Source: Nocardia sp. BSTN01 (lineage in GTDB: Bacteria; Actinomycetota; Actinomycetes; Mycobacteriales; Mycobacteriaceae). From it: a DNA stretch of 64,000 nt. Made by a program: the position numbers and the translations under genes. The notes beneath the pieces were generated by a model. The model did not search any database. It was not told where the DNA came from and saw nothing but the letters and a program-made list of their open reading frames with translations. The stretch is taken from NCBI RefSeq assembly GCF_015354405.1, contig NZ_JADKYP010000004.1, positions 124,001-188,000 of the forward strand, read 5' to 3'. Of this stretch, positions 1 to 64,000 are shown piece after piece. Each line of letters opens with the position of its first letter. The stretch's first letter is position 1.

Positions 1-728
1 AGCGCCAGTCGCTCACCGGCCAGTGTCGCGCCCGCACCGACCGCGCCGATCAGCCGCGACGCGGGCACCATCACGTCGTCGAATTCGATCTCGTATTGGC
101 CTCCCGTGCCGAGTACATCCAATTCCCGGACGACCCGGAATCCGGGTGCGGTGGCCGGAACGGCGAAGATCGACAACGACTCTCGCATCGCGCCCGGGGC
201 GGTGCGGGCGACGACGAGTACTTCGTCGGCTGTTCCCGCGCCGGTGATGAACCATTTGCGCCCGGTGATCCGCCAACCGGTGCCGTCGGGGGTCGCCGCA
301 GTCCGCAGTGCGGCGGGATCCGATCCGGCTACGCCGGGTTCGGTCATGGCGTAGCTCATCGTCAGCTGGCCGGAAACCAGTGCGGGCAACAGTTTTTCGC
401 GCAGATCGGGATCGGCGTGGCCGTCGATCATCCGGGCGTTGAGCAGCGCGGCCGAGCCGAGCATCTCGGGTGCGTGATCGCTGCGTCCCTCGATCTCGGC
501 GACGGTGAAGTAGTCGGCCGGCGTCAGCCCTCCGCCGCCGTACCGGGCCGGCAGTGGCAGAGCCCACAGCCCGGCATCGACAGCGTGTTCGCGTAGTTGG
601 GCGCGGATGGCGCGATCACCGGCGTCGAGTGCTGCTTCTGCCGGAATCACCTGGTGGGCAACGAAATCGCGGATCCGCGTACGCAGTTGCTCGCATCGTG
701 GGGAGAGTGTCGAGGGTTCGTCGGGCAT
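1..728 (-). CDS. Acyl-CoA dehydrogenase (N-terminal part, runs off the left edge)
   Basis: This is the first about 242 codons of an acyl-CoA dehydrogenase, a flavoenzyme that introduces the alpha-beta double bond into acyl-CoA thioesters. The reverse strand starts at ATG 728 and stays open to the window edge. I read the family signature AMTEPGVAGSD, which lies in the FAD-binding middle domain, followed by KWFITGAG and a beta-rich segment ending MVPASRLIG. The N-terminal helical domain precedes these. It diverges from the CoA-transferase at 816 across an 87-bp gap that must hold both promoters. Substrate cannot be told from this half; the neighbours suggest a steroid-, branched- or aromatic-acid pathway. 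The C-terminus with the catalytic base is outside the window. Confidence 0.9.
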   Translation of the reverse strand, partial: MPDEPSTLSPRCEQLRTRIRDFVAHQVIPAEAALDAGDRAIRAQLREHAVDAGLWALPLPARYGGGGLTPADYFTVAEIEGRSDHAPEMLGSAALLNARMIDGHADPDLREKLLPALVSGQLTMSYAMTEPGVAGSDPAALRTAATPDGTGWRITGRKWFITGAGTADEVLVVARTAPGAMRESLSIFAVPATAPGFRVVRELDVLGTGGQYEIEFDDVMVPASRLIGAVGAGATLAGERLA

Positions 729-815
729 GACCGCATCACACCATTGCCGGGAACTCACCCGCCACCGAGACCGACCTTATCGGACATCGGCATGTTTCTC
801 GGTGGAAGGCAACCC

Positions 816-2492
816 ATGACGAACACATCCGCATCCACACTCGCGGCCGAGCTGTTACCGACCGGCACGGTCGCCACCGTGACCGGGAGCGGACCGACCG
901 CCGCGGTTGTCCGCGATCATCTCGGCGCCTTGGGTGCGACCCTGGCCGAGGGCGGGCCGCCCGGTTCCCCCGACGTCGTGGCGGCGGTCATGGTGGAGTC
1001 GGCCGAGGGCGTGCGGCGTGAGCTGGTGGTCGAATGGGCGGGACCGGTGCGCGTGCCCGGATGCGTGAACGAGACGGCGGTGCAAGCTGTCTGTGGTGTC
1101 ATGCACGTCAACGGCCGGCGGTACGGCAGTCCGCAGGGAATCGGGCTGGATTACTGCTCCACCGCCACAGGTGTGCTCGCGACGACGGGACTGCTGGCCA
1201 GCTTGCTCTCACCGGAGCCCGAACTGACGGTGCGGACCAGTGTCGCGGAGGCCGCGTTGCTGTCGGTCTCGCAGTATCTGGCCGCGGCGGGCGCCGACGA
1301 TCCCGAGGCGGTCGCCCTCGCACCCGGTGGCCCACCGTTCACCAGCGCCGACGGGGTCCGCTTCGAAATCGAAGCGCTGCAACCGGAACCGTGGGCGGCG
1401 TTCTGGACAGCCTTGCAGGCCGATCCGTCGGCGTGGCGGAAGGGCTGGCGTCCCTTCCAGTTCCGCTACGCCACTGCGACCGCGCCGTTGCCGGTCGAAC
1501 TGCATCGGATCACTCGAACGCACACCTTCGCCGAGATCGCCGCCCGCGGGGCGGCAACCGGTGTGGCGGTGTGCCGGCTCTACAGCGCCGATGAATCCGC
1601 ATTGTCCGCTGGACCGAGGTGGGTGCCGTGGGATGTCGATACTGTAGCCGGAGCTGTCACGCGCGACGAGCAGGTAGGCGCCGCTGCCGAACCACTCAGC
1701 GGCACAGTCGTATTGGAGGCCGGCCGCCGCGTTCAAGCTCCGCTGGCCGCTCACCTGCTACGCCTGCTGGGAGCGTCGGTGACGAGGATCGAACCGCCGG
1801 GCGGCGATCCGTTGCGGGATATGCCGCCCTGCAGCGGAGATGTGTCGAGCCGGTGGCTGGCGCTCAACCGGCACAAGGACGCGGTGCAGATCGATATCAA
1901 ATCTGCCGCCGACCGCGCCGAATTGCGACGTCTTGTCGCCGAATCCGATGTTTTCCTCCACAACTGGGCTCCCGGCAAGGCCGAGGAGTTGGAGTTGTCG
2001 GCGCCACATCTGCCGGCGGGAACGGTCTACACCTACACCTCGGGCTGGTCGGGGGTGGATCTACCGGATCTGCCGCCGGGCACCGACTTCATGGTGCAGG
2101 CGCGCACCGGCCTGGCCGAGCTGGTCGGCGCACCGGAGACACCGGCCGCGCCGTCGCTGATGACCCTGCTGGACGTGCTCGGCGGCATGCTGGGCGCCGA
2201 AGCGACGGTCCTCGGATTGCTACGGCGTCGGCGCACCGGTACGGGAGTGGCGGTGCAGAGCAGCCTGCTCGGTGCCGCACGAACCTTGCGACGCTTCGGG
2301 ATCACCGCCGAAACCGCACTGCGCCAACCCTTTCGCTTGGACGGACGATGGCTGGCGGCCACGGGACCCGGTGCGCACACTCCGGTCGTCACCGACCTCG
2401 CCGACCTGCTGACCGATCCCCGATTCGCCGACGTGGTGGCGCGAGACGAATTCGGCTGCCCCGCCCTGTGTCCCCCCTGGAGACTGTCGTGA
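816..2492 (+). CDS. CaiB/BaiF family (class III) CoA-transferase
   Basis: 558 aa. Class III CoA-transferases move CoA between carboxylic acids. The family-typical core is in the second half: a segment LLGASVTRIEPPGGDP followed by RWLALNRHKDAVQIDI and then VFLHNWAPGK, which match the conserved strand-loop elements of the CaiB/BaiF fold. An N-terminal ~250 aa also resembles a degenerate copy of the fold, so the protein may be a tandem two-lobe form, longer than the usual ~400 aa. I chose ATG 816 because GGAAGG lies about 7 bases upstream; the frame is open further left (ATG 792 also possible). The stop overlaps the GTG start of the ligase by four bases, so the two are translationally coupled. 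Confidence 0.85.
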   Translation: MTNTSASTLAAELLPTGTVATVTGSGPTAAVVRDHLGALGATLAEGGPPGSPDVVAAVMVESAEGVRRELVVEWAGPVRVPGCVNETAVQAVCGVMHVNGRRYGSPQGIGLDYCSTATGVLATTGLLASLLSPEPELTVRTSVAEAALLSVSQYLAAAGADDPEAVALAPGGPPFTSADGVRFEIEALQPEPWAAFWTALQADPSAWRKGWRPFQFRYATATAPLPVELHRITRTHTFAEIAARGAATGVAVCRLYSADESALSAGPRWVPWDVDTVAGAVTRDEQVGAAAEPLSGTVVLEAGRRVQAPLAAHLLRLLGASVTRIEPPGGDPLRDMPPCSGDVSSRWLALNRHKDAVQIDIKSAADRAELRRLVAESDVFLHNWAPGKAEELELSAPHLPAGTVYTYTSGWSGVDLPDLPPGTDFMVQARTGLAELVGAPETPAAPSLMTLLDVLGGMLGAEATVLGLLRRRRTGTGVAVQSSLLGAARTLRRFGITAETALRQPFRLDGRWLAATGPGAHTPVVTDLADLLTDPRFADVVARDEFGCPALCPPWRLS

Positions 2493-4120
2493 ACCGAACC
2501 TACGAAACCCGCTGGTACACCGATCTCGTCCCGATCGAGTTACGTCGATTATGGTCGGAGCAGGGCTATTACCCCGACCTCGATATCTTCACGATGTTCG
2601 CTCGGCACGCTGCCGCTCGGCCCGACGCGCCGGCGTTGATCGATGCCGATGGCATGCTCACCTACGCCGAACTGCTCGACAGCGCACGCCGGCTGGCGGC
2701 TGGTTTGGCGAATTTCGGTGTTGCCGCCGATGATGTCGTAGCCGTGCAGCTTCCCAACAGCCGCTGGGCATGCGTGGCGGATCTGGCGATCGCGGCGCTG
2801 GGAGCGGTCGCGCTGCCTTATCCGGTGGGCAGGGGACATCGCGAGGCGGCGAGCCTGTTGCGGCGATCCGATGCCGTCGCCGTGATCGCCCCGGCCGATT
2901 TCCACGGAACCGGTATCGCGGCGCAACTGCGCGAGATGGCCACCGACCTGCCGGCGCTGCGCGCGGTCGTGGCATTGGGCGGGCATACACCGCGAGGGTG
3001 TATCCCCATGCATGCGCTGCTGGCGCCGGAGGCGGCGGACTTCGAGCCGCATCGGCCCGATCCCGATGGGCCGGCTCGCATTCTGGTGACCTCCGGATCG
3101 GAGGCGGAGCCGAAGATGGTGCTCTACTCGCACAATGCGCTCATCGGCGGGCGGGGCGCCATGATGGCGGCGTTGCACGACGACCCCGCGGCGATGCGCA
3201 ACATGTTCATGGTGCCGTTGGCCTCGGCGTTCGGTTCCAGCGGCACGGCGGTCACGCTCGCCGCGTTCGGCGCGACGCTGGTGCTGCAGCCGAAATTCGA
3301 ACCGGCGGCGACCCTGTCGATGATCGAGAAGGCACGGCCGACTCATCTGCTCGGGGTACCGACCATGATCCGGATGCTGATCGACCGTCCCGAACTCGAT
3401 GACACCGATCTGAGCAGCGTGCGTGCGGTGGTGCTGGGTGGTTCTCCGCTCGACGCGGAGACGATCCGGCGCGCCCGAGACCGGTTGCGATGTCCGATCG
3501 TCAATTTGTACGGCTCGGCCGACGGCGTCTCGTGCCACCCCGCCCTCGATGATCCGCCCGAGTGTGCCACCACGGCCGGACGTCCGAATCCGGCGGTCGC
3601 CGACATTCGGGTGGTCGATGCGGAATTGCGCCCGCTCCCAGCGGGAGAGATGGGCGAGATCATCTCCCGCGGACCCATGTCGCCGCTGTGTTACGTCGGG
3701 GCACCGGAGCTGGACCGGCGTCTGCGAACGTCCGACGGATGGACGCGCACAGGGGATCTGGGCCGCTTCGACCGGGCCGGATATCTGAGCATCGTGGGAC
3801 GCCGCAAGGACGTCATCATTCGCGGCGGCCTCAACATCAGTCCGGCAGAGGTCGAAGGGTTGCTGATCACACATCCGTCGATCAGCGACGTCGCCTGTGT
3901 CGCGGTGCCGGACGCGCTCTACGGCGAGCGGATGTGTGCATGCGTTGCCGTGTCGGAACCGGTTACGTTGCAGGATATTTCGGACTTTCTCCGTCGGCAC
4001 GGGCTCGAGCCGCGCAAGTTTCCGGAGCGGTTGCTGACGTTGGATCGCCTGCCGCTGGGACCGGCGGGGAAGGTGGACAGGCGGGTGCTGCGCGAGCAAG
4101 CGCAGAAGGACACCGAGTGA
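2489..4120 (+). CDS. AMP-dependent acyl-CoA ligase (ANL superfamily)
   Basis: 543 aa, an adenylate-forming ligase that activates a carboxylic acid with ATP and transfers it to CoA. Seen: the P-loop-like A3 motif ILVTSGSEAEPKMVLYSH near residue 200, NLYGSADG (A5 region) near 340, WTRTGDLGRFD (A7), GRRKDVIIRGGLNISPAEVE (A8 hinge) near 435 and the catalytic lysine motif GPAGKVDRR near 525. Its closest general likeness is to 2,3-dihydroxybenzoate-AMP-ligase or cyclohexanecarboxylate-CoA ligase types; I cannot name the substrate. Start is GTG 2489, overlapping the preceding stop (GTGA). The open frame extends back to 1619, but that part is a shadow of the CoA-transferase. Forms an operon with the gene before it. 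Confidence 0.9.
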   Translation: MNRTYETRWYTDLVPIELRRLWSEQGYYPDLDIFTMFARHAAARPDAPALIDADGMLTYAELLDSARRLAAGLANFGVAADDVVAVQLPNSRWACVADLAIAALGAVALPYPVGRGHREAASLLRRSDAVAVIAPADFHGTGIAAQLREMATDLPALRAVVALGGHTPRGCIPMHALLAPEAADFEPHRPDPDGPARILVTSGSEAEPKMVLYSHNALIGGRGAMMAALHDDPAAMRNMFMVPLASAFGSSGTAVTLAAFGATLVLQPKFEPAATLSMIEKARPTHLLGVPTMIRMLIDRPELDDTDLSSVRAVVLGGSPLDAETIRRARDRLRCPIVNLYGSADGVSCHPALDDPPECATTAGRPNPAVADIRVVDAELRPLPAGEMGEIISRGPMSPLCYVGAPELDRRLRTSDGWTRTGDLGRFDRAGYLSIVGRRKDVIIRGGLNISPAEVEGLLITHPSISDVACVAVPDALYGERMCACVAVSEPVTLQDISDFLRRHGLEPRKFPERLLTLDRLPLGPAGKVDRRVLREQAQKDTE

Positions 4121-4202
4121 ATCGGTGTATCCGTCGAAAGCTCGAATTGGCTAGCAGGGCAAAAGGTTTCACCGAGGGTGATTCAAAACACATTTCGTAA
4201 CC

Positions 4203-4217
4203 AGCGGAACCCGAGTG
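4203..4217. repeat. 15-bp repeat, copy 1 (AGCGGAACCCGAGTG)
   Basis: Identical 15-mer to the one at 9034-9048. Here it lies 75 bp upstream of the secreted-protein gene. Its GGAAC core resembles the -35 box of stress ECF sigma factors, but I see no well-spaced -10 partner. Confidence 0.35.
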
Positions 4218-4291
4218 CACAGCGTCCCGACTTGTTGACCGGCAGCCGAAACCGATCTGCCGATGAGGGACATCGAAATATGGAGAGAACA

Positions 4292-4960
4292 ATGAAGTTT
4301 CGCATGGGAGCCGCGTTCGCCGCGCTCGCGGTGTCGACCGTGATCGCGTCGACCGGCACCGCGTCGGCAGACCCAGCGACCGCTGGACTGGACATCCACT
4401 TCCAGGCGCACGCCGTGAACGGCTCGGTGGTGCTCGACATGGATGCCGGTTCGGTGACGGTGGCCGACAACCACCTGCACTTTATCGACCGCAACGGTGC
4501 CGAGGTCGCGGCCCTGCCACTGGCTTACCGGCACGAGGGCAAGCAGTTGCCGATCGCGGCGCATGTCGCCGGAAACTCTGTCGAACTGACGGCGGTTACC
4601 GATCCCGCGGCGGCGCGGCCTGCCGATGCGGTGACCGCTCAGGAGATCGATGCCCTCTCGCATCCGAATTTCAATGCGGCGTTCGGTAATTTCAGTATGG
4701 AGATGATGGCCGCCGCGACGGTGGGCAGTCTGCTCGGCAGCACGGTCGGCGCCGGGATCGGCTGTGTCGCAGGCGGAATCGTCGGCGGCGCGGCTGGTGG
4801 AGTGGTGACGATCGGGGTGCTGGCCGTACCCGGCGCGATCGGTGGCTGTTTGGTCACGGGCGCTGCGCTGGCGGCGATGGGCGCTGTGGTCGGCACGATC
4901 GTCGTGGGTGTGCCGGCGTTGATCGCGGCCGGTGCGCAGTTCTGGAACGATACGCACTGA
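4292..4960 (+). CDS. Secreted Gly/Ala-rich protein with hydrophobic C-terminal region
   Basis: 222 aa. A Sec signal peptide is visible: KFR, then a hydrophobic core (GAAFAALAVSTVIAS) and an ASA cleavage site before DPATAG. The mature N-terminal half is polar and beta-rich; the C-terminal ~110 residues are two long glycine-rich hydrophobic stretches with GxxxG repeats (VGSLLGSTVGAGIG..., GGIVGGAAGGVV...), which probably insert in a membrane or the mycolate envelope. This layout recurs among uncharacterised Nocardia exported proteins. ATG 4292 has GGAGAG 4 bases upstream; the in-frame ATG 4280 has GAGGGA at 9 bases and is equally possible. Followed by a strong hairpin at 4979-5011. Function unknown. 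Confidence 0.75.
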   Translation: MKFRMGAAFAALAVSTVIASTGTASADPATAGLDIHFQAHAVNGSVVLDMDAGSVTVADNHLHFIDRNGAEVAALPLAYRHEGKQLPIAAHVAGNSVELTAVTDPAAARPADAVTAQEIDALSHPNFNAAFGNFSMEMMAAATVGSLLGSTVGAGIGCVAGGIVGGAAGGVVTIGVLAVPGAIGGCLVTGAALAAMGAVVGTIVVGVPALIAAGAQFWNDTH

Positions 4961-4978
4961 CCTCGTCGGCGATACGAC

Positions 4979-5011
4979 GGTGCCCGGCAGCCATGCAGGC
5001 CGCCGGGCACC
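4979..5011. terminator. Hairpin terminator between convergent genes
   Basis: Perfect 10-bp stem, GGTGCCCGGC (4979-4988) with GCCGGGCACC (5002-5011), 13-nt loop, no U-tract, as is common in actinobacteria. It sits between the convergent stops at 4960 and 5063, so it can serve both strands. Confidence 0.6.
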
Positions 5012-5062
5012 TGTCTTCGTGGTCGTGTCCGCGCGGCACGAGACCGCGCCGGGGACCTGAGA

Positions 5063-5272
5063 TCAGACGCCGGTGAGTTCGTAGCCGGCGTCGGTCACCG
5101 CAGTGCGCACGGAGTCGACGGGCAGCGGTGCGCTGCTGCGCACGGTGACGCGCCCGGCATCGACGTCGACATCGACCGCCTCGACTCCGTCGAGTGTCGT
5201 GAGTGCCCGGCTGACCGCGCCCGCGCAATGTCCACAGGTCATGCCTGCCACTGAATAGACCGTCTCGTTCAT
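5063..5272 (-). CDS. copZ: Heavy-metal-associated (HMA) domain copper chaperone, CopZ-like
   Basis: 69 aa, a single ferredoxin-like HMA domain. The metal-binding motif GMTCGHC is near residues 10-16 (MTCxxC), followed by the GVEAVDVD and AGRVTV strands and the C-terminal DAGYELTGV helix-strand typical of the fold. It binds Cu(I) in the cytosol and hands it to P1B ATPases. Start ATG 5272 has AAGGA about 8 bases upstream. It is divergent from the copA gene at 5383 across 110 bp, so both probably share a copper-responsive control region, though I cannot pick out a CsoR- or CueR-type operator there. Confidence 0.9.
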   Translation of the reverse strand: MNETVYSVAGMTCGHCAGAVSRALTTLDGVEAVDVDVDAGRVTVRSSAPLPVDSVRTAVTDAGYELTGV

Positions 5273-5382
5273 TCCGCGATCCTTCCTCGTTTTTCGATCG
5301 GCGGGAACCGCGAACCGCTTCCGTCCGACCTCTCGTATGTGACTTTTCGAGTAGTCGGCAACAGGATGGGACCCGAAACGAG

Positions 5383-7626
5383 ATGACGACACCGGCGACC
5401 GTACAGGATCCACCCACCCGACGGGTGCGATTGGCTGTCTCCGGAATGAGCTGCGCGGCCTGTTCGGCGCGCGTCGAGCGCGCGCTCAACAAGATGGACG
5501 GCGTGGGCGCCAGCGTGAACTTCGCCACCGGCATCGCGACAGTGGACATACCCGCCCACCAAGAAGCAAAGACGCTGTGCGACACGGTGATCGGTGCCGG
5601 ATATCAGGCCGCCGAACTCACCGACACCGATCCGGTGGTCGACACCGGTCCCGAGGATCGCGCGGCCGCCGATCTGTTCCGGCGCCTGGTGGTCGGCTTG
5701 CTGCTGTTCTTCCCGCTGGCCGACTTCTCGATCATGTTCGCGACGGTGGCGAGCGTGCGCTTTCCCGGATGGCAGATCCTGCTGACGGCGCTCGCGCTGC
5801 CGATCGTCACCTGGGCGGCGGCCCCGCTGCATCGTCGCGCACTCGCCGGGCTGCGCCACGGCACCACCAGCATGGAGACTCTGGTCTCGATCGGGATCAC
5901 CGCTGCCACGGTGTGGTCGATGATCACCCTGTTCGTCCGGCCCGTCCCGGCGGTCACCCATCACGGGGTGTGGGCCGCGATCATGGGCGCCGATTCCATA
6001 TATCTGGAAGTGGCGGGCGGGGTGACCGTCTTCGTGCTCGCAGGCCGCTACTTCGAGGCCAAGGCACGTCGGCGAGCAGGGGGAGCGCTGCGTGCGCTCG
6101 CGGCCCTGAACGCCAAGGACGTGACGGCACTCACCGCAGACGGCCGCGAAATCGTCATCCCCACAAGGGAGTTGACCATCGGTCGACGGTTCGTGGTGCG
6201 GCCCGGTGAGACGATCGCCACCGACGGCCGGGTGATCGAAGGGTATTCCAGCGTGGACGCCGCGGCCATGACCGGCGAGTCCACTCCGGTCGAGGTGGCT
6301 CCCGGCGACGAGGTCACCGGTGGCACCGCCTCGCTGACCGGCCGCCTGGTCGTCGAGGCCACCGCGGTCGGCAGCGACACCCAATTGGCCGGGATGATCC
6401 GTCTGGTCGAGGAGGCGCAGACCGGCAAGGCGGCGGTCCAACGGCTCGCCGACCGGATCGCCGGCGTGTTCGTCCCGGCCGTACTCACCCTCACCGCGTT
6501 GACTCTGGCCGGATGGCTGGTGTCCGGAGCCGATCTGGACACCGCGATCGGTGCGGCGCTGGCCGTCCTGGTGATCGCGTGTCCGTGTGCGCTCGGACTG
6601 GCTACCCCGACCGCGCTGATGGTGGCCTCGGGCCGTGGCGCGCATTTGGGCATCTTCCTCAAGGGACATCACGCGCTCGAGACCAGTCGCACGATCGACA
6701 CGGTTGTCTTCGACAAGACCGGCACCGTCACCGAGGGCGCGATGAGCGTGGTCGCTGTGCATACCTCAGTTGCCGACAGCGACGAAATAGTCCGTACCGC
6801 AGCGGATGTGGAGTCGGCCTCCGAGCATGCGGTGGCCGCCGCCATCGTTGCCTACGCTCGTTCGCGAGGACACAACCCGCGAGCGGTCGAGGACTTCGTG
6901 GCGCTGCCGGGCCTGGGCGCGCGGGGCACCATCGCTGGGCAGCGCGTGTTGATCGGACGACCGGCACTCGTCGAATCCGAACACGTCGCGGTCGCCGAGG
7001 ACCTGCGCCTGGCGTTGACCACCGAACAGTCCCTCGGGCGCACAGCGGTCTATCTGTGCCTGGACGGCCGTGCGGTGGCGGTGTTCGCAGTAGCCGACAC
7101 CGTGCGGGTGGGTATGGCCGAAACGGTGGCACGGCTGCATCGGCGCGGATTGCGCACCATGCTGCTGACCGGCGACAACGCCGAGGCCGCGCGTGCGGTG
7201 GCCGAGGAGACAGGCATCGCCGAGGTTGTCGCGGATGTGCTGCCGGAGGGCAAGGTTCGCGCGATCCAGCAGTTGCAGCAGGAGGGGCGACGGGTCGCAA
7301 TGGTCGGTGACGGCATCAACGACGGCCCGGCGCTGGCCACCGCCGATCTCGGCTTGGCGATCGGGCGTGGCACCGATGTCGCGATCGGTGCCGCCGACAT
7401 CATCCTCGTCCGTGACGATCCGGCCGCCGTTCCCGATGCGCTCGAACTCGCGCACGCCACGCTGCGCACCATCCGCGGAAATCTGATGTGGGCCTTCGGT
7501 TACAACCTGGCCGCCTTGCCGATCGCCGTCGCGGGGCTGCTCAATCCGCTGCTGGCAGGTGCCGCGATGGCGTTCTCCTCGTTCTTCGTGGTGTGGAACA
7601 GCTTGCGGCTAAGTAATTTTCGATAA
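5383..7626 (+). CDS. copA: Copper-translocating P1B-type ATPase (copy 1)
   Basis: 747 aa, full length for CopA. Domains in order: N-terminal HMA domain with GMSCAAC at residues 21-27; transmembrane helices MA/MB and 1-2 (about 95-220); actuator domain with TGES near 296; the CPC metal site in helix 6 near 400; phosphorylation motif DKTGT near 445; nucleotide domain with SEHAVAAA (the HP-type motif) near 487 and GDGIND near 643; two final helices. The CPC motif with MTCxxC-type N-domain indicates Cu(I) (or Ag) export, driven by ATP, across the plasma membrane. It is 29 bp upstream of, and probably co-transcribed with, the CysO-DJ-1 fusion. Related to, but clearly divergent from, the second CopA at 9694. 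Confidence 0.95.
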   Translation: MTTPATVQDPPTRRVRLAVSGMSCAACSARVERALNKMDGVGASVNFATGIATVDIPAHQEAKTLCDTVIGAGYQAAELTDTDPVVDTGPEDRAAADLFRRLVVGLLLFFPLADFSIMFATVASVRFPGWQILLTALALPIVTWAAAPLHRRALAGLRHGTTSMETLVSIGITAATVWSMITLFVRPVPAVTHHGVWAAIMGADSIYLEVAGGVTVFVLAGRYFEAKARRRAGGALRALAALNAKDVTALTADGREIVIPTRELTIGRRFVVRPGETIATDGRVIEGYSSVDAAAMTGESTPVEVAPGDEVTGGTASLTGRLVVEATAVGSDTQLAGMIRLVEEAQTGKAAVQRLADRIAGVFVPAVLTLTALTLAGWLVSGADLDTAIGAALAVLVIACPCALGLATPTALMVASGRGAHLGIFLKGHHALETSRTIDTVVFDKTGTVTEGAMSVVAVHTSVADSDEIVRTAADVESASEHAVAAAIVAYARSRGHNPRAVEDFVALPGLGARGTIAGQRVLIGRPALVESEHVAVAEDLRLALTTEQSLGRTAVYLCLDGRAVAVFAVADTVRVGMAETVARLHRRGLRTMLLTGDNAEAARAVAEETGIAEVVADVLPEGKVRAIQQLQQEGRRVAMVGDGINDGPALATADLGLAIGRGTDVAIGAADIILVRDDPAAVPDALELAHATLRTIRGNLMWAFGYNLAALPIAVAGLLNPLLAGAAMAFSSFFVVWNSLRLSNFR

Positions 7627-7655
7627 ACAGCCGGATCCACCACGAGGGAGCAATT

Positions 7656-8585
7656 GTGCCGGTAACCGTATCCATCCCGACCATCATGCGGACTTTGACC
7701 GGAGGTGAGAAACGAGTCCAGGCGACCGGGGCCACCCTCGCCGAGGTAATCGGTGATCTCGAGGCCAACCATCCCGGTTTCGCGGGCCGCCTACTGTCGG
7801 ACGGCAAACTCAACCGTTACGTCAACATCTACGTCGACGACGACGATGTGCGATTCATCGGCGGGCTCGCCGCCGAGGTCCCGGCGGGAGGCTCGGTCAC
7901 CGTCCTGCCCGCGGTCGCCGGAGGCGCCGTGGAGGAGCCGCGGAAGGCGAACATGCAGATCGCGATCCTTCTCTACGACCGGTTCACCGCGTTGGACGCC
8001 ATCGGACCGTATGAAGTGCTGAGCCGGATGCCGGACGCGGAGACGGTTTTCGTGGCCGAGCAGGCCGGACCGGTGCGCAACGATATGGGCAGTCTGGCGC
8101 TGACAGCCGACCGCACCCTCGGGGACGTGGTCCGCCCCGACATCGTGTTGGTGCCCGGTGGGCCGGGGCAGACGGCGCAGATGACCAATACGACCGTGCA
8201 CGACTGGCTACGGGCGGTCGACGCCACCAGCACCTACACGACGTCTGTGTGCACGGGCTCGCTGCTGCTGGCCGAGCTCGGGTTCTTGACCGGCCGCCGT
8301 GCTACCTCGCACTGGCTGGGGCTGGAGGAATTGCGGCGGCGTGGCGCCGAGCCGACGTCGCAGCGGGTGGTGGTCGACGGCAAGTACGTCACCGCGGCGG
8401 GGGTTTCGGCCGGAATCGACATGGCCCTGACTCTGGCCGGCATGATCGCCGGTGACCGGCACGCGCAAGCCATCCAGTTGCTCACCGAATACGATCCGCA
8501 CCCTCCCTACGACGCCGGATCTCCGGCGAAGGCACCGCAGGAACTGGTCCAGGAGATGCGCGCCGCCAGCCGTCATCCGAATTAG
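7656..8585 (+). CDS. CysO/MoaD-like sulfur carrier fused to DJ-1/PfpI (isonitrile-hydratase-like) domain
   Basis: 309 aa, one uninterrupted frame. Residues 1-90 closely resemble mycobacterial CysO, a ubiquitin-fold sulfur carrier: VTVSIPTIMR at the start, DLEANHPG, NRYVNIYVDDDDVRF and the C-terminal LPAVAGG ending at residue 90, where CysO normally stops and is thiocarboxylated. Here translation continues through a short linker (AVEEPRKAN) into a DJ-1/PfpI domain from Met100. That domain has D114, C199 and T200, at spacings matching the Asp, Cys and Thr catalytic residues known for isonitrile hydratase. GTG 7656 has GAGGGAG 5 bases upstream. An internal GGAAGG precedes ATG 7953, so the DJ-1 part could also be made alone. 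Lies 29 bp after copA. Known: family roles; inferred: fusion and copper link. Confidence 0.85.
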   Translation: MPVTVSIPTIMRTLTGGEKRVQATGATLAEVIGDLEANHPGFAGRLLSDGKLNRYVNIYVDDDDVRFIGGLAAEVPAGGSVTVLPAVAGGAVEEPRKANMQIAILLYDRFTALDAIGPYEVLSRMPDAETVFVAEQAGPVRNDMGSLALTADRTLGDVVRPDIVLVPGGPGQTAQMTNTTVHDWLRAVDATSTYTTSVCTGSLLLAELGFLTGRRATSHWLGLEELRRRGAEPTSQRVVVDGKYVTAAGVSAGIDMALTLAGMIAGDRHAQAIQLLTEYDPHPPYDAGSPAKAPQELVQEMRAASRHPN

Positions 8586-8633
8586 CCGATCCGCGAAGCG
8601 GTGCGCAGGCCATGCATCGGTGTACGAGCTTGC

Positions 8634-8664
8634 TCACCGCTTGTCCGGTTGGAACAAGCGGTGA
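8634..8664. terminator. Hairpin terminator between convergent genes
   Basis: Perfect 11-bp stem TCACCGCTTGT (8634-8644) with ACAAGCGGTGA (8654-8664) and a 9-nt loop, between the convergent stops at 8585 and 8750. It would end both the copA-CysO operon and the opposing copper operon. Confidence 0.6.
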
Positions 8665-8749
8665 TGCCAGGGGCTATTGGCGCGATTTTGCTGTCCCGCA
8701 CCGGCTGAAACGAAGAAGCTCGGCTTGGGACGGTGATGGTCGGATCGGG

Positions 8750-8965
8750 TCAGGCGACGGTGAAGTTTCCGCCGGTGCGCAGTGCGCGCTGGATCTCCTC
8801 GGCGAGTAGTTCGTGGTCGGCGTCGACGGTGACCCTCGAGAGTCCTTCGATGTCGAGATCCACGGTGACCCGATGAACATCCGGGATGGCGGAGATCGCC
8901 TTCTCCACGGTGCCGACGCAGCCTTGGCAGTGCAGACCATCCACGGAGAATGTGGCTACGGACAT
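8750..8965 (-). CDS. HMA-domain copper chaperone (second copy)
   Basis: 71 aa HMA domain with GLHCQGC in place of the usual GMTCxxC, so the methionine of the metal loop is replaced by leucine-histidine while both cysteines stay. The strand-helix pattern (SVATFSVDG, TVEKAISAIPDVHRVTVDLD, SRVTVDAD) is regular. ATG 8965 is supported by AGGAG 6 bases upstream; the frame is open to 8989. It is the last gene of a reverse-strand set with copA2 (11946-9694) and the small membrane protein (9652-9155), though 189 bp separate it from the latter. Likely delivers Cu(I) to the adjacent ATPase; metal preference could differ because of the altered loop. Confidence 0.85.
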   Translation of the reverse strand: MSVATFSVDGLHCQGCVGTVEKAISAIPDVHRVTVDLDIEGLSRVTVDADHELLAEEIQRALRTGGNFTVA

Positions 8966-9033
8966 GTCGCTCCTGTCATCGATGATCATGGACGAATGAA
9001 CGCAGGCCCCGATGGGGCGGTCACGACGCTACA

Positions 9034-9048
9034 AGCGGAACCCGAGTG
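9034..9048. repeat. 15-bp repeat, copy 2 (AGCGGAACCCGAGTG)
   Basis: Identical to 4203-4217. Here it lies about 70 bp upstream of the reverse-strand HMA gene, in the opposite orientation relative to the gene it precedes. Confidence 0.35.
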
Positions 9049-9154
9049 AATATTACTGCGATTGCTACTTGTATGCCACGGCCACGGCAAGCGGCAGTAC
9101 CGGCCGGGAAGACGAGCTCTCCCGGCTGATACCGCTGGTCACAGCGTTGCAGTG

Positions 9155-9652
9155 TCAGCGGCGTCCGGTGGGCGCGATCCGGCAGTCCGGTTGCGAGGAC
9201 GACACGGGCCGGACGACCGCCGCCACCCAGCCGGCCGCCAGCACCCCCTCGCCCACCGCGGTCAGGGCGAACCATCCAGCTCCGAGTACGCCGCCTCCGG
9301 TGCGCAGGGACCAGAACGACAGCAGAGATACCACCGTCGCCAGGCCCGCGGTCATCGCACCTGCGCACATCCACGGGAAGCGGCGCGCGAGCACCGCCCG
9401 GACGGCCGTGCCGACGGCAGCCACAGAGATGACGATCGATATCCCCGGTAGCAGGGGTCGCGTGGCAGCTACGGCCGTCGGCGCTGCGGCCGTCAGAGAT
9501 AGCGTGGCTACCCCGGCCGCTGCCAGCAGAATTCGCACGGCGACCGGGCCGAGGTGGACCTCGTCCATCACCGACCGTTCGATCCCGCGCATCGATCGTT
9601 CTACTTCGCGGAGCCACTGCTCGGTTGCCGGGTCAGCGAATCGCTCTGCCAT
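9155..9652 (-). CDS. Small four-helix membrane protein in the copper operon
   Basis: 165 aa. A short cytoplasmic N-terminal segment (AERFADPATEQWLREVERSMRG) is followed by four hydrophobic segments, roughly VAVRILLAAAGVATLSL, GISIVISVAAVGTAV, AGAMTAGLATVVSLLSFW and GWFALTAVGEGVLAAGWVAAVV. No cysteine or histidine cluster suggests a metal site. ATG 9652 has AGGAG 5 bases upstream; earlier in-frame starts would overlap copA2. Only 41 bp separate it from the stop of copA2, so the two are probably one transcript. I do not recognise the family beyond its generic actinobacterial look. Confidence 0.7.
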   Translation of the reverse strand: MAERFADPATEQWLREVERSMRGIERSVMDEVHLGPVAVRILLAAAGVATLSLTAAAPTAVAATRPLLPGISIVISVAAVGTAVRAVLARRFPWMCAGAMTAGLATVVSLLSFWSLRTGGGVLGAGWFALTAVGEGVLAAGWVAAVVRPVSSSQPDCRIAPTGRR

Positions 9653-9693
9653 CGAACTCCTGTGCTCAGGGCCGTTTCCGACCATCAATGCAT

Positions 9694-11946
9694 TCATGCC
9701 GTACCCGATCGCCGACTGCGGCGAGAAGACGACTGTCGGGCGGTCGCGCGCAATCGCACACTGTTGCCGATCACGAGAAACGACGACATCGCCATCGCCG
9801 CTGCGGCGATCAGGGGATTCAGCAAGCCTGCCATCGCGAGCGGAATGGCCAACAGGTTGTACCCACCGGCCCACAACAGGTTTCCCCGGATGACGGACAG
9901 GGTCGCGGCGCCGAGGTCGAATGCCTTCGACACCGAGCGCAGGTCCGTGCCGAGAAGTACGACATCGGCCGAACCGACCGCGGCGTCGGCGCCCGACCCG
10001 ACCGCGATGGCCAGATCCGAGATCGCGAGTGCCGGGCCGTCATTGAGCCCGTCACCGACCATCGCGACCCGCAGACCCCGGTTCTGCAAGTCACGAATCG
10101 TCTCCACCTTCTGCTCCGGCGGTACTTCTGCGACGATTTCGGGGATTCCCAGTTGGTCGCCGACCGCGCGAGCGGCGAAACGGTTGTCACCGCTCAGCAG
10201 GATTGTGCGCAGGCCGCGACCGTGTAACTGTGTTACCGCCGCGGCGGCGCTCTCGCGAATGCGGTCCGAGATGGCGATCACTCCGATCGCCACGTCGTCC
10301 ACCGCTACAACGACGGTGGTCCGCCCGTCGAACTCGCTGCGCCGATGCGCGTCGCGAAGTTCGCTGGAGATCGAGATGCACTGTGAAGCAATGTATTTGA
10401 GGTGCCCGATGTGCACTCGCCGACCGTCCACCAGACCGCACGCACCCTGGCCGGGGACTGCGGTGAACGCGGTCACCCTTCGCGGCGTGCCGCATTCGCG
10501 GCGCGCGAGTTCCGCGATGGCTGCGGCGAGTGGATGCTCCGACACCTCCTCCACCGCGCCGGCCAGACACAACAGCTCGGCACGCGAAATTCCTGCGGCC
10601 GAGACGATCTCGTGGACGACCGGGATGCCGTCGGTGAGTGTTCCGGTCTTGTCGAAGGCGACCACATCCACGTGTTCGGTGCGCGCCACGGCGTCGTGGC
10701 CGTTGAAGAAGATACCCAGCTGGGCGCCGCGCCCGGCGGCGACCGAAAGCGCCGTCGGAGTGGCGAGCCCCAGCGCGCACGGGCACGCGACCACCAGCAC
10801 TGATAACCCGACCTCGAGCGCTCGGTCAGCCGATGCTCCGGCGAACAACCAGCCGCATACGGTCAGTAGCGCCAACGCCATGACGACCGGCACGAATCGC
10901 GCCGCGAGCCGGTCTGCCAGTTGCTGCCACCGTCCCCTGCCCACCTGCGCGCGTTCGGCCGCGCGCAGCAACAGCGTCGAGCCGGTGCCGTCGGCAGCCG
11001 CCTCGACGATCAGATAACCCGAGCGGACGACTGTTCCCGCTGTGACCGCGACACCGCTGCACATCGCCGACGGTGTCGATTCGCCGGTCAGGACGGCGGC
11101 ATCGATCAGCGACGTTCCCTCGACCACGAGTCCGTCGACGGCCACCGCCTCTCCCGCGCGCACGATGAACCGTTGCCCGGCACGCAGATCACCGGCGGGG
11201 ATCGACATCCGACGACCTGAGTCGGTCAGAACCGCAACAGTTTTGGTGGTTCTGGAAACGAGATCGGTCAGCGCCGACCCGGCCCGCTGTTCGGCCGCAG
11301 TGCGCAGATATCGGCCGAGGAGCACGAAAGCGGTGACTCCGGCGGCGGTTTGCATCAGCAGGGTACTGGGAACCAGCTCGCTCGCTTGTGCACCGAGTGC
11401 CCAGCGCGTCACCGTGCTCACCACCGACCAGCCGGTGGCGGCACAAATTCCGGCCGACACCAGCAGGTCCATCGTCGCGACGCCCGTGCGCAGCTTCCGT
11501 AGCGCCGCCGCATGTATCGGATGAGCGGCCCATGTCACCACCGGCAACGCCGCGATCGTGGCCGGCACCGCAGCAGCGTCGGCCTCCGATCCGAAGGGCA
11601 GCATCGACGGGTACGCCACCATCAGAGTGAGGCATACCGCGACGACCACTCTCCTGCGCAACGCTGTCGATGGCGCAGCGGCCGGGGCAGAATGTGGCGA
11701 CAGTGCCTGTGTTGCAACGTAACCGGCGGATTCGACGGCGCGACACAGTTCGGCCGGACTGCGGTCGACAGGCGCGTCGACAGCAGCCAGCCCGGTCAGT
11801 GGATTCACCGATGCCGCGACATCGCCCAGTGCCTGCAATCCACGCTCGACCCGCACGGCGCACGCGGTGCAGGTCATTCCCTCCACGGCAAGGGTCACCC
11901 GCCGAGTCGGCGGCGCGCTGCCGATCCGGCGCGTTGCCACGGTCAT
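9694..11946 (-). CDS. copA: Copper-translocating P1B-type ATPase (copy 2)
   Basis: 750 aa. N-terminal HMA domain with GMTCTAC at residues 23-29, eight predicted helices, the actuator motif TGES, the CPC site in VVACPCALGLATPTALSVAAGRG, phosphorylation motif DKTGTLTDG, SEHPLAAAIAEL and GDGLNDGPAL. Everything needed for Cu(I) export is present. ATG 11946 is chosen because AGGGAGA lies 6 bases upstream; the frame stays open to 12336, but that extension has no HMA-like content and overlaps the promoter region of the divergent gene at 12193. Heads a reverse-strand group with the small membrane protein and the second HMA chaperone. Differs throughout from the ATPase at 5383, so it is not a recent duplicate. 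Confidence 0.95.
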   Translation of the reverse strand: MTVATRRIGSAPPTRRVTLAVEGMTCTACAVRVERGLQALGDVAASVNPLTGLAAVDAPVDRSPAELCRAVESAGYVATQALSPHSAPAAAPSTALRRRVVVAVCLTLMVAYPSMLPFGSEADAAAVPATIAALPVVTWAAHPIHAAALRKLRTGVATMDLLVSAGICAATGWSVVSTVTRWALGAQASELVPSTLLMQTAAGVTAFVLLGRYLRTAAEQRAGSALTDLVSRTTKTVAVLTDSGRRMSIPAGDLRAGQRFIVRAGEAVAVDGLVVEGTSLIDAAVLTGESTPSAMCSGVAVTAGTVVRSGYLIVEAAADGTGSTLLLRAAERAQVGRGRWQQLADRLAARFVPVVMALALLTVCGWLFAGASADRALEVGLSVLVVACPCALGLATPTALSVAAGRGAQLGIFFNGHDAVARTEHVDVVAFDKTGTLTDGIPVVHEIVSAAGISRAELLCLAGAVEEVSEHPLAAAIAELARRECGTPRRVTAFTAVPGQGACGLVDGRRVHIGHLKYIASQCISISSELRDAHRRSEFDGRTTVVVAVDDVAIGVIAISDRIRESAAAAVTQLHGRGLRTILLSGDNRFAARAVGDQLGIPEIVAEVPPEQKVETIRDLQNRGLRVAMVGDGLNDGPALAISDLAIAVGSGADAAVGSADVVLLGTDLRSVSKAFDLGAATLSVIRGNLLWAGGYNLLAIPLAMAGLLNPLIAAAAMAMSSFLVIGNSVRLRATARQSSSRRSRRSGTA

Positions 11947-12192
11947 TCGGTCTCCCTTTCGGATCTCTGCGCGGGATAGGGCCACTGCGCAGCACACACT
12001 CTTCGGTCGGGCGACGCCCCGGTGTGGTTCCCGGCAGCGGGCGGTGTGTTGGGCGGACGTTTCTCGATGCACGGGTGTGATCTGCGTCCGTTCGGGAACT
12101 CCGCGCTGTTCGCATCCGACTCCTCGAAGATGTGGCACGTAGCGGAGCCGGCCGTCGATGCCGGACTCGGTCTTCCGGCGATGGTGTAGAGG

Positions 12193-14184
12193 ATGCGACG
12201 AGCGCCCGACGAGATATCCGGGCACACAGACCGTGGCGACCGCGGGAATGCCATGCTCCTGATCGGAGCGTTCGCGGCGGTGGTGATCGTCCTGATCGTC
12301 ACCCTCGCCGGCGGTCACTCCCGTTATGCCGATCAAGGGCTTCCCTTTCCGGGGTGGGGTTCGGCGGTCGGATACGCGCTGGTGCGCCTGGTGGCTGGGC
12401 TCGCGGGCGGACTGTCACTCGGATCGCTGATGTATGCGCTGTTCTGTGCGCCGGCCACCGCTGCCGGGCGCATCGAGGTCTGCGGCTATCGCGGGATACG
12501 GGTAGCCGAGTGGTCATCGGTGGTGTGGTTGCTCGCGTGCGGAGCCTTGATTCCGATCTCCGCGGCTGACGCGGCCGGAATATCGGTGCAGCGCATGATG
12601 AATATCGGAGGAACCGGTGCGCTGATCGCGGCCTCGACCGCTCCGAAGGCGTGGATCGTGGCCACGCTGTGCACGCTCGTGGTGGCTGTGGCCGTGCGGT
12701 TCGCGTTGTCGTGGAACAGCGTGTTCGGCGTGACGGCCTTGGTCGCGGTGGCGGTGCTGTGCCCTCCGGTAGTCGGCAATGCGGGCGAGGGCCCGAACCA
12801 CGACTACGCGACAGGTGCGGTGATTCCGTTCACCGTGGCGCTGTCGGCGCTGGTTGGCCTGAGCTGGTGCGTGCTGAGCGGCCGTGCCGACGCGAATGCG
12901 AGCGAACGCGCGATCGTATTGTGGCGCTATCGAACAGCGCTCGGAATTTCGGTTGTGGTGATGGTGGGCACCGCGGCGATTCTGGTTCCGATTCTCACTC
13001 CGCCCTGGGCGTTCGGTGGCTGGTACGGCAGCCTCGGTGTGGTCGCGGCCGGACTGCTCGCATCGCATGCAGTGCTGTGGTGGTGGTTGGGTCGGACATC
13101 GCCGGATTCCGTGCGGGTGCCTGCTGTGCTGCGGGCGGTGGTGGTGGCCGAGCTGGTATGGCTGGGGATTTCGGTGGCCATGGCGATTCAGCCCGCTCCT
13201 GCCTTCCGGCACCGCTCGTTCACCGCGCAGCAGGTGTTTCTGGGTTTCGACGTGTCCGCCGCGCCGAGCGTGTGGCGTGTGGCGTCATTGTGGCGATTCG
13301 ATGTGGTGCTCGGGACCTCGGCCATCGTGTTGGGGCTCGCCTATGTCGCCGGGATGATCCGCCTTCGTCGCCGCGGCGATCAGTGGCCGCGCTGGCGGCT
13401 GGTGTCGTGGCTGGCCGGTTGTGTGGGACTGCTGTTGGTGACGTCGTCGGGGATCGGTGCCTACGGCTATGCGATGTTCAGCGTGCACATGGCGGGTCAT
13501 ATGGCGCTGAATATGTTTCTGCCCGTGCTGCTGGTGCTGGGTGCGCCGGTGACGCTGGTGTTGCGAGCGGTCGAGCCGGCCGGTCGCAACACCGCGCCCG
13601 GACTGCGGGAATGGCTGCTGTGGCTGATGCATTCGCGGTTCACCCGTGTTCTCAGCCATCCCGCCGTTGCCTTGGCGGTATTCGTTGTCTCGCTCTACGG
13701 GCTGTACTTCACGCCGCTGTTCGACGAGCTGATCCGCTTCCACTGGGGTCATCTGCTGATGAACATCCACTTCCTGCTCACCGGCTACCTGTTCTACTGG
13801 GCGATCATCGGTATCGACCCGGGCCCGCGCCGGCTGCCTCATCTGGGAAGGCTGGGAATGTTGTTCGCGGTCATGCCCTTTCACGCCTTCTTCGGCGTCG
13901 CCGTGATGTCGATGGAATCTCAGGTCGGCAGCACCTTCTATCCCGAACTGAAGCTGTCGTGGATGAGCGATCCCATGCACGACCAGTGGATCGGCGGCAC
14001 ATTGGCCTGGATTTCCGGCGAGATCCCGGTCCTGCTCGTAGTCGGCGCACTACTGTCGCAATGGGCCAAACAGGACCGGCGCGAGGCCAAACGCAGCGAC
14101 CGCCATCAGGAACGGTTCCCCGATGACGACGAACTGGCCGCCTACAACGCGATGCTGGCCGAACTCGGCCGATCCCGCCGCTAG
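12193..14184 (+). CDS. Bifunctional CopD-like / CtaG-like copper membrane protein
   Basis: 663 aa polytopic protein, about 15 hydrophobic segments. The N-terminal ~370 residues look like the CopD (PCuAC-associated copper import) module; the C-terminal ~270 residues match the caa3-type oxidase assembly CtaG module, with the histidine/methionine-rich helices SVHMAGHMALNMFLPVLLVLGAP, IRFHWGHLLMNIHFLLTGYLFYW, MPFHAFFGVAVMSM and SDPMHDQWIGGTLAW. Actinobacteria commonly carry this fused form. It probably moves copper for cytochrome oxidase assembly. Divergent from copA2 with 246 bp between. Start ATG 12193 has only a weak GAGG; ATG 12253 is an alternative. It is the last core-like gene before the mobile region. 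Confidence 0.85.
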   Translation: MRRAPDEISGHTDRGDRGNAMLLIGAFAAVVIVLIVTLAGGHSRYADQGLPFPGWGSAVGYALVRLVAGLAGGLSLGSLMYALFCAPATAAGRIEVCGYRGIRVAEWSSVVWLLACGALIPISAADAAGISVQRMMNIGGTGALIAASTAPKAWIVATLCTLVVAVAVRFALSWNSVFGVTALVAVAVLCPPVVGNAGEGPNHDYATGAVIPFTVALSALVGLSWCVLSGRADANASERAIVLWRYRTALGISVVVMVGTAAILVPILTPPWAFGGWYGSLGVVAAGLLASHAVLWWWLGRTSPDSVRVPAVLRAVVVAELVWLGISVAMAIQPAPAFRHRSFTAQQVFLGFDVSAAPSVWRVASLWRFDVVLGTSAIVLGLAYVAGMIRLRRRGDQWPRWRLVSWLAGCVGLLLVTSSGIGAYGYAMFSVHMAGHMALNMFLPVLLVLGAPVTLVLRAVEPAGRNTAPGLREWLLWLMHSRFTRVLSHPAVALAVFVVSLYGLYFTPLFDELIRFHWGHLLMNIHFLLTGYLFYWAIIGIDPGPRRLPHLGRLGMLFAVMPFHAFFGVAVMSMESQVGSTFYPELKLSWMSDPMHDQWIGGTLAWISGEIPVLLVVGALLSQWAKQDRREAKRSDRHQERFPDDDELAAYNAMLAELGRSRR

Positions 14185-14231
14185 ACAAGCGCCTACGGCC
14201 GGAACGTCGCCCCTCCGATCCGTCGCAGAAT

Positions 14232-15106
14232 TTGCGCGTCGTGAGGACGACTGTTCTTCCGTCCGGATCGGGTTCCCGGCCGCGGTTTGCCTGTGGCGGT
14301 CATGTGGCTGTCGATGCGGAAATGACGCTCGAGCGATACGACGTGGTGGCGGGGTTGTTCAACACCGCGTTCGGTGAGCGACGGTTGCTCGAGGTCACGA
14401 CGTCGTCGGTCGAGGCGTTCCTGAAAAGCCTTGGCGCGGCCAAAGGGCCGTCGTCGATGCGGACCGGGCGCAATGTGCTGTCGGGGATGTTTCGCTACGC
14501 AGTCCGCAAGGCCGCGCTCAGCGTCAACCCTGTTCGAGAGTCGCAGCTGACGATGAACATCGAAGCCAAAGGCCGAACTGGCGGCACTCGCGACATCACC
14601 ATCGAGAAGTTGCGGTTCATGCTCGCGGCGGTGCGGACCTCGCGGCTGCCGTGCCCGCGCAAGTTGTCTCGCGCGGAACGCAATCGCGGGACTCCGGTGA
14701 AGTCCTATACCGCGCCGACGGTCGCGGACTACTGCGAGAACACCGACCTGGCCGATTGGGTGACCCTGCTCGCGGCTACCGGCCTGCGTCGCAGCCAGAC
14801 GCTGGGTGGCAGCGAGTCCGCGACGCCCTCGGCATCCCGGAGGACGTCACCGCCCACAGTTTCCGCGGCGCGGTCGCCACGATCCTCGACGACGCGGGTC
14901 TGTCGGCACGAGTCACCGCCGACGTTCTGATGCACGTCGATCCGGCCATGACCCAACGCCACCACATGGCCCGAGGCCGAGCCCACAGAGCAGCTGCCGA
15001 TGCGCTGGACCGAGCCGTCATAGGTATTCGGGCGGAGAAAACCCGCCCTGACCTGCAAGCTGAGTGGAGCTTGCGGGAAGCTACTCGAAACAAGCGCACC
15101 TGTTGA
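14232..15106 (+). pseudogene. Tyrosine recombinase (integrase) remnant with internal deletion
   Basis: Two out-of-phase parts of one phage-type integrase. From about 14310 to 14810 the frame encodes the SAM-like core-binding domain (TLERYDVVAGLF, SSVEAFLKSLGAAKGPSSMRTGRNVLSGMFRYAVRKAALSVNPV) and then the start of the catalytic domain, ending at ATGLRRSQ, the box I arginine region. From about 14815 to 15020, in another frame, the C-terminal end resumes with WQRVRDALGIPEDVTAHSFRGAVATI (box II H-x-x-R) and the HVDPAMTQRHHM segment near the tyrosine region. About 100 residues between are missing. The gene cannot make an active recombinase. It marks the junction between the copper block and the defence region, so it may be the scar of an old integration. 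Confidence 0.8.
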
Positions 15107-15399
15107 ATCGACTGGTCAAGACATCGCAGCGCGCCGGGGAGGAGGTGCGCCGCATCGACCCTGAGCCTGATCCGCGCCGCACGTCGAATGATCGGAAGAA
15201 GCCGACCAGGGCAGAGACGGCGGAGATGGTGCGGCGGTACCTGGCCGGGGCGTCGCTGGCAGAGCTGAAGGTCGAGCACCATATGTCGAAGAACACCGTC
15301 GCCAAGATCCTTCGGGACGCCGGTGTGACGATTCGCCCCCGGGGTCGGCGCAAAGGGCAGCTGGTCGGCCGCCCGCCAAGGACCACTCACGTTCTATAA
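15064..15399 (+). CDS. Small helix-turn-helix protein downstream of the integrase remnant
   Basis: Up to 111 aa. After a polar leader, residues ~45-95 (PTRAETAEMVRRYLAGASLAELKVEHHMSKNTVAKILRDAGVTIR) read as a resolvase/Hin-like helix-turn-helix: a YLAGASLAEL helix, a turn, then SKNTVAKILRDAG as the recognition helix. Basic C-terminus (RPRGRRKGQL). The GTG 15064 start overlaps the integrase remnant; TTG 15103 is an alternative. Such small HTH proteins often accompany site-specific integrases. The low start quality and decayed context leave open that this too is a remnant. Confidence 0.45.
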   Translation: MELAGSYSKQAHLLNRLVKTSQRAGEEVRRIDPEPDPRRTSNDRKKPTRAETAEMVRRYLAGASLAELKVEHHMSKNTVAKILRDAGVTIRPRGRRKGQLVGRPPRTTHVL

Positions 15400-15425
15400 G
15401 AAGCTGAGTGACCGATCAGGTTGCG

Positions 15426-16067
15426 TTACTCCTTCGCGAAGACTCTCGGTGTGCCGAATTCCTCGGAAGTCAAGGCCGACGCGGAGTCATGGTATTTGTG
15501 CCTACTCCACTCTTTGAGTCTGAGTTCGCCGGTTGTCTTGCGGCTGGTGAAGTAGCTTCCGCCAAGAGAGTTACCACGACCGGTGACGTATAGTTCGCAC
15601 ACACCTTGATGCTGGTTGCTGCGCGAACTCACCTCCGGCCGCGGCTTGTTTGTGTACACGAAGGTAACGCGCCAGCGGTCGTCCGACTCCTTGACAAGCT
15701 GGCCCATCCCGGTCGTCGATGAGGACTCTCCAGTGAACAACGTGACCCATATGGCGGTATCGGTCTGCTTGATCAGGAGCACGGTCGGGATGGGGTCTAT
15801 CCGCCGGCCGTCGCGCTCGAAGTCACTCTGGAGTTCGCCGCGCCACGTTCCGTTTAGGTTCGGCTTCCCCGTGAAGTACCGGACGAATGGCCATGCCCAT
15901 CCCCATCGCTCGTAGACGAGGAAGCCGAGTGTCACAACCGCACCTGCCATGGAGAACGTTCGCAGCGCCAACCATTGCCCATCATGGCGGCCGGACACGA
16001 TCGCGATGATCAGCCAGATGGCGGCTGCGGAACCGATGGCAATACGCGGACGCAGCGAACCTCCCAT
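15426..16067 (-). CDS. cap15: CBASS effector Cap15 (two-TM, beta-barrel)
   Basis: 213 aa. Two N-terminal membrane helices (IAIGSAAAIWLIIAIVSG and FSMAGAVVTLGFLVYERWG) are followed by a beta-rich domain with the pattern of the SMODS-associated 2TM beta-barrel family: NLNGTWRGELQSDF, TVLLIKQTDTAIWVTLFTGESSS, WRVTFVYTNKP, HQGVCELYV, GSYFTSRKTTGELRL. In known CBASS systems Cap15 is activated by a cyclic nucleotide and disrupts the inner membrane, killing the infected cell. Its ATG overlaps the stop of the nucleotidyltransferase gene by one base (TAATG), so translation is coupled. Length fits the family. Identification is from pattern recognition, supported strongly by the partner gene. Confidence 0.85.
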   Translation of the reverse strand: MGGSLRPRIAIGSAAAIWLIIAIVSGRHDGQWLALRTFSMAGAVVTLGFLVYERWGWAWPFVRYFTGKPNLNGTWRGELQSDFERDGRRIDPIPTVLLIKQTDTAIWVTLFTGESSSTTGMGQLVKESDDRWRVTFVYTNKPRPEVSSRSNQHQGVCELYVTGRGNSLGGSYFTSRKTTGELRLKEWSRHKYHDSASALTSEEFGTPRVFAKE

Positions 16068-16987
16068 TAGTTCGACCCCGCCTTGAGGTCGAAGAGACGC
16101 CAGACCTCAAGCATGAGCGTATTCGCCTCGGCCATGGTCCACTTCTGTCCGGACCCGAACAGTGGCTTGATCTCGTTGGGCTCCAACCACCCCAACGCGT
16201 CGCCGCCTTCCTGTGTTGCCGACCAGATGTAGGCAGTTGCGCTTGTCAAATCATCGGTCAGCGGTGTGTCGGATAGGTGGTTGAAGTGGTCGTTGGGAAC
16301 GCGATACATCAAGCACTCCATGAAGTAGCTCGGGAGTTCCTTGATCCGCCCCGCCGCAACCAGGTCATTCTCAGCCCGCTTGAGGATGCGGACGAGCTTC
16401 TTGTACCGCCTGCTGGTGGCATTATTCTTGGCTCTGCCGTTCTCCAGCTGCTGAAGCGGGTAGTTCACGACTGACGTGCCGTCGGTCTTGAAGACCTTCT
16501 GGCCGCTGTGGTAAGCAATGCGGCCGTGCACGTCGTAGTAGTATTTCCGGAAATCGAACGACGGCACGATGTCCGCGCTTACCCGTCCTGAGTTTTCGAT
16601 CAGTTCGATGGCGGTCGAGCCGGTGGTGTCGCAGTCCGATCCGAACCGTACCTTCAGGCTCTGGGCCAAGCTATTTCGAAAAGCGACACCCTCCAGTGGA
16701 AAGGTCTGTCCGCTTCCGGTCTGCTTGTCACTCTCGCGAAGTTCTGAGGTATCGAAGTAGTAAAAGTCTGTACGGACCACTGCGATATCGACATCGCTGT
16801 CCTGCCGAACATTGGTGTTATTCGCGTAGGACCCCTTCGGTACGTACGAGATCCGGACGTCCTCGTGGTCCACTTTCCAGATTTCTACAGCGTTGCGAAC
16901 CATCCGCTCAGCGCGATCCTGTTTTGCCTGTTCATGGTCGCTGGACGGCTGGCAATACCTTCCGAGCTTGTCTTCCAATGCAGTCAT
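16067..16987 (-). CDS. CBASS CD-NTase (SMODS nucleotidyltransferase)
   Basis: 306 aa. The nucleotidyltransferase core is plain: KGSYANNTNV followed by DSDVDIAV gives G52-S53 and the two catalytic aspartates D65 and D67; a third acidic residue is in SADIVPSF near 139. Downstream helices match the CD-NTase C-lobe (YFMECLMYRVPNDHF, LEPNEIKPLFG). Family members make cyclic di- or trinucleotides on sensing phage. ATG 16987 has AGGA 6 bases upstream; the open frame reaches 17011. It heads a two-gene operon with cap15, a minimal type I CBASS without ancillary E1/E2/JAB or HORMA/TRIP13 genes. A likely promoter lies at 17056-17084. The clade (CdnB, CdnE or other) cannot be fixed by eye. Confidence 0.9.
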   Translation of the reverse strand: MTALEDKLGRYCQPSSDHEQAKQDRAERMVRNAVEIWKVDHEDVRISYVPKGSYANNTNVRQDSDVDIAVVRTDFYYFDTSELRESDKQTGSGQTFPLEGVAFRNSLAQSLKVRFGSDCDTTGSTAIELIENSGRVSADIVPSFDFRKYYYDVHGRIAYHSGQKVFKTDGTSVVNYPLQQLENGRAKNNATSRRYKKLVRILKRAENDLVAAGRIKELPSYFMECLMYRVPNDHFNHLSDTPLTDDLTSATAYIWSATQEGGDALGWLEPNEIKPLFGSGQKWTMAEANTLMLEVWRLFDLKAGSN

Positions 16988-17055
16988 TATGGTCCTATCG
17001 CGTGTATGCACACGCCGAAGTGAAAATTGGTATAAATAAGTCCCACCTGAGCATG

Positions 17056-17084
17056 ATTATGTGATTCTCTGCTCAGATTGGCAA
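17056..17084 (-). promoter_or_regulatory. Sigma-A type promoter for the CBASS operon
   Basis: On the reverse strand, TTGCCA (17079-17084) and CATAAT (17056-17061) are separated by exactly 17 bases. This would start transcription about 60 bp before the CD-NTase ATG at 16987. Five of six bases match the -10 consensus TATAAT. Confidence 0.5.
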
Positions 17085-18025
17085 TAGGAAAAACTCCGTT
17101 TTGGCCGGCTGGGAATCGTCGGTGCTTACGGGATCGCCGCGCGGGCCGTACATCGGGTGCGGCGCGCGCAGAACTAATCACATCGCTCAGGCCAGCTGGT
17201 CAGCTTCCAGTCGACGCTCTTGCCGCCGTACGGCGGCAAGACATTGCCCTGGCGATGGGCGCGGTGGTCGACGGGGTGCCGACGACCTGCCATACGCCGC
17301 TCTCCGGGCAGTTCAAGCCGGTGTGTGCGATCGTTCCAACCCCGCTCAAATTGGAGTCACCTTCCACTAGGCCGCCTGCGACTGCAGGTCGCAGGCGACG
17401 TGGCACCAGCAGCAGGTGTAACTCAGGTCACGATGTGTCTTCCCGTACTGACGGGTAGCACGTCCCCCTGATAGTTTGAGCGTCCTACCGTCGCAAGTAG
17501 ACACCAAACCCCAGGACCAGAGCCCCCGCAGGCATCTGGCCTGGGGTTTGCTGTGTACCGAGCGTCGAGTTTACAGGGCCGTCCTCCGGTTTAGAAAGTA
17601 TGCCGGACAGTAACTTAAAGCTTCAAACGATGATCTACGCCACACTGCCCAGGCGGGTCGCCGGCCTCTCGACCGGCTGTTGACCTGGAAAGATAGCCTT
17701 AGCTAATCGCTGGGAGCCTCGGCGACGCCAGGCTCGGCTGGCTCCTGAACAGCGGCAGTCGAACAATATCGTCGGCGTTGCCGGATCTTTGCGACGTGCG
17801 TCCCGGCCTCCAAGGTCGAACCGGGGCGGGCGCACCTAGTTAGCTGGCGCCTCTGCGATCCGTGAAGCAGCACAAGAAGACGGCCAACGTCGAGCTGGGC
17901 AGCAACACCCCTTCGCGGCGTCGTCCGCGGCAAGGCTCGCTTACGGGTGACAGGCCGCCGTCGACTTGTTCCATATGCGAAGGCCATTGGGCTGGCGCGC
18001 GGTGAGAGGGTCGATGCATGCAGCG
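17085..18025. other. Gene-poor stretch between CBASS and type I operon
   Basis: About 940 bp in which no frame has codon use or a product I would trust on either strand. The only structure that stands out is the strong hairpin at 17505-17550. It probably contains eroded DNA from past insertions, and the terminator region for the restriction operon, which ends at 18026. Confidence 0.6.
17505..17550. terminator. Long hairpin, possible bidirectional terminator
   Basis: CAAACCCCAGG (17505-17515) pairs perfectly with CCTGGGGTTTG (17540-17550); inside it CCAGA (17517-17521) pairs with TCTGG (17535-17539), giving a 16-bp stem with one bulge and a 13-nt loop. It lies far from any start codon. It could be a terminator or the trace of a mobile element. 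Confidence 0.45.
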
Positions 18026-18751
18026 TCAGCTCCACGCTTCTTCCGCCAGGGGCGCGCTGTTCAATTGAGCTTGTCTGGCTCGCCAGTCGGGAAGATGTTG
18101 ATCCATCAGTTGGACGAATCGTCGACCATGGCCGCGTTCGAGATAGTGCAGCATCTCGTGAACCACGATGTATTCGAGGCAGCCGGGGTGTTTCTTGGCA
18201 AGTTCGAGGTTGAACCAAATGTGCCGAGTCGCGCGGTTGCAAGATCCCCACTTGGTTTTCATCCGCCGGATGCTCCATTTAGGAACTGAAAGGTTGAGCT
18301 GTTTCTCCCATGTTGGAATCAGAGTGGAAAGGCAACGGCGGAGCTGTTCGCGATACCAGCGATCGAGAAGTGCTCGACGCCGTTCAGGCGTCACGTCCGC
18401 AGGTGTGTAAAGGAGTAGATTGTGCCCTTCCACTTCGAAGTGGGTACGGCCGGGTCGAACAACTACCTTGAGGCGGTGCCTGACACCCCACACATAGTGC
18501 GATTCGCCAGTGACCATCTCGCGCACCGACTGTCGCTCAGCCGCCCGCAGCTGGTCTCGTTGGCGTTTTATCCACCCGAGCTGCTGGACAACGGCCAAGC
18601 GAACCTGGTCGTCGTCCAGCCGTACTGGGGCAGCGACCCGTACGCGACCTAATGGCGGATAGACGCCGATGTGCAGGTGTTTGATGTTCTTGTAGCTAAC
18701 ATCAATGTCGATCCCGCGGACGACCAGGTGGGCGCTAGTGGTATTCGCCAT
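18026..18751 (-). CDS. DUF45 (YgjP/WLM-like) zinc metallopeptidase of a type I R-M operon
   Basis: 241 aa. The zinc motif VVHEMLHYLERGHG near residue 196 (HExxH with a downstream H) and the WGSCN segment are diagnostic of DUF45/SprT-like metallopeptidases. Short N-terminal beta region (VRGIDIDVSYKNIKHLHIGVYPP). Genes of this family often close type I restriction operons; their target is unknown. ATG 18751 overlaps the end of hsdR by 17 bases; an upstream in-frame ATG at 18781 would overlap more. Probably translated from the same mRNA as hsdMSR. Confidence 0.85.
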   Translation of the reverse strand: MANTTSAHLVVRGIDIDVSYKNIKHLHIGVYPPLGRVRVAAPVRLDDDQVRLAVVQQLGWIKRQRDQLRAAERQSVREMVTGESHYVWGVRHRLKVVVRPGRTHFEVEGHNLLLYTPADVTPERRRALLDRWYREQLRRCLSTLIPTWEKQLNLSVPKWSIRRMKTKWGSCNRATRHIWFNLELAKKHPGCLEYIVVHEMLHYLERGHGRRFVQLMDQHLPDWRARQAQLNSAPLAEEAWS

Positions 18752-21700
18752 GCGCTTGTATCCGCTTGAGCAGTTCGTCAAGCTGGTCGAAGTCCGGGAG
18801 GACGTTTTGAAGGGCGCGCTTGACCTTCTTCTCCTTTATCCGATTCCCGACCCACGAGTCCGGTTTCGTGTGGAGTACTACGGTATCGACCAATGCGGCA
18901 AGTTCCGGTGCGTCTTCGAAATAGTCGACCAATGCTCTGCGACCACGGGTATCAGCCCACGCCGGGTACTTGCCGTCAAACTCGGACGTGCCCAGCTTGG
19001 TGGCCAGGTCCAGCATCTTCGCCAGAAAGTCCTTGTATTCGAGGGCTCCTCGGCGCCGCTCTTCAAGGATGGCATCAAGCAATGCGGACATTTTGTCGTA
19101 GTATTTGGGATTCAAGGCGTGCTCATCGATAATCACTTTGCGCACATTGTTCGTGATCGTTGCCGAGACCGCGTCAGGATTTCTCCTCATATCCCCTGGC
19201 AGCTTGTCGAGTGCGCCGGAGCCCAGATTTACGATCAGCTGCACAAGGCCAGCATCTTGGAAGTCGGAAACAACTTCGGAGGGCCTAGCACTAATGTACG
19301 TGTCGAGCAGGTGACGCATGCCGGCCTCGTATTGCTTGAAGTCAATATTTTCGCCGGCACCGATCTTGACCTCTAACCGGACGTTAACGTAATGCTCGAT
19401 CTCCTTCTTGATCGCCGCGGCATCCGCATCGCTATAGCCAGCTTGATTCATCTCGTTGGCGATGTTGCCGTATGCACGAACCAGCGCCGTGACAGCTTTG
19501 TAGAGTTCGACGCGCTTCGGTTCGTTGGCCTTCAGCTGTGCAGCGTCGCCTTGGTCACGGGCGCAAAAGTACTGCTGATACTGCAGAGTGCCCTGTGGGG
19601 GTTCAACGGGCTCGCAGAGCGCTCGGATCCTCTCCAGCGCATCATCGAGGTCCTCATGGGCCTTGTCGAACCTGTCGGGTAGAAGACCCTCGACGTCTTC
19701 CTTGTCGTAGCCGTCGAGAGCTCCGCCGGTGTAGTCCTTAACCGCGGTCTTGAGTGAGTTGAATAGATCGCGGTAGTCGACGATGTATCCGTAATCCTTG
19801 TCCTCGCCATCGAGGCGGTTCACCCGGCAGATCGCCTGAAACAGCCCATGGTCCCGCATCGCCTTGTCGATGTACAGGTACGTCGCGCTCGGGGCATCGA
19901 AGCCGGTGAGGAGCTTGTCCACGACGATGAGCAACCGCATCTGGGCTGGGTCGTTGACGAAGCGGTCTTTGACGTCTTTCTCGAACCGCTCGACCTTTGT
20001 GATCGCCTTGTCCGCGGGTTCGTTGAAATGGTCCGCCAGCATCTGCCGGTAGATCTCGTACTGGCGAAGCTTCTCGGTGGCGCCTTCCCCAGAGTCTTCC
20101 TTGGAGATGCCGCCGGCCTTCGGCACATAGGAGGTGACGATGGCGCACTTGCCCTTGAAACCGGCCTGCGCGAACAGCTCGTAGAACTTGCACGCCTGGT
20201 AGATGCTGGAGCTGACGAGCATTGCGTTGCCGCGGCCATCTGACAGCCTGGGCCGTGTGTCCATATCGTACAGAATGTCGGTGACGATCTGCCTGGCCCG
20301 TGGCTCCGAGCTGACGACCTTCTGTACGGTGCCCCACCGCTTTTTCAGCTCGGCTCGCGACAGATCTGTCATGCCTCTTGTCTTCGCCGCGAACCACTTG
20401 TCGATCTTCTCTGGCGACGTCAGGTCCTGGTCAATGTTGCGCGCCTCGTAGCGCAGATCGAGCACGACGCCGTCTGCGACGGCCTCGTCGTACTTGTAGG
20501 TATGGATGAAGGTGCCGAACCGCTCGATGGTTGTCTTCTTGTCCGCCTTGAGCAACGGCGTGCCGGTGAAGCCGATGAACATGGCACCCGGCATCAGTTC
20601 CTTCATCGCGTCATGCATGACCCCTGACTGGGTGCGGTGGGCTTCATCGACAAAGACAAAAAGGTCGCCCTTCGCGCGGAAGCCCTTCGGAATAGCTGCC
20701 TTCAGTTCGCGGATGAAGTCGTTGTCATCGTCAGCATTATTCCTGGCTCCGGGCTTGCGGAACTTATGGACAAGGGAGCAGACCAACCACTCGTCGTTGG
20801 TGTTGAGGGTGGCGATCAGGTCGGCACCGCTCTTGGTCCGGTAAACCTGCGCGTTGACGCCGCGGAAGACCTTCTCGATCTGTTCGTCCAGCTCCGTCCG
20901 GTCGGTGATCAGCAGCACGCGAGTATCGCCAGGACGCTCGCGGATCCAGTTGGCCAGCCAGACCATGGTCAGGGACTTGCCTGAACCCTGCGTGTGCCAG
21001 ATGATGCCGCCCTCACGCTTGGCGATCCGCTCTTGTGCTGCCTTCACGCCGAAGTACTGGTTATGCCGGCACGTCTTCTTCCTGCCGGAGTCGAAGACCA
21101 TGAAGTCATGGACCAACTCAAGCAGGCGCTCCTTCGAGGATAGTTGCGTCAACGCGCGATCAAGCGGGTTGCCGATATCGGACGGCTCTTTCCACGTCAG
21201 CCAGTACTTGGCCGGAGTGTCGATGGCGCTGTAACGCAGGCCCTGTGTGTCGTTACCTGCCATTACCAGCTGCACCGTTGTGAAGAACGGGCGGATGAAG
21301 TCCGGTCGCTGGTTACCGATGCTTTGCCGAATCCCCTCGGCGACATCGATCTTCGAGCGCTTGAGCTCGATCGTTGCGAGAGCAATACCGTTGACGTACA
21401 GCACGACATCGGGCCGCTTGGCGTTCTGGCCCAGCACGGTGACTTCTTCCGCCACAGCGAAGTCGTTGTCGTTCAGGTGCTCCCAGTCGATGAGGTTGAC
21501 AGTCTCCGTCTTCTCTCCGACCCCGAGCTTAACTTTGACCCCGTACCGCAGCAGGTTGTACACGTCGCGGTTCGCCTCATACAGGTCGCGGCCACCACCG
21601 AGCGACGCATCGCTCTTCAGTTTGTCGATGGCCTTGCCGATCAGGAGATCGCTGTAGCCGCGCTTGCTGAGATTCTTGGTGAGTAGATCAACTTCGATAT

Positions 21701-21815
21701 TCGAGTTTCCGTCGCGATGCTTCCAATTGCCGAGGTAATCGTAGCCTAAGGAATCGTCGAACAGTCTAATAACCCGATCCTGAGTATCGCGTTCGGGTTG
21801 GCCGACATTGCTCAC
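18735..21815 (-). CDS. hsdR: Type I restriction enzyme, R (motor/nuclease) subunit
   Basis: 1026 aa, normal length. N-terminal PD-(D/E)xK nuclease with D136 in RPDVVLYV and E150/K152 in IELKRSK; superfamily 2 helicase motor with Walker A HTQGSGKS near residue 278, DEAHRTQ near 390, FTGTPL (motif III), and VDKLLTGFDAP with QAICRVNR (motifs V-VI). The C-terminal ~250 aa are helical, the usual M-subunit contact region. It translocates and cuts unmethylated DNA. GTG start at 21815 overlaps the hsdS stop by four bases (GTGA). All catalytic residues look intact, so the system is likely active. Confidence 0.95.
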   Translation of the reverse strand: MSNVGQPERDTQDRVIRLFDDSLGYDYLGNWKHRDGNSNIEVDLLTKNLSKRGYSDLLIGKAIDKLKSDASLGGGRDLYEANRDVYNLLRYGVKVKLGVGEKTETVNLIDWEHLNDNDFAVAEEVTVLGQNAKRPDVVLYVNGIALATIELKRSKIDVAEGIRQSIGNQRPDFIRPFFTTVQLVMAGNDTQGLRYSAIDTPAKYWLTWKEPSDIGNPLDRALTQLSSKERLLELVHDFMVFDSGRKKTCRHNQYFGVKAAQERIAKREGGIIWHTQGSGKSLTMVWLANWIRERPGDTRVLLITDRTELDEQIEKVFRGVNAQVYRTKSGADLIATLNTNDEWLVCSLVHKFRKPGARNNADDDNDFIRELKAAIPKGFRAKGDLFVFVDEAHRTQSGVMHDAMKELMPGAMFIGFTGTPLLKADKKTTIERFGTFIHTYKYDEAVADGVVLDLRYEARNIDQDLTSPEKIDKWFAAKTRGMTDLSRAELKKRWGTVQKVVSSEPRARQIVTDILYDMDTRPRLSDGRGNAMLVSSSIYQACKFYELFAQAGFKGKCAIVTSYVPKAGGISKEDSGEGATEKLRQYEIYRQMLADHFNEPADKAITKVERFEKDVKDRFVNDPAQMRLLIVVDKLLTGFDAPSATYLYIDKAMRDHGLFQAICRVNRLDGEDKDYGYIVDYRDLFNSLKTAVKDYTGGALDGYDKEDVEGLLPDRFDKAHEDLDDALERIRALCEPVEPPQGTLQYQQYFCARDQGDAAQLKANEPKRVELYKAVTALVRAYGNIANEMNQAGYSDADAAAIKKEIEHYVNVRLEVKIGAGENIDFKQYEAGMRHLLDTYISARPSEVVSDFQDAGLVQLIVNLGSGALDKLPGDMRRNPDAVSATITNNVRKVIIDEHALNPKYYDKMSALLDAILEERRRGALEYKDFLAKMLDLATKLGTSEFDGKYPAWADTRGRRALVDYFEDAPELAALVDTVVLHTKPDSWVGNRIKEKKVKRALQNVLPDFDQLDELLKRIQAHGEYH

Positions 21816-23041
21816 GCCAGATCCTCCTTGCCTGGTAGGCGTGTACGGCCAGTCAAGAGCTGCTGCATCATGCCTTGCCTGATAGCTTGATTCTTAACAA
21901 GCATTCGCTCCAGAGCAGTTATCTGCTGGTCCTGAACAAGGAGAGACGCAACGATCCGCTTTTGCTCGGCCAAGGGCGGAACCGGAATACGGACACGAAG
22001 GAGATTCTCCTTTGTAAGATGAGCCAGGCTGGACTTTCCCGCCAAGGCCGAAAGTTCTCCGGTATTTGCCAAGCGTTCCAGAAAGGCAACGAGCAGCCGT
22101 GGTTCATAGCGCCCTTTCGACCGGAGGCGATGAAGAGTGTTCAAGAAATATGCCTCAGGAATCTCGGCATTCCATACGCTTGCACGGCCGATTTCGCCGC
22201 CTTCACATACTAGGACATCTCCGGCCGTGAGGCGCAAATCCCGAATATCTGCATAGCTTAATGGCGCCAGCACGGACTCGGAGACCAAAACACGGCCCCA
22301 CCGAACCGCTCTATTGTTGATGCACTCTTTCAGGACGCCACGATTGACGGCAGCATCGAGACGCTTTCCGAGCTGGACGTGAAACTCTTCTCCTACGCTG
22401 GAACTTCTCCAGCCCTTGCCCCTACCACTCAGGAGCTCCTGCGTCACCCCCTGTTTGATTGCTTCCTTCTTGGCAAGTATCCGCTCCACGGTCGCGATAA
22501 GGTTGTCAATATCTGTCAAAGCATCCGCAATCCGCGATTGCTCCGCCAACGGTGGAACCACGGTCGACAAGGCCGAAACAGTGCTTAGGTTCATTCCAGC
22601 CTTGGCCCCGGTGTCGGTCGCTCCGACGAAACGGCGCTGCGGCTCCCAACTCGCGAGGTAGTAGGCTACAAACCGACTGTCCACGAGCCGAGGGTCCAAG
22701 CGCACCCGTGCAATGTGCTGGTTCACATATGCGGGCATGGGAACTTGATCATCGATATACCCGATGATCCCGATATCGGCCGTGATCGACACGAGGATAT
22801 CGCCAATTGCCAGCCGGGTCCGGCGCGCCTCGGCATCATTAGGGTCAATTTGAACAAAGCGCGAGTTACTCAGATCGAGGTGAATGCTGCTTCGGTCTAG
22901 GTTCGTAATGCGAACGAATAAGCTGCCGTGATCGGCGTAGTGCGCCGCCCAGCCTCGCGATCCGCTCGTCACCTGAGCGGCGAGTTCACCCAGCGTTTTC
23001 ACTTGCCAGTCGGATGGAACCGCAGAACTCCGGGAATTCAT
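21812..23041 (-). CDS. hsdS: Type I restriction-modification specificity subunit S
   Basis: 409 aa with the classic two target-recognition domains and two conserved helical spacers: first TRD about residues 1-150, spacer PPLAEQSRIADALTDIDNLIATVERILAKKEAIKQGVTQELLSG near 160-205, second TRD about 215-350, spacer PPLAEQKRIVASLLVQDQQITALERMLVKNQAIRQGMMQQLLTG near 355-398. The two spacers are near-repeats of one another. It sets the bipartite DNA target; the sequence recognised cannot be predicted by eye. ATG 23041 overlaps the hsdM stop (ATGA). Confidence 0.95.
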   Translation of the reverse strand: MNSRSSAVPSDWQVKTLGELAAQVTSGSRGWAAHYADHGSLFVRITNLDRSSIHLDLSNSRFVQIDPNDAEARRTRLAIGDILVSITADIGIIGYIDDQVPMPAYVNQHIARVRLDPRLVDSRFVAYYLASWEPQRRFVGATDTGAKAGMNLSTVSALSTVVPPLAEQSRIADALTDIDNLIATVERILAKKEAIKQGVTQELLSGRGKGWRSSSVGEEFHVQLGKRLDAAVNRGVLKECINNRAVRWGRVLVSESVLAPLSYADIRDLRLTAGDVLVCEGGEIGRASVWNAEIPEAYFLNTLHRLRSKGRYEPRLLVAFLERLANTGELSALAGKSSLAHLTKENLLRVRIPVPPLAEQKRIVASLLVQDQQITALERMLVKNQAIRQGMMQQLLTGRTRLPGKEDLA

Positions 23042-25473
23042 CGCAAGATCCCCATCGAAGCAAGGTGTCCCTTAACCTTCGCTTCAATATCCGCAAGGGA
23101 TGCCGCCATGTCCTCGACAGTCTCAGCGTACCGTTCGCCGAGCTCCTTGATACGGCTCACGAGTGCAAGCGTCAGCGATTCAGCCTCAGACTCCACGCGC
23201 CTCGCCACTACCGCGTGCCACTTGTCATCGATCACGAGCTGCTTGATCTCAGGCAGCGTAAGGTCGCCGTACTTCTTCAGGGTTGCAACATCGAGGGCAG
23301 CCTTGGCATCTTTGGCTGCCTTCTCAGTGATGGTTTTCTGGTTGTAGAGCTTGATCAGATGTTGCAGAGCCTCAATCTCTTCCGTGTCCGTTCCATCGTA
23401 TTGGGCCACTTTGAGGCGTGTCGTGGCGAGGGCTTTGGTGACCTTTCCGTCATCCATCGCCTCAGCAAGTAGTCCGTCTTCGACGGCATGTTCCTCCACG
23501 TACTCCTCGACAGCACGGCTGGCCTCCTCAGCTATTACGTTCAGCCGGTCGACCTCTGTCTGCTCGTCCATAAAGTAACGGGCGACGACGAGCGTCGGCG
23601 GAATAAGATCCATCTTGTACTTGCCAGCGAAACGTCCCGACCGGATGATGAGATCCGGCGTCTCGGAAAGCCTGCGTTCCTTATCCTCGATTGCCTTGCG
23701 AGGCTTTGCCGCTTCGAGCCATCCGTCGTTCATGATGAGGAAGACATCGTCGTGCATCACACTATCCCAATAGGTCATAAGCTGCTCGTAGACGTCGTAC
23801 TCGTCGAGAAGGGGAGTGTCCTTGAATCGGGCGAGAAGGTCATCGCTGATACGAGCGATTAGTTCCTTCGGAACGACGTTTTGGTCAAGTTCCTGCAGGA
23901 CAGGACGGTGAGTAGCAAGCCAGTCGACTACCTGACCGCGTACATTGTTGGTGAACTTCTGGAACTCTTCAGAGTCCAAGATGACCTGCTGCACCTTGGG
24001 CACAGCGACCGCAAGGTCACTGTAACCTGGCCGGTTTGGTTCGAAGAGCGCAGCGCGGAGGCTGGGGAACGCCTCCCAATACCCACTGAGAGCATCCAGA
24101 TCGCGGTCCGGGATCCCGCCGTGCAAATGAGCTTGCAGGTCCTGGATATCTTCGGGCTCCGAAGAGTCGATGTAGCGCGGAAGGTTGAGGTTGTAGTCGT
24201 TATTTGGGTTGGCTATTTCGTTGAGCGGCACCATGCGTGAATAGCGTTCGATCTCGGCCTGCCGATTGAAAACATCGACAATCCTGTGGATGTCCTGGCT
24301 GCGAAGGCGGTTCTTATTGCCGTCCTTCACAAAACCTTTGGCAGCGTCGACCATGAATACGCCGGTCCGCGCTTGGGCGTTCTCCTTATCGAGGACGATA
24401 ATGCAAGCCGGGATGCCGGTGCCGTAGAAAAGGTTCGGGGGGAGTCCGATGATACCCTTGATGTAGCCGCGCCGCAGCAATTCTTTGCGGATGGTCGCTT
24501 CTGCATTACCACGGTACAAGACACCGTGCGGCAAGATGACTGCGGCCTTGCCATTGCTATTGAGGGACGAAAGAATGTGCAACAGAAAAGCGTAATCACC
24601 GTTCTTCGCGGGTGGTCGGCCGAACCGAAATCTCCCGTATTCGTTTTCGAGGCCGTTGCTCCAGGACTTGCTCGAGAATGGCGGATTGGCAACGGCGAAG
24701 TCGAAGGTGCGCAGCTGTATACCCGAGACGAACTGTGGACTGGTGATCGTATCGCCCTTGCGGATGTCCGCGTCCTCATTACTGTGAAGGATCATGTTCA
24801 TCTGGGCCAGCGCCCAGGTTGCGTTGTCCTTCTCCTGGCCGTAGATCGTGATACCCCGAGGGGCTTCGTCGGCCACTTTGAGCAGCAAGGACCCCGAGCC
24901 GCATGTCGGGTCATAGACGGTGTGATCCTGCCTGGTATCCGGCCCGATGCCAACAACTTTGGCAACGACGCGAGAGACCTCGGCTGGGGTGTAGAACTGG
25001 CCTTTCGACTTGCCTGACTCCGTGGCGAAGTGCCGCATCAGGTACTCGTAGGCGTCACCAAGCAGATCGTCACCTTCCGCGCGGCTGCCCCGAAAGTCCA
25101 GGCCCGCGAAGATCGTCACGAGCTTCGAGAGGCGGTCCTGCATCTCTTTGCCCTTGCCGAGCTTCTCCTCGTCGTTGAAGTCGGCCAGATCGATGACCTT
25201 CTCTAGCTCGTTGGCCTCAGCAAGTTTGCTGATGATTTTGTTGATCTTGTCGCCGATCTCTTTATCGCCCTTTAGCGCGACCATGTCGTCGAAGGAGCCG
25301 CCGGCGGGCACGTCGATCAAAGAGGACCGATCGGTCTTAGCCTTGTCTGTCACGTACTTCACGAAGAGCAGCGTCAGGATGTAATCCTTGTACTGGCTCG
25401 CATCCATACCACCACGCAGCTCATCGCAGCTCTTCCACAACGAGCGATACAGGTCCGACTTCTTCAGGGCCAT
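23038..25473 (-). CDS. hsdM: Type I restriction-modification methyltransferase subunit M
   Basis: 811 aa N6-adenine methyltransferase. HsdM N-terminal helical domain (SLWKSCDELRGGMDASQYKDYILTLLFVKYVTDK), AdoMet motif DPTCGSGSLLLK near 187, and catalytic NPPF in FAVANPPFSSKSW near 261. It is about 300 aa longer than classical HsdM: residues ~500-811 are mostly helical and contain an EEASRAVEEYVEEHAVEDG stretch and a likely coiled coil at the end, as in the large-M variant common in actinobacteria. ATG 25473 was chosen; GTG 25479 two codons earlier has a better-spaced GAGGGGG. First gene of the hsdM-hsdS-hsdR-DUF45 operon. Confidence 0.93.
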   Translation of the reverse strand: MALKKSDLYRSLWKSCDELRGGMDASQYKDYILTLLFVKYVTDKAKTDRSSLIDVPAGGSFDDMVALKGDKEIGDKINKIISKLAEANELEKVIDLADFNDEEKLGKGKEMQDRLSKLVTIFAGLDFRGSRAEGDDLLGDAYEYLMRHFATESGKSKGQFYTPAEVSRVVAKVVGIGPDTRQDHTVYDPTCGSGSLLLKVADEAPRGITIYGQEKDNATWALAQMNMILHSNEDADIRKGDTITSPQFVSGIQLRTFDFAVANPPFSSKSWSNGLENEYGRFRFGRPPAKNGDYAFLLHILSSLNSNGKAAVILPHGVLYRGNAEATIRKELLRRGYIKGIIGLPPNLFYGTGIPACIIVLDKENAQARTGVFMVDAAKGFVKDGNKNRLRSQDIHRIVDVFNRQAEIERYSRMVPLNEIANPNNDYNLNLPRYIDSSEPEDIQDLQAHLHGGIPDRDLDALSGYWEAFPSLRAALFEPNRPGYSDLAVAVPKVQQVILDSEEFQKFTNNVRGQVVDWLATHRPVLQELDQNVVPKELIARISDDLLARFKDTPLLDEYDVYEQLMTYWDSVMHDDVFLIMNDGWLEAAKPRKAIEDKERRLSETPDLIIRSGRFAGKYKMDLIPPTLVVARYFMDEQTEVDRLNVIAEEASRAVEEYVEEHAVEDGLLAEAMDDGKVTKALATTRLKVAQYDGTDTEEIEALQHLIKLYNQKTITEKAAKDAKAALDVATLKKYGDLTLPEIKQLVIDDKWHAVVARRVESEAESLTLALVSRIKELGERYAETVEDMAASLADIEAKVKGHLASMGILR

Positions 25474-25954
25474 TACCACGCCACCCCCTCACCCCGCGCT
25501 GAAGCTGAGCCTAGCCGCGAGCCTGCGGCTGTGTGTGATACGCCCATACTGCGCTGCCCATCCTTCATGCTGAACGACTGGTGCCAGCGTCGCGATCGGC
25601 GAAGCTGGCGGTGGATGCAACTACGATAGCTGCGGGGGACGACACCTCAGAGACGAGACACAACCGGGATCGAAGGGCCACCATTTTCAAACTGCGCGAT
25701 CGGATACGGTTGAGCTGGCACGATGGCAACTGGCCCGAACACCCCGCGCGCGGCAGTCGCATCGAGACCCCGGTGTCGCCCAGATCTCGCTGACCGGTTC
25801 GCCGCCAGGCTAATCGACCTTTGCGCGACACTCACTCTGCATGACAAGGTCCGCCGTCGGAAAAGTCCGAATTTGGGTGGCGGAAAGCCGTGTACGAGTC
25901 CACCACATAAGCTTCTCGCCGATACGCTTCGACAACATCTGGAGGGATTGCCAC
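25474..25954. promoter_or_regulatory. Divergent intergenic region, hsdM / lsr2
   Basis: 481 bp with no convincing gene. It must carry the promoters of the hsd operon (leftward) and lsr2 (rightward). I see no clear hexamer pair, palindrome or long repeat in it. Confidence 0.5.
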
Positions 25955-26296
25955 ATGGCCAGGAAGATCACCGTCGAGTTGATCGACGACTTTGACGGCA
26001 AGTCGAAAGCCGAGGAGACGGTGTTCTTCAGCCTCGACGGCGTGGAGTACGAGATCGACTTATCGGTTAAGAACGCCAGCAAGCTGCGCGGCCTCTTCGA
26101 GCCTTGGACCGAGCCGGCGCGCAAGCTTGGCCGTACCCCTCGGGGTAAGAGCGGCAGGAGCAGTGCTATCCGCACTGTGGCCGATAAGGAACAGACCAAG
26201 GCGATTCGCGATTGGGCCAGGAACAACGGCTACAACGTGTCCAGCCGCGGGCGCATTCAAGCGAACATCATCGAGGCGTACAACAAGGCGAGTTAG
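25955..26296 (+). CDS. lsr2: Lsr2 family nucleoid-associated xenogeneic silencer
   Basis: 113 aa. The N-terminal oligomerisation domain (ARKITVELIDDFDGKSKAEETVFFSLDGVEYEIDLS, KLRGLFEPW) and the C-terminal DNA-binding domain (IRDWARNNGYNVSSRGRIQANIIEAY) are both complete; the SRGRI tripeptide RGR is the AT-hook-like contact used by Lsr2. It coats AT-rich foreign DNA and silences it. ATG 25955 has GGAGGGA 7 bases upstream. The frame is open back to 25841 without Lsr2-like sequence. Being inside a defence region next to a restriction operon, it may be an accessory copy that tames the element rather than the main chromosomal lsr2. Confidence 0.93.
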   Translation: MARKITVELIDDFDGKSKAEETVFFSLDGVEYEIDLSVKNASKLRGLFEPWTEPARKLGRTPRGKSGRSSAIRTVADKEQTKAIRDWARNNGYNVSSRGRIQANIIEAYNKAS

Positions 26297-26453
26297 GCCG
26301 GGTATCGGCCCAAGCCGGCGCTCGCGAGTCCCCGCGCCTGGCGGACAGGCATTTGTCACAGAAGCCTTGTCCTGCAATTTCTTTGGTGGTTGAGTGGTCA
26401 CGAAGCTGCTCCACACGTTTCGGAGTAGTGTCGTGACACAAGGGGGATCGTTC

Positions 26454-27035
26454 ATGTTGGTATGTCCTGAATGGTGCGTGGACCACCGCGAAGCGCCAGA
26501 CGCCAGCGCGCCGGATGAGGACGCAGCGCACTGGGGACCGAAACAGACGCTTGTCATTCCCCCTCCGCCAGGAGCGGACGAACTGTCGATCGTGGTGCAA
26601 GCCTGCGCGTTCGATGATTTCGGTAGTCGTTGGTGTTGTGTCGATCTGGTTCTTCCGGACGAGGATTGGGTCCAGTTGCCGCCGGCCCTGGCACAACAGA
26701 CCGCGTCGCTCCTCGTTTCGGCGGCGGACACGTGCGACGCCGTGGGATCGGTAGCCGGCCCATGCCCGTCGTGGTGTGAATCAGGACGCAGGGCGCATCC
26801 CGACGATGGGTCGGCGCTCCACAGCAGCCCCAAGACGCTGCTACGAAGCGATGAACCGCCGGAGCGCGACCTTCTGAGCGTCCAGGTGTTCGCCGACGAC
26901 GAGAAAGGTGCTCGCACTACAAACATCGACTTGTGGCTGCAAAGCGGGGTTGCCACGTTGACAGCCGACCAGGCCCGTTTGCTTGCAGGCATGATCCAGG
27001 GAGAGGCGAAGCGCCTTCCTCCTGCGGACAGGTAG
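26454..27035 (+). CDS. DUF6907-like protein with duplicated CPxWC motif
   Basis: 193 aa made of two similar halves. Each half starts with a cysteine motif followed by histidine or aspartate (CPEWCVDH near residue 4; CPSWCESGRRAHPDD near 105) and ends with a beta strand and a helix that scans alike (VDLVLPDEDWVQLPPALAQQTASLLVSAA; IDLWLQSGVATLTADQARLLAGMI). The pattern is that of an actinobacterial family of unknown function, often near mobile elements. The cysteines and histidines could bind zinc. ATG 26454 has GGGGGA 6 bases upstream. Confidence 0.7.
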   Translation: MLVCPEWCVDHREAPDASAPDEDAAHWGPKQTLVIPPPPGADELSIVVQACAFDDFGSRWCCVDLVLPDEDWVQLPPALAQQTASLLVSAADTCDAVGSVAGPCPSWCESGRRAHPDDGSALHSSPKTLLRSDEPPERDLLSVQVFADDEKGARTTNIDLWLQSGVATLTADQARLLAGMIQGEAKRLPPADR

Positions 27036-27256
27036 CCCAAGAGGCTGCAACGCACCTCGACGATCGAGACCCAGGAGACTAAGAACGTCACATTCTGGCG
27101 TACATGGTGGTCGACTCCATACGCGTACCCGACGATGTGTCGTTACAGACGATTGAAGCTCCAGGCAGCTCTCGTTCCGGGCACCCTCTGTCGGGGTGCT
27201 CTCCTATGCTTGATTCGCCCGGGAGGGACACGGTTGATACGAGGAGTTCGGACCAG

Positions 27257-29140
27257 ATGAAAGCCGATGCGCTGCCACCAAAGACACTGTTCGACGGAAG
27301 GGTGCACTTCGAGATCCCTGTCTTCCAGCGTCCGTATGTCTGGTCAGAGGAAGATCAGTGGGAACCACTGTGGCAGGACGTCGTTCGAAGGGCTGAGCGG
27401 CTGATCGCAGCCGGGAGCGATGAGGACGCGCTCGCAGCGGTGAGAGCACACTTTTTGGGAGCCATCGTACTGAAGGCGCAGCCGGCCCACTCTGGCGATG
27501 TCACAAGGTTTGCCGTAATCGACGGCCAACAGCGCACAATGACCCTTCAGCTGCTACTTGCTGCAGCTCAGAAGGTATTCACCAGCCTCGGCTACGAAGA
27601 TGAAGTTGAGGCGCTGGGAGAGCTGACTACCAACCGTGCTCAGCGTTTTCGAGGCAAGGCTGAACAACTCAAGTTGCGCCCTTCCCGAGCCGACCACGAT
27701 GCGTTCACGGCTGTGATGACTGGCAGGCCCCTGAACGGGCTCGCCGACCATCGAATCGTGGAGGCTCACAGGTTTTTCCGCGATCGGGTCGAGTCTTGGG
27801 TCGTAAAAGACAGCCAGTCGGACGAGATTCGCCTGCAGCGGGCTCAGGCGCTGACCGGGGTTCTTCAGTCTCGGCTGATGGTTGTGACGATCGATCTCTC
27901 CCAGCATGACGACGCCCAGTTGATCTTTGAGACGCTCAACGACCGCGGCACGCCCCTCCTGAAAGCCGACTTGATCAAAAATTGGGTATTCCAGCAGGGC
28001 GAGGCACTTCATGCTGATATCGGTACATGGCCGGACCGGTTTTGGCTGGAATTCGATGACCCATGGTGGCGTGAGGAAATCCCCCAGGGCCGGCGCAACC
28101 GCGCACGTATCGATATCTTTCTTCAGTACTGGCTGACGATGCGGACGCATGCGGAGGTGCTTGTTGACGAAACCTTCCGAGGCTTCATGCAGCATGCCGA
28201 TGCTCACTTCACCTCCGTCGTCGACGCCGAGGACTTCTTGGCCGCATTGATCAAGGACGCCAGCACTTTCCGAGGGCTAGCGACGATGTCGACAGACACG
28301 ACGGTGGGTCGTTTCTATTACAGAGTTGTTCAAGAGTTCGAGCTGGCTGCGACAACGCCCTTGTTGATGTGGCTAGCTTCCGATAACCACGCATTCCCTG
28401 AAGACCAAGTCGCCCTTGCTCTTTCGGCCTTAGAAAGTTGGGTTGTCCGCCGGACGCTGCTGCGTCTCTCGCCGAGCGACGTCAATCGGTTCATGGTCTC
28501 AGCGTTGACGATGCTCGACGGCGTGGAGCCCGAGAAGGTCGGGACCGTGCTCAAGGGATACCTATCGATACAACAGGCAGAAACCCGTCGCTGGCCAACC
28601 GACGACGAGATCAAGACTGAGCTCCCCAGGCTACGGCTATACGGCCTAGTAAAGCAGAACCGACTCCGAGTAGTGCTTCTCGCCGTCGAGCAATTGCTCC
28701 GTTCTGAACGGAACGAGAGTGTCGCAGTCACCGGCGATCTACAGGTCGAACATGTCATGCCAAGGAAGTGGAAACAGCATTGGGACGAAGAGCCGCCGCT
28801 GAACGAGACCGCAGCGCGGGACCGCGACCGCCTAGTAGACAGTCTCGGCAATCTGACACTCACTACCCAAAGCCTCAACGGCGGACTGTCTAATCGCCCT
28901 TGGACTGACGGCAAAGCGAAACCCATTGCGCCGAGAGGTAAAGAGGCCGGCAAAGGAAAGTACTCGCTGCTTAACCAGTACAGTCTCCTTGCCTTGACGA
29001 AAGATCTTCTGAACGGTCATGAAGAGGCGTGGACCGAATCGGACATCAAGGACAGGTCGAAACTGCTGGCGGACAAGATTTGCCAGGAGTGGCCGGGCCC
29101 ACTCGTGCCGGGTACTCCCGCTCGATCCAGCACGAAGTGA
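27257..29140 (+). CDS. DUF262 / DUF1524 protein (GmrSD-like restriction factor)
   Basis: 627 aa. The N-terminal DUF262 domain shows IPVFQRPYVW near residue 20 and VIDGQQRTMTLQLLL near 88, the DGQQR motif tied to nucleotide binding and hydrolysis in the ParB/sulfiredoxin-like fold. The C-terminal DUF1524 domain shows VEHVMPRKWKQHW near 497 and NLTLTTQSLNGGLSN near 535, an HNH-type (His-Me finger) nuclease. GmrSD and BrxU with this pair cut glucosylated or otherwise modified phage DNA; others belong to phosphorothioate-linked systems. No dnd, ssp or BREX genes are here, so it is probably a stand-alone type IV-like enzyme. ATG 27257 has GGAG upstream at about 10 bases. Confidence 0.85.
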   Translation: MKADALPPKTLFDGRVHFEIPVFQRPYVWSEEDQWEPLWQDVVRRAERLIAAGSDEDALAAVRAHFLGAIVLKAQPAHSGDVTRFAVIDGQQRTMTLQLLLAAAQKVFTSLGYEDEVEALGELTTNRAQRFRGKAEQLKLRPSRADHDAFTAVMTGRPLNGLADHRIVEAHRFFRDRVESWVVKDSQSDEIRLQRAQALTGVLQSRLMVVTIDLSQHDDAQLIFETLNDRGTPLLKADLIKNWVFQQGEALHADIGTWPDRFWLEFDDPWWREEIPQGRRNRARIDIFLQYWLTMRTHAEVLVDETFRGFMQHADAHFTSVVDAEDFLAALIKDASTFRGLATMSTDTTVGRFYYRVVQEFELAATTPLLMWLASDNHAFPEDQVALALSALESWVVRRTLLRLSPSDVNRFMVSALTMLDGVEPEKVGTVLKGYLSIQQAETRRWPTDDEIKTELPRLRLYGLVKQNRLRVVLLAVEQLLRSERNESVAVTGDLQVEHVMPRKWKQHWDEEPPLNETAARDRDRLVDSLGNLTLTTQSLNGGLSNRPWTDGKAKPIAPRGKEAGKGKYSLLNQYSLLALTKDLLNGHEEAWTESDIKDRSKLLADKICQEWPGPLVPGTPARSSTK

Positions 29141-29185
29141 CCGATAGGAAGTTCCGGCCTGCGGACTCTTGGAGCTGACTGCGCA

Positions 29186-30352
29186 TCAATGGTGTGCCGC
29201 TTGGACAGCCTCTTTGTTTTCAGTAGCGGCGAGTTGTGGACTCAGAGTCCAGACAAATCCGACGCCGCTTCGGGGGAAGGCCCACCCGTCGAATCCGACC
29301 CTGACCGTCTTGCCGGGCACTGAATCAGGGCTGCGTTCAATCCGGGCGGTGCGGCTGCTGGCGATGAAGTCCAGAACCCGGACGCGTTCAATGTCGCAGT
29401 CGCTATAGTCGAGCTCGACCGTGATACCGCGAGTGGGCTGCTCAATGTCGATGTAGAGCAGATTGCCCCGCTGCTCGGTGAGGGTTCGGTAGGTGTAGGC
29501 AACAGTCACCGACTCCTCGGCCTGCCTCGCATCGAGGCCGAGGTCCACGCTGTATACCTGCCCGCCCTTGCGGGCGGCGCGACGGATCGGTCGGTCGTTA
29601 CCGTCGACGCTGAACTGAACCAACTCGAACGCCGCGGGTTTGGTGGGATCGACCCCAGGCTTCGGAACCAGCACCCATGCCGAAGTTCCGTCGTGGCCGT
29701 TCGTCAGGTCGAGGTATTCACGGCGATTGGCGACGACAGCGAAGTGTCGGCTGTGATGTTTTGGCACGACCGTGTACTCCCAACGCACGCTGACGCCGAA
29801 CAGATTTGAGTCGGCCAGCTCAGCATGAGAATCCTCGCTGTGCTTGCCAGGTATCCCCGGAAGCGGCGTGAGTCGAATCTCGACGGTGGCGTCGTACCAG
29901 CGCTCCGGGGCGCGTACCGCTTGGTCCCGGACATCTTGGTAGACCTCGTTGGCGAACGTCTCGTCACCGAGCCTGAGCGCCAAACTGTTTCGGATGATGT
30001 CGTCGAGCGTCTCCGGGCTGGCGACGCGGGCCAGATCTTGGTTGCCGAAGGCGAATCCGTCGATGACTGCATCGCGCATGGCTGGAGCAGAGTCGGCCAG
30101 AACCCGTTTCAAGCGGGCGGTGTCCCGCTGATCGCGGTCCTTCCCCATGAAGTAGTCGATGCCGAGGCCCAGCACGCCGGCCACAAGCAACGTTCCACCG
30201 ACCTCGCTCCAAGGAAAGAAGTTGAGCCATACCAGATTTGGTATGAACGGCAGTTGCTTGCCGAAGACCATGAGCACCACACCTCCACCCGCCACAACGA
30301 TCGCGACGACGATGGTCTGCAGTTTGTTGATGCGCTCAAGATGGTCCTGCAT
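29186..30352 (-). CDS. Membrane-anchored protein with two N-terminal helices, unknown
   Basis: 388 aa. Two hydrophobic helices (LQTIVVAIVVAGGGVVLMVFG and VGGTLLVAGVLGLGIDYFM) are followed by a helical linker and a ~250-aa soluble region rich in beta strands (YDATVEIRLTPLPG, FGVSVRWEYTVVP, HFAVVANRREY, SVTVAYTYRTL, RGITVELDYSDCDI). The layout, two helices plus a beta-rich cytosolic part, recalls two-TM effector proteins of defence systems, but I recognise no family. Nearly leaderless start: ATG 30352 lies a few bases after a good promoter. It faces convergently the DUF262 gene (45 bp apart) and is divergent from an XRE regulator. Confidence 0.75.
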   Translation of the reverse strand: MQDHLERINKLQTIVVAIVVAGGGVVLMVFGKQLPFIPNLVWLNFFPWSEVGGTLLVAGVLGLGIDYFMGKDRDQRDTARLKRVLADSAPAMRDAVIDGFAFGNQDLARVASPETLDDIIRNSLALRLGDETFANEVYQDVRDQAVRAPERWYDATVEIRLTPLPGIPGKHSEDSHAELADSNLFGVSVRWEYTVVPKHHSRHFAVVANRREYLDLTNGHDGTSAWVLVPKPGVDPTKPAAFELVQFSVDGNDRPIRRAARKGGQVYSVDLGLDARQAEESVTVAYTYRTLTEQRGNLLYIDIEQPTRGITVELDYSDCDIERVRVLDFIASSRTARIERSPDSVPGKTVRVGFDGWAFPRSGVGFVWTLSPQLAATENKEAVQAAHH

Positions 30353-30363
30353 AGCTTACCTAC

Positions 30364-30392
30364 ATTGTAGCAATACAGGATTGACATGCCAA
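30364..30392 (-). promoter_or_regulatory. Sigma-A type promoter for the two-helix membrane protein
   Basis: Reverse strand TTGGCA (30387-30392), 17-base spacer, TACAAT (30364-30369). Transcription would start about 5 bases before ATG 30352, implying a leaderless or near-leaderless mRNA. The -10 box lies inside the small palindrome CTACATTGTAG (30360-30370). Confidence 0.55.
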
Positions 30393-30405
30393 CGCTAAAA
30401 GCGCA

Positions 30406-30437
30406 GGGCCGCAACGGAATATGGCCCGTTGCGGCCC
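30406..30437. terminator. Strong GC hairpin in a divergent intergenic region
   Basis: GGGCCGCAACGG (30406-30417) pairs perfectly with CCGTTGCGGCCC (30426-30437); 8-nt loop. It lies between two divergent genes where a terminator is not expected, so it may insulate the two promoters or be an inserted sequence. Confidence 0.5.
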
Positions 30438-30533
30438 TCGCATTCGGCCATTGTCAGCCGTTTAGTCGCCGTCGCCGCCCATGGTTCACCTCCCGCCGCC
30501 CCAGAACGCTTGGCCCGAAATGGCCACGCTGGC

Positions 30534-30554
30534 AATATCCTAAATTGGGATATT
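30534..30554. promoter_or_regulatory. Operator-like inverted repeat upstream of XRE gene
   Basis: AATATCC (30534-30540) and GGATATT (30548-30554) are perfect inverted repeats with a 7-bp AT-rich centre, 26 bp upstream of the XRE gene's GTG. The size suits an XRE dimer and suggests autoregulation. Confidence 0.5.
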
Positions 30555-30580
30555 CGCTTGCGCAAGGTGCGGTTGGCCTT

Positions 30581-30835
30581 GTGGAAAAGTCGATATATTC
30601 GGCCGAGTACCAGCGGTTATGCGGCTTTCTGCGGCAGTTGCGGCGGGAGGCCGGGCTGACGCAGGTGCAGGTCGCGGCGCGGCTCGACGTCCCTCAATCC
30701 TTCGTCAGCAAGTACGAATCCGGCGAACGGCGCTTGGACGCTATCGAGCTGCTCCATGTGGTGCGGGCTCTCGACTCGACGCTCCTGCGGGTTGCTGCGT
30801 TCATCGAGGATGACGAAGCGTCCCGTCATAATTGA
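30581..30835 (+). CDS. XRE-family transcriptional regulator (short)
   Basis: 84 aa, essentially a lone helix-turn-helix: LRQLRREAGLTQVQVAARLDVPQSFVSKYESGERRLDAIELLHVVRALD carries the five-helix XRE pattern with VPQSFVSKYESGERR as the recognition helix region. No effector domain. GTG 30581 is the start that leaves the HTH intact; longer in-frame starts run through a hairpin and operator and are unlikely. The inverted repeat at 30534-30554 is a likely binding site. It may control itself and the divergent membrane protein gene at 29186. Confidence 0.75.
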   Translation: MEKSIYSAEYQRLCGFLRQLRREAGLTQVQVAARLDVPQSFVSKYESGERRLDAIELLHVVRALDSTLLRVAAFIEDDEASRHN

Positions 30836-31370
30836 AAGCACGCGGCGCCGGCGTCGAGCCGACGCTCAGGCGAGCCTGTCATACAACAGCGCGATGTTGG
30901 CTCTGCAGCTTCCGCCCACGGCCTGGCGCAACGCTGATTGCTGGACCGCTACGGCAGGCTACCGCCTGCCACTGCTTGCCCTTGGGCCGCAATAGCGTTC
31001 GAGCATGCGGCAGCAGCGTCCCGCCCGCTCCTCCATGACCCGGACCATAGGCCGCGACAATAATGCTGCCAACTTGTTCGCCCACCAAAGAACATGACAT
31101 AGCAACTACTGAAAACTTTCCGAGGCACGGACTTTCTGTCCAAATAAAGCGGAGGCTTATCCTGCAAATTTTGGCAACTTGACGTTCCTTGGGCAACAAC
31201 CGGAGACATGCGACGTCGGCTGCGCCAGAATTACTACACCAGGGACATGGGGGGCCGGTCGGGGCCGCGATCATGTCGATCACTACTCACACTTGGAGAC
31301 CGAACATGTACCGCCGTGCGGTCCTCACGATGCGACCCGTTGACCCGGTATGCCACACAGGATGGGGGCG
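30836..31370. other. Intergenic stretch without a convincing gene
   Basis: 535 bp. A small hairpin (GCGTCG-AGC-CGACGC, near 30856-30870) follows the XRE stop and could end its transcript. The rest, partly AT-richer, presumably holds the promoter of the 683-aa membrane protein; I could not place hexamers with confidence. Confidence 0.5.
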
Positions 31371-33422
31371 ATGGTGAACAACCCACCTCTCGACCAGAAC
31401 GGCAGACCCGGTCGCGCGCCCACTTCATCAAAGCCATCCCCCGGCTACCGCCTGGCTAGCTATATTCCAGCAATTTCCGGCCTGGCACTCGGCGGATACT
31501 GGGCGGGGTGTATCGGTTTTGGAACCTTCCATCGCGCTGATCCAGTTCTCGATTACTGGTGGTTTCCAGGCGTTTGGTGGAAACACCTCATACTCCTCGC
31601 CGCTGCCCTTGGATTGGGCTCATCGTGGACGTTTTTCAGGATCAGGTTTACACGATCGGCCGCTCGCCCAAAGGAGATCACCACCGATACCGCGGGCACC
31701 GAAGACCAGCGCATCATCAAAGCGCTAATAATGCAGGCTATCAGCCGTTCCCAGGAACACGGAACTGCCACTCTCGCCCTGCTCGCCGATATGCTTGCCG
31801 AACCAAAAACCTACAGGCATCGCAGGGCGGAGAGCGTCGATCTCGACCGCCGTTCGATCAAGCGAACGGTCCAAACCGAGATCTTTCTCCATCCAGATCA
31901 GTTACCTCGCATGGATGACGCTTCGATCGAGGGTGCAATAGACTCCCGTCAGCATGGGCATGGATTTGCATTCAATGGCGCGATCCGAACCAGCGATCGG
32001 TACATTCTCATTCCGCTGGCTCAACAGGAAAAGGGGGTGCTTTATGATGGTTTCACCCTTGAGTCCAGCTCAGATGAAAGCGCCGCCTCTCTATCGTACG
32101 GCGGCGATTCCATGGCCACGTACGTGGCCGTGCTAATGCACCTCTACGCTCTCACCTTCGGCCTCGGTCACTATCAGGACTGGGGCGATCCTTGGAGAGA
32201 GAAATTTCTGTACATGATCAACGTCGCCACCTGGTCCGTCCATGGTTTGGCGAGCTCGTCCGACACATTGTCGACCACGGCGGCGGCGCGAGCCTTCGCT
32301 ACCGTGTTCGAGAACGAATTGAGTAAGCTTGCCAGAAAGGATGGGCTGGAGGTCGACCAAAGCCAGAAGGATAAGCTACTCCGCATCGCGACTATTGGAA
32401 TCGATCGCTACGTGATCGTGGTGCGGTGTCGAGCGGCGGAGTATCTCAATATTACCTACTCCTACACTCAACCAACAGCGGCGCTGTGGCAGAAGGCGCA
32501 GAAAGGCGATGTTGGCCTGCTGAGCAGGCTCCCATACTGGTTTATTTTCGACGTTCTGCGACTTCCGAGCGGTTACATGGAATTGTCCATGATCGGTGCC
32601 AGGTATGCGCGAAGTTACCACCTCAAGATCAGCGCGCCAGAGCGAGGATCATATATCGAGACGGCAAACACGCTCATCGCAATGGTCGATGGCCGGATAC
32701 TGCCAGAAAACGAGAAGGAAATCGTCCAAGTCAACGCCAAAAGAGCAAAAAGATCGATCGAGCACCCTTACCTTCGAGGGGTCACGATATCTGGCTCCGA
32801 CGCACATGCCTACGGCCGACATCTCGGAAAGCTTTTCCTGGGCAGCGACAACAAGGCCGGCGTGAGCATCGACGATGATGCAGTCGTTCTCGGTACCGGC
32901 CAAACAACAACCGAGAGTCATCGACAGGTAATCCGCAGCCAGGAGAAAGAGGGCGCTCAGCCTATCGTATTTAACCTCCGCCTGCGAGTGCGGGAGCTGC
33001 CGACAGGCACGGAATTATTCGCCATGATCGCATCGTGGTCACTTCTCCTGGTTACTGCCATACTCGCCCGGGTCCTCGGCGAAGGCGGCGACACGGATGT
33101 TGTCCTGGCGGCGCTCGCGTTACCAGCAACGATCGGCGCATTGGCCATCTTCTTCGTCGACGCATTCGAGAGAGGCATGATTGTTTCCATAGCTGGCTTT
33201 TCCCTGACAATTCTTACTGTCTTCGAGCTTATTTCCAACGGCGTGGTCTTTGCTACTGAGAAAACGAGCGAACAAGCCGAACTTCCATGGAGTTGGTACT
33301 GGGTCTGCGCCCTTGGGGTTGCCGCAGTGCTCACCGTCACCGCCACTGGGACGTTCTTGATACGCCTCTACCGCTACAGGAACAGTCAGACGAAGCGTAC
33401 AATTGAAGTAACAAGTTACTAA
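31371..33422 (+). CDS. Large membrane protein of unknown function
   Basis: 683 aa. Two N-terminal helices (YIPAISGLALGGYWAGCIGFG; HLILLAAALGLGSSWTFF) precede a ~480-aa soluble, mostly helical region, and four helices close the protein (LFAMIASWSLLLVTAILARVL, VLAALALPATIGALAIFFVDAF, MIVSIAGFSLTILTVFELI, WYWVCALGVAAVLTVTATGTFLI). The middle has no motif I can name; SISRSQEHG, LHPDQLPRMDD and a HAYGRHLGKLFLGSDN segment are landmarks. Starts at 31350 and 31362 are in frame; 31371 has a G-rich Shine-Dalgarno. A 200-aa gene follows after 55 bp, probably in the same transcript. Base composition is lower in GC than neighbours, in line with horizontal acquisition. Confidence 0.75.
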   Translation: MVNNPPLDQNGRPGRAPTSSKPSPGYRLASYIPAISGLALGGYWAGCIGFGTFHRADPVLDYWWFPGVWWKHLILLAAALGLGSSWTFFRIRFTRSAARPKEITTDTAGTEDQRIIKALIMQAISRSQEHGTATLALLADMLAEPKTYRHRRAESVDLDRRSIKRTVQTEIFLHPDQLPRMDDASIEGAIDSRQHGHGFAFNGAIRTSDRYILIPLAQQEKGVLYDGFTLESSSDESAASLSYGGDSMATYVAVLMHLYALTFGLGHYQDWGDPWREKFLYMINVATWSVHGLASSSDTLSTTAAARAFATVFENELSKLARKDGLEVDQSQKDKLLRIATIGIDRYVIVVRCRAAEYLNITYSYTQPTAALWQKAQKGDVGLLSRLPYWFIFDVLRLPSGYMELSMIGARYARSYHLKISAPERGSYIETANTLIAMVDGRILPENEKEIVQVNAKRAKRSIEHPYLRGVTISGSDAHAYGRHLGKLFLGSDNKAGVSIDDDAVVLGTGQTTTESHRQVIRSQEKEGAQPIVFNLRLRVRELPTGTELFAMIASWSLLLVTAILARVLGEGGDTDVVLAALALPATIGALAIFFVDAFERGMIVSIAGFSLTILTVFELISNGVVFATEKTSEQAELPWSWYWVCALGVAAVLTVTATGTFLIRLYRYRNSQTKRTIEVTSY

Positions 33423-33460
33423 GGCTAAACAAATGTAGTAAAATGAAGGTTACTTGTAAC
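33407..33460. repeat. Pair of GTAAC palindromes between two genes
   Basis: AGTAACAAGTTACT (33407-33420, overlapping the stop of the membrane protein) and GTTACTTGTAAC (33449-33460) are two perfect palindromes sharing the GTTAC half-site. They precede a strong ribosome site for the next gene, so they could be an operator pair or mRNA processing hairpins. Confidence 0.4.
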
Positions 33461-33477
33461 ACCGAAAAGGAGGTGAT

Positions 33478-34080
33478 GTGAATTACGAGCATTACACTGT
33501 CGATCGCGCCGGCCCCGAGCAAGTCCATCCGCGGGGTTGGATACACCGAATAACAAGGAGGATGGGAGCAGGAGCTGTTAGGAGTGACGCTATGACCAGA
33601 CCTAAACCGCAGGGGGCTGAACCGTGGAGAAATCCAGGGAACCTCATCTTCATTCCGGGAGACGACTCCCTCGTCGCGCCGCTGCCCCCCGGCACGAAGG
33701 TAGGCAACGTACGAGAGATGGCGGATGGGTTCGAGTCCATCCACGCATCCTTCGGCGAGCTTGCCGAAGATCCTAAGAAGATGGGTCAGTTCGTCAACGA
33801 TCTGATGACAAGCTGGGCTCCGGACCGCTGGGATAAAGAAACGCGTGCCCTGATTGCGAAGGCAGAAGCCGACGAGGCTTCGGAGCACAATGCCGGCGAT
33901 GGCGGTGATCCACAACCTGCGGAGCAAGAGGGGGGCGGCGTGCCAGCTGCACCAGCAGCCGAGCAATCCGCTCCGAGGTCTCAGGAGGGCACCTCTCGTT
34001 CGAACTCAACAGAGGTCGGGCTCAGTGAGCGTCTTCGACGGCGTGTTCGTAACCTCGGGCGTGGAGCGTTGCCAGCTTAG
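33478..34080 (+). CDS. Uncharacterised 200-aa protein
   Basis: 200 aa, soluble. GTG 33478 follows a near-perfect ribosome binding site (AAAAGGAGGTGAT, 33465-33475). After a short leader there is a compact central part (RPKPQGAEPWRNPGNLIFIPGDDSLVAPLPPG, then the helices REMADGFESIHASFGELAE and KKMGQFVNDLMTSW) and a low-complexity tail rich in Ala, Pro, Glu and Gly, ending in basic LSERLRRRVRNLGRG. ATG 33592 is an internal alternative. I do not recognise it. Placement 55 bp after the 683-aa membrane protein suggests a two-gene unit. Confidence 0.65.
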   Translation: MNYEHYTVDRAGPEQVHPRGWIHRITRRMGAGAVRSDAMTRPKPQGAEPWRNPGNLIFIPGDDSLVAPLPPGTKVGNVREMADGFESIHASFGELAEDPKKMGQFVNDLMTSWAPDRWDKETRALIAKAEADEASEHNAGDGGDPQPAEQEGGGVPAAPAAEQSAPRSQEGTSRSNSTEVGLSERLRRRVRNLGRGALPA

Positions 34081-34419
34081 TAGCTATACCTGCGACTGTC
34101 GCGAGGTAGATGCGACCGCCGCACAGCTCCGACTGCTGCGCCTACCTCTAAGCAGCCAATTCGAGTACCCACGCTAGATCGTGGCCAGGCGAGCTCGGCG
34201 ACGAGTTCGCCAGCTGCTGGTTACCGGTAGACCGTACCTTCCGCTTCGAACCAAGCTACCGTTTCGTCGGCTCGAAGAGCGGCATTTAAGGAAGGGCTTC
34301 CAGGCTGGCGGGGTCGCTGACTTCGACGTTATCCCTGATCGGTTGCGACTCAACCCTCCGAGACTGCAGTAGGGACGAGTGAGGTTCACCCCGAATGGTG
34401 GACAGGGTTCTTACAGATT

Positions 34420-35339
34420 TCAGGCGGCAGCAGTTCGGAGTGAACGCTCGTAGGCGTCGGGGCTTTGGTTCCCGATCGCGGAATGCCGCCGGGTAGTGTT
34501 GTAGAAGGTCATCCACTTGTCAACCGAGACAACGAGTTCGGTCTTCGTGGCGTGTAGGTGTGTCGGTAGTAGTGTTCGTGTTTGAAACTCGACCACAGCG
34601 ATTCGGAAGGGCTGTTGTCCCAACATATTCCGGTCGCTCCCATCGACCGGCGCAGCCCGTGACGCCAGCAGGCCCGCGCGGTCAGATGCGCGGTGAACTC
34701 CCCGCCACGATCCGAGTGCAGGATCGTGCCCTGGACCCGGCCGCCTCGCACCGCGACCGCGGCATCGATGGCGCCGGTGACCATGCCGGCGCCGATATGG
34801 TCGGCCAGAGTATAGGCGAGGACTTTGCGGGTGTGTCCGTCGCGGATCGCGCAGAGGAACATGTCGCCTTCACCGCAGGTCAGGTAGGTGATGTCGGTCG
34901 TCCAGACGGCATCGGGCCGACCCCGATCGAAGCGGCGAGCCACCAGGTCGGGCGGGAACGACGCCGCCGGATCGGCCACGGTCGTGCGCACTTTGAACGT
35001 GCGAGGGCTGATCCCTTCGAGCCCGGTGGCGGCCATGATCTTGGCGACGGTCTTGGCCGAGACCCGCTCGCCTCGATCGCGTAACTCGCCGGTGATCCGC
35101 GGTGACCCGTAGGTGCCGTGCGACTCGCGATGAACAACGGCGATCTTCGTTTCCAGGTCCGCGCGCCGCTGCTGGCGGTCGGTGAGAACCGTTGCCGCCC
35201 TGCGCTTGGCGAACGCGTAGTAGCCCGATTTCGATACCTGTAGCAGTCGTGCCATGCGGCGGATCGAAAACCGTTGCCCTGCAGGCTGTTCAGTACCGGC
35301 AACGCCGGTGACAGTGTCGGGGCCGGCGTACTCGGCCAT
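34420..35339 (-). pseudogene. IS3-family transposase OrfB, frameshifted near its end
   Basis: The reading frame from ATG 35339 encodes the HTH_21 region (MARLLQVSKSGYYAFAKR, YGSPRITGELRDRG) and the rve integrase core with the DDE residues: WTTDITYL, ILHSDRGGEF and NSPSESLWSSFKHE. It then leaves frame at about 34560 and stops at 34509. The proper C-terminus (ATKTELVVSVDKWMTFYNTTRRHSAIGNQSPDAYE) continues in a neighbouring frame to 34420. Reading H-T-Y-A-T-K requires removing two bases (an extra AC in TACAC), so this looks like a 2-nt duplication and not programmed frameshifting, which in IS3 occurs at the orfA/orfB junction. Confidence 0.8.
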
Positions 35340-35662
35340 CAGAGCGAACCGGGCCGGTTCGTCTGCATCGCGGCAAAGTACGCCGACGCTTTTTTCAGGA
35401 ACGCGATGTCTTTGTCCTGCTCAGCGACCTGCCTTCGCAATCGCTGCAACTCGGCTCGCTCAGCGGAATCGAGAGGCCTTTCACCGTGGATCTCGGCGGC
35501 GGCGATCCTGCGCCGCTCGTCTTTGACCCACGTTCCCAGAAGACTTTCGTGAATACCCAGCTCACGGGCAACTTCAGCGACCGCGCGACCGGAATCGATC
35601 ACACGATGCGCGGCCTCGACCTTGTACTCGGCCGTGAACGACCGACGCTTACGAGGAGGCAT
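35339..35662 (-). CDS. IS3-family transposase OrfA
   Basis: 107 aa. Helix-turn-helix N-terminus (KRRSFTAEYKVEAAHRVIDSGRAVAEVARELGIHESLLGTWVKDER) and a C-terminal leucine-zipper-like helix (RAELQRLRRQVAEQDKDIAFLKKASAYFA), as in IS3 OrfA. Its stop overlaps the OrfB start (TGATG). Intact. OrfA binds the IS ends and joins OrfB, here broken, to form active transposase. Confidence 0.85.
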   Translation of the reverse strand: MPPRKRRSFTAEYKVEAAHRVIDSGRAVAEVARELGIHESLLGTWVKDERRRIAAAEIHGERPLDSAERAELQRLRRQVAEQDKDIAFLKKASAYFAAMQTNRPGSL

Positions 35663-35847
35663 TACGACATCCTAACCAGCAGGAAAAACCATCCCGCTAA
35701 CTCGGTGTCCACTCCCCGGGTGAACCTCAGAGCAGGTCGAATACCTGCAATACAGGTCAGCAGCACATATTGTCATGTGGAGCGCCGTATTACTTCTTGT
35801 TCGCGCGCGGCAGATCGGTCGTTGTCACCGACGCAGTCACCTCCGTC

Positions 35848-37123
35848 CTATGCCCCAACCGTTCCCGAACCTTCGGAGGCAACTTCCGCGGGTGCGGTCG
35901 CTCCGTGGGTGTGACCTGTGGCAACTCCCGACAAGCGGGGCGCGCGTGCCTCGTACGGCTTGTTATCGCGAAGCATCGCCCAGAGCACGTTGGAGCGTCG
36001 GCGCGCCAGAGACAAGATGGCTTGGATGTGGTGCTTGCCTTCCCCGATCTTCCGGTCGTAGTACGCCTTTGAGGTCGCGTCATAGCGGACGGCCTGATAT
36101 GCGGACAGATAGCAGGCGCGAAGGAGCCGGCGGTCGTACCGATATGGCCGCCGGTGGTGGTTCCGTCGGTCGCCGGAATCCCGGGCTACCGGTGCCAATC
36201 CGGAAGCTGCGGCCAGTTGGTTCGCGCTCGCGTACAGGCGCATGTCACCCCGCTCGCAGCGATGAATTCGGCGCCAAGAGTGATACCGAAGCCAGGCATA
36301 CTCGTAATCAAGGTGGCGTAGCGATGCCGGGCGAAGCAGGTCGCGATTTCGTCCTCAATCACGGAAGCCCGCGTCTTGAGCTCCAAGATGTCCCGTGCCT
36401 GGTCTCGAACCAGGGTGGACGCAACGTTTCGTCCGGGAAGCAAGACCTGCTGCGCAGCAGCAGCTTCGACTGCCTTGGTGGCAACCTTGAAGGAGATGCG
36501 AGCGCCGGCCTCACGTAGCCATTCGGCGATCGCCGTCACGCCAGCGTCCCGAACGGAATCTGGGGTGTTGAATTGAGTCAGCAGAAGCAGCGCCCCCTAG
36601 AGTGCGCGAAATCGAAGGTCGATTCCAACGCGGGAAACGACTCCACCAACAGGTGCCGCAGCCGATTGACCGCCCGAGCGCGATCCTCAACCAGGGAAGT
36701 CCGCTTGGTGATGAGCAGACGCAGCTCCGCGGTGACGGGATCGACAGCCTGAAGCGGTTGGAGGTCGCGCCGCATACGGGCATGGTCGGCAATGATCGCG
36801 GCATCCTTGGCGTCGGATTTTTGTTCGCTGGGATACATCGACGCGGCGACATGGAACGTTCGACCGGGCAGGTAGACGACCTGCCGACGCTTCTGATGTA
36901 GCAGCGTGACCAAAACTGTTGCTACACCGCGATTTATATCGACCGCCCAGGTGACCCTGCTGTTTGTTTGAAGGGTCGTCACTGCATCGATGAGCGCCAG
37001 GAGGTCGGCTTCGGTGTTGGCAACTCGCTGCGAAAACAGCTTGGCGCCACTGTTATCGATGACCACGCAGTGGTGGGCGCGCTTCCCGACATCAACACCT
37101 GCCCAGAGCTGCCTCCTACCCAT
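35848..37123 (-). pseudogene. IS110-family transposase broken by two frameshifts
   Basis: Three consecutive frames rebuild one DEDD transposase of about 425 aa. 37123-36578: RuvC-like part (WAGVDVGKRAHHCVVID, RSDAKDA-type SEQKSDAKDAAIIADHAR). About 36590-36186: helical middle and MPGFGITLGAEFIAASG. About 36243-35848: Tnp_20 tail (LYASANQLAAASGLAPVARDSG, YDRRLLRACYLSAYQAV). At both junctions, adding a single G restores the frame: a run AGGGGGC near 36600 and GCGGGGTG near 36240. Such paired single-G losses could be true decay or homopolymer sequencing error. IS110 elements use a bridge RNA encoded beside the transposase. Confidence 0.8.
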
Positions 37124-37546
37124 ACGTCGTCCTCTCCGACTTACACGTTGAGCGGTGGCCCGTGCGTGATGAAAGTAGCGATCCGCGCCGTCCTACCAAA
37201 GCAATGGGGCCACCGGTGGAGCAACGGCATGAGCTCCATCCGATCAGCCATGGTCGGCAGTGCGTGACCAGCCATCTTCGATGCTCCATGAACTATTCGG
37301 CGCCGTGTAGGTCGCGTATTGGTTTGCGTTACAAGATCTTTCATGTGATGGAACGGCTAGCGCGACTTGTAACCTCGACCGGTGACGGCGTGCCAACAAC
37401 CGTGTCCCTCCGAGCGACCACCTTTACGCCGCGGTGCGATCGATCATGGTGTCCACGGTCCACCCGCATACAAGCTAGGGTGAAGCCGAGCGGACCAGAC
37501 TTGCTGGCATACCAAGCGATGGTCACACGCTCCAGCGCAATGCCGT
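37124..37546. other. Non-coding stretch upstream of the IS110 transposase
   Basis: 423 bp with no convincing gene. In the IS110 group the 5' non-coding end next to the transposase start encodes the bridge RNA, so the first ~200 bp here (37124 to about 37330) is where such an RNA would lie. I could not define the element's outer end, since IS110 members lack clear terminal inverted repeats. Confidence 0.4.
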
Positions 37547-38047
37547 TCAGCTCGCCTCTAGTTCTGCGGGCTGCACGGCCAGTCCGCTCGGGATAGTCTG
37601 GCGCCGCCGGTCACGTAGCCGCACCGCGAGTTGCTCTAGTTCTTCGTAGACTGCTGGATTCTCCAAGCGAACACGCTCGGAATCCATCCATGCTCGAAAA
37701 ATACTGCAGGCACGTAGAATTCGACCACCGACGGTGCGGTTGACAACCTCTTCGTCAAAGATCTTCATGTTCACGCCGGCCGCGAGGTACTCCAGATGAG
37801 CGAAGTAGGAGGTCAGCTGGTGAAACTCGGCGCTGTCGATGACCGCGGCCTTGCGCGCGAAGTCGGGGTCCTGATGAATCTCGGCGTACAACTCGTGTTG
37901 CCGCTGCAATGTCGAGGTGATGTAGGTGACCGTGGCACGTTGCTGTTGACGGCGATTCTCCCGCCTGGTCTCGTGCACCAATCTACCGAGGCCGGCGACC
38001 GCAACCAGGAGCGTCAAAGCAGGGACGATCGCGAGGAATGCGCTCAT
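37547..38047 (-). CDS. DUF4760-like membrane-anchored protein
   Basis: 166 aa from ATG 38047. One N-terminal helix (FLAIVPALTLLVAVAGLGRLV), a charged stretch (HETRRENRRQQQRATVTYI), then a helical domain with FHQLTSYFAHLEYLAAGVNMKIFDEEVVNRTVGGRILRA, the pattern of the DUF4760 family (a helical domain of unknown role, common in bacteria with a TM anchor). The frame is open to 38143, but starting there would overlap the divergent gene at 38131. A second, divergent DUF4760-like gene is next door. Confidence 0.65.
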   Translation of the reverse strand: MSAFLAIVPALTLLVAVAGLGRLVHETRRENRRQQQRATVTYITSTLQRQHELYAEIHQDPDFARKAAVIDSAEFHQLTSYFAHLEYLAAGVNMKIFDEEVVNRTVGGRILRACSIFRAWMDSERVRLENPAVYEELEQLAVRLRDRRRQTIPSGLAVQPAELEAS

Positions 38048-38130
38048 ACCACCAACGATCGCGGACGAGATCGCCTCCCACAAGAGGCGATCCGTCCCGT
38101 CCGTAACGGCCGCAATGACGGAGGGACACA

Positions 38131-38694
38131 GTGACTCTCGCAATCAGCGCCTTCGCGCTTCTCATCTCCATCGGCTCAATCGTCGTGTCGACCACGATGG
38201 CCGTCCGCCAGCAACGGTTGTCGCGAAACGCAAACCACATCCCCACCATGTCGAACTTGATGGCGGAGTTTCGGTCCCCGAAGTTCCACGACGCCCACCG
38301 CACGGTGATGGCTCTGCCGAAGCCGAAGGAAGCAGGGATCGGCTTCTCCGATCTGCCCGACGACGAGCGCGACGCCTTTGTGAGCGTCGTGTACTTCTAT
38401 CAGATGATTGCCACCCAGATCGCGATGGGCGTCCTCAACGAGGAGGTGATGCTCGCCCAGATTCGCGCTCGAATCGTTGGCGTCTGGGACGCGGTTGAAC
38501 CTTATGTCCAGGCAGAACGGCTCAACAACCCCTACGGCGACAAGCACATGCTCAGTTTGCTCGAATACTACGTAGACCGTGCGCGACGCCTCCCCGACGA
38601 TTCCGCGCGGGCACTCCTGAGCCCGGAGCATCTCCCAATCCGGCCGAGTAGCGAAACGCGCATACGCGAAGGCGAGCTCGACCATGAAGCGTGA
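38131..38694 (+). CDS. DUF4760-like membrane-anchored protein (divergent partner)
   Basis: 187 aa. One N-terminal helix (LAISAFALLISIGSIVVSTTMAV) and a helical domain with SVVYFYQMIATQIAMGVLNEEVMLAQIRARIVGVWDAVEPYVQAER that aligns by pattern with the protein encoded at 37547-38047. GTG 38131 has GGAGGG 5 bases upstream. It overlaps the NYN-nuclease gene by 11 bases, so the two are co-translated. Function unknown; the coupling to a predicted RNase suggests a shared pathway. Confidence 0.75.
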   Translation: MTLAISAFALLISIGSIVVSTTMAVRQQRLSRNANHIPTMSNLMAEFRSPKFHDAHRTVMALPKPKEAGIGFSDLPDDERDAFVSVVYFYQMIATQIAMGVLNEEVMLAQIRARIVGVWDAVEPYVQAERLNNPYGDKHMLSLLEYYVDRARRLPDDSARALLSPEHLPIRPSSETRIREGELDHEA

Positions 38695-39466
38695 CGGACG
38701 CACCGGCGACACCGGCGCGGTCGCGGTCTTCTTGGACTTTGAGAACCTCGTGCTCGGTGCCGGAACAAGCTCAGTGAATACTAATCCAATTCCGGCCTCC
38801 GCTCTGCAGTGGCTGTGCCGCGGCTTCGGCAACGCCTCGGTGCGTCGTGCATACGCGGACTGGCGGGATCATCGATTCGGACAGTACGAGCGGCCCCTCG
38901 CCGAGAACGGAATCGACCTGGTACAGCTCGGCCGGTTCTCGCCTGGCACCCACAAGAACGCCGCCGACATCAGGCTGGCGGTCGACGCCATGGAGACGCT
39001 GATCGCTCACGCCGACATCGGCGTATTCGTGCTGGTCACGGGCGATAGCGACTTCACGCCGCTCGTGCAGAAGCTACGTGAGTACGGCAAGCACGTCATC
39101 GGGATCGGCACCAACGAAGCCAGCACGAGCGCCAGGCTGGCGTCGGTGTGTAGCGAATACAAATTCTGGGAGACGGTGCTCCGCCAGGCTGCGCCGAGCG
39201 TATCCGCCGCCAGCCAGGCGAAGCCGCAGAACTCGACGGGGAGCGTAGGCCAAGCCAAACAGCTACTCGTTGAGGCGGTCTCGCAGATCACGACCGATAC
39301 GCCGACAGCCAGCGCCATCAAGAGCAAGATGCTGGCGCTTGACCCGACCTTCGATGAAAACCGCTACGGCTACACGAACTTTCGAGACTTCCTGGCCAAG
39401 GTGGGCGGTGCCAAAATCGTCGGCCGATCGGGCGGAGACATCACAGTGTCAGTACCGTCCGAGTAA
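38684..39466 (+). CDS. NYN-domain (LabA-like PIN) ribonuclease with LOTUS/OST-HTH domain
   Basis: 260 aa. The NYN domain occupies about 10-160: FLDFENL with D18 and N21, NAADIRLAVDAME with D95, and VTGDSDFTPLVQKLREYGKHVIGIG with D121 and D123 give the four-acid PIN-like metal site. A linker rich in Ser and Gln leads to a C-terminal winged-helix LOTUS/OST-HTH-like domain (about 185-260: QAKQLLVEAVSQITT, ASAIKSKMLALDPTFDENRYGYTNFRDFLAKVG). In other bacteria this pairing is taken as a small-RNA-binding nuclease. Catalytic residues look intact. Co-translated with the DUF4760 gene. Confidence 0.85.
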   Translation: MKRDGRTGDTGAVAVFLDFENLVLGAGTSSVNTNPIPASALQWLCRGFGNASVRRAYADWRDHRFGQYERPLAENGIDLVQLGRFSPGTHKNAADIRLAVDAMETLIAHADIGVFVLVTGDSDFTPLVQKLREYGKHVIGIGTNEASTSARLASVCSEYKFWETVLRQAAPSVSAASQAKPQNSTGSVGQAKQLLVEAVSQITTDTPTASAIKSKMLALDPTFDENRYGYTNFRDFLAKVGGAKIVGRSGGDITVSVPSE

Positions 39467-39488
39467 ATCCCGAGGAGGACCGTGGTGC

Positions 39489-40715
39489 TTACGTTCGCGC
39501 AGTCCATCTCCCAAGGAACTCCCGTGCTTCGGGCGCCTTGGCGTAAGGCCGCAGCGCTGCGGCGGCCTCATCCAAACGCTTCTGCAACCGGGCAGAGCCC
39601 AGATCCGCGACCGCCGGCAACATTCCGGTGAGTACCGAGCATGCCTGCGAGACGTCGCCATCCTGAATAAGGTTGTGCGCCAGGTGCAACTGCCATGACG
39701 CGCGCTCCCGTGGCCACATTGCTGAACGCTCGATCGCATCGCTCAGATGGGTCGTGGCGGCCGCATGGTCGCCGAGACGCATATATGCCTTGCCCGACAC
39801 CCCGCTCATCTCGGCTTCGGGAAGGTATACCCAATCAGGGTCGTAGCCCCGGGTCGATTCGTAGGCCCGGAAGGCCCTTCCGATCGCCTTCGTTATTTCG
39901 GCCCTGTCACCGCGGGCGCCATGAGCTTCGGCCTCGCGGAGCGCCATCAGCGCTCGCAGCTTGGGGCCGCCTGCTTTAAGCGCGGCCCGCGACGCAGCCT
40001 GTGCGTACTGGGTCGCTCGTTGATCGGGAGCAGTGTTTGAGCCGAACCGATTGACCATGAGGTGGCTCGCGTTGCCCAGGGCATGTGCAGCAGCGACGCC
40101 ATCGTCGGCCGCCGTGGCGGTTTGAGCAGCTTCTGCGTAGTACCGGCCGGCACTGTCCGGATCTCCGGAGTCGTAGTGCACCCAGCCTGCCGCGACCATC
40201 ATTTCAGCGGTCACGCTCGCCAGATCGCTACCGACGGCGTCGCTGTAGCTGCCCACATTCAGTAGATGCTGTGCGTAGCGGACCTGCCCGGCCGCCACCG
40301 CACGCAGACGATCGCCACCGATAACGAGATCGAGGTCATGGATCTGGTTCACGCTGTCGGAAAGCGCGGACACATCGGCCGCTCCCACCTTGAGCGTCGA
40401 TCCGGAAGCCACGTCCGTGCCGGCCCGCGAGGTTCCCGCGCTAACCACCGCCATGCTGCCAGCGCCGAGGGCGCCTACTCTGAAGAACTCGCGTCGCTTC
40501 ACGGCCGCCTCCTCTTCGTCCTCCACCACCAGTATGTCAAGTGGCACGCCCAGCGCACGAGCTACGCGGCGCAACGTTCGGACATCGTGAACAGCAGGTC
40601 CGTCGTGTTCGAGCTGGGAAATCCCCGGCTGCGTGACGTGAATCAGGGCAGCGAGTTCCGACTGGGTCATACCGATGGACTTGCGAATGCGCCGGATCAC
40701 TTCACCAGTTGTCAT
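39489..40715 (-). CDS. XRE-family regulator with TPR-like C-terminal domain
   Basis: 408 aa. The N-terminal HTH_XRE (TTGEVIRRIRKSIGMTQSELAALIHVTQPGISQLEHDG, VRTLRRVARALGVPLDILV) is followed by a TAT-like twin-arginine stretch (KRREFFRVGALGAG), common in this family though not a true export signal, and ~300 aa of helical repeats (AGQVRYAQHLLNVGSYSDA, AGRYYAEAAQTATAADD, AYMRLGDHAAATTHLSDAIERS) that resemble TPRs. Such proteins are frequent in Streptomyces and Nocardia and usually sense peptides or partner proteins. Ends 22 bp from the NYN gene, convergent. Palindromes at 40816-40835 and 40896-40994 upstream may bind it. ATG 40715 chosen; GTG 40721 possible. Confidence 0.8.
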   Translation of the reverse strand: MTTGEVIRRIRKSIGMTQSELAALIHVTQPGISQLEHDGPAVHDVRTLRRVARALGVPLDILVVEDEEEAAVKRREFFRVGALGAGSMAVVSAGTSRAGTDVASGSTLKVGAADVSALSDSVNQIHDLDLVIGGDRLRAVAAGQVRYAQHLLNVGSYSDAVGSDLASVTAEMMVAAGWVHYDSGDPDSAGRYYAEAAQTATAADDGVAAAHALGNASHLMVNRFGSNTAPDQRATQYAQAASRAALKAGGPKLRALMALREAEAHGARGDRAEITKAIGRAFRAYESTRGYDPDWVYLPEAEMSGVSGKAYMRLGDHAAATTHLSDAIERSAMWPRERASWQLHLAHNLIQDGDVSQACSVLTGMLPAVADLGSARLQKRLDEAAAALRPYAKAPEAREFLGRWTART

Positions 40716-40815
40716 GTGCACGGCCGATCCCCGTCCTCAAAATGAAAATGCATCTCGGGAAGTTGCGCGAAAGCAAACCCGTTGCCGGGCAACGAGTTTA
40801 GCCACACAGCGGACC

Positions 40816-40835
40816 ATATACCGGTTTCCGTATAT
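40816..40835. promoter_or_regulatory. Operator-like palindrome upstream of the XRE-TPR gene
   Basis: ATATAC (40816-40821) and GTATAT (40830-40835), perfect inverted 6-mers around an 8-bp centre, about 100 bp upstream of the reverse-strand ATG 40715. Could be the regulator's own operator. Confidence 0.4.
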
Positions 40836-40895
40836 TCAAAAGCAAGTGGGTATTTGCGGGCAAAAGCGCCGTCATTACGCCATATCGTCGTGACC

Positions 40896-40994
40896 GCACC
40901 CGACACCGGGGTGACGCCTCTTTCTCCTCCAATGGCGCGCCAGTTCGCTTGAGAGGCAAGCGAACTGACGGCGAAAGCCCTCGGTGTCGGGTGC
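40896..40994. repeat. Nested inverted repeats (long imperfect palindrome)
   Basis: Outer arms GCACCCGACACCG (40896-40908) and CGGTGTCGGGTGC (40982-40994) match perfectly over 13 bp, and GGG/CCC just inside extends them to 16 bp with one bulged T. Inner arms CAGTTCGCTTG (40941-40951) and CAAGCGAACTG (40957-40967) form a perfect 11-bp stem with a 5-nt loop. It fills the non-coding gap between the XRE-TPR gene and the small gene at 41029. Confidence 0.65.
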
Positions 40995-41028
40995 ACCGCC
41001 GATCCCGCAACGAACCGAGGTCCCGAAC

Positions 41029-41229
41029 ATGCAGTCGGCCACCATCACTCAGTCGGGCGCCGCCGTCGAACCGGAATTTGAAGCTGCGGTGAGCCGAGCC
41101 GCCCTGCTAAGGGCGCTAGACCGCGGTGCGGCAGAGCGGACGCCGAACGGCGCCTGGTCCGGGGCCGACGCTGCGACCGCCAGCGCCGGGCCGACGAAAG
41201 CCGACAGGCATCGACGGTGCGGAGCGTGA
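41029..41229 (+). CDS. Small hypothetical protein
   Basis: 66 aa, polar and alanine-rich (QSATITQSGAAVEPEFEAAVSRAALLRALDRGAAERTPNG). ATG 41029 has CGAGG about 8 bases upstream. Nothing recognisable. It follows the nested palindrome and is divergent from the XRE-TPR regulator, an arrangement often seen for small target genes of such regulators. It may be non-coding. Confidence 0.35.
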   Translation: MQSATITQSGAAVEPEFEAAVSRAALLRALDRGAAERTPNGAWSGADAATASAGPTKADRHRRCGA

Positions 41230-41235
41230 TGCCCG

Positions 41236-41439
41236 ATGCCCGCGACCTCGCGAAGCCGGCGGCAGCGCCATATCCGTATCGAGTCCGGTGCCCTTACACT
41301 CGACTACCAGGCGAGCGCGGAACAAGCCCGCGATGTGGCTCGGGAGCTGACGCAGCACTGTTCGGACCTCACCGTCACCATCGACGACAAGGTCTGCTGC
41401 GATCTGCCGCACCTTCCATGCGCCGGACTATGGGCATGA
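41236..41439 (+). CDS. Small hypothetical protein
   Basis: 67 aa. After a basic N-terminus ([17 protein letters not shown]) comes a plausible beta-helix-beta unit ([35 protein letters not shown]). Six bases after the preceding small gene's stop, with GGAG at ~10 bases. Unrecognised; the pair may be regulated with or by the XRE-TPR protein. Confidence 0.4.
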
Positions 41440-41480
41440 CGGCCGCCGCTGGCTCCTCAGTGAGCGCATTGGTTACGTCA

Positions 41481-42356
41481 CTACTGCGTTGCGCCGGTGA
41501 GCAATTCGCCGCGGCGCATCCGATCAACGACCGCGTCCGACGCCAGCTCGTCCCGCGCTTCGGGATGCTGCCAGTAGTAGCGGATCAGATACAGCAGAAG
41601 CGACGGGTCCAATGCCAGTGTCCACGCGGCGATGTCGATGGATTGTTCCAGCAACCCCTGCTGCAGTCGGTCGAGAAACCCACGCCCGTTCTCAACATCA
41701 ACTCGTGCACCTGCCGTTGGATAGGTGCGCACCGTATGAGCGTTGTTCACTATGTCTGGCAGCACCGCGCCGACCTGGTCCCACGACAATGTCCGAACCG
41801 TACGGCCCATGGCCTGCGATATCCCGCCCGGGGACAGAACGACGTTGTACCGACGATGACGACCAAACAAAAAGAACACGAGGAACGCGATCATCGCCAG
41901 CACCACGGCGACGATGACGATCCCTCCGACATCTATCGCCGAGCCGGCCCCGTCGTCATCGCTCGAAAGGTGACGAACAAACAGCGCTCCGCGGACAACC
42001 AGGAAGATCGCGCCTGTCACGAGCCAAAGCATCAGGACCGGGCGCCAGGAGGACTTGACCTCGATCAACAGTCCGCCCGGACCGACTTGCAGGTTGGCCG
42101 GAAGGCACTTTCGCCGGACGCGCAAACTTGGCAACAGCATCAACACGAAGCTCACCGCCACGACCCCACCAAGCACGCCATAGAACGCCCTCAGCGTGTC
42201 TCCATGGGTTGCGAAGTCGATAGCGTAGGGAACTGCGATCAGGACACACAAACAGAAGAAGCCCAGCGCGAGCAGCAGTTTGGCCGGAGGACGCTGCGGG
42301 CCCCATTCGCTCGGCCACGGAAGCAGCGGTGATTGGATCCTCGTGTTCGCGGACAA
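41481..42356 (-). CDS. Membrane protein with four helices, unknown
   Basis: 291 aa. Helices at about 26-46 (LLLALGFFCLCVLIAVPYAI), 58-75 (FYGVLGGVVAVSFVLMLLP), 107-125 (VLMLWLVTGAIFLVVRGAL) and 143-165 (VGGIVIVAVVLAMIAFLVFFLFG). Two soluble beta-rich segments (LQVGPGGLLIEVKSSW; YNVVLSPGGISQAMGRTVRTLSWDQVGAVLPD) look like PH-type (bPH) membrane-protein modules in which a short beta domain alternates with helices. The C-terminus (LALDPSLLLYLIRYYWQHPEARDELASD) is typical of proteins found next to EspC-like type VII genes. It follows the EspC-like and 643-aa genes by 33 bp, so probably one operon. Confidence 0.7.
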   Translation of the reverse strand: MSANTRIQSPLLPWPSEWGPQRPPAKLLLALGFFCLCVLIAVPYAIDFATHGDTLRAFYGVLGGVVAVSFVLMLLPSLRVRRKCLPANLQVGPGGLLIEVKSSWRPVLMLWLVTGAIFLVVRGALFVRHLSSDDDGAGSAIDVGGIVIVAVVLAMIAFLVFFLFGRHRRYNVVLSPGGISQAMGRTVRTLSWDQVGAVLPDIVNNAHTVRTYPTAGARVDVENGRGFLDRLQQGLLEQSIDIAAWTLALDPSLLLYLIRYYWQHPEARDELASDAVVDRMRRGELLTGATQ

Positions 42357-42389
42357 CCGGCATCCTCCTGGTTCGATTCCTGCGTCAGG

Positions 42390-44321
42390 CTACTTGAAGG
42401 GCTGTTCAGCGGCCCATGCACCGAACGAGCCGCCGAAAAAGCCACCCAGTGCCGCTCCGGCGCCAGCACAAAAGGCTGACCCGATCGGCCCGGCCGCTGA
42501 GCAAGCCCATGCACCGGCTTCCGCTCCAGCAAGGCCGCCCGCCCAGCCACCTGCCGTCCCGCCGGCCGCGTTGGCTGCCGCCTCGTCCAAAGGTTTGCCG
42601 TGACTCCAGTCGTCATAGTTCGTGTAGATATTGACCGCCGCGCCCAACGGGACACCGCCGAGCATCTTCCCGTCGGACTTGAGCAACTGGCTCAGCTGGG
42701 CTTTGCTGGCTGCGTCGGTGGCGGAGTCCATCGCGCCGACAAACGCGTGCCCGGCGCCCGGCGTTCCGGAATCCAGCAACTGCAGCGCTCGGGCCTGCGA
42801 TGCCTGCGAATCCGCCATCGCCGCCTGCGCTTGGGCGGCCAAGGAGTTGCCAGCTGTCTCCGCGAAAGGAGCCGACCCTGCGGTCATTCCCGCGAACCCC
42901 GTCGCGAGCGGATGCTGAATCACAGTGTCCTTGCTGGAACCGTACAAGCTGTTCCACTCTGTACCCGCCCAAAGTTTGGTGTTGTCCCAAATCGTCTGCT
43001 TGGGCGCTCCGGTCGGCGCTTGGTTCGGGTCATATTGGAGTACAGAGCCATCTGGGAACTTGGTGACGATCCGACCATCAGCCAGCTGGGCCGTTTGCGC
43101 CGTCTTGCCCTGCGCGTCGGTGGTCGTGATCGTGCCATCGGGATTCATAACCGAGCGCATGCCAGCCGAATTGGCCGTGCCGGCCAGTTTGGGCTGCCCG
43201 TCCGGGCCAGGAACGTACTGTTCGAACGCGCGGAAGCCGTCTGGGCGTTGCCACTGGCGTTCGATGACGCCACCAGGTCCGAAGCGATCCGTCGTCGTGC
43301 CGCCGTTCTGCGGGTACGACTCAGACACCTTCGTGCCGCGCGAGCCGTCCGCGTTGACCGCGTAAGTACTGGTCTTACCGTTGCCCTCGGGCACCTTCTG
43401 GAACTGCTGCGACTTGCCGTCCGCGGCTGTCACCGTGACGCTAGTGATACCGGCCCCGTCCGGCTTCGTCGTCACGGTCGTGATCGGCGGCTGATTTCCG
43501 GTGGTTTCGGTCATGACGGTGGAGCCATCCGGCTGCTGCACGGAGGTCGAAACAGTCAGCGTCCCATCCGGATTTGGCGTCGTGGTCGTCGTCGAGCCGT
43601 CGGCGTTGGTCACCGTGATAGGGATGCCTTGCTCCAATTGCAAGGCGCCACCGAGGATCGGTGGCAACTCGCTGGGCTTCGCGGTGTCCGGGTGGGTCAG
43701 GCCAGGGAACATCGCGCGAATCTGCTTGGGCGGCAGCTCGTACATGGCGACGTGGTTGAGCGCCTGGTTCGCGATGTCGATCGCCGCCTTTGCGCCGACG
43801 GCAGTGTTCTCGGCGTGTTGCAGGGCGCCCAGCATCGCCACATGCTGCTGCTGGGCTTCATAACCCACCTGCAGCGTTGCCATAGTCACGTTGGCGGGCT
43901 CCTGTTGGGAGTTGCCGGCTGCGGCTTGGATCGCCTTGCGTTTGGCCTCCGCAGTCACTGTGCCGTCGTCGGCGACCTCAAAGCCCATGCCTACGATCAG
44001 GTTTCGCTTGTCGATCACGAACTGTTTGGCGTGCGCCAGTTCCGTCTGCTGCGTGGTGAAGGCCGTCTTGAGCCCGGCGATTTTCTCCATCAGGTGGCTG
44101 CCGGCGGTCTTCTCACTCGTCACCCGCGACGCGGCCGAGTCCGCACCGGCGCCCTTCCACGACTCGGCGAGATCATCCTGCGTGGTCAGCATCGACTGCA
44201 GCAGCTGATCCCCCTTGGTGACGACCTTGTCGAACTGTGTCGCACACGAACCGAGCACGTCCGGCTTCCACTTCTCGACATCGGAGATTTTCAGCGTCGG
44301 ACGGCCCGGCTCCGGGCTCAC
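42390..44321 (-). CDS. Large WXG/EspB-like type VII secretion substrate candidate
   Basis: 643 aa. The N-terminal ~190 residues are a helical WXG100/PPE-like region: EKWKPDVLGSCATQFDKVV, SWKGAGADSAASRVTSEKTAG (WxG at the helical turn), LKTAFTTQQTELAHAKQFVIDKRN. Residues ~230-440 are Thr/Gly/Asp-rich short repeats (ADGSTTTTTPNPDGTLTVS, DGKSQQFQKVPEGNG, NPDGTITTTDAQGKTAQ), a passenger-like beta region. The C-terminus is a glycine-rich hydrophobic hairpin (AAGGTAGGWAGGLAGAEAGAW...GGFFGGSFGAWAAE). GTG 44321 overlaps the stop of the EspC-like gene (four bases), so the two are coupled. Probably exported; no type VII machinery is in this window. No toxin domain recognised at the C-terminus. Confidence 0.7.
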   Translation of the reverse strand: MSPEPGRPTLKISDVEKWKPDVLGSCATQFDKVVTKGDQLLQSMLTTQDDLAESWKGAGADSAASRVTSEKTAGSHLMEKIAGLKTAFTTQQTELAHAKQFVIDKRNLIVGMGFEVADDGTVTAEAKRKAIQAAAGNSQQEPANVTMATLQVGYEAQQQHVAMLGALQHAENTAVGAKAAIDIANQALNHVAMYELPPKQIRAMFPGLTHPDTAKPSELPPILGGALQLEQGIPITVTNADGSTTTTTPNPDGTLTVSTSVQQPDGSTVMTETTGNQPPITTVTTKPDGAGITSVTVTAADGKSQQFQKVPEGNGKTSTYAVNADGSRGTKVSESYPQNGGTTTDRFGPGGVIERQWQRPDGFRAFEQYVPGPDGQPKLAGTANSAGMRSVMNPDGTITTTDAQGKTAQTAQLADGRIVTKFPDGSVLQYDPNQAPTGAPKQTIWDNTKLWAGTEWNSLYGSSKDTVIQHPLATGFAGMTAGSAPFAETAGNSLAAQAQAAMADSQASQARALQLLDSGTPGAGHAFVGAMDSATDAASKAQLSQLLKSDGKMLGGVPLGAAVNIYTNYDDWSHGKPLDEAAANAAGGTAGGWAGGLAGAEAGAWACSAAGPIGSAFCAGAGAALGGFFGGSFGAWAAEQPFK

Positions 44322-44620
44322 TTCAGCCCGCCCATCTCACGTAGCTTCGCAGCAAAGTCGTCGTCGGCGATCTCGTACTTGTCACCAACCCCCTTGGCGA
44401 TCTCGGCCATCTCTTGCGGCCGAGCCGCGAAGAACGTCAGGCCACCCTTCACCTGGTCGCGGGCCGAGTAGATGCTCGCTCCGAGGTCGACGCCGGGAAA
44501 CAGGTCGCTCGCCTCGGCCGGCTCCGTCAATCCGTCTCGCAGCCTGTTGATTTCGCTGGACAGTCCGTCTAGCCACTTCGCCCACGCTCGTAGCGCGTCG
44601 GGATCAACCTTCATGGTCAT
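44318..44620 (-). CDS. EspC-like / WXG100-like ESX secretion-associated protein
   Basis: 100 aa helical hairpin: VDPDALRAWAKWLDGLSSEINRLRDGL, then IYSARDQVKGGLTFFAARPQEMAEIAKGVGDKYEIADDDFAAKLREMGG. The C-terminal YxxxD (YEIADD) fits the general type VII secretion signal. Pattern matches actinobacterial ESX-1 secretion-associated (EspC-type) proteins. ATG 44620 has AGGGAGG about 8 bases upstream. It would form a heterodimer with the 643-aa protein's N-terminal helices, as in other ESX pairs. Confidence 0.75.
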   Translation of the reverse strand: MTMKVDPDALRAWAKWLDGLSSEINRLRDGLTEPAEASDLFPGVDLGASIYSARDQVKGGLTFFAARPQEMAEIAKGVGDKYEIADDDFAAKLREMGGLK

Positions 44621-44778
44621 CGGCGCCCCTCCCTGAAGCTATCTGAAGCAGTCGGAACTGCTCCGCTTTCACAACCGAACTACGGTACTACAGCTATTCG
44701 GTATACGTTCAACTCGGCGCGCTTCAATTGCACATGAGCGGTTGACAGAACCGATCCGATTCCCACGGCTCGCAAATT

Positions 44779-45363
44779 CTATCTCGCACGCGCATGCAAT
44801 CCGTCTACTAAACCGCCTTCACGAAGAAAACCCGCTGCAGCATCCACGACTTGCCGACACGAGAGCCGTGAGGTGTCGATGACGATGTATCGGTCCGCAA
44901 CCGCTGGCAGCGTTGATGAGTATGTAACCCGTGCGACTTCGGATTCTAGCGCAATATGTGCGCGATCAAATCTTCTCACCTGATTCGAGGTCCTAGTCGC
45001 CGCTCGCTCGAAAAGAGTATCTTGATCAGCATCAAGCTGAATAACGTAGAACTTGGCTTCCGCGGAGGCCGCAACTTCAGCAAGTATGTGCCATGTCTCG
45101 GGCGATGGTATCGTCGCATCATGCAAACATGAAATATTCAATCTCAGAGCCTTACGCCATAGAAGAAGCAAGGCAGCCCGAGCGGACTGCAGGTACTCGG
45201 TGGCGGTAACTGCAGCGTAATCGAGCATTGCCGACCTTATGGCTACTCCAATTTCGTCTGTAGAGAACCCCAGTAATCTGAACCTCTCACAGAGATCACC
45301 GCTAAGCGTGGTTTTTCCCGACCCCGGCGGCCCGCAAACTATGATCATCGCCAGTTCACTCAT
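44779..45363 (-). CDS. P-loop nucleotide kinase (adenylate-kinase / zeta-toxin-like fold)
   Basis: 194 aa. Walker A GPPGSGKT at 11-18, immediately after the first strand (AMIIVC), a lid-like arginine region (ERAATRTSNQVRRFDR) and LHDATIPSP at the Walker B/DxD position. The layout is that of small AAA_33 kinases that phosphorylate diverse small molecules, tRNA or peptidoglycan precursors. ATG 45363 has GAGG 5 bases upstream and overlaps the previous gene by 8 bases. Last gene of an unusual operon that starts at 49082 or 48490. Substrate unknown. Confidence 0.8.
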   Translation of the reverse strand: MSELAMIIVCGPPGSGKTTLSGDLCERFRLLGFSTDEIGVAIRSAMLDYAAVTATEYLQSARAALLLLWRKALRLNISCLHDATIPSPETWHILAEVAASAEAKFYVIQLDADQDTLFERAATRTSNQVRRFDRAHIALESEVARVTYSSTLPAVADRYIVIDTSRLSCRQVVDAAAGFLREGGLVDGLHARAR

Positions 45364-46876
45364 CGGTCCTCGTAAGTAAAAGTGGATAGCATGAATCATA
45401 GGGAGCTAGCTCCCGTTTCCCCGCTAAACTTCTAAAGTCTTCCGATTTTAAGCCAAGGAGAAACAGTCGCAACATGTCCGCTCGAAGGACGGACTCGGAG
45501 ATAATCATGCAAAGCGCTACAATTGATTCGCAAACCAATAACGACGACGCCTTGAGCACACCTATCTCACGTTGTGCCGGCGAACTGGTCGAAGCGAAAA
45601 TTGTTTGCAAATTCCGTAACACATCATTGACAGTGAGATTTCGCACGGCGAAATTTCGTAGTTCGAACGAGTGAAGAATATCTTGGAACTCACCCCCAAT
45701 TTTGAGCAACGACCGCACATGACGCCCCCATTCAACCTCGAATTCATGGTAATTTCGGGATTTCAACGCGTTCGATGCAGCGCTCACAATCAATCCCAGC
45801 GATGAAAACGGTAGGCCTAGAAGCGATAGTTCTCCGGCGCAAAGAATCTTATTCGATACATCTCGGGCCGCCTTCTGGCTTTTGCTAAACTTTTCCCGGA
45901 CTGGCACAGCATTTTCCAAAGTCACCCTGAGAGCCGCGTAGAGCCAGTGCGTTGACAGCTTTTCCTCTGCATACAGTCCTGCCGAGCCTGGATAGTCGAT
46001 AAGCATATATCCGCCAGGCAGTAGCTTCCCGACCGCCCGATATCCTCCCACTCGTGCCGGTGGCGATACGATGCTATGAACTACCAGTGCGCCAGCGCCA
46101 GGTCGTGCGCCCGGAATATGCCAAGGTAGATGACCAGCTATTCCACCCAGGATGTCAGCATAAAGGATATCCAAAGGACCGCGGAGTCTGATGCGTCCAG
46201 GACGAATCTCCTTGAAGTCGTTGCGTAATAGCGTCCGGTCTCCATCTGCGGATTGAAAGAACACCGCCTGGCCCCTTTCGACAGCCAGACCGTCGAACAC
46301 CGAGGATGGTTTGCCCGGCAGCAGTAGCTCGATCTGCCCCCCTCGACGGAACCGATAGTTGCCGTCTGGCAGGTTGCCACAGCATCGGTCCAGAGCCGCA
46401 AGGACCCGTTCTCCTGCCAGCCCCGAGACCACCATGTCCGATACCGAGCCAACGCCTATTCCTAGCCCCAAACATCTGTAAATTCCTGTAAGTAAAATTA
46501 CCCTTGGATCGGTCGTTGATGCCGCGTCAGGAAGAGCAGCTATCAGCATAGTCTCGCGCGCGCGGATCGTGGGGGAATGAGAAGGGAGGCTACGCTGCAG
46601 TGCAAAAGAGACATCCGATATGGCGAGCTTGAGGGAACGTCCGAATATAGGCGCGTACAATTGTCTCACCGTACCATCCGGACTAATCATCAACTGTCCG
46701 GTAGCGAGCCCGCGACGCGAATCGAAAGGTTCGCTGTTGCGGTTTGTAGAAATCCTCGCTAGATCATTAATATATACGGTGGTCGAGGTCCCGAGCGCAC
46801 TCCAGATCGCGGCAGCAGTAAAATCGATTGCAGATATGGACGCGGCCTGAAGAACGATTCCTCCCTCATTATTCAA
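45356..46876 (-). CDS. Orphan 506-aa protein in the hydrolase-kinase operon
   Basis: About 506 aa. No recognised domain. It begins with AASISAIDFTAAAIWSALG, contains two beta-rich stretches with Gly-Arg turns (GQLMISPDGTVRQLYAPIFG; YRFRRGGQIELLLPG; RPGRIRLRGPLDILYAD), HLPWHIPGARPGAGALVVHSIVSPPARVGGYRAVG, and a helical C-terminal third (AVPVREKFSKSQKAARDVSN, LLVCESIVALCMIISESVLRADMLRLFLLGL). The start is unclear: TTG 46876 overlaps the preceding stop, GTG 46888 is an alternative, and the frame runs open to 46999. Tight overlap on both sides shows it belongs to the operon. GC content is lower than the regional norm. Confidence 0.65.
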   Translation of the reverse strand: MNNEGGIVLQAASISAIDFTAAAIWSALGTSTTVYINDLARISTNRNSEPFDSRRGLATGQLMISPDGTVRQLYAPIFGRSLKLAISDVSFALQRSLPSHSPTIRARETMLIAALPDAASTTDPRVILLTGIYRCLGLGIGVGSVSDMVVSGLAGERVLAALDRCCGNLPDGNYRFRRGGQIELLLPGKPSSVFDGLAVERGQAVFFQSADGDRTLLRNDFKEIRPGRIRLRGPLDILYADILGGIAGHLPWHIPGARPGAGALVVHSIVSPPARVGGYRAVGKLLPGGYMLIDYPGSAGLYAEEKLSTHWLYAALRVTLENAVPVREKFSKSQKAARDVSNKILCAGELSLLGLPFSSLGLIVSAASNALKSRNYHEFEVEWGRHVRSLLKIGGEFQDILHSFELRNFAVRNLTVNDVLRNLQTIFASTSSPAQREIGVLKASSLLVCESIVALCMIISESVLRADMLRLFLLGLKSEDFRSLAGKRELAPYDSCYPLLLTRTDE

Positions 46877-47709
46877 AGGAGATCCCACAGAAACTGTTCC
46901 ATTTTCTCGTATGCTTCGGACTGTGATTGCGATGCATTGAATACGCGATCGTACTTCTCCTTTTCGAGGCCCAGCACGGCGGGGTCGTTCAGCAACCAAC
47001 CGCCGTCCACTGCCGTATCGGCAGACCTTCTGCTTCCGAGCAGGCCCACCGAGTCAAACAGGTGCGGGATATTAGAAAATCCAGTATCAACACACCGGAA
47101 TTGGAGCCTCGGGAATATCAGTCCCCGGCGAAGGTGGTCGAGGTTTTCCAACATCTGCTCAACTACAGCATTCCGATCGGAAATCGATGCTACATATGGG
47201 TCGATTGTTTTCAGAAAACGCTCTCTCGAGTTTCTTATTACAAGGCGGGCGAGGGTAAATTGATCAAGCTTGTCTTGAAGTTCCTTAGTAAAGTTGCGCC
47301 CTGCCTTTCGGCGGCTCCTCTCTAACAGTACATGCTCCGGAATCAGAAAGGTTGGCCCCATGATGGTGACTCGAATCGTTTCGGAACCTTCCATAGCAAC
47401 GCATACTGCGTCGAAGAATTCGGTGTGCGTAGTAATGAAGGGAGAGGTGAAGTCACCCGCGTTTACACGAACCTCGTCGATACCGGTAATTTTTTCAATG
47501 TTGATGCCAAGAGCGAGAACTACCTCAGCCAATCGCAAGGCGTACAGCTCAGGCTCGATGGCGCCGATCGGCAAGAGGCTATATTCACGTCGCTCAAGTG
47601 TCGAGTTTGCCACCTCTCTCAATAGAGTGAGAGAAGGAAACCGCGCTACAAGTTGCTGCGCTACTGCCAGAGTTGTAACGCCAAGATTCGATTCCAAGCT
47701 AGGCTCCAA
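46873..47709 (-). CDS. Orphan 278-aa protein in the hydrolase-kinase operon
   Basis: 278 aa, soluble. The N-terminus is helical (VTTLAVAQQLVARFPSLTLLREVA). Landmarks are AGDFTSPFITTHTEFFDAV, IRVTIMGPTFLIPEHVLLERSRRKAGRNF, and a C-terminal part with LIFPRLQFRCVDTGFSNIPHLFDSVGLLGSRRSADTAVDGGWLLNDPAVLGLEKEKYDRVFNAS. I know no family with these motifs. It overlaps the alpha/beta hydrolase gene by 11 bases upstream and the next gene downstream, so all are made together. Confidence 0.7.
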   Translation of the reverse strand: MEPSLESNLGVTTLAVAQQLVARFPSLTLLREVANSTLERREYSLLPIGAIEPELYALRLAEVVLALGINIEKITGIDEVRVNAGDFTSPFITTHTEFFDAVCVAMEGSETIRVTIMGPTFLIPEHVLLERSRRKAGRNFTKELQDKLDQFTLARLVIRNSRERFLKTIDPYVASISDRNAVVEQMLENLDHLRRGLIFPRLQFRCVDTGFSNIPHLFDSVGLLGSRRSADTAVDGGWLLNDPAVLGLEKEKYDRVFNASQSQSEAYEKMEQFLWDLL

Positions 47710-48490
47710 TAATAATTGGCTTGATTACCGAGTCGACATCTGCGGAAAGTATGGAGCCTATAGAATGGCCGCCATTTTCATTCCTGATCAGCGAGGTGCG
47801 CACGGGACCGGCAATACGTTCCGTAATGAAGCTTTCCCAATGCCGTGAAAGAATCTCGACATCGAATGTTGAGTCTTTATCTCCCACAACTCCAACAATA
47901 TCGAAGGCGTTACGAAATGTTCGACTATCTGAGATATCGCGAGCGCAGCGCATAGACTGTTCCAGGATAACCTGGCGAGATGCTAGCCGAAAAGTATGTG
48001 GGCGAGTTCGCTGAACGTAGCTAATTTGTTCGCCAAGATCCTCCCGGACGCCATAACCGTAGTGATCTTTGCAATATCCAAGAATCGGCGCGAATAGGAT
48101 AGCTACCTCGACACTTTCGTATGCTTTAACGAAATCGAGCGCAGCGATCGTTCCGTAGCTATGAGCTACAATTCCCCTAACCGCCGGCACAGAACCTTCC
48201 AGCGCACCGCCAGTTCTGGCGTTGGTTAATGCATTAGAATTGATATCGGTTGCCGCTCTCAAGAGCAATTCCGCATGAGACGACGGGCAAAATTTTCCAT
48301 CACTGTCGTAGGTTCCCGGTGCCTGAGGGAAGAAGACTGCTACCCCCATCGAGCAGAGCCAACTTATCGCAGAGTTCTTGCCGATCGAATATGGAAAACC
48401 AGCGGCATACAAGTATGTTGAAGAAGGTTCAGTATCGGGCAGAAATAATTCCGCTGAATAGCTTGCTTGTTTGATTTTCAATGACTTCAT
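47699..48490 (-). CDS. Alpha/beta hydrolase
   Basis: 263 aa. The nucleophile elbow is VAHSYGTIAAL with Ser111 (A-H-S-Y-G, a variant of GxSxG); D204 or D206 in VVGDKDSTFD is the probable acid and H242 in NGGHSIGS the base, at the proper order and spacing. The fold start (YLYAAGFPYSIGKNSAISWLCSMGVAVFFPQAPGTYDSDG) is typical. No signal peptide, so cytosolic. Substrate unknown. An upstream TATAGT near 48510 on the reverse strand may be a -10 box, as no strong Shine-Dalgarno is visible. First gene of the overlapping four-gene set; 28 bp after the coiled-coil gene. Confidence 0.8.
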   Translation of the reverse strand: MKSLKIKQASYSAELFLPDTEPSSTYLYAAGFPYSIGKNSAISWLCSMGVAVFFPQAPGTYDSDGKFCPSSHAELLLRAATDINSNALTNARTGGALEGSVPAVRGIVAHSYGTIAALDFVKAYESVEVAILFAPILGYCKDHYGYGVREDLGEQISYVQRTRPHTFRLASRQVILEQSMRCARDISDSRTFRNAFDIVGVVGDKDSTFDVEILSRHWESFITERIAGPVRTSLIRNENGGHSIGSILSADVDSVIKPIIIGA

Positions 48491-48518
48491 CTGTGTCTCA
48501 TTTCATAACTATATTACA

Positions 48519-49082
48519 CTACTCGGCGAGAGGAAGTGGCGAACTCTGATGTTTTTCGCTTACAATGCTCGCCCATCGATTCGAGCTCGGGGAGGAAAAT
48601 GGGCCCCACCTACCCGGTTCGAGTTCCGCTTGGCAGGCGGATTTCAACTGTCGAATTTTGTCGAGCATTTCATGGTCAATCGGCGAAGACTTCTCTACGT
48701 TTTCCTGCGTTGCATTTAGCTCCTCGCGGAGTCTCCCAACATTGTGGTCGTAGGCGGTTGTCTCGATGTTCCACTTCTGAACCAATCCAGCCTTTTCTTC
48801 GCTGCTAGCCTTTCCGTATTCATGTGCGAATTCTAATTGCAAATCTTGAATTTTAGAGAATCGGTCACTAAGATCTTGCACCATAATCTGAATTTTACTC
48901 ATTTCCGATCCTATGAGTTTACGCAACTTGCGTGCTTCGAGCCGCTTCTGAGCTGCTCTCCGCCATACCCATCGGGCGACAGCCGAGAGCACGACCGCCA
49001 CCGCAACGATGATTGGCCAGGCTGTTCCGACACCCTGGAGCACATCCCAAGCCTGACTCCAATCGGGCAGATGAATATCCAC
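48519..49082 (-). CDS. Membrane-anchored coiled-coil protein
   Basis: 187 aa. One N-terminal helix (WPIIVAVAVVLSAVARWVW) followed by a basic stop-transfer (RRAAQKRLEARKLRKL) and a long heptad-type helix (SEMSKIQIMVQDLSDRFSKIQDLQLEFAHEYGKASSEEKAGLVQKWNIE, VGRLREELNATQENVEK). GTG 49082 is supported by GGAGGG 7 bases upstream. It lies only 28 bp before the alpha/beta hydrolase and may be the first gene of that operon or a separate membrane scaffold. Not recognised. Confidence 0.7.
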   Translation of the reverse strand: MDIHLPDWSQAWDVLQGVGTAWPIIVAVAVVLSAVARWVWRRAAQKRLEARKLRKLIGSEMSKIQIMVQDLSDRFSKIQDLQLEFAHEYGKASSEEKAGLVQKWNIETTAYDHNVGRLREELNATQENVEKSSPIDHEMLDKIRQLKSACQAELEPGRWGPFSSPSSNRWASIVSEKHQSSPLPLAE

Positions 49083-49256
49083 CGGTAATCCCTCCGCTTA
49101 TCCTCGACGTATCAATTCGACGGCCTTGTTTCGATTTCTCGCTCTTTGCGCTGGTGAAATACGCTTTCGTTAGCTGTAGCTGGAATGTGCAGGTCGTCTC
49201 AGCTAAGACAGCAGCGAGGACGACACTTCTACTGCAGTCAGCGACTTCGTGCGCAA

Positions 49257-50459
49257 TCATGCCGACACGCACGACGTTGCCGCTGACGCCGTCCTTCGAA
49301 CCCCGTCGGTGAAGTACGCCTCCACGAACACACAACCGCGGGCCGTGCTCATCATCGCGCTGAGGGCATACGGGATCGGGCTATCGTGCGAGGGTTCAGG
49401 CTGGTCGAAGTAGTCGCGGGTGTCGGGTCGGTGCGTTATCACGTGCAACGTCCAGCCGCGAGGAATCTGATACGTGGCCGCGGGGTCGTTGTTCCAAAGG
49501 ACGCGCCCCCATACAACCGCCTTGCACTTCGGCGAGGAACGTAGTTCGATGGTGCCGACTCGAGTACCGTCGGGTCCCTCTACCGGCGGGTGACTGGACA
49601 CAACCTCCTCACTGGGCGGCGGGTCGGCGCAGTGACTCGCTTCCCCTTCGGTGCCACGTGGGTCTTTGCCATCGTAGAGCCTCTCCAGCGTAGCGGCGTC
49701 AGACATCGGGATCGTCGCTGTGTCGCTGGCGTTCTCCGATGAATTACTGTTCGTGCCGGACAGTGCAAACCATGCAGCCAGAGCGATGACAACGACCGCT
49801 AGGGCACCACCCCCTGCAACAATTCCCCTATTACGCTTGAGCTTTCGCGACGGCCCAAGTGCACCCGACTTCAGGCCAGGTGTCGGTTCCGGCGCTGAGG
49901 GTTCGAGCGCAGGTGCTGGAGACACGGGCCGTTCGTCCTGTTGCCGACGCAGTTCCTTCTTGACCGCGCTGACGATCTCGACGCGGTTGTGGTCAGCAAG
50001 CGTGCGGTCGACGAACCGTAGATAGCCCTCGACCACCTTCAAAAAGGCAGGTCGCGTGGGATATGTATCACGCCAACCGATTCCGAGCTTCTGCTCGACG
50101 ATACTGCGTCGAGCCCTAATTCCGGCAGGGTACAGCTCGTCGTTATCGTCATAGAGCCGAATGAGAATGCCCACGGCCAGCGTCCGGTGCGCGTCGGATC
50201 GCTCCGTCGAGCTTGGCGGTTCACCTGGAAACGGTCTGGCTTTGGCATCGATGACACGAAGCAGCGCCAAGATCACCTCGCCGCGCCCCAAGTCAAGATC
50301 CGTATCACGCATCTTTTCAGCGAAAAGCCGCTGGAGGCCGGAGCGCTCTTCGAGCTGGATTGCCTTGCACGCACCCCGTTCGGGCGAGTCGGACGACAGC
50401 CAGTCAATATCCGCGATGATCGGCGGCAGCGCTCGGCCTTTCCCGCTGTCGTTCACCAC
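49257..50459 (-). CDS. Membrane protein with DUF2690-like extracellular domain
   Basis: 400 aa. The N-terminal ~180 aa are cytoplasmic and helical (IDWLSSDSPERGACKAIQLEERSGLQRLFAEKMRDTDLDLGRGEVILALL); then a proline-rich linker, one membrane helix (IVAGGGALAVVVIALAAWFALSG, near 210-232), and an external domain with IELRSSPKCKAVVWGRVLWNNDP that matches DUF2690 by pattern (a short Cys-containing beta unit common in actinobacterial XRE or kinase-linked proteins). Cysteines at CADPP, KCKAV, GCVFV and SCVSA could form two disulfides. Function unknown; may be an envelope sensor. Confidence 0.7.
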   Translation of the reverse strand: MVNDSGKGRALPPIIADIDWLSSDSPERGACKAIQLEERSGLQRLFAEKMRDTDLDLGRGEVILALLRVIDAKARPFPGEPPSSTERSDAHRTLAVGILIRLYDDNDELYPAGIRARRSIVEQKLGIGWRDTYPTRPAFLKVVEGYLRFVDRTLADHNRVEIVSAVKKELRRQQDERPVSPAPALEPSAPEPTPGLKSGALGPSRKLKRNRGIVAGGGALAVVVIALAAWFALSGTNSNSSENASDTATIPMSDAATLERLYDGKDPRGTEGEASHCADPPPSEEVVSSHPPVEGPDGTRVGTIELRSSPKCKAVVWGRVLWNNDPAATYQIPRGWTLHVITHRPDTRDYFDQPEPSHDSPIPYALSAMMSTARGCVFVEAYFTDGVRRTASAATSCVSA

Positions 50460-50639
50460 AGACCTTTGGCACGAATCGCCAACATCGGAATGGTCCCCCT
50501 CATCTCAGTGTGCTGGCCACTGAGAGTGAATTCTACTCTTCCCAGAGACGTCGCGGCTCAAACATGTTGCGATGCTTGTTTTTTCGCTTAGTTAGTGTTA
50601 CTACAAAGAGGGCGCGCATCAGTAGAAGGAAGCTTCCTG

Positions 50640-51368
50640 ATGCACGAAGAAGAAGCACGTGAGAAGCTGCTCTACCACGGTCGTCACGACGACCAGGACC
50701 TGAGCCTTGCTTTACACATGGTCAAACAGATTGAGCTGGCGTGCGCGAAATTTTTTGCGTTCGTCTCTGGCTGCGACCGGGTCGAAGAAGGCGCCAACCA
50801 GGAAGTTCATCATGACTCGTTGTGGTGGTACTTCGACGCGTGGCTCTCTCCGCACGTGTATTACAGCGAGTTCCCGCCCAACTGCACGAGCGTGGAGTGG
50901 CGGCGTCTCAGCGGTGAGCCGTTGACGTTCAATCAGTTCCGCAACCTCATCCCGGCGATCTACCTGAAGATCGCCACGGAGTACATGCGCAATCCGTCAC
51001 TCCTGGACTTCACCCGTGAGGGGAGCGGACGCCATGGCCGACTTCGTGCGCGAGTGGCGATACAGCTCGTCGGGCTGGCATTCACCCTCACCGGAGATTC
51101 TTGGCGCCGCTGGCCTCGTCTCCGAGCGTATCTCGACACCAAGATTGCCGTCGAGGGATACGCCGGCCGGATACCCCGCCGAGTGACCTCGCTGCTGCCA
51201 TCGTTCGGGACGCCGGACGACGGTTCGGACTCGCCAAATACGACCGCCGACATGGCGCCAACCGCCCGCGAAATCGAGCACGGCGAGATCCTCACGCTCG
51301 TCTGCGGCGCATTCAGCCACTGGCCGGTCCTGACCTACGACACCGAGTTCATGGACCGGATCCGCTGA
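50640..51368 (+). CDS. Uncharacterised soluble protein
   Basis: 242 aa, starting at ATG 50640 with GGAAG upstream. Helical N-terminus with HDDQDLSLALHMVKQIELACAKFFAFVSGC, an aromatic stretch (HHDSLWWYFDAWLSPHVYYSEFP), and a C-terminal acidic tail (EIEHGEILTLVCGAFSHWPVLTYDTEF). No family recognised. Stands alone, ahead of a terminator-like hairpin at 51433-51460 and before the integrative element starts. It may be the last chromosomal gene or a cargo gene. Confidence 0.6.
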   Translation: MHEEEAREKLLYHGRHDDQDLSLALHMVKQIELACAKFFAFVSGCDRVEEGANQEVHHDSLWWYFDAWLSPHVYYSEFPPNCTSVEWRRLSGEPLTFNQFRNLIPAIYLKIATEYMRNPSLLDFTREGSGRHGRLRARVAIQLVGLAFTLTGDSWRRWPRLRAYLDTKIAVEGYAGRIPRRVTSLLPSFGTPDDGSDSPNTTADMAPTAREIEHGEILTLVCGAFSHWPVLTYDTEFMDRIR

Positions 51369-51432
51369 TCACCCCGCCAGTGCTAACTGCACCGGCAATA
51401 CCAGCACCCCCATCCATTTGCGCGCCCAACGC

Positions 51433-51460
51433 CGCCCGCCCTCCATTCGGAGAGCGGGCG
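51433..51460 (+). terminator. Rho-independent-type terminator
   Basis: CGCCCGC (51433-51439) pairs with GCGGGCG (51454-51460), and CTCC (51441-51444) with GGAG (51449-51452), followed by TTTC. It lies 65 bp after the stop of the preceding gene. Confidence 0.6.
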
Positions 51461-51538
51461 TTTCATATCCAGTTTCCGGCTGCGGGGATCAGTCGAGCAC
51501 GTCTCGCAAACGGGACGAACTGTGATCTCCACCACTCG

Positions 51539-51619
51539 GTCAACCGCTGTCAACCGTGGCAATAGCACACGTTCTGCGTCGGCACGCCGACCTTGTCAAC
51601 CGCTTGACAAGCGTTGACA
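51539..51619. promoter_or_regulatory. GTCAACCG repeats and near-palindrome before the transfer operon
   Basis: GTCAACCG occurs at 51539-51546, 51549-51556 and 51595-51602. The third copy is the left arm of a 26-bp near-palindrome, 51594-51619: TGTCAACCGCTTG facing CAAGCGTTGACA, differing by one inserted C. The palindrome contains two TTGACA hexamers (51604-51609 and 51614-51619), so a protein binding here would cover a promoter for the lipoprotein gene 140 bp downstream. The rest of the 389-bp gap (51369-51757) holds only the terminator. Confidence 0.55.
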
Positions 51620-51757
51620 TATCGGCTGGTAGAGAACCATTTTTGATCGCTCTAGGGTCGGAGTCGTCAGCAACGTTCAGCCTGCGCGACCAGTGCAGCA
51701 ATCGCTCAGCAGTCCAACCTCTTTCGGTCGTGTCGGCCGCCGCCTCCAGGAGTACGT

Positions 51758-53053
51758 ATGTCCCTCAGGTCCATCTCCCGCATCCAGATCGGGCTGGCCG
51801 ACGAGTTGAAGCCGCTCGTGCCGCCCGGCGACGATCCCGCCGCAGCGTCGGCTATCGCGAACTTCGCGCTGGCGCAACACACCGTCTTCGACAAAAAATT
51901 GCGCCGGTTCCTCGCTACGGGCGCAGCGATCGGCCTGTCGTTGGCGGCCTTGACCGGCTGCACCTCGCTCCCTACGGACAAGGTGCAGACCGCGATCACC
52001 ATCGTCGCCACCGCTACCAGCGCCGAACCGCGCGTGGCGCTGTCGGATTCGCTCGCCGCCGAGCTGACGAACATGGCCAAGCAGTCCAAACGCCCTGGCG
52101 ACGCCACCGTACGCGTAGTGTTCTCGGCCACCGGCGACATCAGCACGAAGGACCTGACGCCCCTTCGGCCGAACGGCCAGGTGCAGCACGCCACGGCTGA
52201 CGCCGATCGCCAGATCGCTGCGTCGGTACATGGACTGGCGGACCAGCTGGCGGAAGCACGGGCCGGTCAGCCCGGCCTCGACCTCCTCGGCCTGCTCGAC
52301 CGCGCCAGCCAGGTGCCTGGCGACATCGCGGTCATCTCCTCCGGGATCACGACGGCCGCACCGGTCGATCTGCGCGTTGTCGGCTGGAACACGAAGCCGG
52401 ACAGCGTTATCGACAGCATTGCGCGGCAGGGCCTCTTGCCCCACCTGGCCGGTCGTCACGTGACGTTCCATGGCCTTGGCATCGCCGGCGAATCGCAGCA
52501 GCCGCGCTTGCCGCCCTTCGCCCGCACCATGGTCGAACAACTGTGGACCGGGATCTGCCAGCGAGCCGAAGCGGCCAGTTGCACTGTCGCGCATGACGCG
52601 CCATCCGCGGCGGCACCGGTGTCCACCCTGCCGGTGCCGGTCGTGCCGGTGCCGGACGCCATCACCGAGGGCGGGTGTCCGGTGTGGGCGAGCTTGTCAG
52701 ACCACACGCTGCACTTCTCCCCGGAGAGCGCCGTCCTGCCGGCGAATGCTGACGATGCCCTCCGGCCGATCGTTGTGTCCGCCGCTTCGTGCGATATCCA
52801 GTCCATCGACATCACCGGCCACATCGCCGACACCGGCAGCGGCCAGGACGACAGCGACCTCTCCGGTCGACGTGCCCGAGCCGTGGCGGAACGGCTTGTG
52901 GCGCTGGGGCTTCCAACTCGGCAGCTCGGCAGTGTCACCGGCAAGGGTGCCAGCGAGCCGGTGATGCCGGACATCGTCGGCGGCGTGCTGGATGAGCTGC
53001 GGGCCCAGCAGAACCGACGCGTCGAGCTGACTTTCCACCGCGGGGGCCAGTGA
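51758..53053 (+). CDS. Lipoprotein with OmpA-like peptidoglycan-binding domain
   Basis: 431 aa. A ~50-residue polar leader precedes a hydrophobic stretch and lipobox (FLATGAAIGLSLAALTGC, Cys near 68), unusual because the lipobox is far from the N-terminus. The middle (about 70-270) resembles a von Willebrand-like or Rossmann region with VRVVFSATGDISTKDL and GDIAVISSGITTAAPVDLRVVGWN. The C-terminal domain is OmpA/MotB-like (SDHTLHFSPESAVLPANADDALRPIV, IDITGHIADTGSGQDDSDLSGRRARAVAERLVALGL, NRRVELTF). Likely anchors the element's envelope apparatus to peptidoglycan. Overlaps the next frame at TGATG. First gene of the transfer operon. Confidence 0.8.
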   Translation: MSLRSISRIQIGLADELKPLVPPGDDPAAASAIANFALAQHTVFDKKLRRFLATGAAIGLSLAALTGCTSLPTDKVQTAITIVATATSAEPRVALSDSLAAELTNMAKQSKRPGDATVRVVFSATGDISTKDLTPLRPNGQVQHATADADRQIAASVHGLADQLAEARAGQPGLDLLGLLDRASQVPGDIAVISSGITTAAPVDLRVVGWNTKPDSVIDSIARQGLLPHLAGRHVTFHGLGIAGESQQPRLPPFARTMVEQLWTGICQRAEAASCTVAHDAPSAAAPVSTLPVPVVPVPDAITEGGCPVWASLSDHTLHFSPESAVLPANADDALRPIVVSAASCDIQSIDITGHIADTGSGQDDSDLSGRRARAVAERLVALGLPTRQLGSVTGKGASEPVMPDIVGGVLDELRAQQNRRVELTFHRGGQ

Positions 53054-53115
53054 TGTCCGTCCACCGTTCTACTCCCTCAGAACCCTCATCCCTTAACCAG
53101 ATTGGAGATCGCACC

Positions 53116-54576
53116 ATGACCATCCAACCGACTGCACCCAGCAATGGGCACTTCGATCACCACGACGCTATACCCGTCGCGACCACCACGCCGCCGGCCG
53201 CCGGACCCCGTCCAGCGTCACCGCCACCGGGCGTGCCCAAGCGCGACATCGCCTTGTCGCTGGCTACCGGCAAGCCGATCCCGCGCGAATGGCTACCGCA
53301 GGTGCTCGCCCTGGTCGATGAACAGCAACGCGTCGGCGTCACCCGCGATCCGGACACCTTCAGCCAGATGGAAGCCCTGGTAATGAGCAAGGGCATGCTG
53401 GCGGCCGAGAAGGCACGCGAGCAGGGGGCCGACCAGCTCGGGAACCTGGTGGAGCAGACAGCCGCCATCAGGGGCGAGATGACCACGGCGCGCGCCGAAC
53501 TCGACCGCTTGGGCGAGCAGCCGGTCACCGGCATGAACGGTGATGTCATTCCGGTGCGCGAGGCGACCGAGCGCATGAAGACAGTCAGCGCGACCATCAC
53601 CGAGGAACACGACGCGGGCAGCCTGAAGCATCGGCGGGTGCCGGTGTGGCTGCACCGTTTCTCGACGTGGGCGGCGGTGCTGGACTTCCCGGTGCTGCTG
53701 TACTTCCTGAGCCAGGTGTTCAATGTCGACCTGACCGGCATCGTCAACGGGGACGGCGCGGCGTGGGGTGGCAGCCTAATCCCGCTCGTCACGTCGGTCG
53801 TCTTTGCCTGTCTGGGTACTGCGGCCGTGGCGGTGGGGTTGAAGTTCTTCGGCCGGGATCTCAAGGGTTACAAGGACGAACACGGACATATCGCGTTGCC
53901 TGCGGGCAAGCCACGCATCCTGCCACTGGTGTTCGTAGCTTTGGCGACGATGCTCGCCGTCGGGGCCGGAATCGTCATGGCCTACCGGATCATCAGCGAC
54001 AGCGTGGCGGCGGGCGGCGGCATTATTGGCGCGGCCATCCTGGGCGTGTTCTTCGCGCTCATTGTGGTCGTGGTGAACGTGGTGGTGTTCGCGGCGAAGT
54101 TCCGGGACGGCTCGCTCCAGACCGACGAAGTTGGTTATCTGGCCCGGCAACTCGAACCCATCGAGCAGCAGCGTGTGGCGCTGCAGCGCCAGCTGGATGG
54201 GCTCTCTGCGCAACTGCCAAGGCTCAAGCTGAAGGCCGAGCGTGTCTTCGCCACGACGCTCGCCAAGATGGGCGCGCCGATCAAGGGGGCGGATCAGGTG
54301 CGGCTGCTGGCCCGGTCGTACCACCAGGGGTGCGGCCCGGAGGCGACGCTGACTGATCAGGGCGGCAGCCCGAACGGCAATCTGCTTTGGCCGGCGGTCA
54401 GTGTCGACCGCTCGATCCTCGTCGAGCTGATGAACCGCCTGGACGAGCTGGTGGCCGAGGACGGCACACCCGCCACGGCGGACAAGAGGTGCGGGCCGAT
54501 CTCCACGAGCGCGGCCCTGGTGCCGATCACCTCCACCGAGGCGGACGGCACCGACGACCTCGACGGGGAGTGGTGA
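53116..54576 (+). CDS. Multi-pass membrane protein of the integrative element
   Basis: 486 aa from ATG 53116 (GGAG 8 bases upstream); GTG 53050/ATG 53053 are in frame and would overlap the lipoprotein stop. Proline-rich N-terminus, a helical part with VEQTAAIRGEMTTARAELDRLGEQ, then five or so helices (FSTWAAVLDFPVLLYFLSQVF, LIPLVTSVVFACLGTAAVAVGLKFF, LVFVALATMLAVGAGIVMAYRI, GGGIIGAAILGVFFALIVVVVNVVVFAA) and a cytoplasmic coiled-coil-like tail (EPIEQQRVALQRQLDGLSAQLPRLKLKAERVF). Not recognised; its place between the OmpA lipoprotein and the TraD-like ATPase suggests a mating-channel or anchoring role. Confidence 0.7.
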   Translation: MTIQPTAPSNGHFDHHDAIPVATTTPPAAGPRPASPPPGVPKRDIALSLATGKPIPREWLPQVLALVDEQQRVGVTRDPDTFSQMEALVMSKGMLAAEKAREQGADQLGNLVEQTAAIRGEMTTARAELDRLGEQPVTGMNGDVIPVREATERMKTVSATITEEHDAGSLKHRRVPVWLHRFSTWAAVLDFPVLLYFLSQVFNVDLTGIVNGDGAAWGGSLIPLVTSVVFACLGTAAVAVGLKFFGRDLKGYKDEHGHIALPAGKPRILPLVFVALATMLAVGAGIVMAYRIISDSVAAGGGIIGAAILGVFFALIVVVVNVVVFAAKFRDGSLQTDEVGYLARQLEPIEQQRVALQRQLDGLSAQLPRLKLKAERVFATTLAKMGAPIKGADQVRLLARSYHQGCGPEATLTDQGGSPNGNLLWPAVSVDRSILVELMNRLDELVAEDGTPATADKRCGPISTSAALVPITSTEADGTDDLDGEW

Positions 54577-54578
54577 CT

Positions 54579-54830
54579 ATGGATCGACCGATGAACCACC
54601 GGGTGGTCCTGAACGAACTCCGCCCGAAGGTGCCCCAGGGCGACGATCTCGAAGCGTGCAGTGAGTTGGTCAATTTCGTGGTGAGGCGCAGTTTGCGCCT
54701 CACCCGCGAGATCCAGCGCTATGCCGGCGAACGGGAAGATCTCGCGCCGCTAAGTAGTCGCTTGACCCTCGCCTTCGCCGGGTTGGTGGCGAACGAGGCG
54801 ATCGACTGGGTGCGGCGGTGGCCGCGGTGA
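54579..54830 (+). CDS. Small element protein
   Basis: 83 aa, starting at ATG 54579 (GGGGAG 8 bases upstream), 2 bases after the preceding stop. Helical and charged: VPQGDDLEACSELVNFVVRRSLRLTREIQRYAGEREDLAPLSSRLTLAFAGLVANEAIDWVRR. No family known. Overlaps the next gene, so it is part of the operon. Confidence 0.6.
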   Translation: MDRPMNHRVVLNELRPKVPQGDDLEACSELVNFVVRRSLRLTREIQRYAGEREDLAPLSSRLTLAFAGLVANEAIDWVRRWPR

Positions 54831-55033
54831 GTGGCGATTCGCCCCAGGGTATGGCCGAGGCGTTCAAGCGGGTCTGCATCGCCATCCTGCTCGGGGTGGT
54901 CGCGATCTACTTCGCCGTCACGCTTCTCCAGTCCATGTGGCCCGCGCTGGTCACGATTCTCGGCATCATCGGACTCGTCGCCATGACCATCGGCGGCATC
55001 ATTATCTGGCGGAAAATGCGTGCCGGGTGGTAA
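54818..55033 (+). CDS. Small two-helix membrane protein
   Basis: 71 aa. Two hydrophobic helices (VCIAILLGVVAIYFAVTLLQSMW and LVTILGIIGLVAMTIGGIIIW) with a basic end (RKMRAGW). GTG 54818 overlaps the previous gene by 13 bases. It closes the first operon of the element; a 204-bp palindrome-rich gap follows. Confidence 0.6.
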   Translation: MAAVSGDSPQGMAEAFKRVCIAILLGVVAIYFAVTLLQSMWPALVTILGIIGLVAMTIGGIIIWRKMRAGW

Positions 55034-55102
55034 TCGAAATCCCCATATACGTCTCCAAACCTGACCTCTAGCAGACGTATTCGCGTCGGTGTAGTTGTTT
55101 TT

Positions 55103-55170
55103 GCAACGCTCGTTGCCTTTTGCGTGCACGCACAACATAGTGGCAACTGTGATTTTTGCGCACACGCAAA
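55103..55170. promoter_or_regulatory. Cluster of operator-like palindromes (two TTTGCG-N4-CGCA sites)
   Basis: In the 204-bp gap before 55238: GCAAC/GTTGC (55103-55116), then TTTTGCGTGCACGCACAA (55118-55135), whose centre TGCGTGCACGCA is a perfect palindrome, then TTTGCG-CACA-CGCAAA (55155-55170). The last two share a pattern with the site at 60984-61001 before the XRE gene. Most likely bound by that regulator and controlling the operon from 55238 on; an oriT role is also possible. Confidence 0.6.
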
Positions 55171-55237
55171 GATTTAATCGCATCGACGATTCACGTAATC
55201 ACCGAAATGCCAACGTAATTCAGCGAGGAGGACACCT

Positions 55238-55456
55238 ATGTCAAAAACCGGAAGGACCAACCCGAGACGAGCCGATCGAGAGGCCAAGCGGCGCAAAGCA
55301 TATCCGCGCACCGAACATGCCATCACGGTGCGAAGCGAAAAGCGCACTTCGCCTGACCTTCACAAACTCAGCCGCGCGGTCATCGCCATCGCGTTGGCCG
55401 AGGTGGACGCAGAAAAGGACCGCGATAGCCGAGAGGAGGACCGTCATGACCACTGA
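55238..55456 (+). CDS. Small basic protein of the element
   Basis: 72 aa, very basic N-terminal half (KTGRTNPRRADREAKRRKAYPRTEHAITVRSEKR) and a short helix (SPDLHKLSRAVIAIALAEVDAEKD). ATG 55238 has GAGGAGG 6 bases upstream. Overlaps the TraD-like gene by 11 bases, so it is co-translated. May bind DNA near the transfer origin. Confidence 0.65.
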   Translation: MSKTGRTNPRRADREAKRRKAYPRTEHAITVRSEKRTSPDLHKLSRAVIAIALAEVDAEKDRDSREEDRHDH

Positions 55457-57629
55457 TACAGCACCGGAACTGTCCGCCGACTCCCTTGTCTGGCAACTTC
55501 TCTTCTGGCCCAGCCCATTCCGCGAAGGTGCCGCCACATCGCTGCTCCGCCATTGGGCCGCTCAGAAGCACGCCCCGCAGCTGATCCTCGAAGCACGCTC
55601 CACAGTCGATGGCGTGGAGTACCTTGTCGGCAGCCAGCTTCGGCAGGCCGCCGGTGTGCGACGCTCGGTCGAGCAGTTAGTGCCTGGGTCGGTCGTGACA
55701 CCGTTCGACGCCGATGAGCGCGGCCCGATCGTCACGGCTCGCCGGCTAAAGCTGACCGCCACCGACTGGCCGCTCGAACCCATCGACCGAGTGGCCTCCA
55801 GCCGCTCCATCCTCAGCGCCCTCACTGCGGTGAAAAGTACTGAGCGCCTGGTCATTCAGGTGATCCTCGGTCCGCGCCGCCAGCCGATGCTGCCGCCGGT
55901 AACGGGACCGAACGGCGGGCACCAGTCGACAGCATCGAAAGTCTGGAGCGGGCTCCTGCCGGACCGACGACCGAATGCCAAGCAGGCCATCATCCGCAAG
56001 CTCGGCCAACACGGCTTCGCGGCCGTGATTCGGATCGGCGTCGAGGCCGGCACCGCGGAACGACGCAAATCCTTGCTGCTCAGCCTGGCCGCGGCCATCG
56101 GGACGGTAGAAACGGCCGGGGTGCACTTCAAGCTGGCTGACGAGAAGGCGGGGAAGGTCAACGAGCCGAAGGCGACGTGGTCGGTCCTCGCACCTTCTCA
56201 ACCGCTGAGTGTGCCGGAACTGAGTCATCTACTGGCGTGGCCGGTGAGCGACCATGATGAGCGCTTCCCCGGGCAGCCGCCGCTGCATCCGAAGCCGGTG
56301 CGACCGACGCCGCCGCTCCTCACCGGCGAACGGGTCATCGCCGAGGCCAACGCACCCGGTATCTCCGGCACGCTCGGTTACGACGTACTCGACAGCATGC
56401 GCCACACCTGGGTGATCGGCCCCAACGGCACCGGCAAGTCGACGCTGCTCTTGAACCTGATTGTTCAAGACCTCAAAGCCGGGCGGCCGGTGGTGGTGAT
56501 CGAGCCCAAGGACCTGGTGTCTGACATCCTGGCCCGCATTCCCGAACACCGGAAACAGGACATCGTCCTCCTTGATGCGCTCGATGAAGCACCGGTCGGC
56601 ATAAATCCCTTGGCGCACAGCGAGGGCCGCACACCCGAGGTGATCGCCGATTCGCTGTTCGGCACCATCCATGCCATCCACGGCGACCTCGGCCCGCGGT
56701 CGGCTGACATCCTCCGAAACTCCTTGGAGGTGCTGGCCAAGCGCGACGACGCCAGCCTGACCATGTTGCCGCTGCTGCTCACCAATCCGGGGTTCCGCCG
56801 GTCGCTGACACAGCGAGTGATCCGCGAGGATCCGTTTGCGGCCGGACCGTTCTGGTCCTGGTTCGACTCGCTGTCGCCTGAGGCGGTCGACACCAAGATC
56901 GCGCCGCTCTCCAACAAATTGCGTCCGCTGCTCACGAAACAACTGAGAGCTGTTCTGGCGCAGCGCAGTCCGAAGTTCAACATTCGGCAGGTGCTGCGCG
57001 AGAACAAGGTGTTGCTGGTGCCCTTGCAGAAGGGTGTCATCGGGCCGGAGGCGGCGCAACTCTTGGGGGCGATCGTACTGGCCGAATTGTGGCAGGCAAT
57101 CCGCGAACGGGCCGGTACGCCGGAAGATTCACGGACGCCGGTCATGATCTACATCGACGAGGTGCAGGACTATCTCAGGCTGCCAACGGATCTCGGTGAT
57201 GCGCTGGCGACGGCGCGCAGCCTCCGCGCCGGGTTCCACCTGGCGCATCAGTACCAGAAGCAGTTGCCCCTGGCGATGCTGGACGCCTTTCGAAACAACG
57301 CCCGTAGCCGCATCGCCTTCCAGCTCCAAGCGGGCGACGCCAAGGACATGGCCACCGGGCAGTCCGTGCTCGCACCCGAGGACTTCGGCGCGCTGCCTGC
57401 GCACCACGTCTACGTCAACTTGATGCGCGACAACACCGTCCAACCGTGGGCATCGGGCGTCACGCTGCCGCCTCCACCGGAAACCAGCGATCCCAACGAG
57501 ATCCGGCGCATAAGCCGTGAGCGGTATGGCCAGCCACTAGACGAGATCGAGGCCGGGTTCGCTGAGCTGCTCGACCAGGTCAACGGCGAGGCGGATGGTG
57601 CGCCTCGGCGGCGAAGGAGGCAAGCATGA
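55446..57629 (+). CDS. TraD/VirD4-like (DUF87/HerA superfamily) conjugative coupling ATPase
   Basis: 727 aa. Residues ~1-290 are an N-terminal domain without membrane helices. The motor follows: Walker A VIGPNGTGKSTLLL near 323-336, VVVIEPKDLVSDIL, Walker B MIYIDEVQDYLRLP near 568 and AHQYQKQLP (sensor). The C-terminus ends in a basic RRRRRQA tail. This matches the type IV secretion-system DNA-binding ATPases that pump single-stranded DNA, of the kind found with PrgI/TcpC- or OmpA-type actinobacterial elements. ATG 55446 has GGAGG 6 bases upstream and overlaps the small basic gene; its stop overlaps the next start (ATGA). Confidence 0.85.
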   Translation: MTTDTAPELSADSLVWQLLFWPSPFREGAATSLLRHWAAQKHAPQLILEARSTVDGVEYLVGSQLRQAAGVRRSVEQLVPGSVVTPFDADERGPIVTARRLKLTATDWPLEPIDRVASSRSILSALTAVKSTERLVIQVILGPRRQPMLPPVTGPNGGHQSTASKVWSGLLPDRRPNAKQAIIRKLGQHGFAAVIRIGVEAGTAERRKSLLLSLAAAIGTVETAGVHFKLADEKAGKVNEPKATWSVLAPSQPLSVPELSHLLAWPVSDHDERFPGQPPLHPKPVRPTPPLLTGERVIAEANAPGISGTLGYDVLDSMRHTWVIGPNGTGKSTLLLNLIVQDLKAGRPVVVIEPKDLVSDILARIPEHRKQDIVLLDALDEAPVGINPLAHSEGRTPEVIADSLFGTIHAIHGDLGPRSADILRNSLEVLAKRDDASLTMLPLLLTNPGFRRSLTQRVIREDPFAAGPFWSWFDSLSPEAVDTKIAPLSNKLRPLLTKQLRAVLAQRSPKFNIRQVLRENKVLLVPLQKGVIGPEAAQLLGAIVLAELWQAIRERAGTPEDSRTPVMIYIDEVQDYLRLPTDLGDALATARSLRAGFHLAHQYQKQLPLAMLDAFRNNARSRIAFQLQAGDAKDMATGQSVLAPEDFGALPAHHVYVNLMRDNTVQPWASGVTLPPPPETSDPNEIRRISRERYGQPLDEIEAGFAELLDQVNGEADGAPRRRRRQA

Positions 57630-58627
57630 CGATGGAACATTCGCGCGACCGAAGCGAAAGCGACGGAGTAACTACATCTGCCAGCGGTATTCGTCCCGCT
57701 ATTCGTCCCGACTCCACCACAAAACACCCTCTGACCCCACCATTTCCGTCCCTGCGGAAGCCGAATGATGGTGCCCTGTCGGGCACCACACCCGCCAGGA
57801 AGCGGCCCGTCCGCGACCTCGGCAAAGTGGCCAAGCAGCTCAGCGACCGAGACTGGTCCATCCTGCGGTCTGTTGCCGAACATCGCTACCTGACGGTCTC
57901 GCACATCCATGCGCTCCACTTCGGCGACATGCCTCCAGATTCTGGGCTGCGCAGCGCCGAGCGCGTGCTGGCGCGGCTACGCCGGGACCGCGTCCTGGCG
58001 GCCCTCAAACAGCGCATCGGCGGACATAAGGCGGGCAGCACCGCCACGGTCCACTATGTCGACGAGGTGGGCGACCGGCTGCTCCGCCAAGCATCGGCCC
58101 GGCAATCCCGGCGGCCGTTCCGAGAACCCACTGAACGGTTCCTCGATCACCAGCTCGGCATTGCCTCCGCCCACGTGGCGCTGGTCGAGGCGGACCGCGA
58201 GGAACGTATCGAGTTGGTGCGGTGCGCGATCGAACCCGCCGCCTGGCGCGCCTACCTGGGCATCGGTGGCGCACGCCTGACGCTCAAGCCGGACCTCTAC
58301 GCCGAAACCGCCTGCCCGCCGAGCAGTGAGTACGTCGATGCGGCCTTCATCGAGATAGATATGGGCACCGAGAGCATCCCGACCTTGCTCAAGAAGTGTC
58401 ACGAGTACGACGTCTACCGGCGGCAAGGCGTCGAACAGGACCGCAGCGACGGCGCGTTCCCGTTCGTGGTCTGGAGTATGAGCGCCGATACCGAAGCCAA
58501 GGCCGAACGCCGGCGCGCCGCGCTCCGCGAGGCCATCGACAAGGATCGCCACCTTCCCGCCGATCTGTTCCGCGTCATCGCGCCCGAACAACTGATTGCC
58601 GTCATGCAGAAAGGAGCCGATATATGA
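57626..58627 (+). CDS. Replication-relaxation family protein
   Basis: 333 aa. After a ~60-aa disordered leader, a winged helix (LSDRDWSILRSVAEHRYLTVSHIHALHFG, SAERVLARLRRDRVLAALKQRIGGHKAGSTATVHYVDEVG) is followed by a larger catalytic-like domain with RLTLKPDLYAETACPP and FIEIDMGTESIPTLLKKCHEYDVYRRQG, the D..E..ExK-like pattern of this family (Pfam replication-relaxation). Members sit in Gram-positive mobile elements next to TraD-type ATPases and are thought to act as relaxase-like or initiator proteins. ATG overlaps the preceding stop; its end overlaps the next start. Confidence 0.8.
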   Translation: MTMEHSRDRSESDGVTTSASGIRPAIRPDSTTKHPLTPPFPSLRKPNDGALSGTTPARKRPVRDLGKVAKQLSDRDWSILRSVAEHRYLTVSHIHALHFGDMPPDSGLRSAERVLARLRRDRVLAALKQRIGGHKAGSTATVHYVDEVGDRLLRQASARQSRRPFREPTERFLDHQLGIASAHVALVEADREERIELVRCAIEPAAWRAYLGIGGARLTLKPDLYAETACPPSSEYVDAAFIEIDMGTESIPTLLKKCHEYDVYRRQGVEQDRSDGAFPFVVWSMSADTEAKAERRRAALREAIDKDRHLPADLFRVIAPEQLIAVMQKGADI

Positions 58628-59250
58628 ACGAAGACAACACGATTCACCACCACAACGCGCCCCAGAAGCGCCACGGCACGATCCTGGTCGACCCGCCGTG
58701 GAATATCGACCAGACTGGCGGACGCGGCGCAAGTCAGCATTACCCACTCATGACCGTCGAGCAGATCAAGAACATGCCGGTCGCTGACTTGGCTGAAGAT
58801 GACGCACACCTTTGGCTTTGGGTCACCAACGGTTCATGGCGGGCAGGCTACGACGTCATGGAAGCCTGGGGATTCACCTATCGGTCGCCGCTGTCGTGGG
58901 TCAAGCCGCGCCTGCAGCTCGGGCAGTACCTGCGCAACATGACCGAACACGTCCTGTTTGGCACACGAGGGAAGGCCAAGGTCAACTTCCGGGCGCAACC
59001 GACCTGGTTCCTCGCCCCCGTGCAGGACCACAGCCATAAGCCTGAAGAGCAGTACGCCATCATCGAAAGAGTCAGTAGCGGGCCCTATTTGGAGCTCTTC
59101 GCCCGCCGTCGACAGCCCGGATGGAGTGTGTGGGGCAACGAAATAGATTCCGACATCGTAATTCCCGGCTACCCGGTGCCCTCCGACAGAAAACGAGCGC
59201 GCGAACCCCTCGATCATCCACGCGCCCGCCCTCAGTCCCGAGCAGGCTGA
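58624..59250 (+). CDS. MT-A70 family adenine N6-methyltransferase
   Basis: 208 aa. The catalytic motif DPPW is at residues 23-26 (ILVDPPWNI), followed by a region with HYPLMTVEQIKNMPV, HLWLWVTNGSWRAGYDVMEAWGFTYRSPLSWVKP and EHVLFGTRGKAKVNFRAQPTWF, typical of the Ime4/MT-A70 class in phages and mobile elements. It uses AdoMet to methylate adenine, probably in DNA (DPPW type), so the element may protect its DNA from restriction. ATG 58624 overlaps the previous stop (ATGA). Confidence 0.88.
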   Translation: MNEDNTIHHHNAPQKRHGTILVDPPWNIDQTGGRGASQHYPLMTVEQIKNMPVADLAEDDAHLWLWVTNGSWRAGYDVMEAWGFTYRSPLSWVKPRLQLGQYLRNMTEHVLFGTRGKAKVNFRAQPTWFLAPVQDHSHKPEEQYAIIERVSSGPYLELFARRRQPGWSVWGNEIDSDIVIPGYPVPSDRKRAREPLDHPRARPQSRAG

Positions 59251-59270
59251 GCCTACAAAACCAAACTCAT

Positions 59271-59327
59271 CGGTGTCATGCGGCCGTATCCGTAAGCACA
59301 CCCAGCGCTTACCGGCCGCTCGCACCG
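59271..59327 (+). repeat. Nested hairpin just upstream of a ribosome binding site
   Basis: Three paired segments in order: CGGTG (59271-59275) with CACCG (59323-59327); GCGGCCG (59280-59286) with CGGCCGC (59313-59319); GTAAGC (59292-59297) with GCTTAC (59307-59312). About 18 bp paired in all, ending a few bases before the GAGGAGAAGG site of the gene at 59341. Could be a translation-control structure or a protein-binding site. Confidence 0.55.
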
Positions 59328-59340
59328 AGGAGAAGGACCC

Positions 59341-59745
59341 ATGTCCGAACCGTCGAGCAAGGAAATCACCCTTGCGATCCGTATCGACACCGCCCGCCAC
59401 GCCCAGCTCAGCTGGATCGCCGAACTCCGCGGCACCAGTCTCAAGGCCGAATGCTTCAACGCCGTCGATGCCCACATCGAAGCCGCGAAGAACGACGCCG
59501 AGCTGATGGCCAAAGCCGACGCCGCGCGCGCCGCCATCGAAGAAGAAGCCCGCGCGAGGCAAACGGCGATCGCCAACCTGTTCACGGCAAGCCCGCCACC
59601 GCCCGCCGACGTCGAGGGCGCGCCACGTCCCGAGACCACGGTGGAGGCGAGCGAAGCCACGGAAACCTCTGCATCGCAGGGGAATCGGCGACCGCGAAAC
59701 CGACGCGGGATCCAGCAAGGAGAAGGCGAGCAGACGGACAGCTGA
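59341..59745 (+). CDS. Small element protein with RHH-like N-terminus
   Basis: 134 aa. The first ~45 residues (KEITLAIRIDTARHAQLSWIAELRGTSLKAECFNAVDAHI) have a strand-helix-helix pattern like ribbon-helix-helix proteins; then a charged helix (NDAELMAKADAARAAIEEEARARQTAI) and a disordered Pro/Glu/Gln-rich tail. ATG 59341 has GGAGAAGG about 7 bases upstream. May be a DNA-binding accessory (auxiliary relaxosome) protein; not proven. Confidence 0.6.
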   Translation: MSEPSSKEITLAIRIDTARHAQLSWIAELRGTSLKAECFNAVDAHIEAAKNDAELMAKADAARAAIEEEARARQTAIANLFTASPPPPADVEGAPRPETTVEASEATETSASQGNRRPRNRRGIQQGEGEQTDS

Positions 59746-59824
59746 GCCAAGCTCAGCACCCGGTGTAAGAGGCCGGCGGACAGCAGATCGAGGAATGCAC
59801 AGACCTCACTGCTGTCCACCGGCC
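59741..59824. repeat. Two inverted repeats in an intergenic gap (possible nic/oriT or RNA structure)
   Basis: GCTGAGC (59741-59747) pairs with GCTCAGC (59751-59757) and overlaps the preceding stop. Then a 16-bp arm pair with one mismatch (59771-59786 with 59809-59824, core GGACAGCAG/CTGCTGTCC) around a 22-nt loop. Long-armed repeats of this size are common at oriT regions or as terminators within element operons. Confidence 0.55.
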
Positions 59825-59855
59825 AACACTTAAACATAACTGAAAGGAGAAGAAC

Positions 59856-60269
59856 ATGAGCGAGAAATTTCAGAATTCACAACGTAATTCGGGCGAGGCG
59901 ATACCGCCGGCCGAACAGAGCCACGACCGCGAGCAGCGCCTGGCGTGGGACATAGGCGAGGCGCTGCTCCAGGCGGTTTACGACGCCGCCCAGCACCCCG
60001 GCCAGGATGCTCGTTCAGCCGCGGCCACAGTCGCGCTGCAGCAGGTCCAGCGGACATATGACTTCGACGTGACCGAGGAAGACGATCTGCACGCGTTGGC
60101 AACGCAGGCCGACCATGTCGCCGACCGATTGGTCGAACTGATCGACGCCTACGAGGAGCTGACCACCAGCGATCTCCAAGGTGCCGTTGAAGCACTGGCC
60201 CTGCGGCTCGTCCATCACCAGCTGCCGGTCGGCCGCGTCAAGGGGACGAGAGGAGGTGATCATGAATGA
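59856..60269 (+). CDS. Uncharacterised helical element protein
   Basis: 137 aa, mainly helical and acidic: QRLAWDIGEALLQAVYDAAQHPGQDARSAAATVALQQVQRTYDFDVTEEDDLHALATQADHVADRLVELIDAYEEL. ATG 59856 has GAAAGGAGAAGA just upstream (59840-59851). It overlaps the ArdA gene by 8 bases. Not recognised; it could be an ArdA partner, as small co-transcribed genes are common next to antirestriction genes. Confidence 0.65.
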   Translation: MSEKFQNSQRNSGEAIPPAEQSHDREQRLAWDIGEALLQAVYDAAQHPGQDARSAAATVALQQVQRTYDFDVTEEDDLHALATQADHVADRLVELIDAYEELTTSDLQGAVEALALRLVHHQLPVGRVKGTRGGDHE

Positions 60270-60942
60270 GAGACATCCAAACAATCACGCGCACAGCGAC
60301 TTCCAACCAGAGGCAGTCCATGCACCTACCGGTGACGAGCCAACCTACCGTGAGGCTGAATTCGCCCACGAGAAGGATCCACCGCGGTATCCGCGCATCT
60401 ACGTCACCCGAGGACTGCCGCTTCGGGCCGAACTGACCGACGGCGCTTGGATAGACATGGCCCGCGACCCGCACAGCATTCACGCCGAGCTCTACAGCAT
60501 GTTCGGCGAGCAGGAGGTCTACGACCGCGAGGGGCTCTACATCTGGGACTACCAGGGCTTTGCCGGCTTTACGCCGACTACCGGCCCACTGGGACTCGAA
60601 GGCGTGCATAGCATCGAACTCCTGACCGAGGTCGCACGAGGGATCATCGACTACGGCCCCGCGTTCTCCGCCTGGGCCAGCGCCCACGAAGACGACCCCA
60701 GCCAATTCAGTCGCTTCGAGCGCGCCTACCAGGGGCACTACGAAAGTGTCGACGGCTACGTGCGCCACCTGCTCGCACCGCTCGGGCTGGATGAAGTCCT
60801 AAAAGACGCCTTCCCGGACCAGCTCAAACACCTGGCCTACATCGACTACGACGCGATCGGCGAGCAACTGCTGGCGCAGGACGACATCGTGGCCTTTCCG
60901 GCAGAAGGCGGCGGCGTGTGGATATTCGACGAAAAAATATAA
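60262..60942 (+). CDS. ardA: Antirestriction protein ArdA
   Basis: 226 aa. After a ~50-aa leader the ArdA pattern is clear: RIYVTRGLPLRAELTDGAWIDMARDPHSIHAELYSMFG, then REGLYIWDYQGFAGFTPTTGPLGLEGVHSIELLTEVARGI, and the acidic C-terminal half (FERAYQGHYESVDGYVRHLLAPLG). ArdA is an elongated, highly acidic dimer that mimics bent B-DNA and blocks type I restriction enzymes, protecting an incoming element. ATG 60262 has AGGAGG 5 bases upstream. Relevant here because the same window encodes a type I HsdMSR system. Confidence 0.9.
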   Translation: MNERHPNNHAHSDFQPEAVHAPTGDEPTYREAEFAHEKDPPRYPRIYVTRGLPLRAELTDGAWIDMARDPHSIHAELYSMFGEQEVYDREGLYIWDYQGFAGFTPTTGPLGLEGVHSIELLTEVARGIIDYGPAFSAWASAHEDDPSQFSRFERAYQGHYESVDGYVRHLLAPLGLDEVLKDAFPDQLKHLAYIDYDAIGEQLLAQDDIVAFPAEGGGVWIFDEKI

Positions 60943-60983
60943 GAACAATGACCGATGGCAGAGTTTGCCGAAATAGCAATTAG

Positions 60984-61001
60984 TTTTGCGCATACGCATA
61001 A
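60984..61001 (+). promoter_or_regulatory. Operator-like TTTGCG-N4-CGCA site at the XRE promoter
   Basis: TTTGCG-CATA-CGCATAA (60985-61001) matches the sites at 55118-55135 and 55155-55170. Its TTTGCG could be a -35 box with TTATTA 17 bases downstream as -10, so a protein bound here would block transcription of the XRE gene at 61046. Confidence 0.55.
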
Positions 61002-61045
61002 AAGGAGTTATTATTAATTCGTGAAATAAATGGGAGAATTTGTAC

Positions 61046-61453
61046 ATGGCCGCATCGCGGACCCACGAAGCCAAACGGATAGCCGTGATTATTCAGAAAC
61101 GACGCAAAGACCTAGGCCTGACGCGCAGCGACCTCGCTCGCCGCACCGGCTTGGCGTATTCTTCAATACTGCGTCTTGAGGAAGGCGGCTTTGCTCATCC
61201 GAGCCCACGCTCACTGAAGGCCATTGCTGACGGACTGGAAATGCCGGTGGACATCCTGCTCAACGAAGCCGGATGGATACTCAAGACAGAGCGCCCGACC
61301 GATCGACCGCACATCGCGATCACGTACCACCGTGTCCCCGACGACGTCGCTCAGCACATCCAGGCACGCGTCAACATGCTCGTCAAACGCAGCGCCGCCG
61401 GGATCGACATCTACCACGAAGCCATTAACCGCAACTCCGATCCGCCTGCCTGA
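61046..61453 (+). CDS. XRE-family regulator of the element (repressor candidate)
   Basis: 135 aa. N-terminal HTH: AKRIAVIIQKRRKDLGLTRSDLARRTGLAYSSILRLEEGGFAHPSPRSLKAIADGLEMPVDILLNEAGW is a standard XRE domain. The C-terminal ~60 aa (PHIAITYHRVPDDVAQHIQARVNMLVKRSAAGIDIYHEAIN) is a small extra domain. ATG 61046 has GGGAGAA 9 bases upstream. The gene next but one upstream is ArdA, and an ImmA/IrrE-like protein follows, a pairing that in ICEBs1 (ImmR-ImmA) forms the repressor-protease switch. Its likely operators are the TTTGCG-N4-CGCA sites. Confidence 0.8.
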   Translation: MAASRTHEAKRIAVIIQKRRKDLGLTRSDLARRTGLAYSSILRLEEGGFAHPSPRSLKAIADGLEMPVDILLNEAGWILKTERPTDRPHIAITYHRVPDDVAQHIQARVNMLVKRSAAGIDIYHEAINRNSDPPA

Positions 61454-61587
61454 CACCAGCTTGGCGACTAGCAATGACTGACAACGAAAGGAGATCGCTA
61501 CAAAAGGGAGGCAACTGCAAAGAAATTCCGTTCACCACGCAAACGAAAGGAAAGAGAGACAGTTACAACAATTGGAAGGAGACCACC

Positions 61588-62223
61588 ATGCCAACCACGA
61601 CACCGTCAGTTCAACTTACCAATCCGAAACACCCGCACGCCGGTCCGCCGCCGCGAGGGATCATCGCCAAACTGCGCGCCCTCACCCCTCGCCACCCAGT
61701 GCGCTGGGAGCACAGCCTGCGCTTAGCCAAACAACAGACGATCGCCCTCATGCGAGAAGGGCGATCCTCCGGATTCACGCCGATAGAGCTCATCACCAAG
61801 CTCCCACGTATCCGAATCGAGTACTCGACCGACCAGCAAATCGCTCATGCCAGTTTCTGGGACGTTCATTCGCGGCAGTGGGTCATCTCGCTCCGTCGAG
61901 CCGATAGCTGGAAACGACATCGGATCTATCTGGCCCACGAGTTCAAGCGAGTGCTTGACCACGGCCGCGCATCGTCCCTGTACCCGAGCCCCTCGGTCAG
62001 ATCCTCGGCCTGTGAGGCGGAGCGCGCCGCCGATTATTTCGCCCGTCACCTGCTTGTGCCGGATCAGCTCCTGCGACAAGCCCTGCGGACCGGCCTCACC
62101 GAAATCGGTGACTTGGCAAACCATTTCGCCGTTCCCGATGACGTCATACAGGAGCGCCTTCACGACGAGCGGGTCCTGACCGGATCCGCGCACCAGGGCA
62201 GCCTTGTCAGGAGGGCAGCATGA
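61588..62223 (+). CDS. ImmA/IrrE-like protein with a degenerate zinc motif
   Basis: 211 aa. ImmA/IrrE-type order: IELITKLPRIRIEYS, HSRQWVISLRRADSWKRHRIYLAHEFKRVLDHGR, then SSACEAERAADYFARHLLVPDQLLRQAL (third-ligand E region and C-terminal HTH-like part). In active members the motif is HExxH; here it reads H117-E-F-K-R121, so the second histidine ligand is an arginine, although H125 is near. ATG 61588 has GGAAGGAG 7 bases upstream; its stop overlaps the next start. It may have lost protease activity or use H125; it could still act by binding the XRE repressor. Confidence 0.8.
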   Translation: MPTTTPSVQLTNPKHPHAGPPPRGIIAKLRALTPRHPVRWEHSLRLAKQQTIALMREGRSSGFTPIELITKLPRIRIEYSTDQQIAHASFWDVHSRQWVISLRRADSWKRHRIYLAHEFKRVLDHGRASSLYPSPSVRSSACEAERAADYFARHLLVPDQLLRQALRTGLTEIGDLANHFAVPDDVIQERLHDERVLTGSAHQGSLVRRAA

Positions 62224-62648
62224 CTGCTCCGATTACCACCGCCAACGATGTTGCCTTCACCCCGGCTGCGTTGTTCTTGTCCGTGGCTGCCGTGACTGAA
62301 GCAGAGGAGGCTGCTGGCGGTGAACCGATCCGCATTCAGCTGCAGCGTGAAGCAGGGTTCCGCACCGCGGCCCAACGCCAGCTCGGCATCGTGAAGGAAT
62401 TCGTCGAGATCGGCACGCCCGCTATGAGTTTGCGGGGTCGACCCGTACTTCGACGATTGCTTGCCCACCTGGAACAGCACCCCGACATCCGCTACGTCAT
62501 CTTCCCCTCAACTCGCCGGTTTGCGCTCACCAGCGCCCACGCGCAGCTGCTAGCCAAGCACTTCCGACGCCTCGACGTCCGGGTGCTTCTGCCGAACCAG
62601 GATTCCCAGCATCCGGTCGCACAGTCGTTCACGGAGACATGGGCATGA
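62220..62648 (+). CDS. Partial serine-recombinase-like protein (no catalytic serine)
   Basis: 142 aa. Residues ~55-125 (LGIVKEFVEIGTPAMSLRGRPVLRRLLAHLEQHPDIRYVIFPSTRRFALTSAHAQLLAKHFRRLDVRVLLPNQ) match the second half of the serine resolvase catalytic domain (EFVExGxS...RP...ML..l...DyVi...RfaR). The N-terminal strand with the active-site serine is replaced by an unrelated Ala-rich sequence, and no DNA-binding tail follows. It is inside a tight operon (start overlaps the previous stop, end overlaps the next start), so it is expressed and kept. Likely role: DNA-binding or regulatory accessory, not recombination. Confidence 0.75.
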   Translation: MTAPITTANDVAFTPAALFLSVAAVTEAEEAAGGEPIRIQLQREAGFRTAAQRQLGIVKEFVEIGTPAMSLRGRPVLRRLLAHLEQHPDIRYVIFPSTRRFALTSAHAQLLAKHFRRLDVRVLLPNQDSQHPVAQSFTETWA

Positions 62649-63013
62649 CCCGTGCTATCGCAACCACGCCGCGTACGGAGCGCTCTGCCGTGTTGTCCGA
62701 CGACACGCGCGCCCTGCTGCGCACCGTTGGGGCGGTGGCACTCAGATTGGCCGACAGCGGTATCGACGACCCTGCATGGTTGCGCGCCCAGATTGGCGGC
62801 CTGCCAGACGGTCTGGCGACCGCGAGCGCACAGTCGACACTCCTGACGGTTCCAGAGGCCTGCGAGCGGCTGCGCCTGAGCCGGTGGAGCATCTACCAAC
62901 TGATTCACCGGCGCGAGCTCGGCACAGTGAAGATCGGGCGGCGACGATTCGTGCCAGTCAGCGAAGTACAGCGATTGGTCAATGAGTTGACCGTCGTTGG
63001 AGGTCGGGCATGA
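62645..63013 (+). CDS. xis: Excisionase-type helix-turn-helix protein
   Basis: 122 aa. The C-terminal half is the MerR-like excisionase/HTH_17 domain: TLLTVPEACERLRLSRWSIYQLIHRRELGTVKIGRRRFVPVSEVQRLVNEL. A helical N-terminal extension (DDTRALLRTVGAVALRLADSGIDDPAWLRAQIGG) precedes it. ATG 62645; its stop overlaps the integrase start (ATGA). Position directly before an integrase is standard for a recombination directionality factor. The symbol is by role, not sequence identity. Confidence 0.85.
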   Translation: MTRAIATTPRTERSAVLSDDTRALLRTVGAVALRLADSGIDDPAWLRAQIGGLPDGLATASAQSTLLTVPEACERLRLSRWSIYQLIHRRELGTVKIGRRRFVPVSEVQRLVNELTVVGGRA

Positions 63014-64000
63014 CGGGGCGCAAGACCAACGGCGAGGGCAGCGTCTACAAGCGCAAGGACGGCCGTTGGGAAGGAGCTGTGTACCTCGGCACCGTAGGCG
63101 GCAAAGTGCGTCGCCAGCGCGTCTACGGCAAGACCCGCGCCGAAGCGCACACGAAACTGATGCGCGTCATTGAGGAAGCTCGGCGAGGCATCCTACCTCC
63201 CGACCACGTCTGGAAGGTGGGGGAATACCTGGACTTCTGGCTCGAACACGAAAAGCGCCGGGCACTTACACGCACCCGCCATGAAGGCGTCGTCCGCCTT
63301 CATATCAAGCCCTTTCTCGGCAACCACCGTCTCAACAGCATCACCGTCCGTACGGTGCAAGAATTCCTCGACAACCTTCGCGCCGATGGCCGGACCGTCG
63401 CCACGGTGCATCAGACTCGGAAAGTTCTCAGCGCCGCACTGACTTTCGCGATGCGCCAGGAAGTAATAGCCCGGAATCCGGCCCGTCTGGTCGAGCTGCC
63501 ACGCTACAAATCGAAAGAAGCGAAGCACTGGCAGCCCGATGAAACCATCGCGTTTCTCGACGCCGCCCGTGCCGACCCGATGTACCCAATTTTCGCGCTC
63601 CTCGCGCTCTACGGGCTACGCATCGGTGAAGCCCTCGGTATCCGCTGGTGCGACATAGATTTCGAACACAACGTCCTCCACATTCGTCAGCAAGTCCAGC
63701 GGATCAACGGCGAACTCCTACAAGTCGAACTCAAAACCGAATCCAGCGAGCGAGACGAACCGCTGCTGACCCGAGCACGGCAAGCGCTCCTTCAACAGCG
63801 CCGCCATCAGGAACATGCCCGAACCGCAGCAGGTGAGGACTGGCAGGGCACCGGTGACGACAACGAACTAGCCTTCACGACACGCACCGGCCGCCCCCTC
63901 GAAGCCCGCAATGTCGCACGGTCATTCACGCGGATCTGCGAGCAACACGACTTGCGCCCCATCACCCTCCACGGAATGCGGCACAGCAACGCCACCGCCC
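63010..64000 (+). CDS. int: Tyrosine-type site-specific integrase (C-terminus beyond window)
   Basis: 330 codons, open at the right edge. N-terminal arm-binding domain (NGEGSVYKRKDGRWEGAVYLGTVGGKVRRQRVYGKTRAEAHTKL), SAM-like core-binding domain (VGEYLDFWLEHEKRRALTRTRHEGVVRLHIKPFLGNHRLNSITVRTVQEFLDNL) and most of the catalytic domain: box I arginine in LLALYGLRIGEALGIRW and box II HGMRHSNATA at the very end; the tyrosine nucleophile is past the window. Intact as far as visible, unlike the remnant at 14232. An attachment site (commonly a tRNA 3' end) is expected beyond the right edge. Confidence 0.92.
   Translation, partial: MTGRKTNGEGSVYKRKDGRWEGAVYLGTVGGKVRRQRVYGKTRAEAHTKLMRVIEEARRGILPPDHVWKVGEYLDFWLEHEKRRALTRTRHEGVVRLHIKPFLGNHRLNSITVRTVQEFLDNLRADGRTVATVHQTRKVLSAALTFAMRQEVIARNPARLVELPRYKSKEAKHWQPDETIAFLDAARADPMYPIFALLALYGLRIGEALGIRWCDIDFEHNVLHIRQQVQRINGELLQVELKTESSERDEPLLTRARQALLQQRRHQEHARTAAGEDWQGTGDDNELAFTTRTGRPLEARNVARSFTRICEQHDLRPITLHGMRHSNATA

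Follow-up and report, generated by a model that had tools for sequence, protein, structure and literature searches.

How can a sulfur carrier be encoded as the front half of a longer protein, and what would become of the two halves? The question is raised by a gene of Nocardia sp. BSTN01, lying in a 64,000-nucleotide stretch of one contig (the window), in which a CysO-like domain runs on without a stop into a DJ-1/PfpI domain, close behind a gene for a copper P-type ATPase (Table 1). The thiocarboxylate of CysO sits at its last glycine (PMC3227635, in the part of the text available to us), and in the BSTN01 protein the corresponding glycine, Gly90, is followed by 219 further residues.

Table 1. 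The fusion gene and its surroundings, in window positions
Feature	Position	Strand	Basis
copA1, copper P-type ATPase (HMA + E1-E2 ATPase domains)	5383..7626	+	domain scan
4.5-kb segment (fusion, copZ2, copA2) for which nearest relative G035 has 53 different bases	7644..12175		DNA alignment
GAGGGAG, probable ribosome-binding site of fusion; opens the segment missing in G035	7644..7650	+	sequence reading
CysO - DJ-1/PfpI fusion gene, 309 aa, GTG start, stop ending at 8585	7656..8585	+	frame translation, Pfam, PDB sequences
CysO-like ubiquitin-fold domain, residues 1-90, end LPAVAGG	7656..7925	+	Pfam, PDB matches, nt identity, dN/dS, model pLDDT
Linker AVEEPRKAN (nine residues): apparent post-Gly-Gly tail + read-through of DJ-1 gene leader	7926..7952	+	translation, leader comparison
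GGAAGG, probable surviving ribosome-binding site of DJ-1 gene	7942..7947	+	sequence; cf. GAAAGG in freestanding leaders
Isonitrile-hydratase-like DJ-1/PfpI domain; ATG 7953 = start residue of freestanding relatives	7953..8585	+	Pfam, PDB, alignment
copZ2, 71-aa HMA protein	8750..8965	-	domain scan
copA2, a further copper-type P-type ATPase; start set at the ATG following GAAAGGGAG	9694..11946	-	domain scan
copD/CtaG-like membrane protein	12193..14184	+	directly behind copA1 in G035; domain scan

The fusion gene and its two domains

The gene is a single uninterrupted frame of 309 codons. Pfam recognised both halves above its curated cut-offs, ThiS over residues 6-90 (E 2.5e-11) and DJ-1_PfpI over residues 101-260 (E 1.2e-25), which upholds the in-frame fusion read from the letters in a preliminary description of this DNA; in NCBIfam, SAMP1, MoaD and several DJ-1-type families matched, every one below its curated cut-off. 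Among PDB sequences, residues 1-90 matched a ThiS/MoaD family protein (4n6e_B, E 1.2e-30) and 3dwg_C (E 1.8e-28), which we take to be M. tuberculosis CysO. Together with the LPAVAGG end at residues 84-90, these matches agree with the earlier reading of the CysO domain as complete up to Gly-Gly. A structure model built from seven sequences was confident for the CysO half only (mean pLDDT 60-93 per ten-residue block over residues 1-80, vs. <50 over residues 87-309).

Isonitrile hydratase hydrates isonitriles to N-formamides, and a Thr has a role in this enzyme. Residues 100-303 of the fusion matched the isonitrile hydratase InhA (PDB 6ni5, E 2.8e-44), with 87 of 204 aligned columns identical, and its D114, C199 and T200 fall opposite Asp20, Cys104 and Thr105 of the 6ni5 chain, bearing out the Asp/Cys/Thr set that had been proposed for this domain. 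Asp17 and Cys101 of isonitrile hydratase are described as catalytic (PMC10971408, available part). InhA (PDB 6ni5/3non) thus has the three aligned residues in common with the fusion, but the N-terminal CysO domain is found in the fusion alone, and an isonitrile as substrate of the DJ-1 half is a prediction from sequence.

The fused CysO part gave dN/dS values of 0.09-0.20 against 30 freestanding genes; the freestanding cysO of BSTN01 reached 0.29 against the other 29, with one pair at zero. Five of the 90 positions carry residues unseen in the 30 freestanding genes, one of which, Asp63, is present in all six distant CysO proteins aligned (a seventh was left out because of a stop). In a 31-row tree the fused CysO grouped at the base of 14 freestanding CysO of one subclade, that of BSTN01 included (support 97/94), on an end branch of 0.17 vs. 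a median of 0.027. The dN/dS values and the few unseen residues fit a functional CysO domain, but part of both the low dN/dS and the divergence may predate the fusion.

The junction retains traces of the start of a DJ-1 gene. ATG 7953 stands five bases after GGAAGG, and the residue matching M100 is encoded by ATG, GTG or TTG in 20/29 freestanding DJ-1 genes; in six of the 29 (L012, L013, L014, L016, L017 and L036) GAAAGG stands in the leader shortly before this residue. The internal start pointed out in the preliminary description therefore does resemble that of a freestanding gene. From GGAAGG and these leaders, the linker seems to be a short tail followed by a translated DJ-1 leader, ribosome-binding site included, so that internal initiation at ATG 7953 may still occur.

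Copper neighbours and a segment absent from the nearest relative

The fusion does lie behind copA1, as first described: 29 bases separate the copA1 stop from the GTG on the same strand, a gap from which we infer that the two genes are probably co-transcribed. Between 5000 and 9100, one promoter-like and one terminator-like site were seen, counts like those of shuffled sequence, and neither falls in the gap. The fusion adjoins copA1 as part of one segment that G035, the closest genome compared, lacks. Outside the segment, G035 aligned with the window at 95.9% (1-5053), 96.6% (5149-7643) and 93.9% (12176-14184), and its cysO locus at 95.2% with that of BSTN01 over 3.3 kb. G+C was 0.671 inside the segment, 0.671 to its left and 0.656 to its right. 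The copZ2/copA2 pair (8750-11946, minus strand) lies inside the segment, convergent with the fusion; among the matches listed for genus genomes, those of copA2 were distant (64-69%), and copZ2 had an 81% match over 221 bases in G034. The CopD-like protein matches Pfam Caa3_CtaG in its C-terminal half. Beyond its gene, on the right, a frame at 14232-14930 (+) resembles, by eye, part of a phage-type integrase.

Searched whole among 150 genus genomes, its own included, with the best two candidates per genome, the segment was matched by BSTN01 alone in the matches listed; those of other genomes cover only cysO, DJ-1 or copA/copZ pieces. No donor was seen among these 150 genomes (two candidates scored each) or among plasmids. 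In G000 and G035, copD follows copA1 and shares its orientation; in five other relatives with a copA1 orthologue, G022, G036, G150, G210 and G079, it is reversed, and the two genes stand within about 1.1 kb with no CysO/DJ-1 match. The bases that replace the segment in G035 find matches of at most 14 bases within the window. Together with the five relatives, these replacement bases disfavour a deletion in G035 and favour a gain in BSTN01, although they are not proof of gain. As G035 lacks the whole segment and has no separate genes there, the comparison by which an assembly artefact was to be recognised, namely close relatives with two separate genes, does not apply.

The preliminary description had also reasoned that an enzyme destroying isonitriles, as copper ligands, would make sense beside copA. 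None of nine regions of 19.5 kb around freestanding DJ-1 relatives matched CopA1, CopA2, CopD, CopZ or CysO at E 1e-15, and for that reason the copper-isonitrile rationale is not supported, leaving a link to isonitrile chalkophores unsupported. Pfam FcoT, used to look for a chalkophore cluster, had no match in the BSTN01 genome, nor in any control. A second DJ-1 match adjoins 19/29 freestanding DJ-1 loci, AraC-type helix-turn-helix domains were found in all three DJ-1 neighbours scanned, and viral contigs held no relative of the DJ-1 part. The closest freestanding DJ-1 relative among the genus matches listed is in G022 (77%).

Is the fusion found elsewhere? Among the matches listed for 149 genus genomes, its own included (up to 15 candidates each), only BSTN01 matched residues 1-309, so conservation of the fusion in the genus was rejected. 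No second fusion was found in sets of 394 class, 396 phylum and 401 family genomes (best five candidates each); these sets overlap, BSTN01 is in each, and strict E limits in two of the searches could hide a distant fusion. A scan of genome contigs with the fusion, reaching close relatives only, returned seven loci, all of the CysO part alone. Plasmid record H2, with 83% of the query covered, proved to hold an unfused DJ-1 gene that follows one for an amidohydrolase. We did not find a CysO/DJ-1 fusion in print in the open-licence literature, including the available part of a 2006 survey (PMC1779556).

CysO in BSTN01 and across the genus

The genome of BSTN01 (7.79 Mb, a draft in 206 contigs) has a second, unfused cysO, which stands on a different contig and is flanked by mec (Prok-JAB) and cysM. 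This intact cluster, outside which the fusion gene lies, contains one JAMM gene (mec), and the genome encodes only one ThiF-family protein, which has a rhodanese domain (MoeZ-type E1). A look for mec and cysM elsewhere in the genome had been suggested; both are there, clustered with cysO, and with the E1 they make cleavage of the fusion possible. The fused CysO shares the whole domain to LPAVAGG with the CysO of this mec-cysO-cysM pathway (86% amino acid identity), but stands outside the cys cluster. At the DNA level the two differ at 47 of 277 bases (17%; 83% identity). A mis-join to the BSTN01 cysO would give near-identical sequence, and a chimeric assembly from that gene was ruled out by this figure and by the separate intact locus. 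On the DJ-1 side, the relative listed next for the genome shares 43% identity across residues 103-290.

A cysO match was found in 150 of 151 genus genomes, BSTN01 included (E 1e-8). For the comparison of C-termini we used 149 freestanding genes, that of BSTN01 and 148 loci from 147 other genomes of the genus (29 + 119 loci), leaving out G013, G201 and weaker second matches. All 149 translated genes stop within 31 residues of Gly-Gly, and none is fused. The preliminary description took a free CysO end as a requirement for thiocarboxylation, but a cysO gene need not itself finish at Gly-Gly: 99/149 of these genes, that of BSTN01 included, continue past it for 1-31 residues. The coding sequence stops at Gly-Gly in 50 genes; 60 add one or two residues, 26 add three to nine, and 13 add at least ten. 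The first residue past Gly-Gly is Ala in 76 of the 99 tailed proteins, Ser in 15, Gly in six and Val in two (A/S/G in 97/99); the fused CysO likewise continues with Ala, and the freestanding CysO of BSTN01 has a tail of 13 residues (GLDSTVAGGALGR).

Should thiocarboxylation require a free Gly-Gly, the 99 tailed proteins must be trimmed, and on these sequences removal of CysO tails is probably routine in the genus; tails of one or two residues (60/149) might be tolerated instead of cut. Seen beside tailed but otherwise ordinary CysO, the fusion would then be a CysO with a very long tail. Precedents for tails are QbsE and PdtH. Long, variable tails occur in L047 (G056), L220 (G189), L055 (G193) and L002 (BSTN01), and some tails are tandem repeats that hold Gly-Gly again, as in G056. 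The one genome of the 151 with no cysO match at E 1e-8, although it is listed as 100% complete, is G022, the genome that holds the closest freestanding DJ-1 relative among the matches listed.

A proposed route from one frame to two products

In the available part of PMC4326299, M. tuberculosis MoaX undergoes a cut between Gly82 and Ser83 on which its activity depends. The BSTN01 protein has the same layout, with an N-terminal carrier, an internal Gly-Gly, a small residue and a separate enzyme domain in one chain (AGG-A at residues 88-91); MoaX is cut after the second Gly of this arrangement. The partner in MoaX is the carrier's own enzyme, whereas that of BSTN01 is an unrelated DJ-1 enzyme and the cleavage is predicted. 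The accessible text of PMC8832034 describes a JAMM protein of Deinococcus that splits a MoaD-MoaE fusion; linear SAMP1 fusions are said to be cleaved by HvJAMM1, reportedly with no need of the diglycine, so that Gly-Gly alone is no proof of a cut site. Like the BSTN01 gene, the fusions of Iyer et al. (2006) combine a ubiquitin fold with an enzyme, the partners being ThiG, MoaE, ThiF, sulfite reductase, aldehyde ferredoxin oxidoreductase and Mut7-C; in the portion of that survey seen there is no DJ-1/PfpI partner, and the carrier is C-terminal with sulfite reductase and aldehyde ferredoxin oxidoreductase (PMC1779556).

We propose, with about even confidence, that the fusion is a processed precursor of the MoaX type, from which Mec or a similar protease would free CysO and the enzyme by cutting after Gly90. 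A duplicate of the clade's cysO, with a post-Gly-Gly tail, would have become continuous in frame with the leader of a DJ-1 gene for an isonitrile-hydratase-like enzyme; the resulting pair lies with a second copA/copZ in the 4.5-kb segment behind copA1. A JAMM protease, the chromosomal Mec, would cut after Gly90 to give a CysO with a usable Gly-Gly end, which would enter the shared MoeZ-CysO-CysM cysteine pathway; the DJ-1 enzyme would be freed with a short N-terminal stub, and some of it would perhaps be made alone from ATG 7953. Both the cleavage and the identity of the protease are predicted, Mec being a putative choice because the MoaX protease is assigned no identity in the part of PMC4326299 available.

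It is rather unlikely, in our estimate, that the fusion is accidental and that only the DJ-1 enzyme matters, with CysO as an attached folding domain that provides a start site behind copA1 and has no carrier role. Such an origin would suit its occurrence in one genome only, within the searches made, the linker that reads as a translated DJ-1 leader and the long branch of the fused CysO. The long branch also weighs against the precursor reading, as do the single genome, which offers no conservation to show selection on the fusion, and the second, intact CysO, which may make the fused copy dispensable. Against an accidental fusion, the CysO part is under purifying selection, some of which may predate the fusion, its Gly-Gly is intact, and most tailed CysO likewise continue from Gly-Gly with Ala.

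Less likely again are two overlapping products with no proteolysis, the DJ-1 enzyme coming mainly from ATG 7953 and the long form being minor or regulatory. The likeness of GGAAGG to the freestanding leaders and the start codons at the same residue speak for an internal start, but the long frame has a good ribosome-binding site of its own, and internal initiation and cleavage are compatible with each other. An uncleaved two-domain enzyme, in which the carrier would offer a group to the active-site cysteine of the DJ-1 domain or direct the enzyme to CysM/MoeZ, seems very improbable: ThiF and Mut7-C are among the enzymes described with a ubiquitin fold at the N-terminus (PMC1779556, available part), but with Gly90 inside the chain there can be no thiocarboxylation before cleavage, and the relatives searched do not share the fusion. 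A sequencing or assembly artefact, for which the draft state of the genome and the single example might speak, is equally improbable, as neither half is a near-copy of another BSTN01 locus, both halves read in the same frame, and the junction is far from either end of its 262-kb contig.

The processed precursor could be taken further. More tentatively, it would be a ubiquitin-style precursor, in which copper induction of copA1 would yield equal amounts of extra carrier and of an isonitrile-degrading enzyme, released by the JAMM protease Mec. MoaX and MoaD-MoaE, the fusions found for which cleavage has been shown in the parts of the sources available, join the carrier to an enzyme of its own pathway, whereas the BSTN01 fusion joins it to an unrelated one. 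On this further, more tentative reading, the fusion would be one end of a genus-wide habit, that of making CysO with disposable C-terminal tails. Deubiquitinases act on whatever follows Gly-Gly in ubiquitin fusions, and by comparison the BSTN01 gene raises the question of whether the JAMM protease may be a general CysO maturase, acting on any sequence after Gly-Gly.
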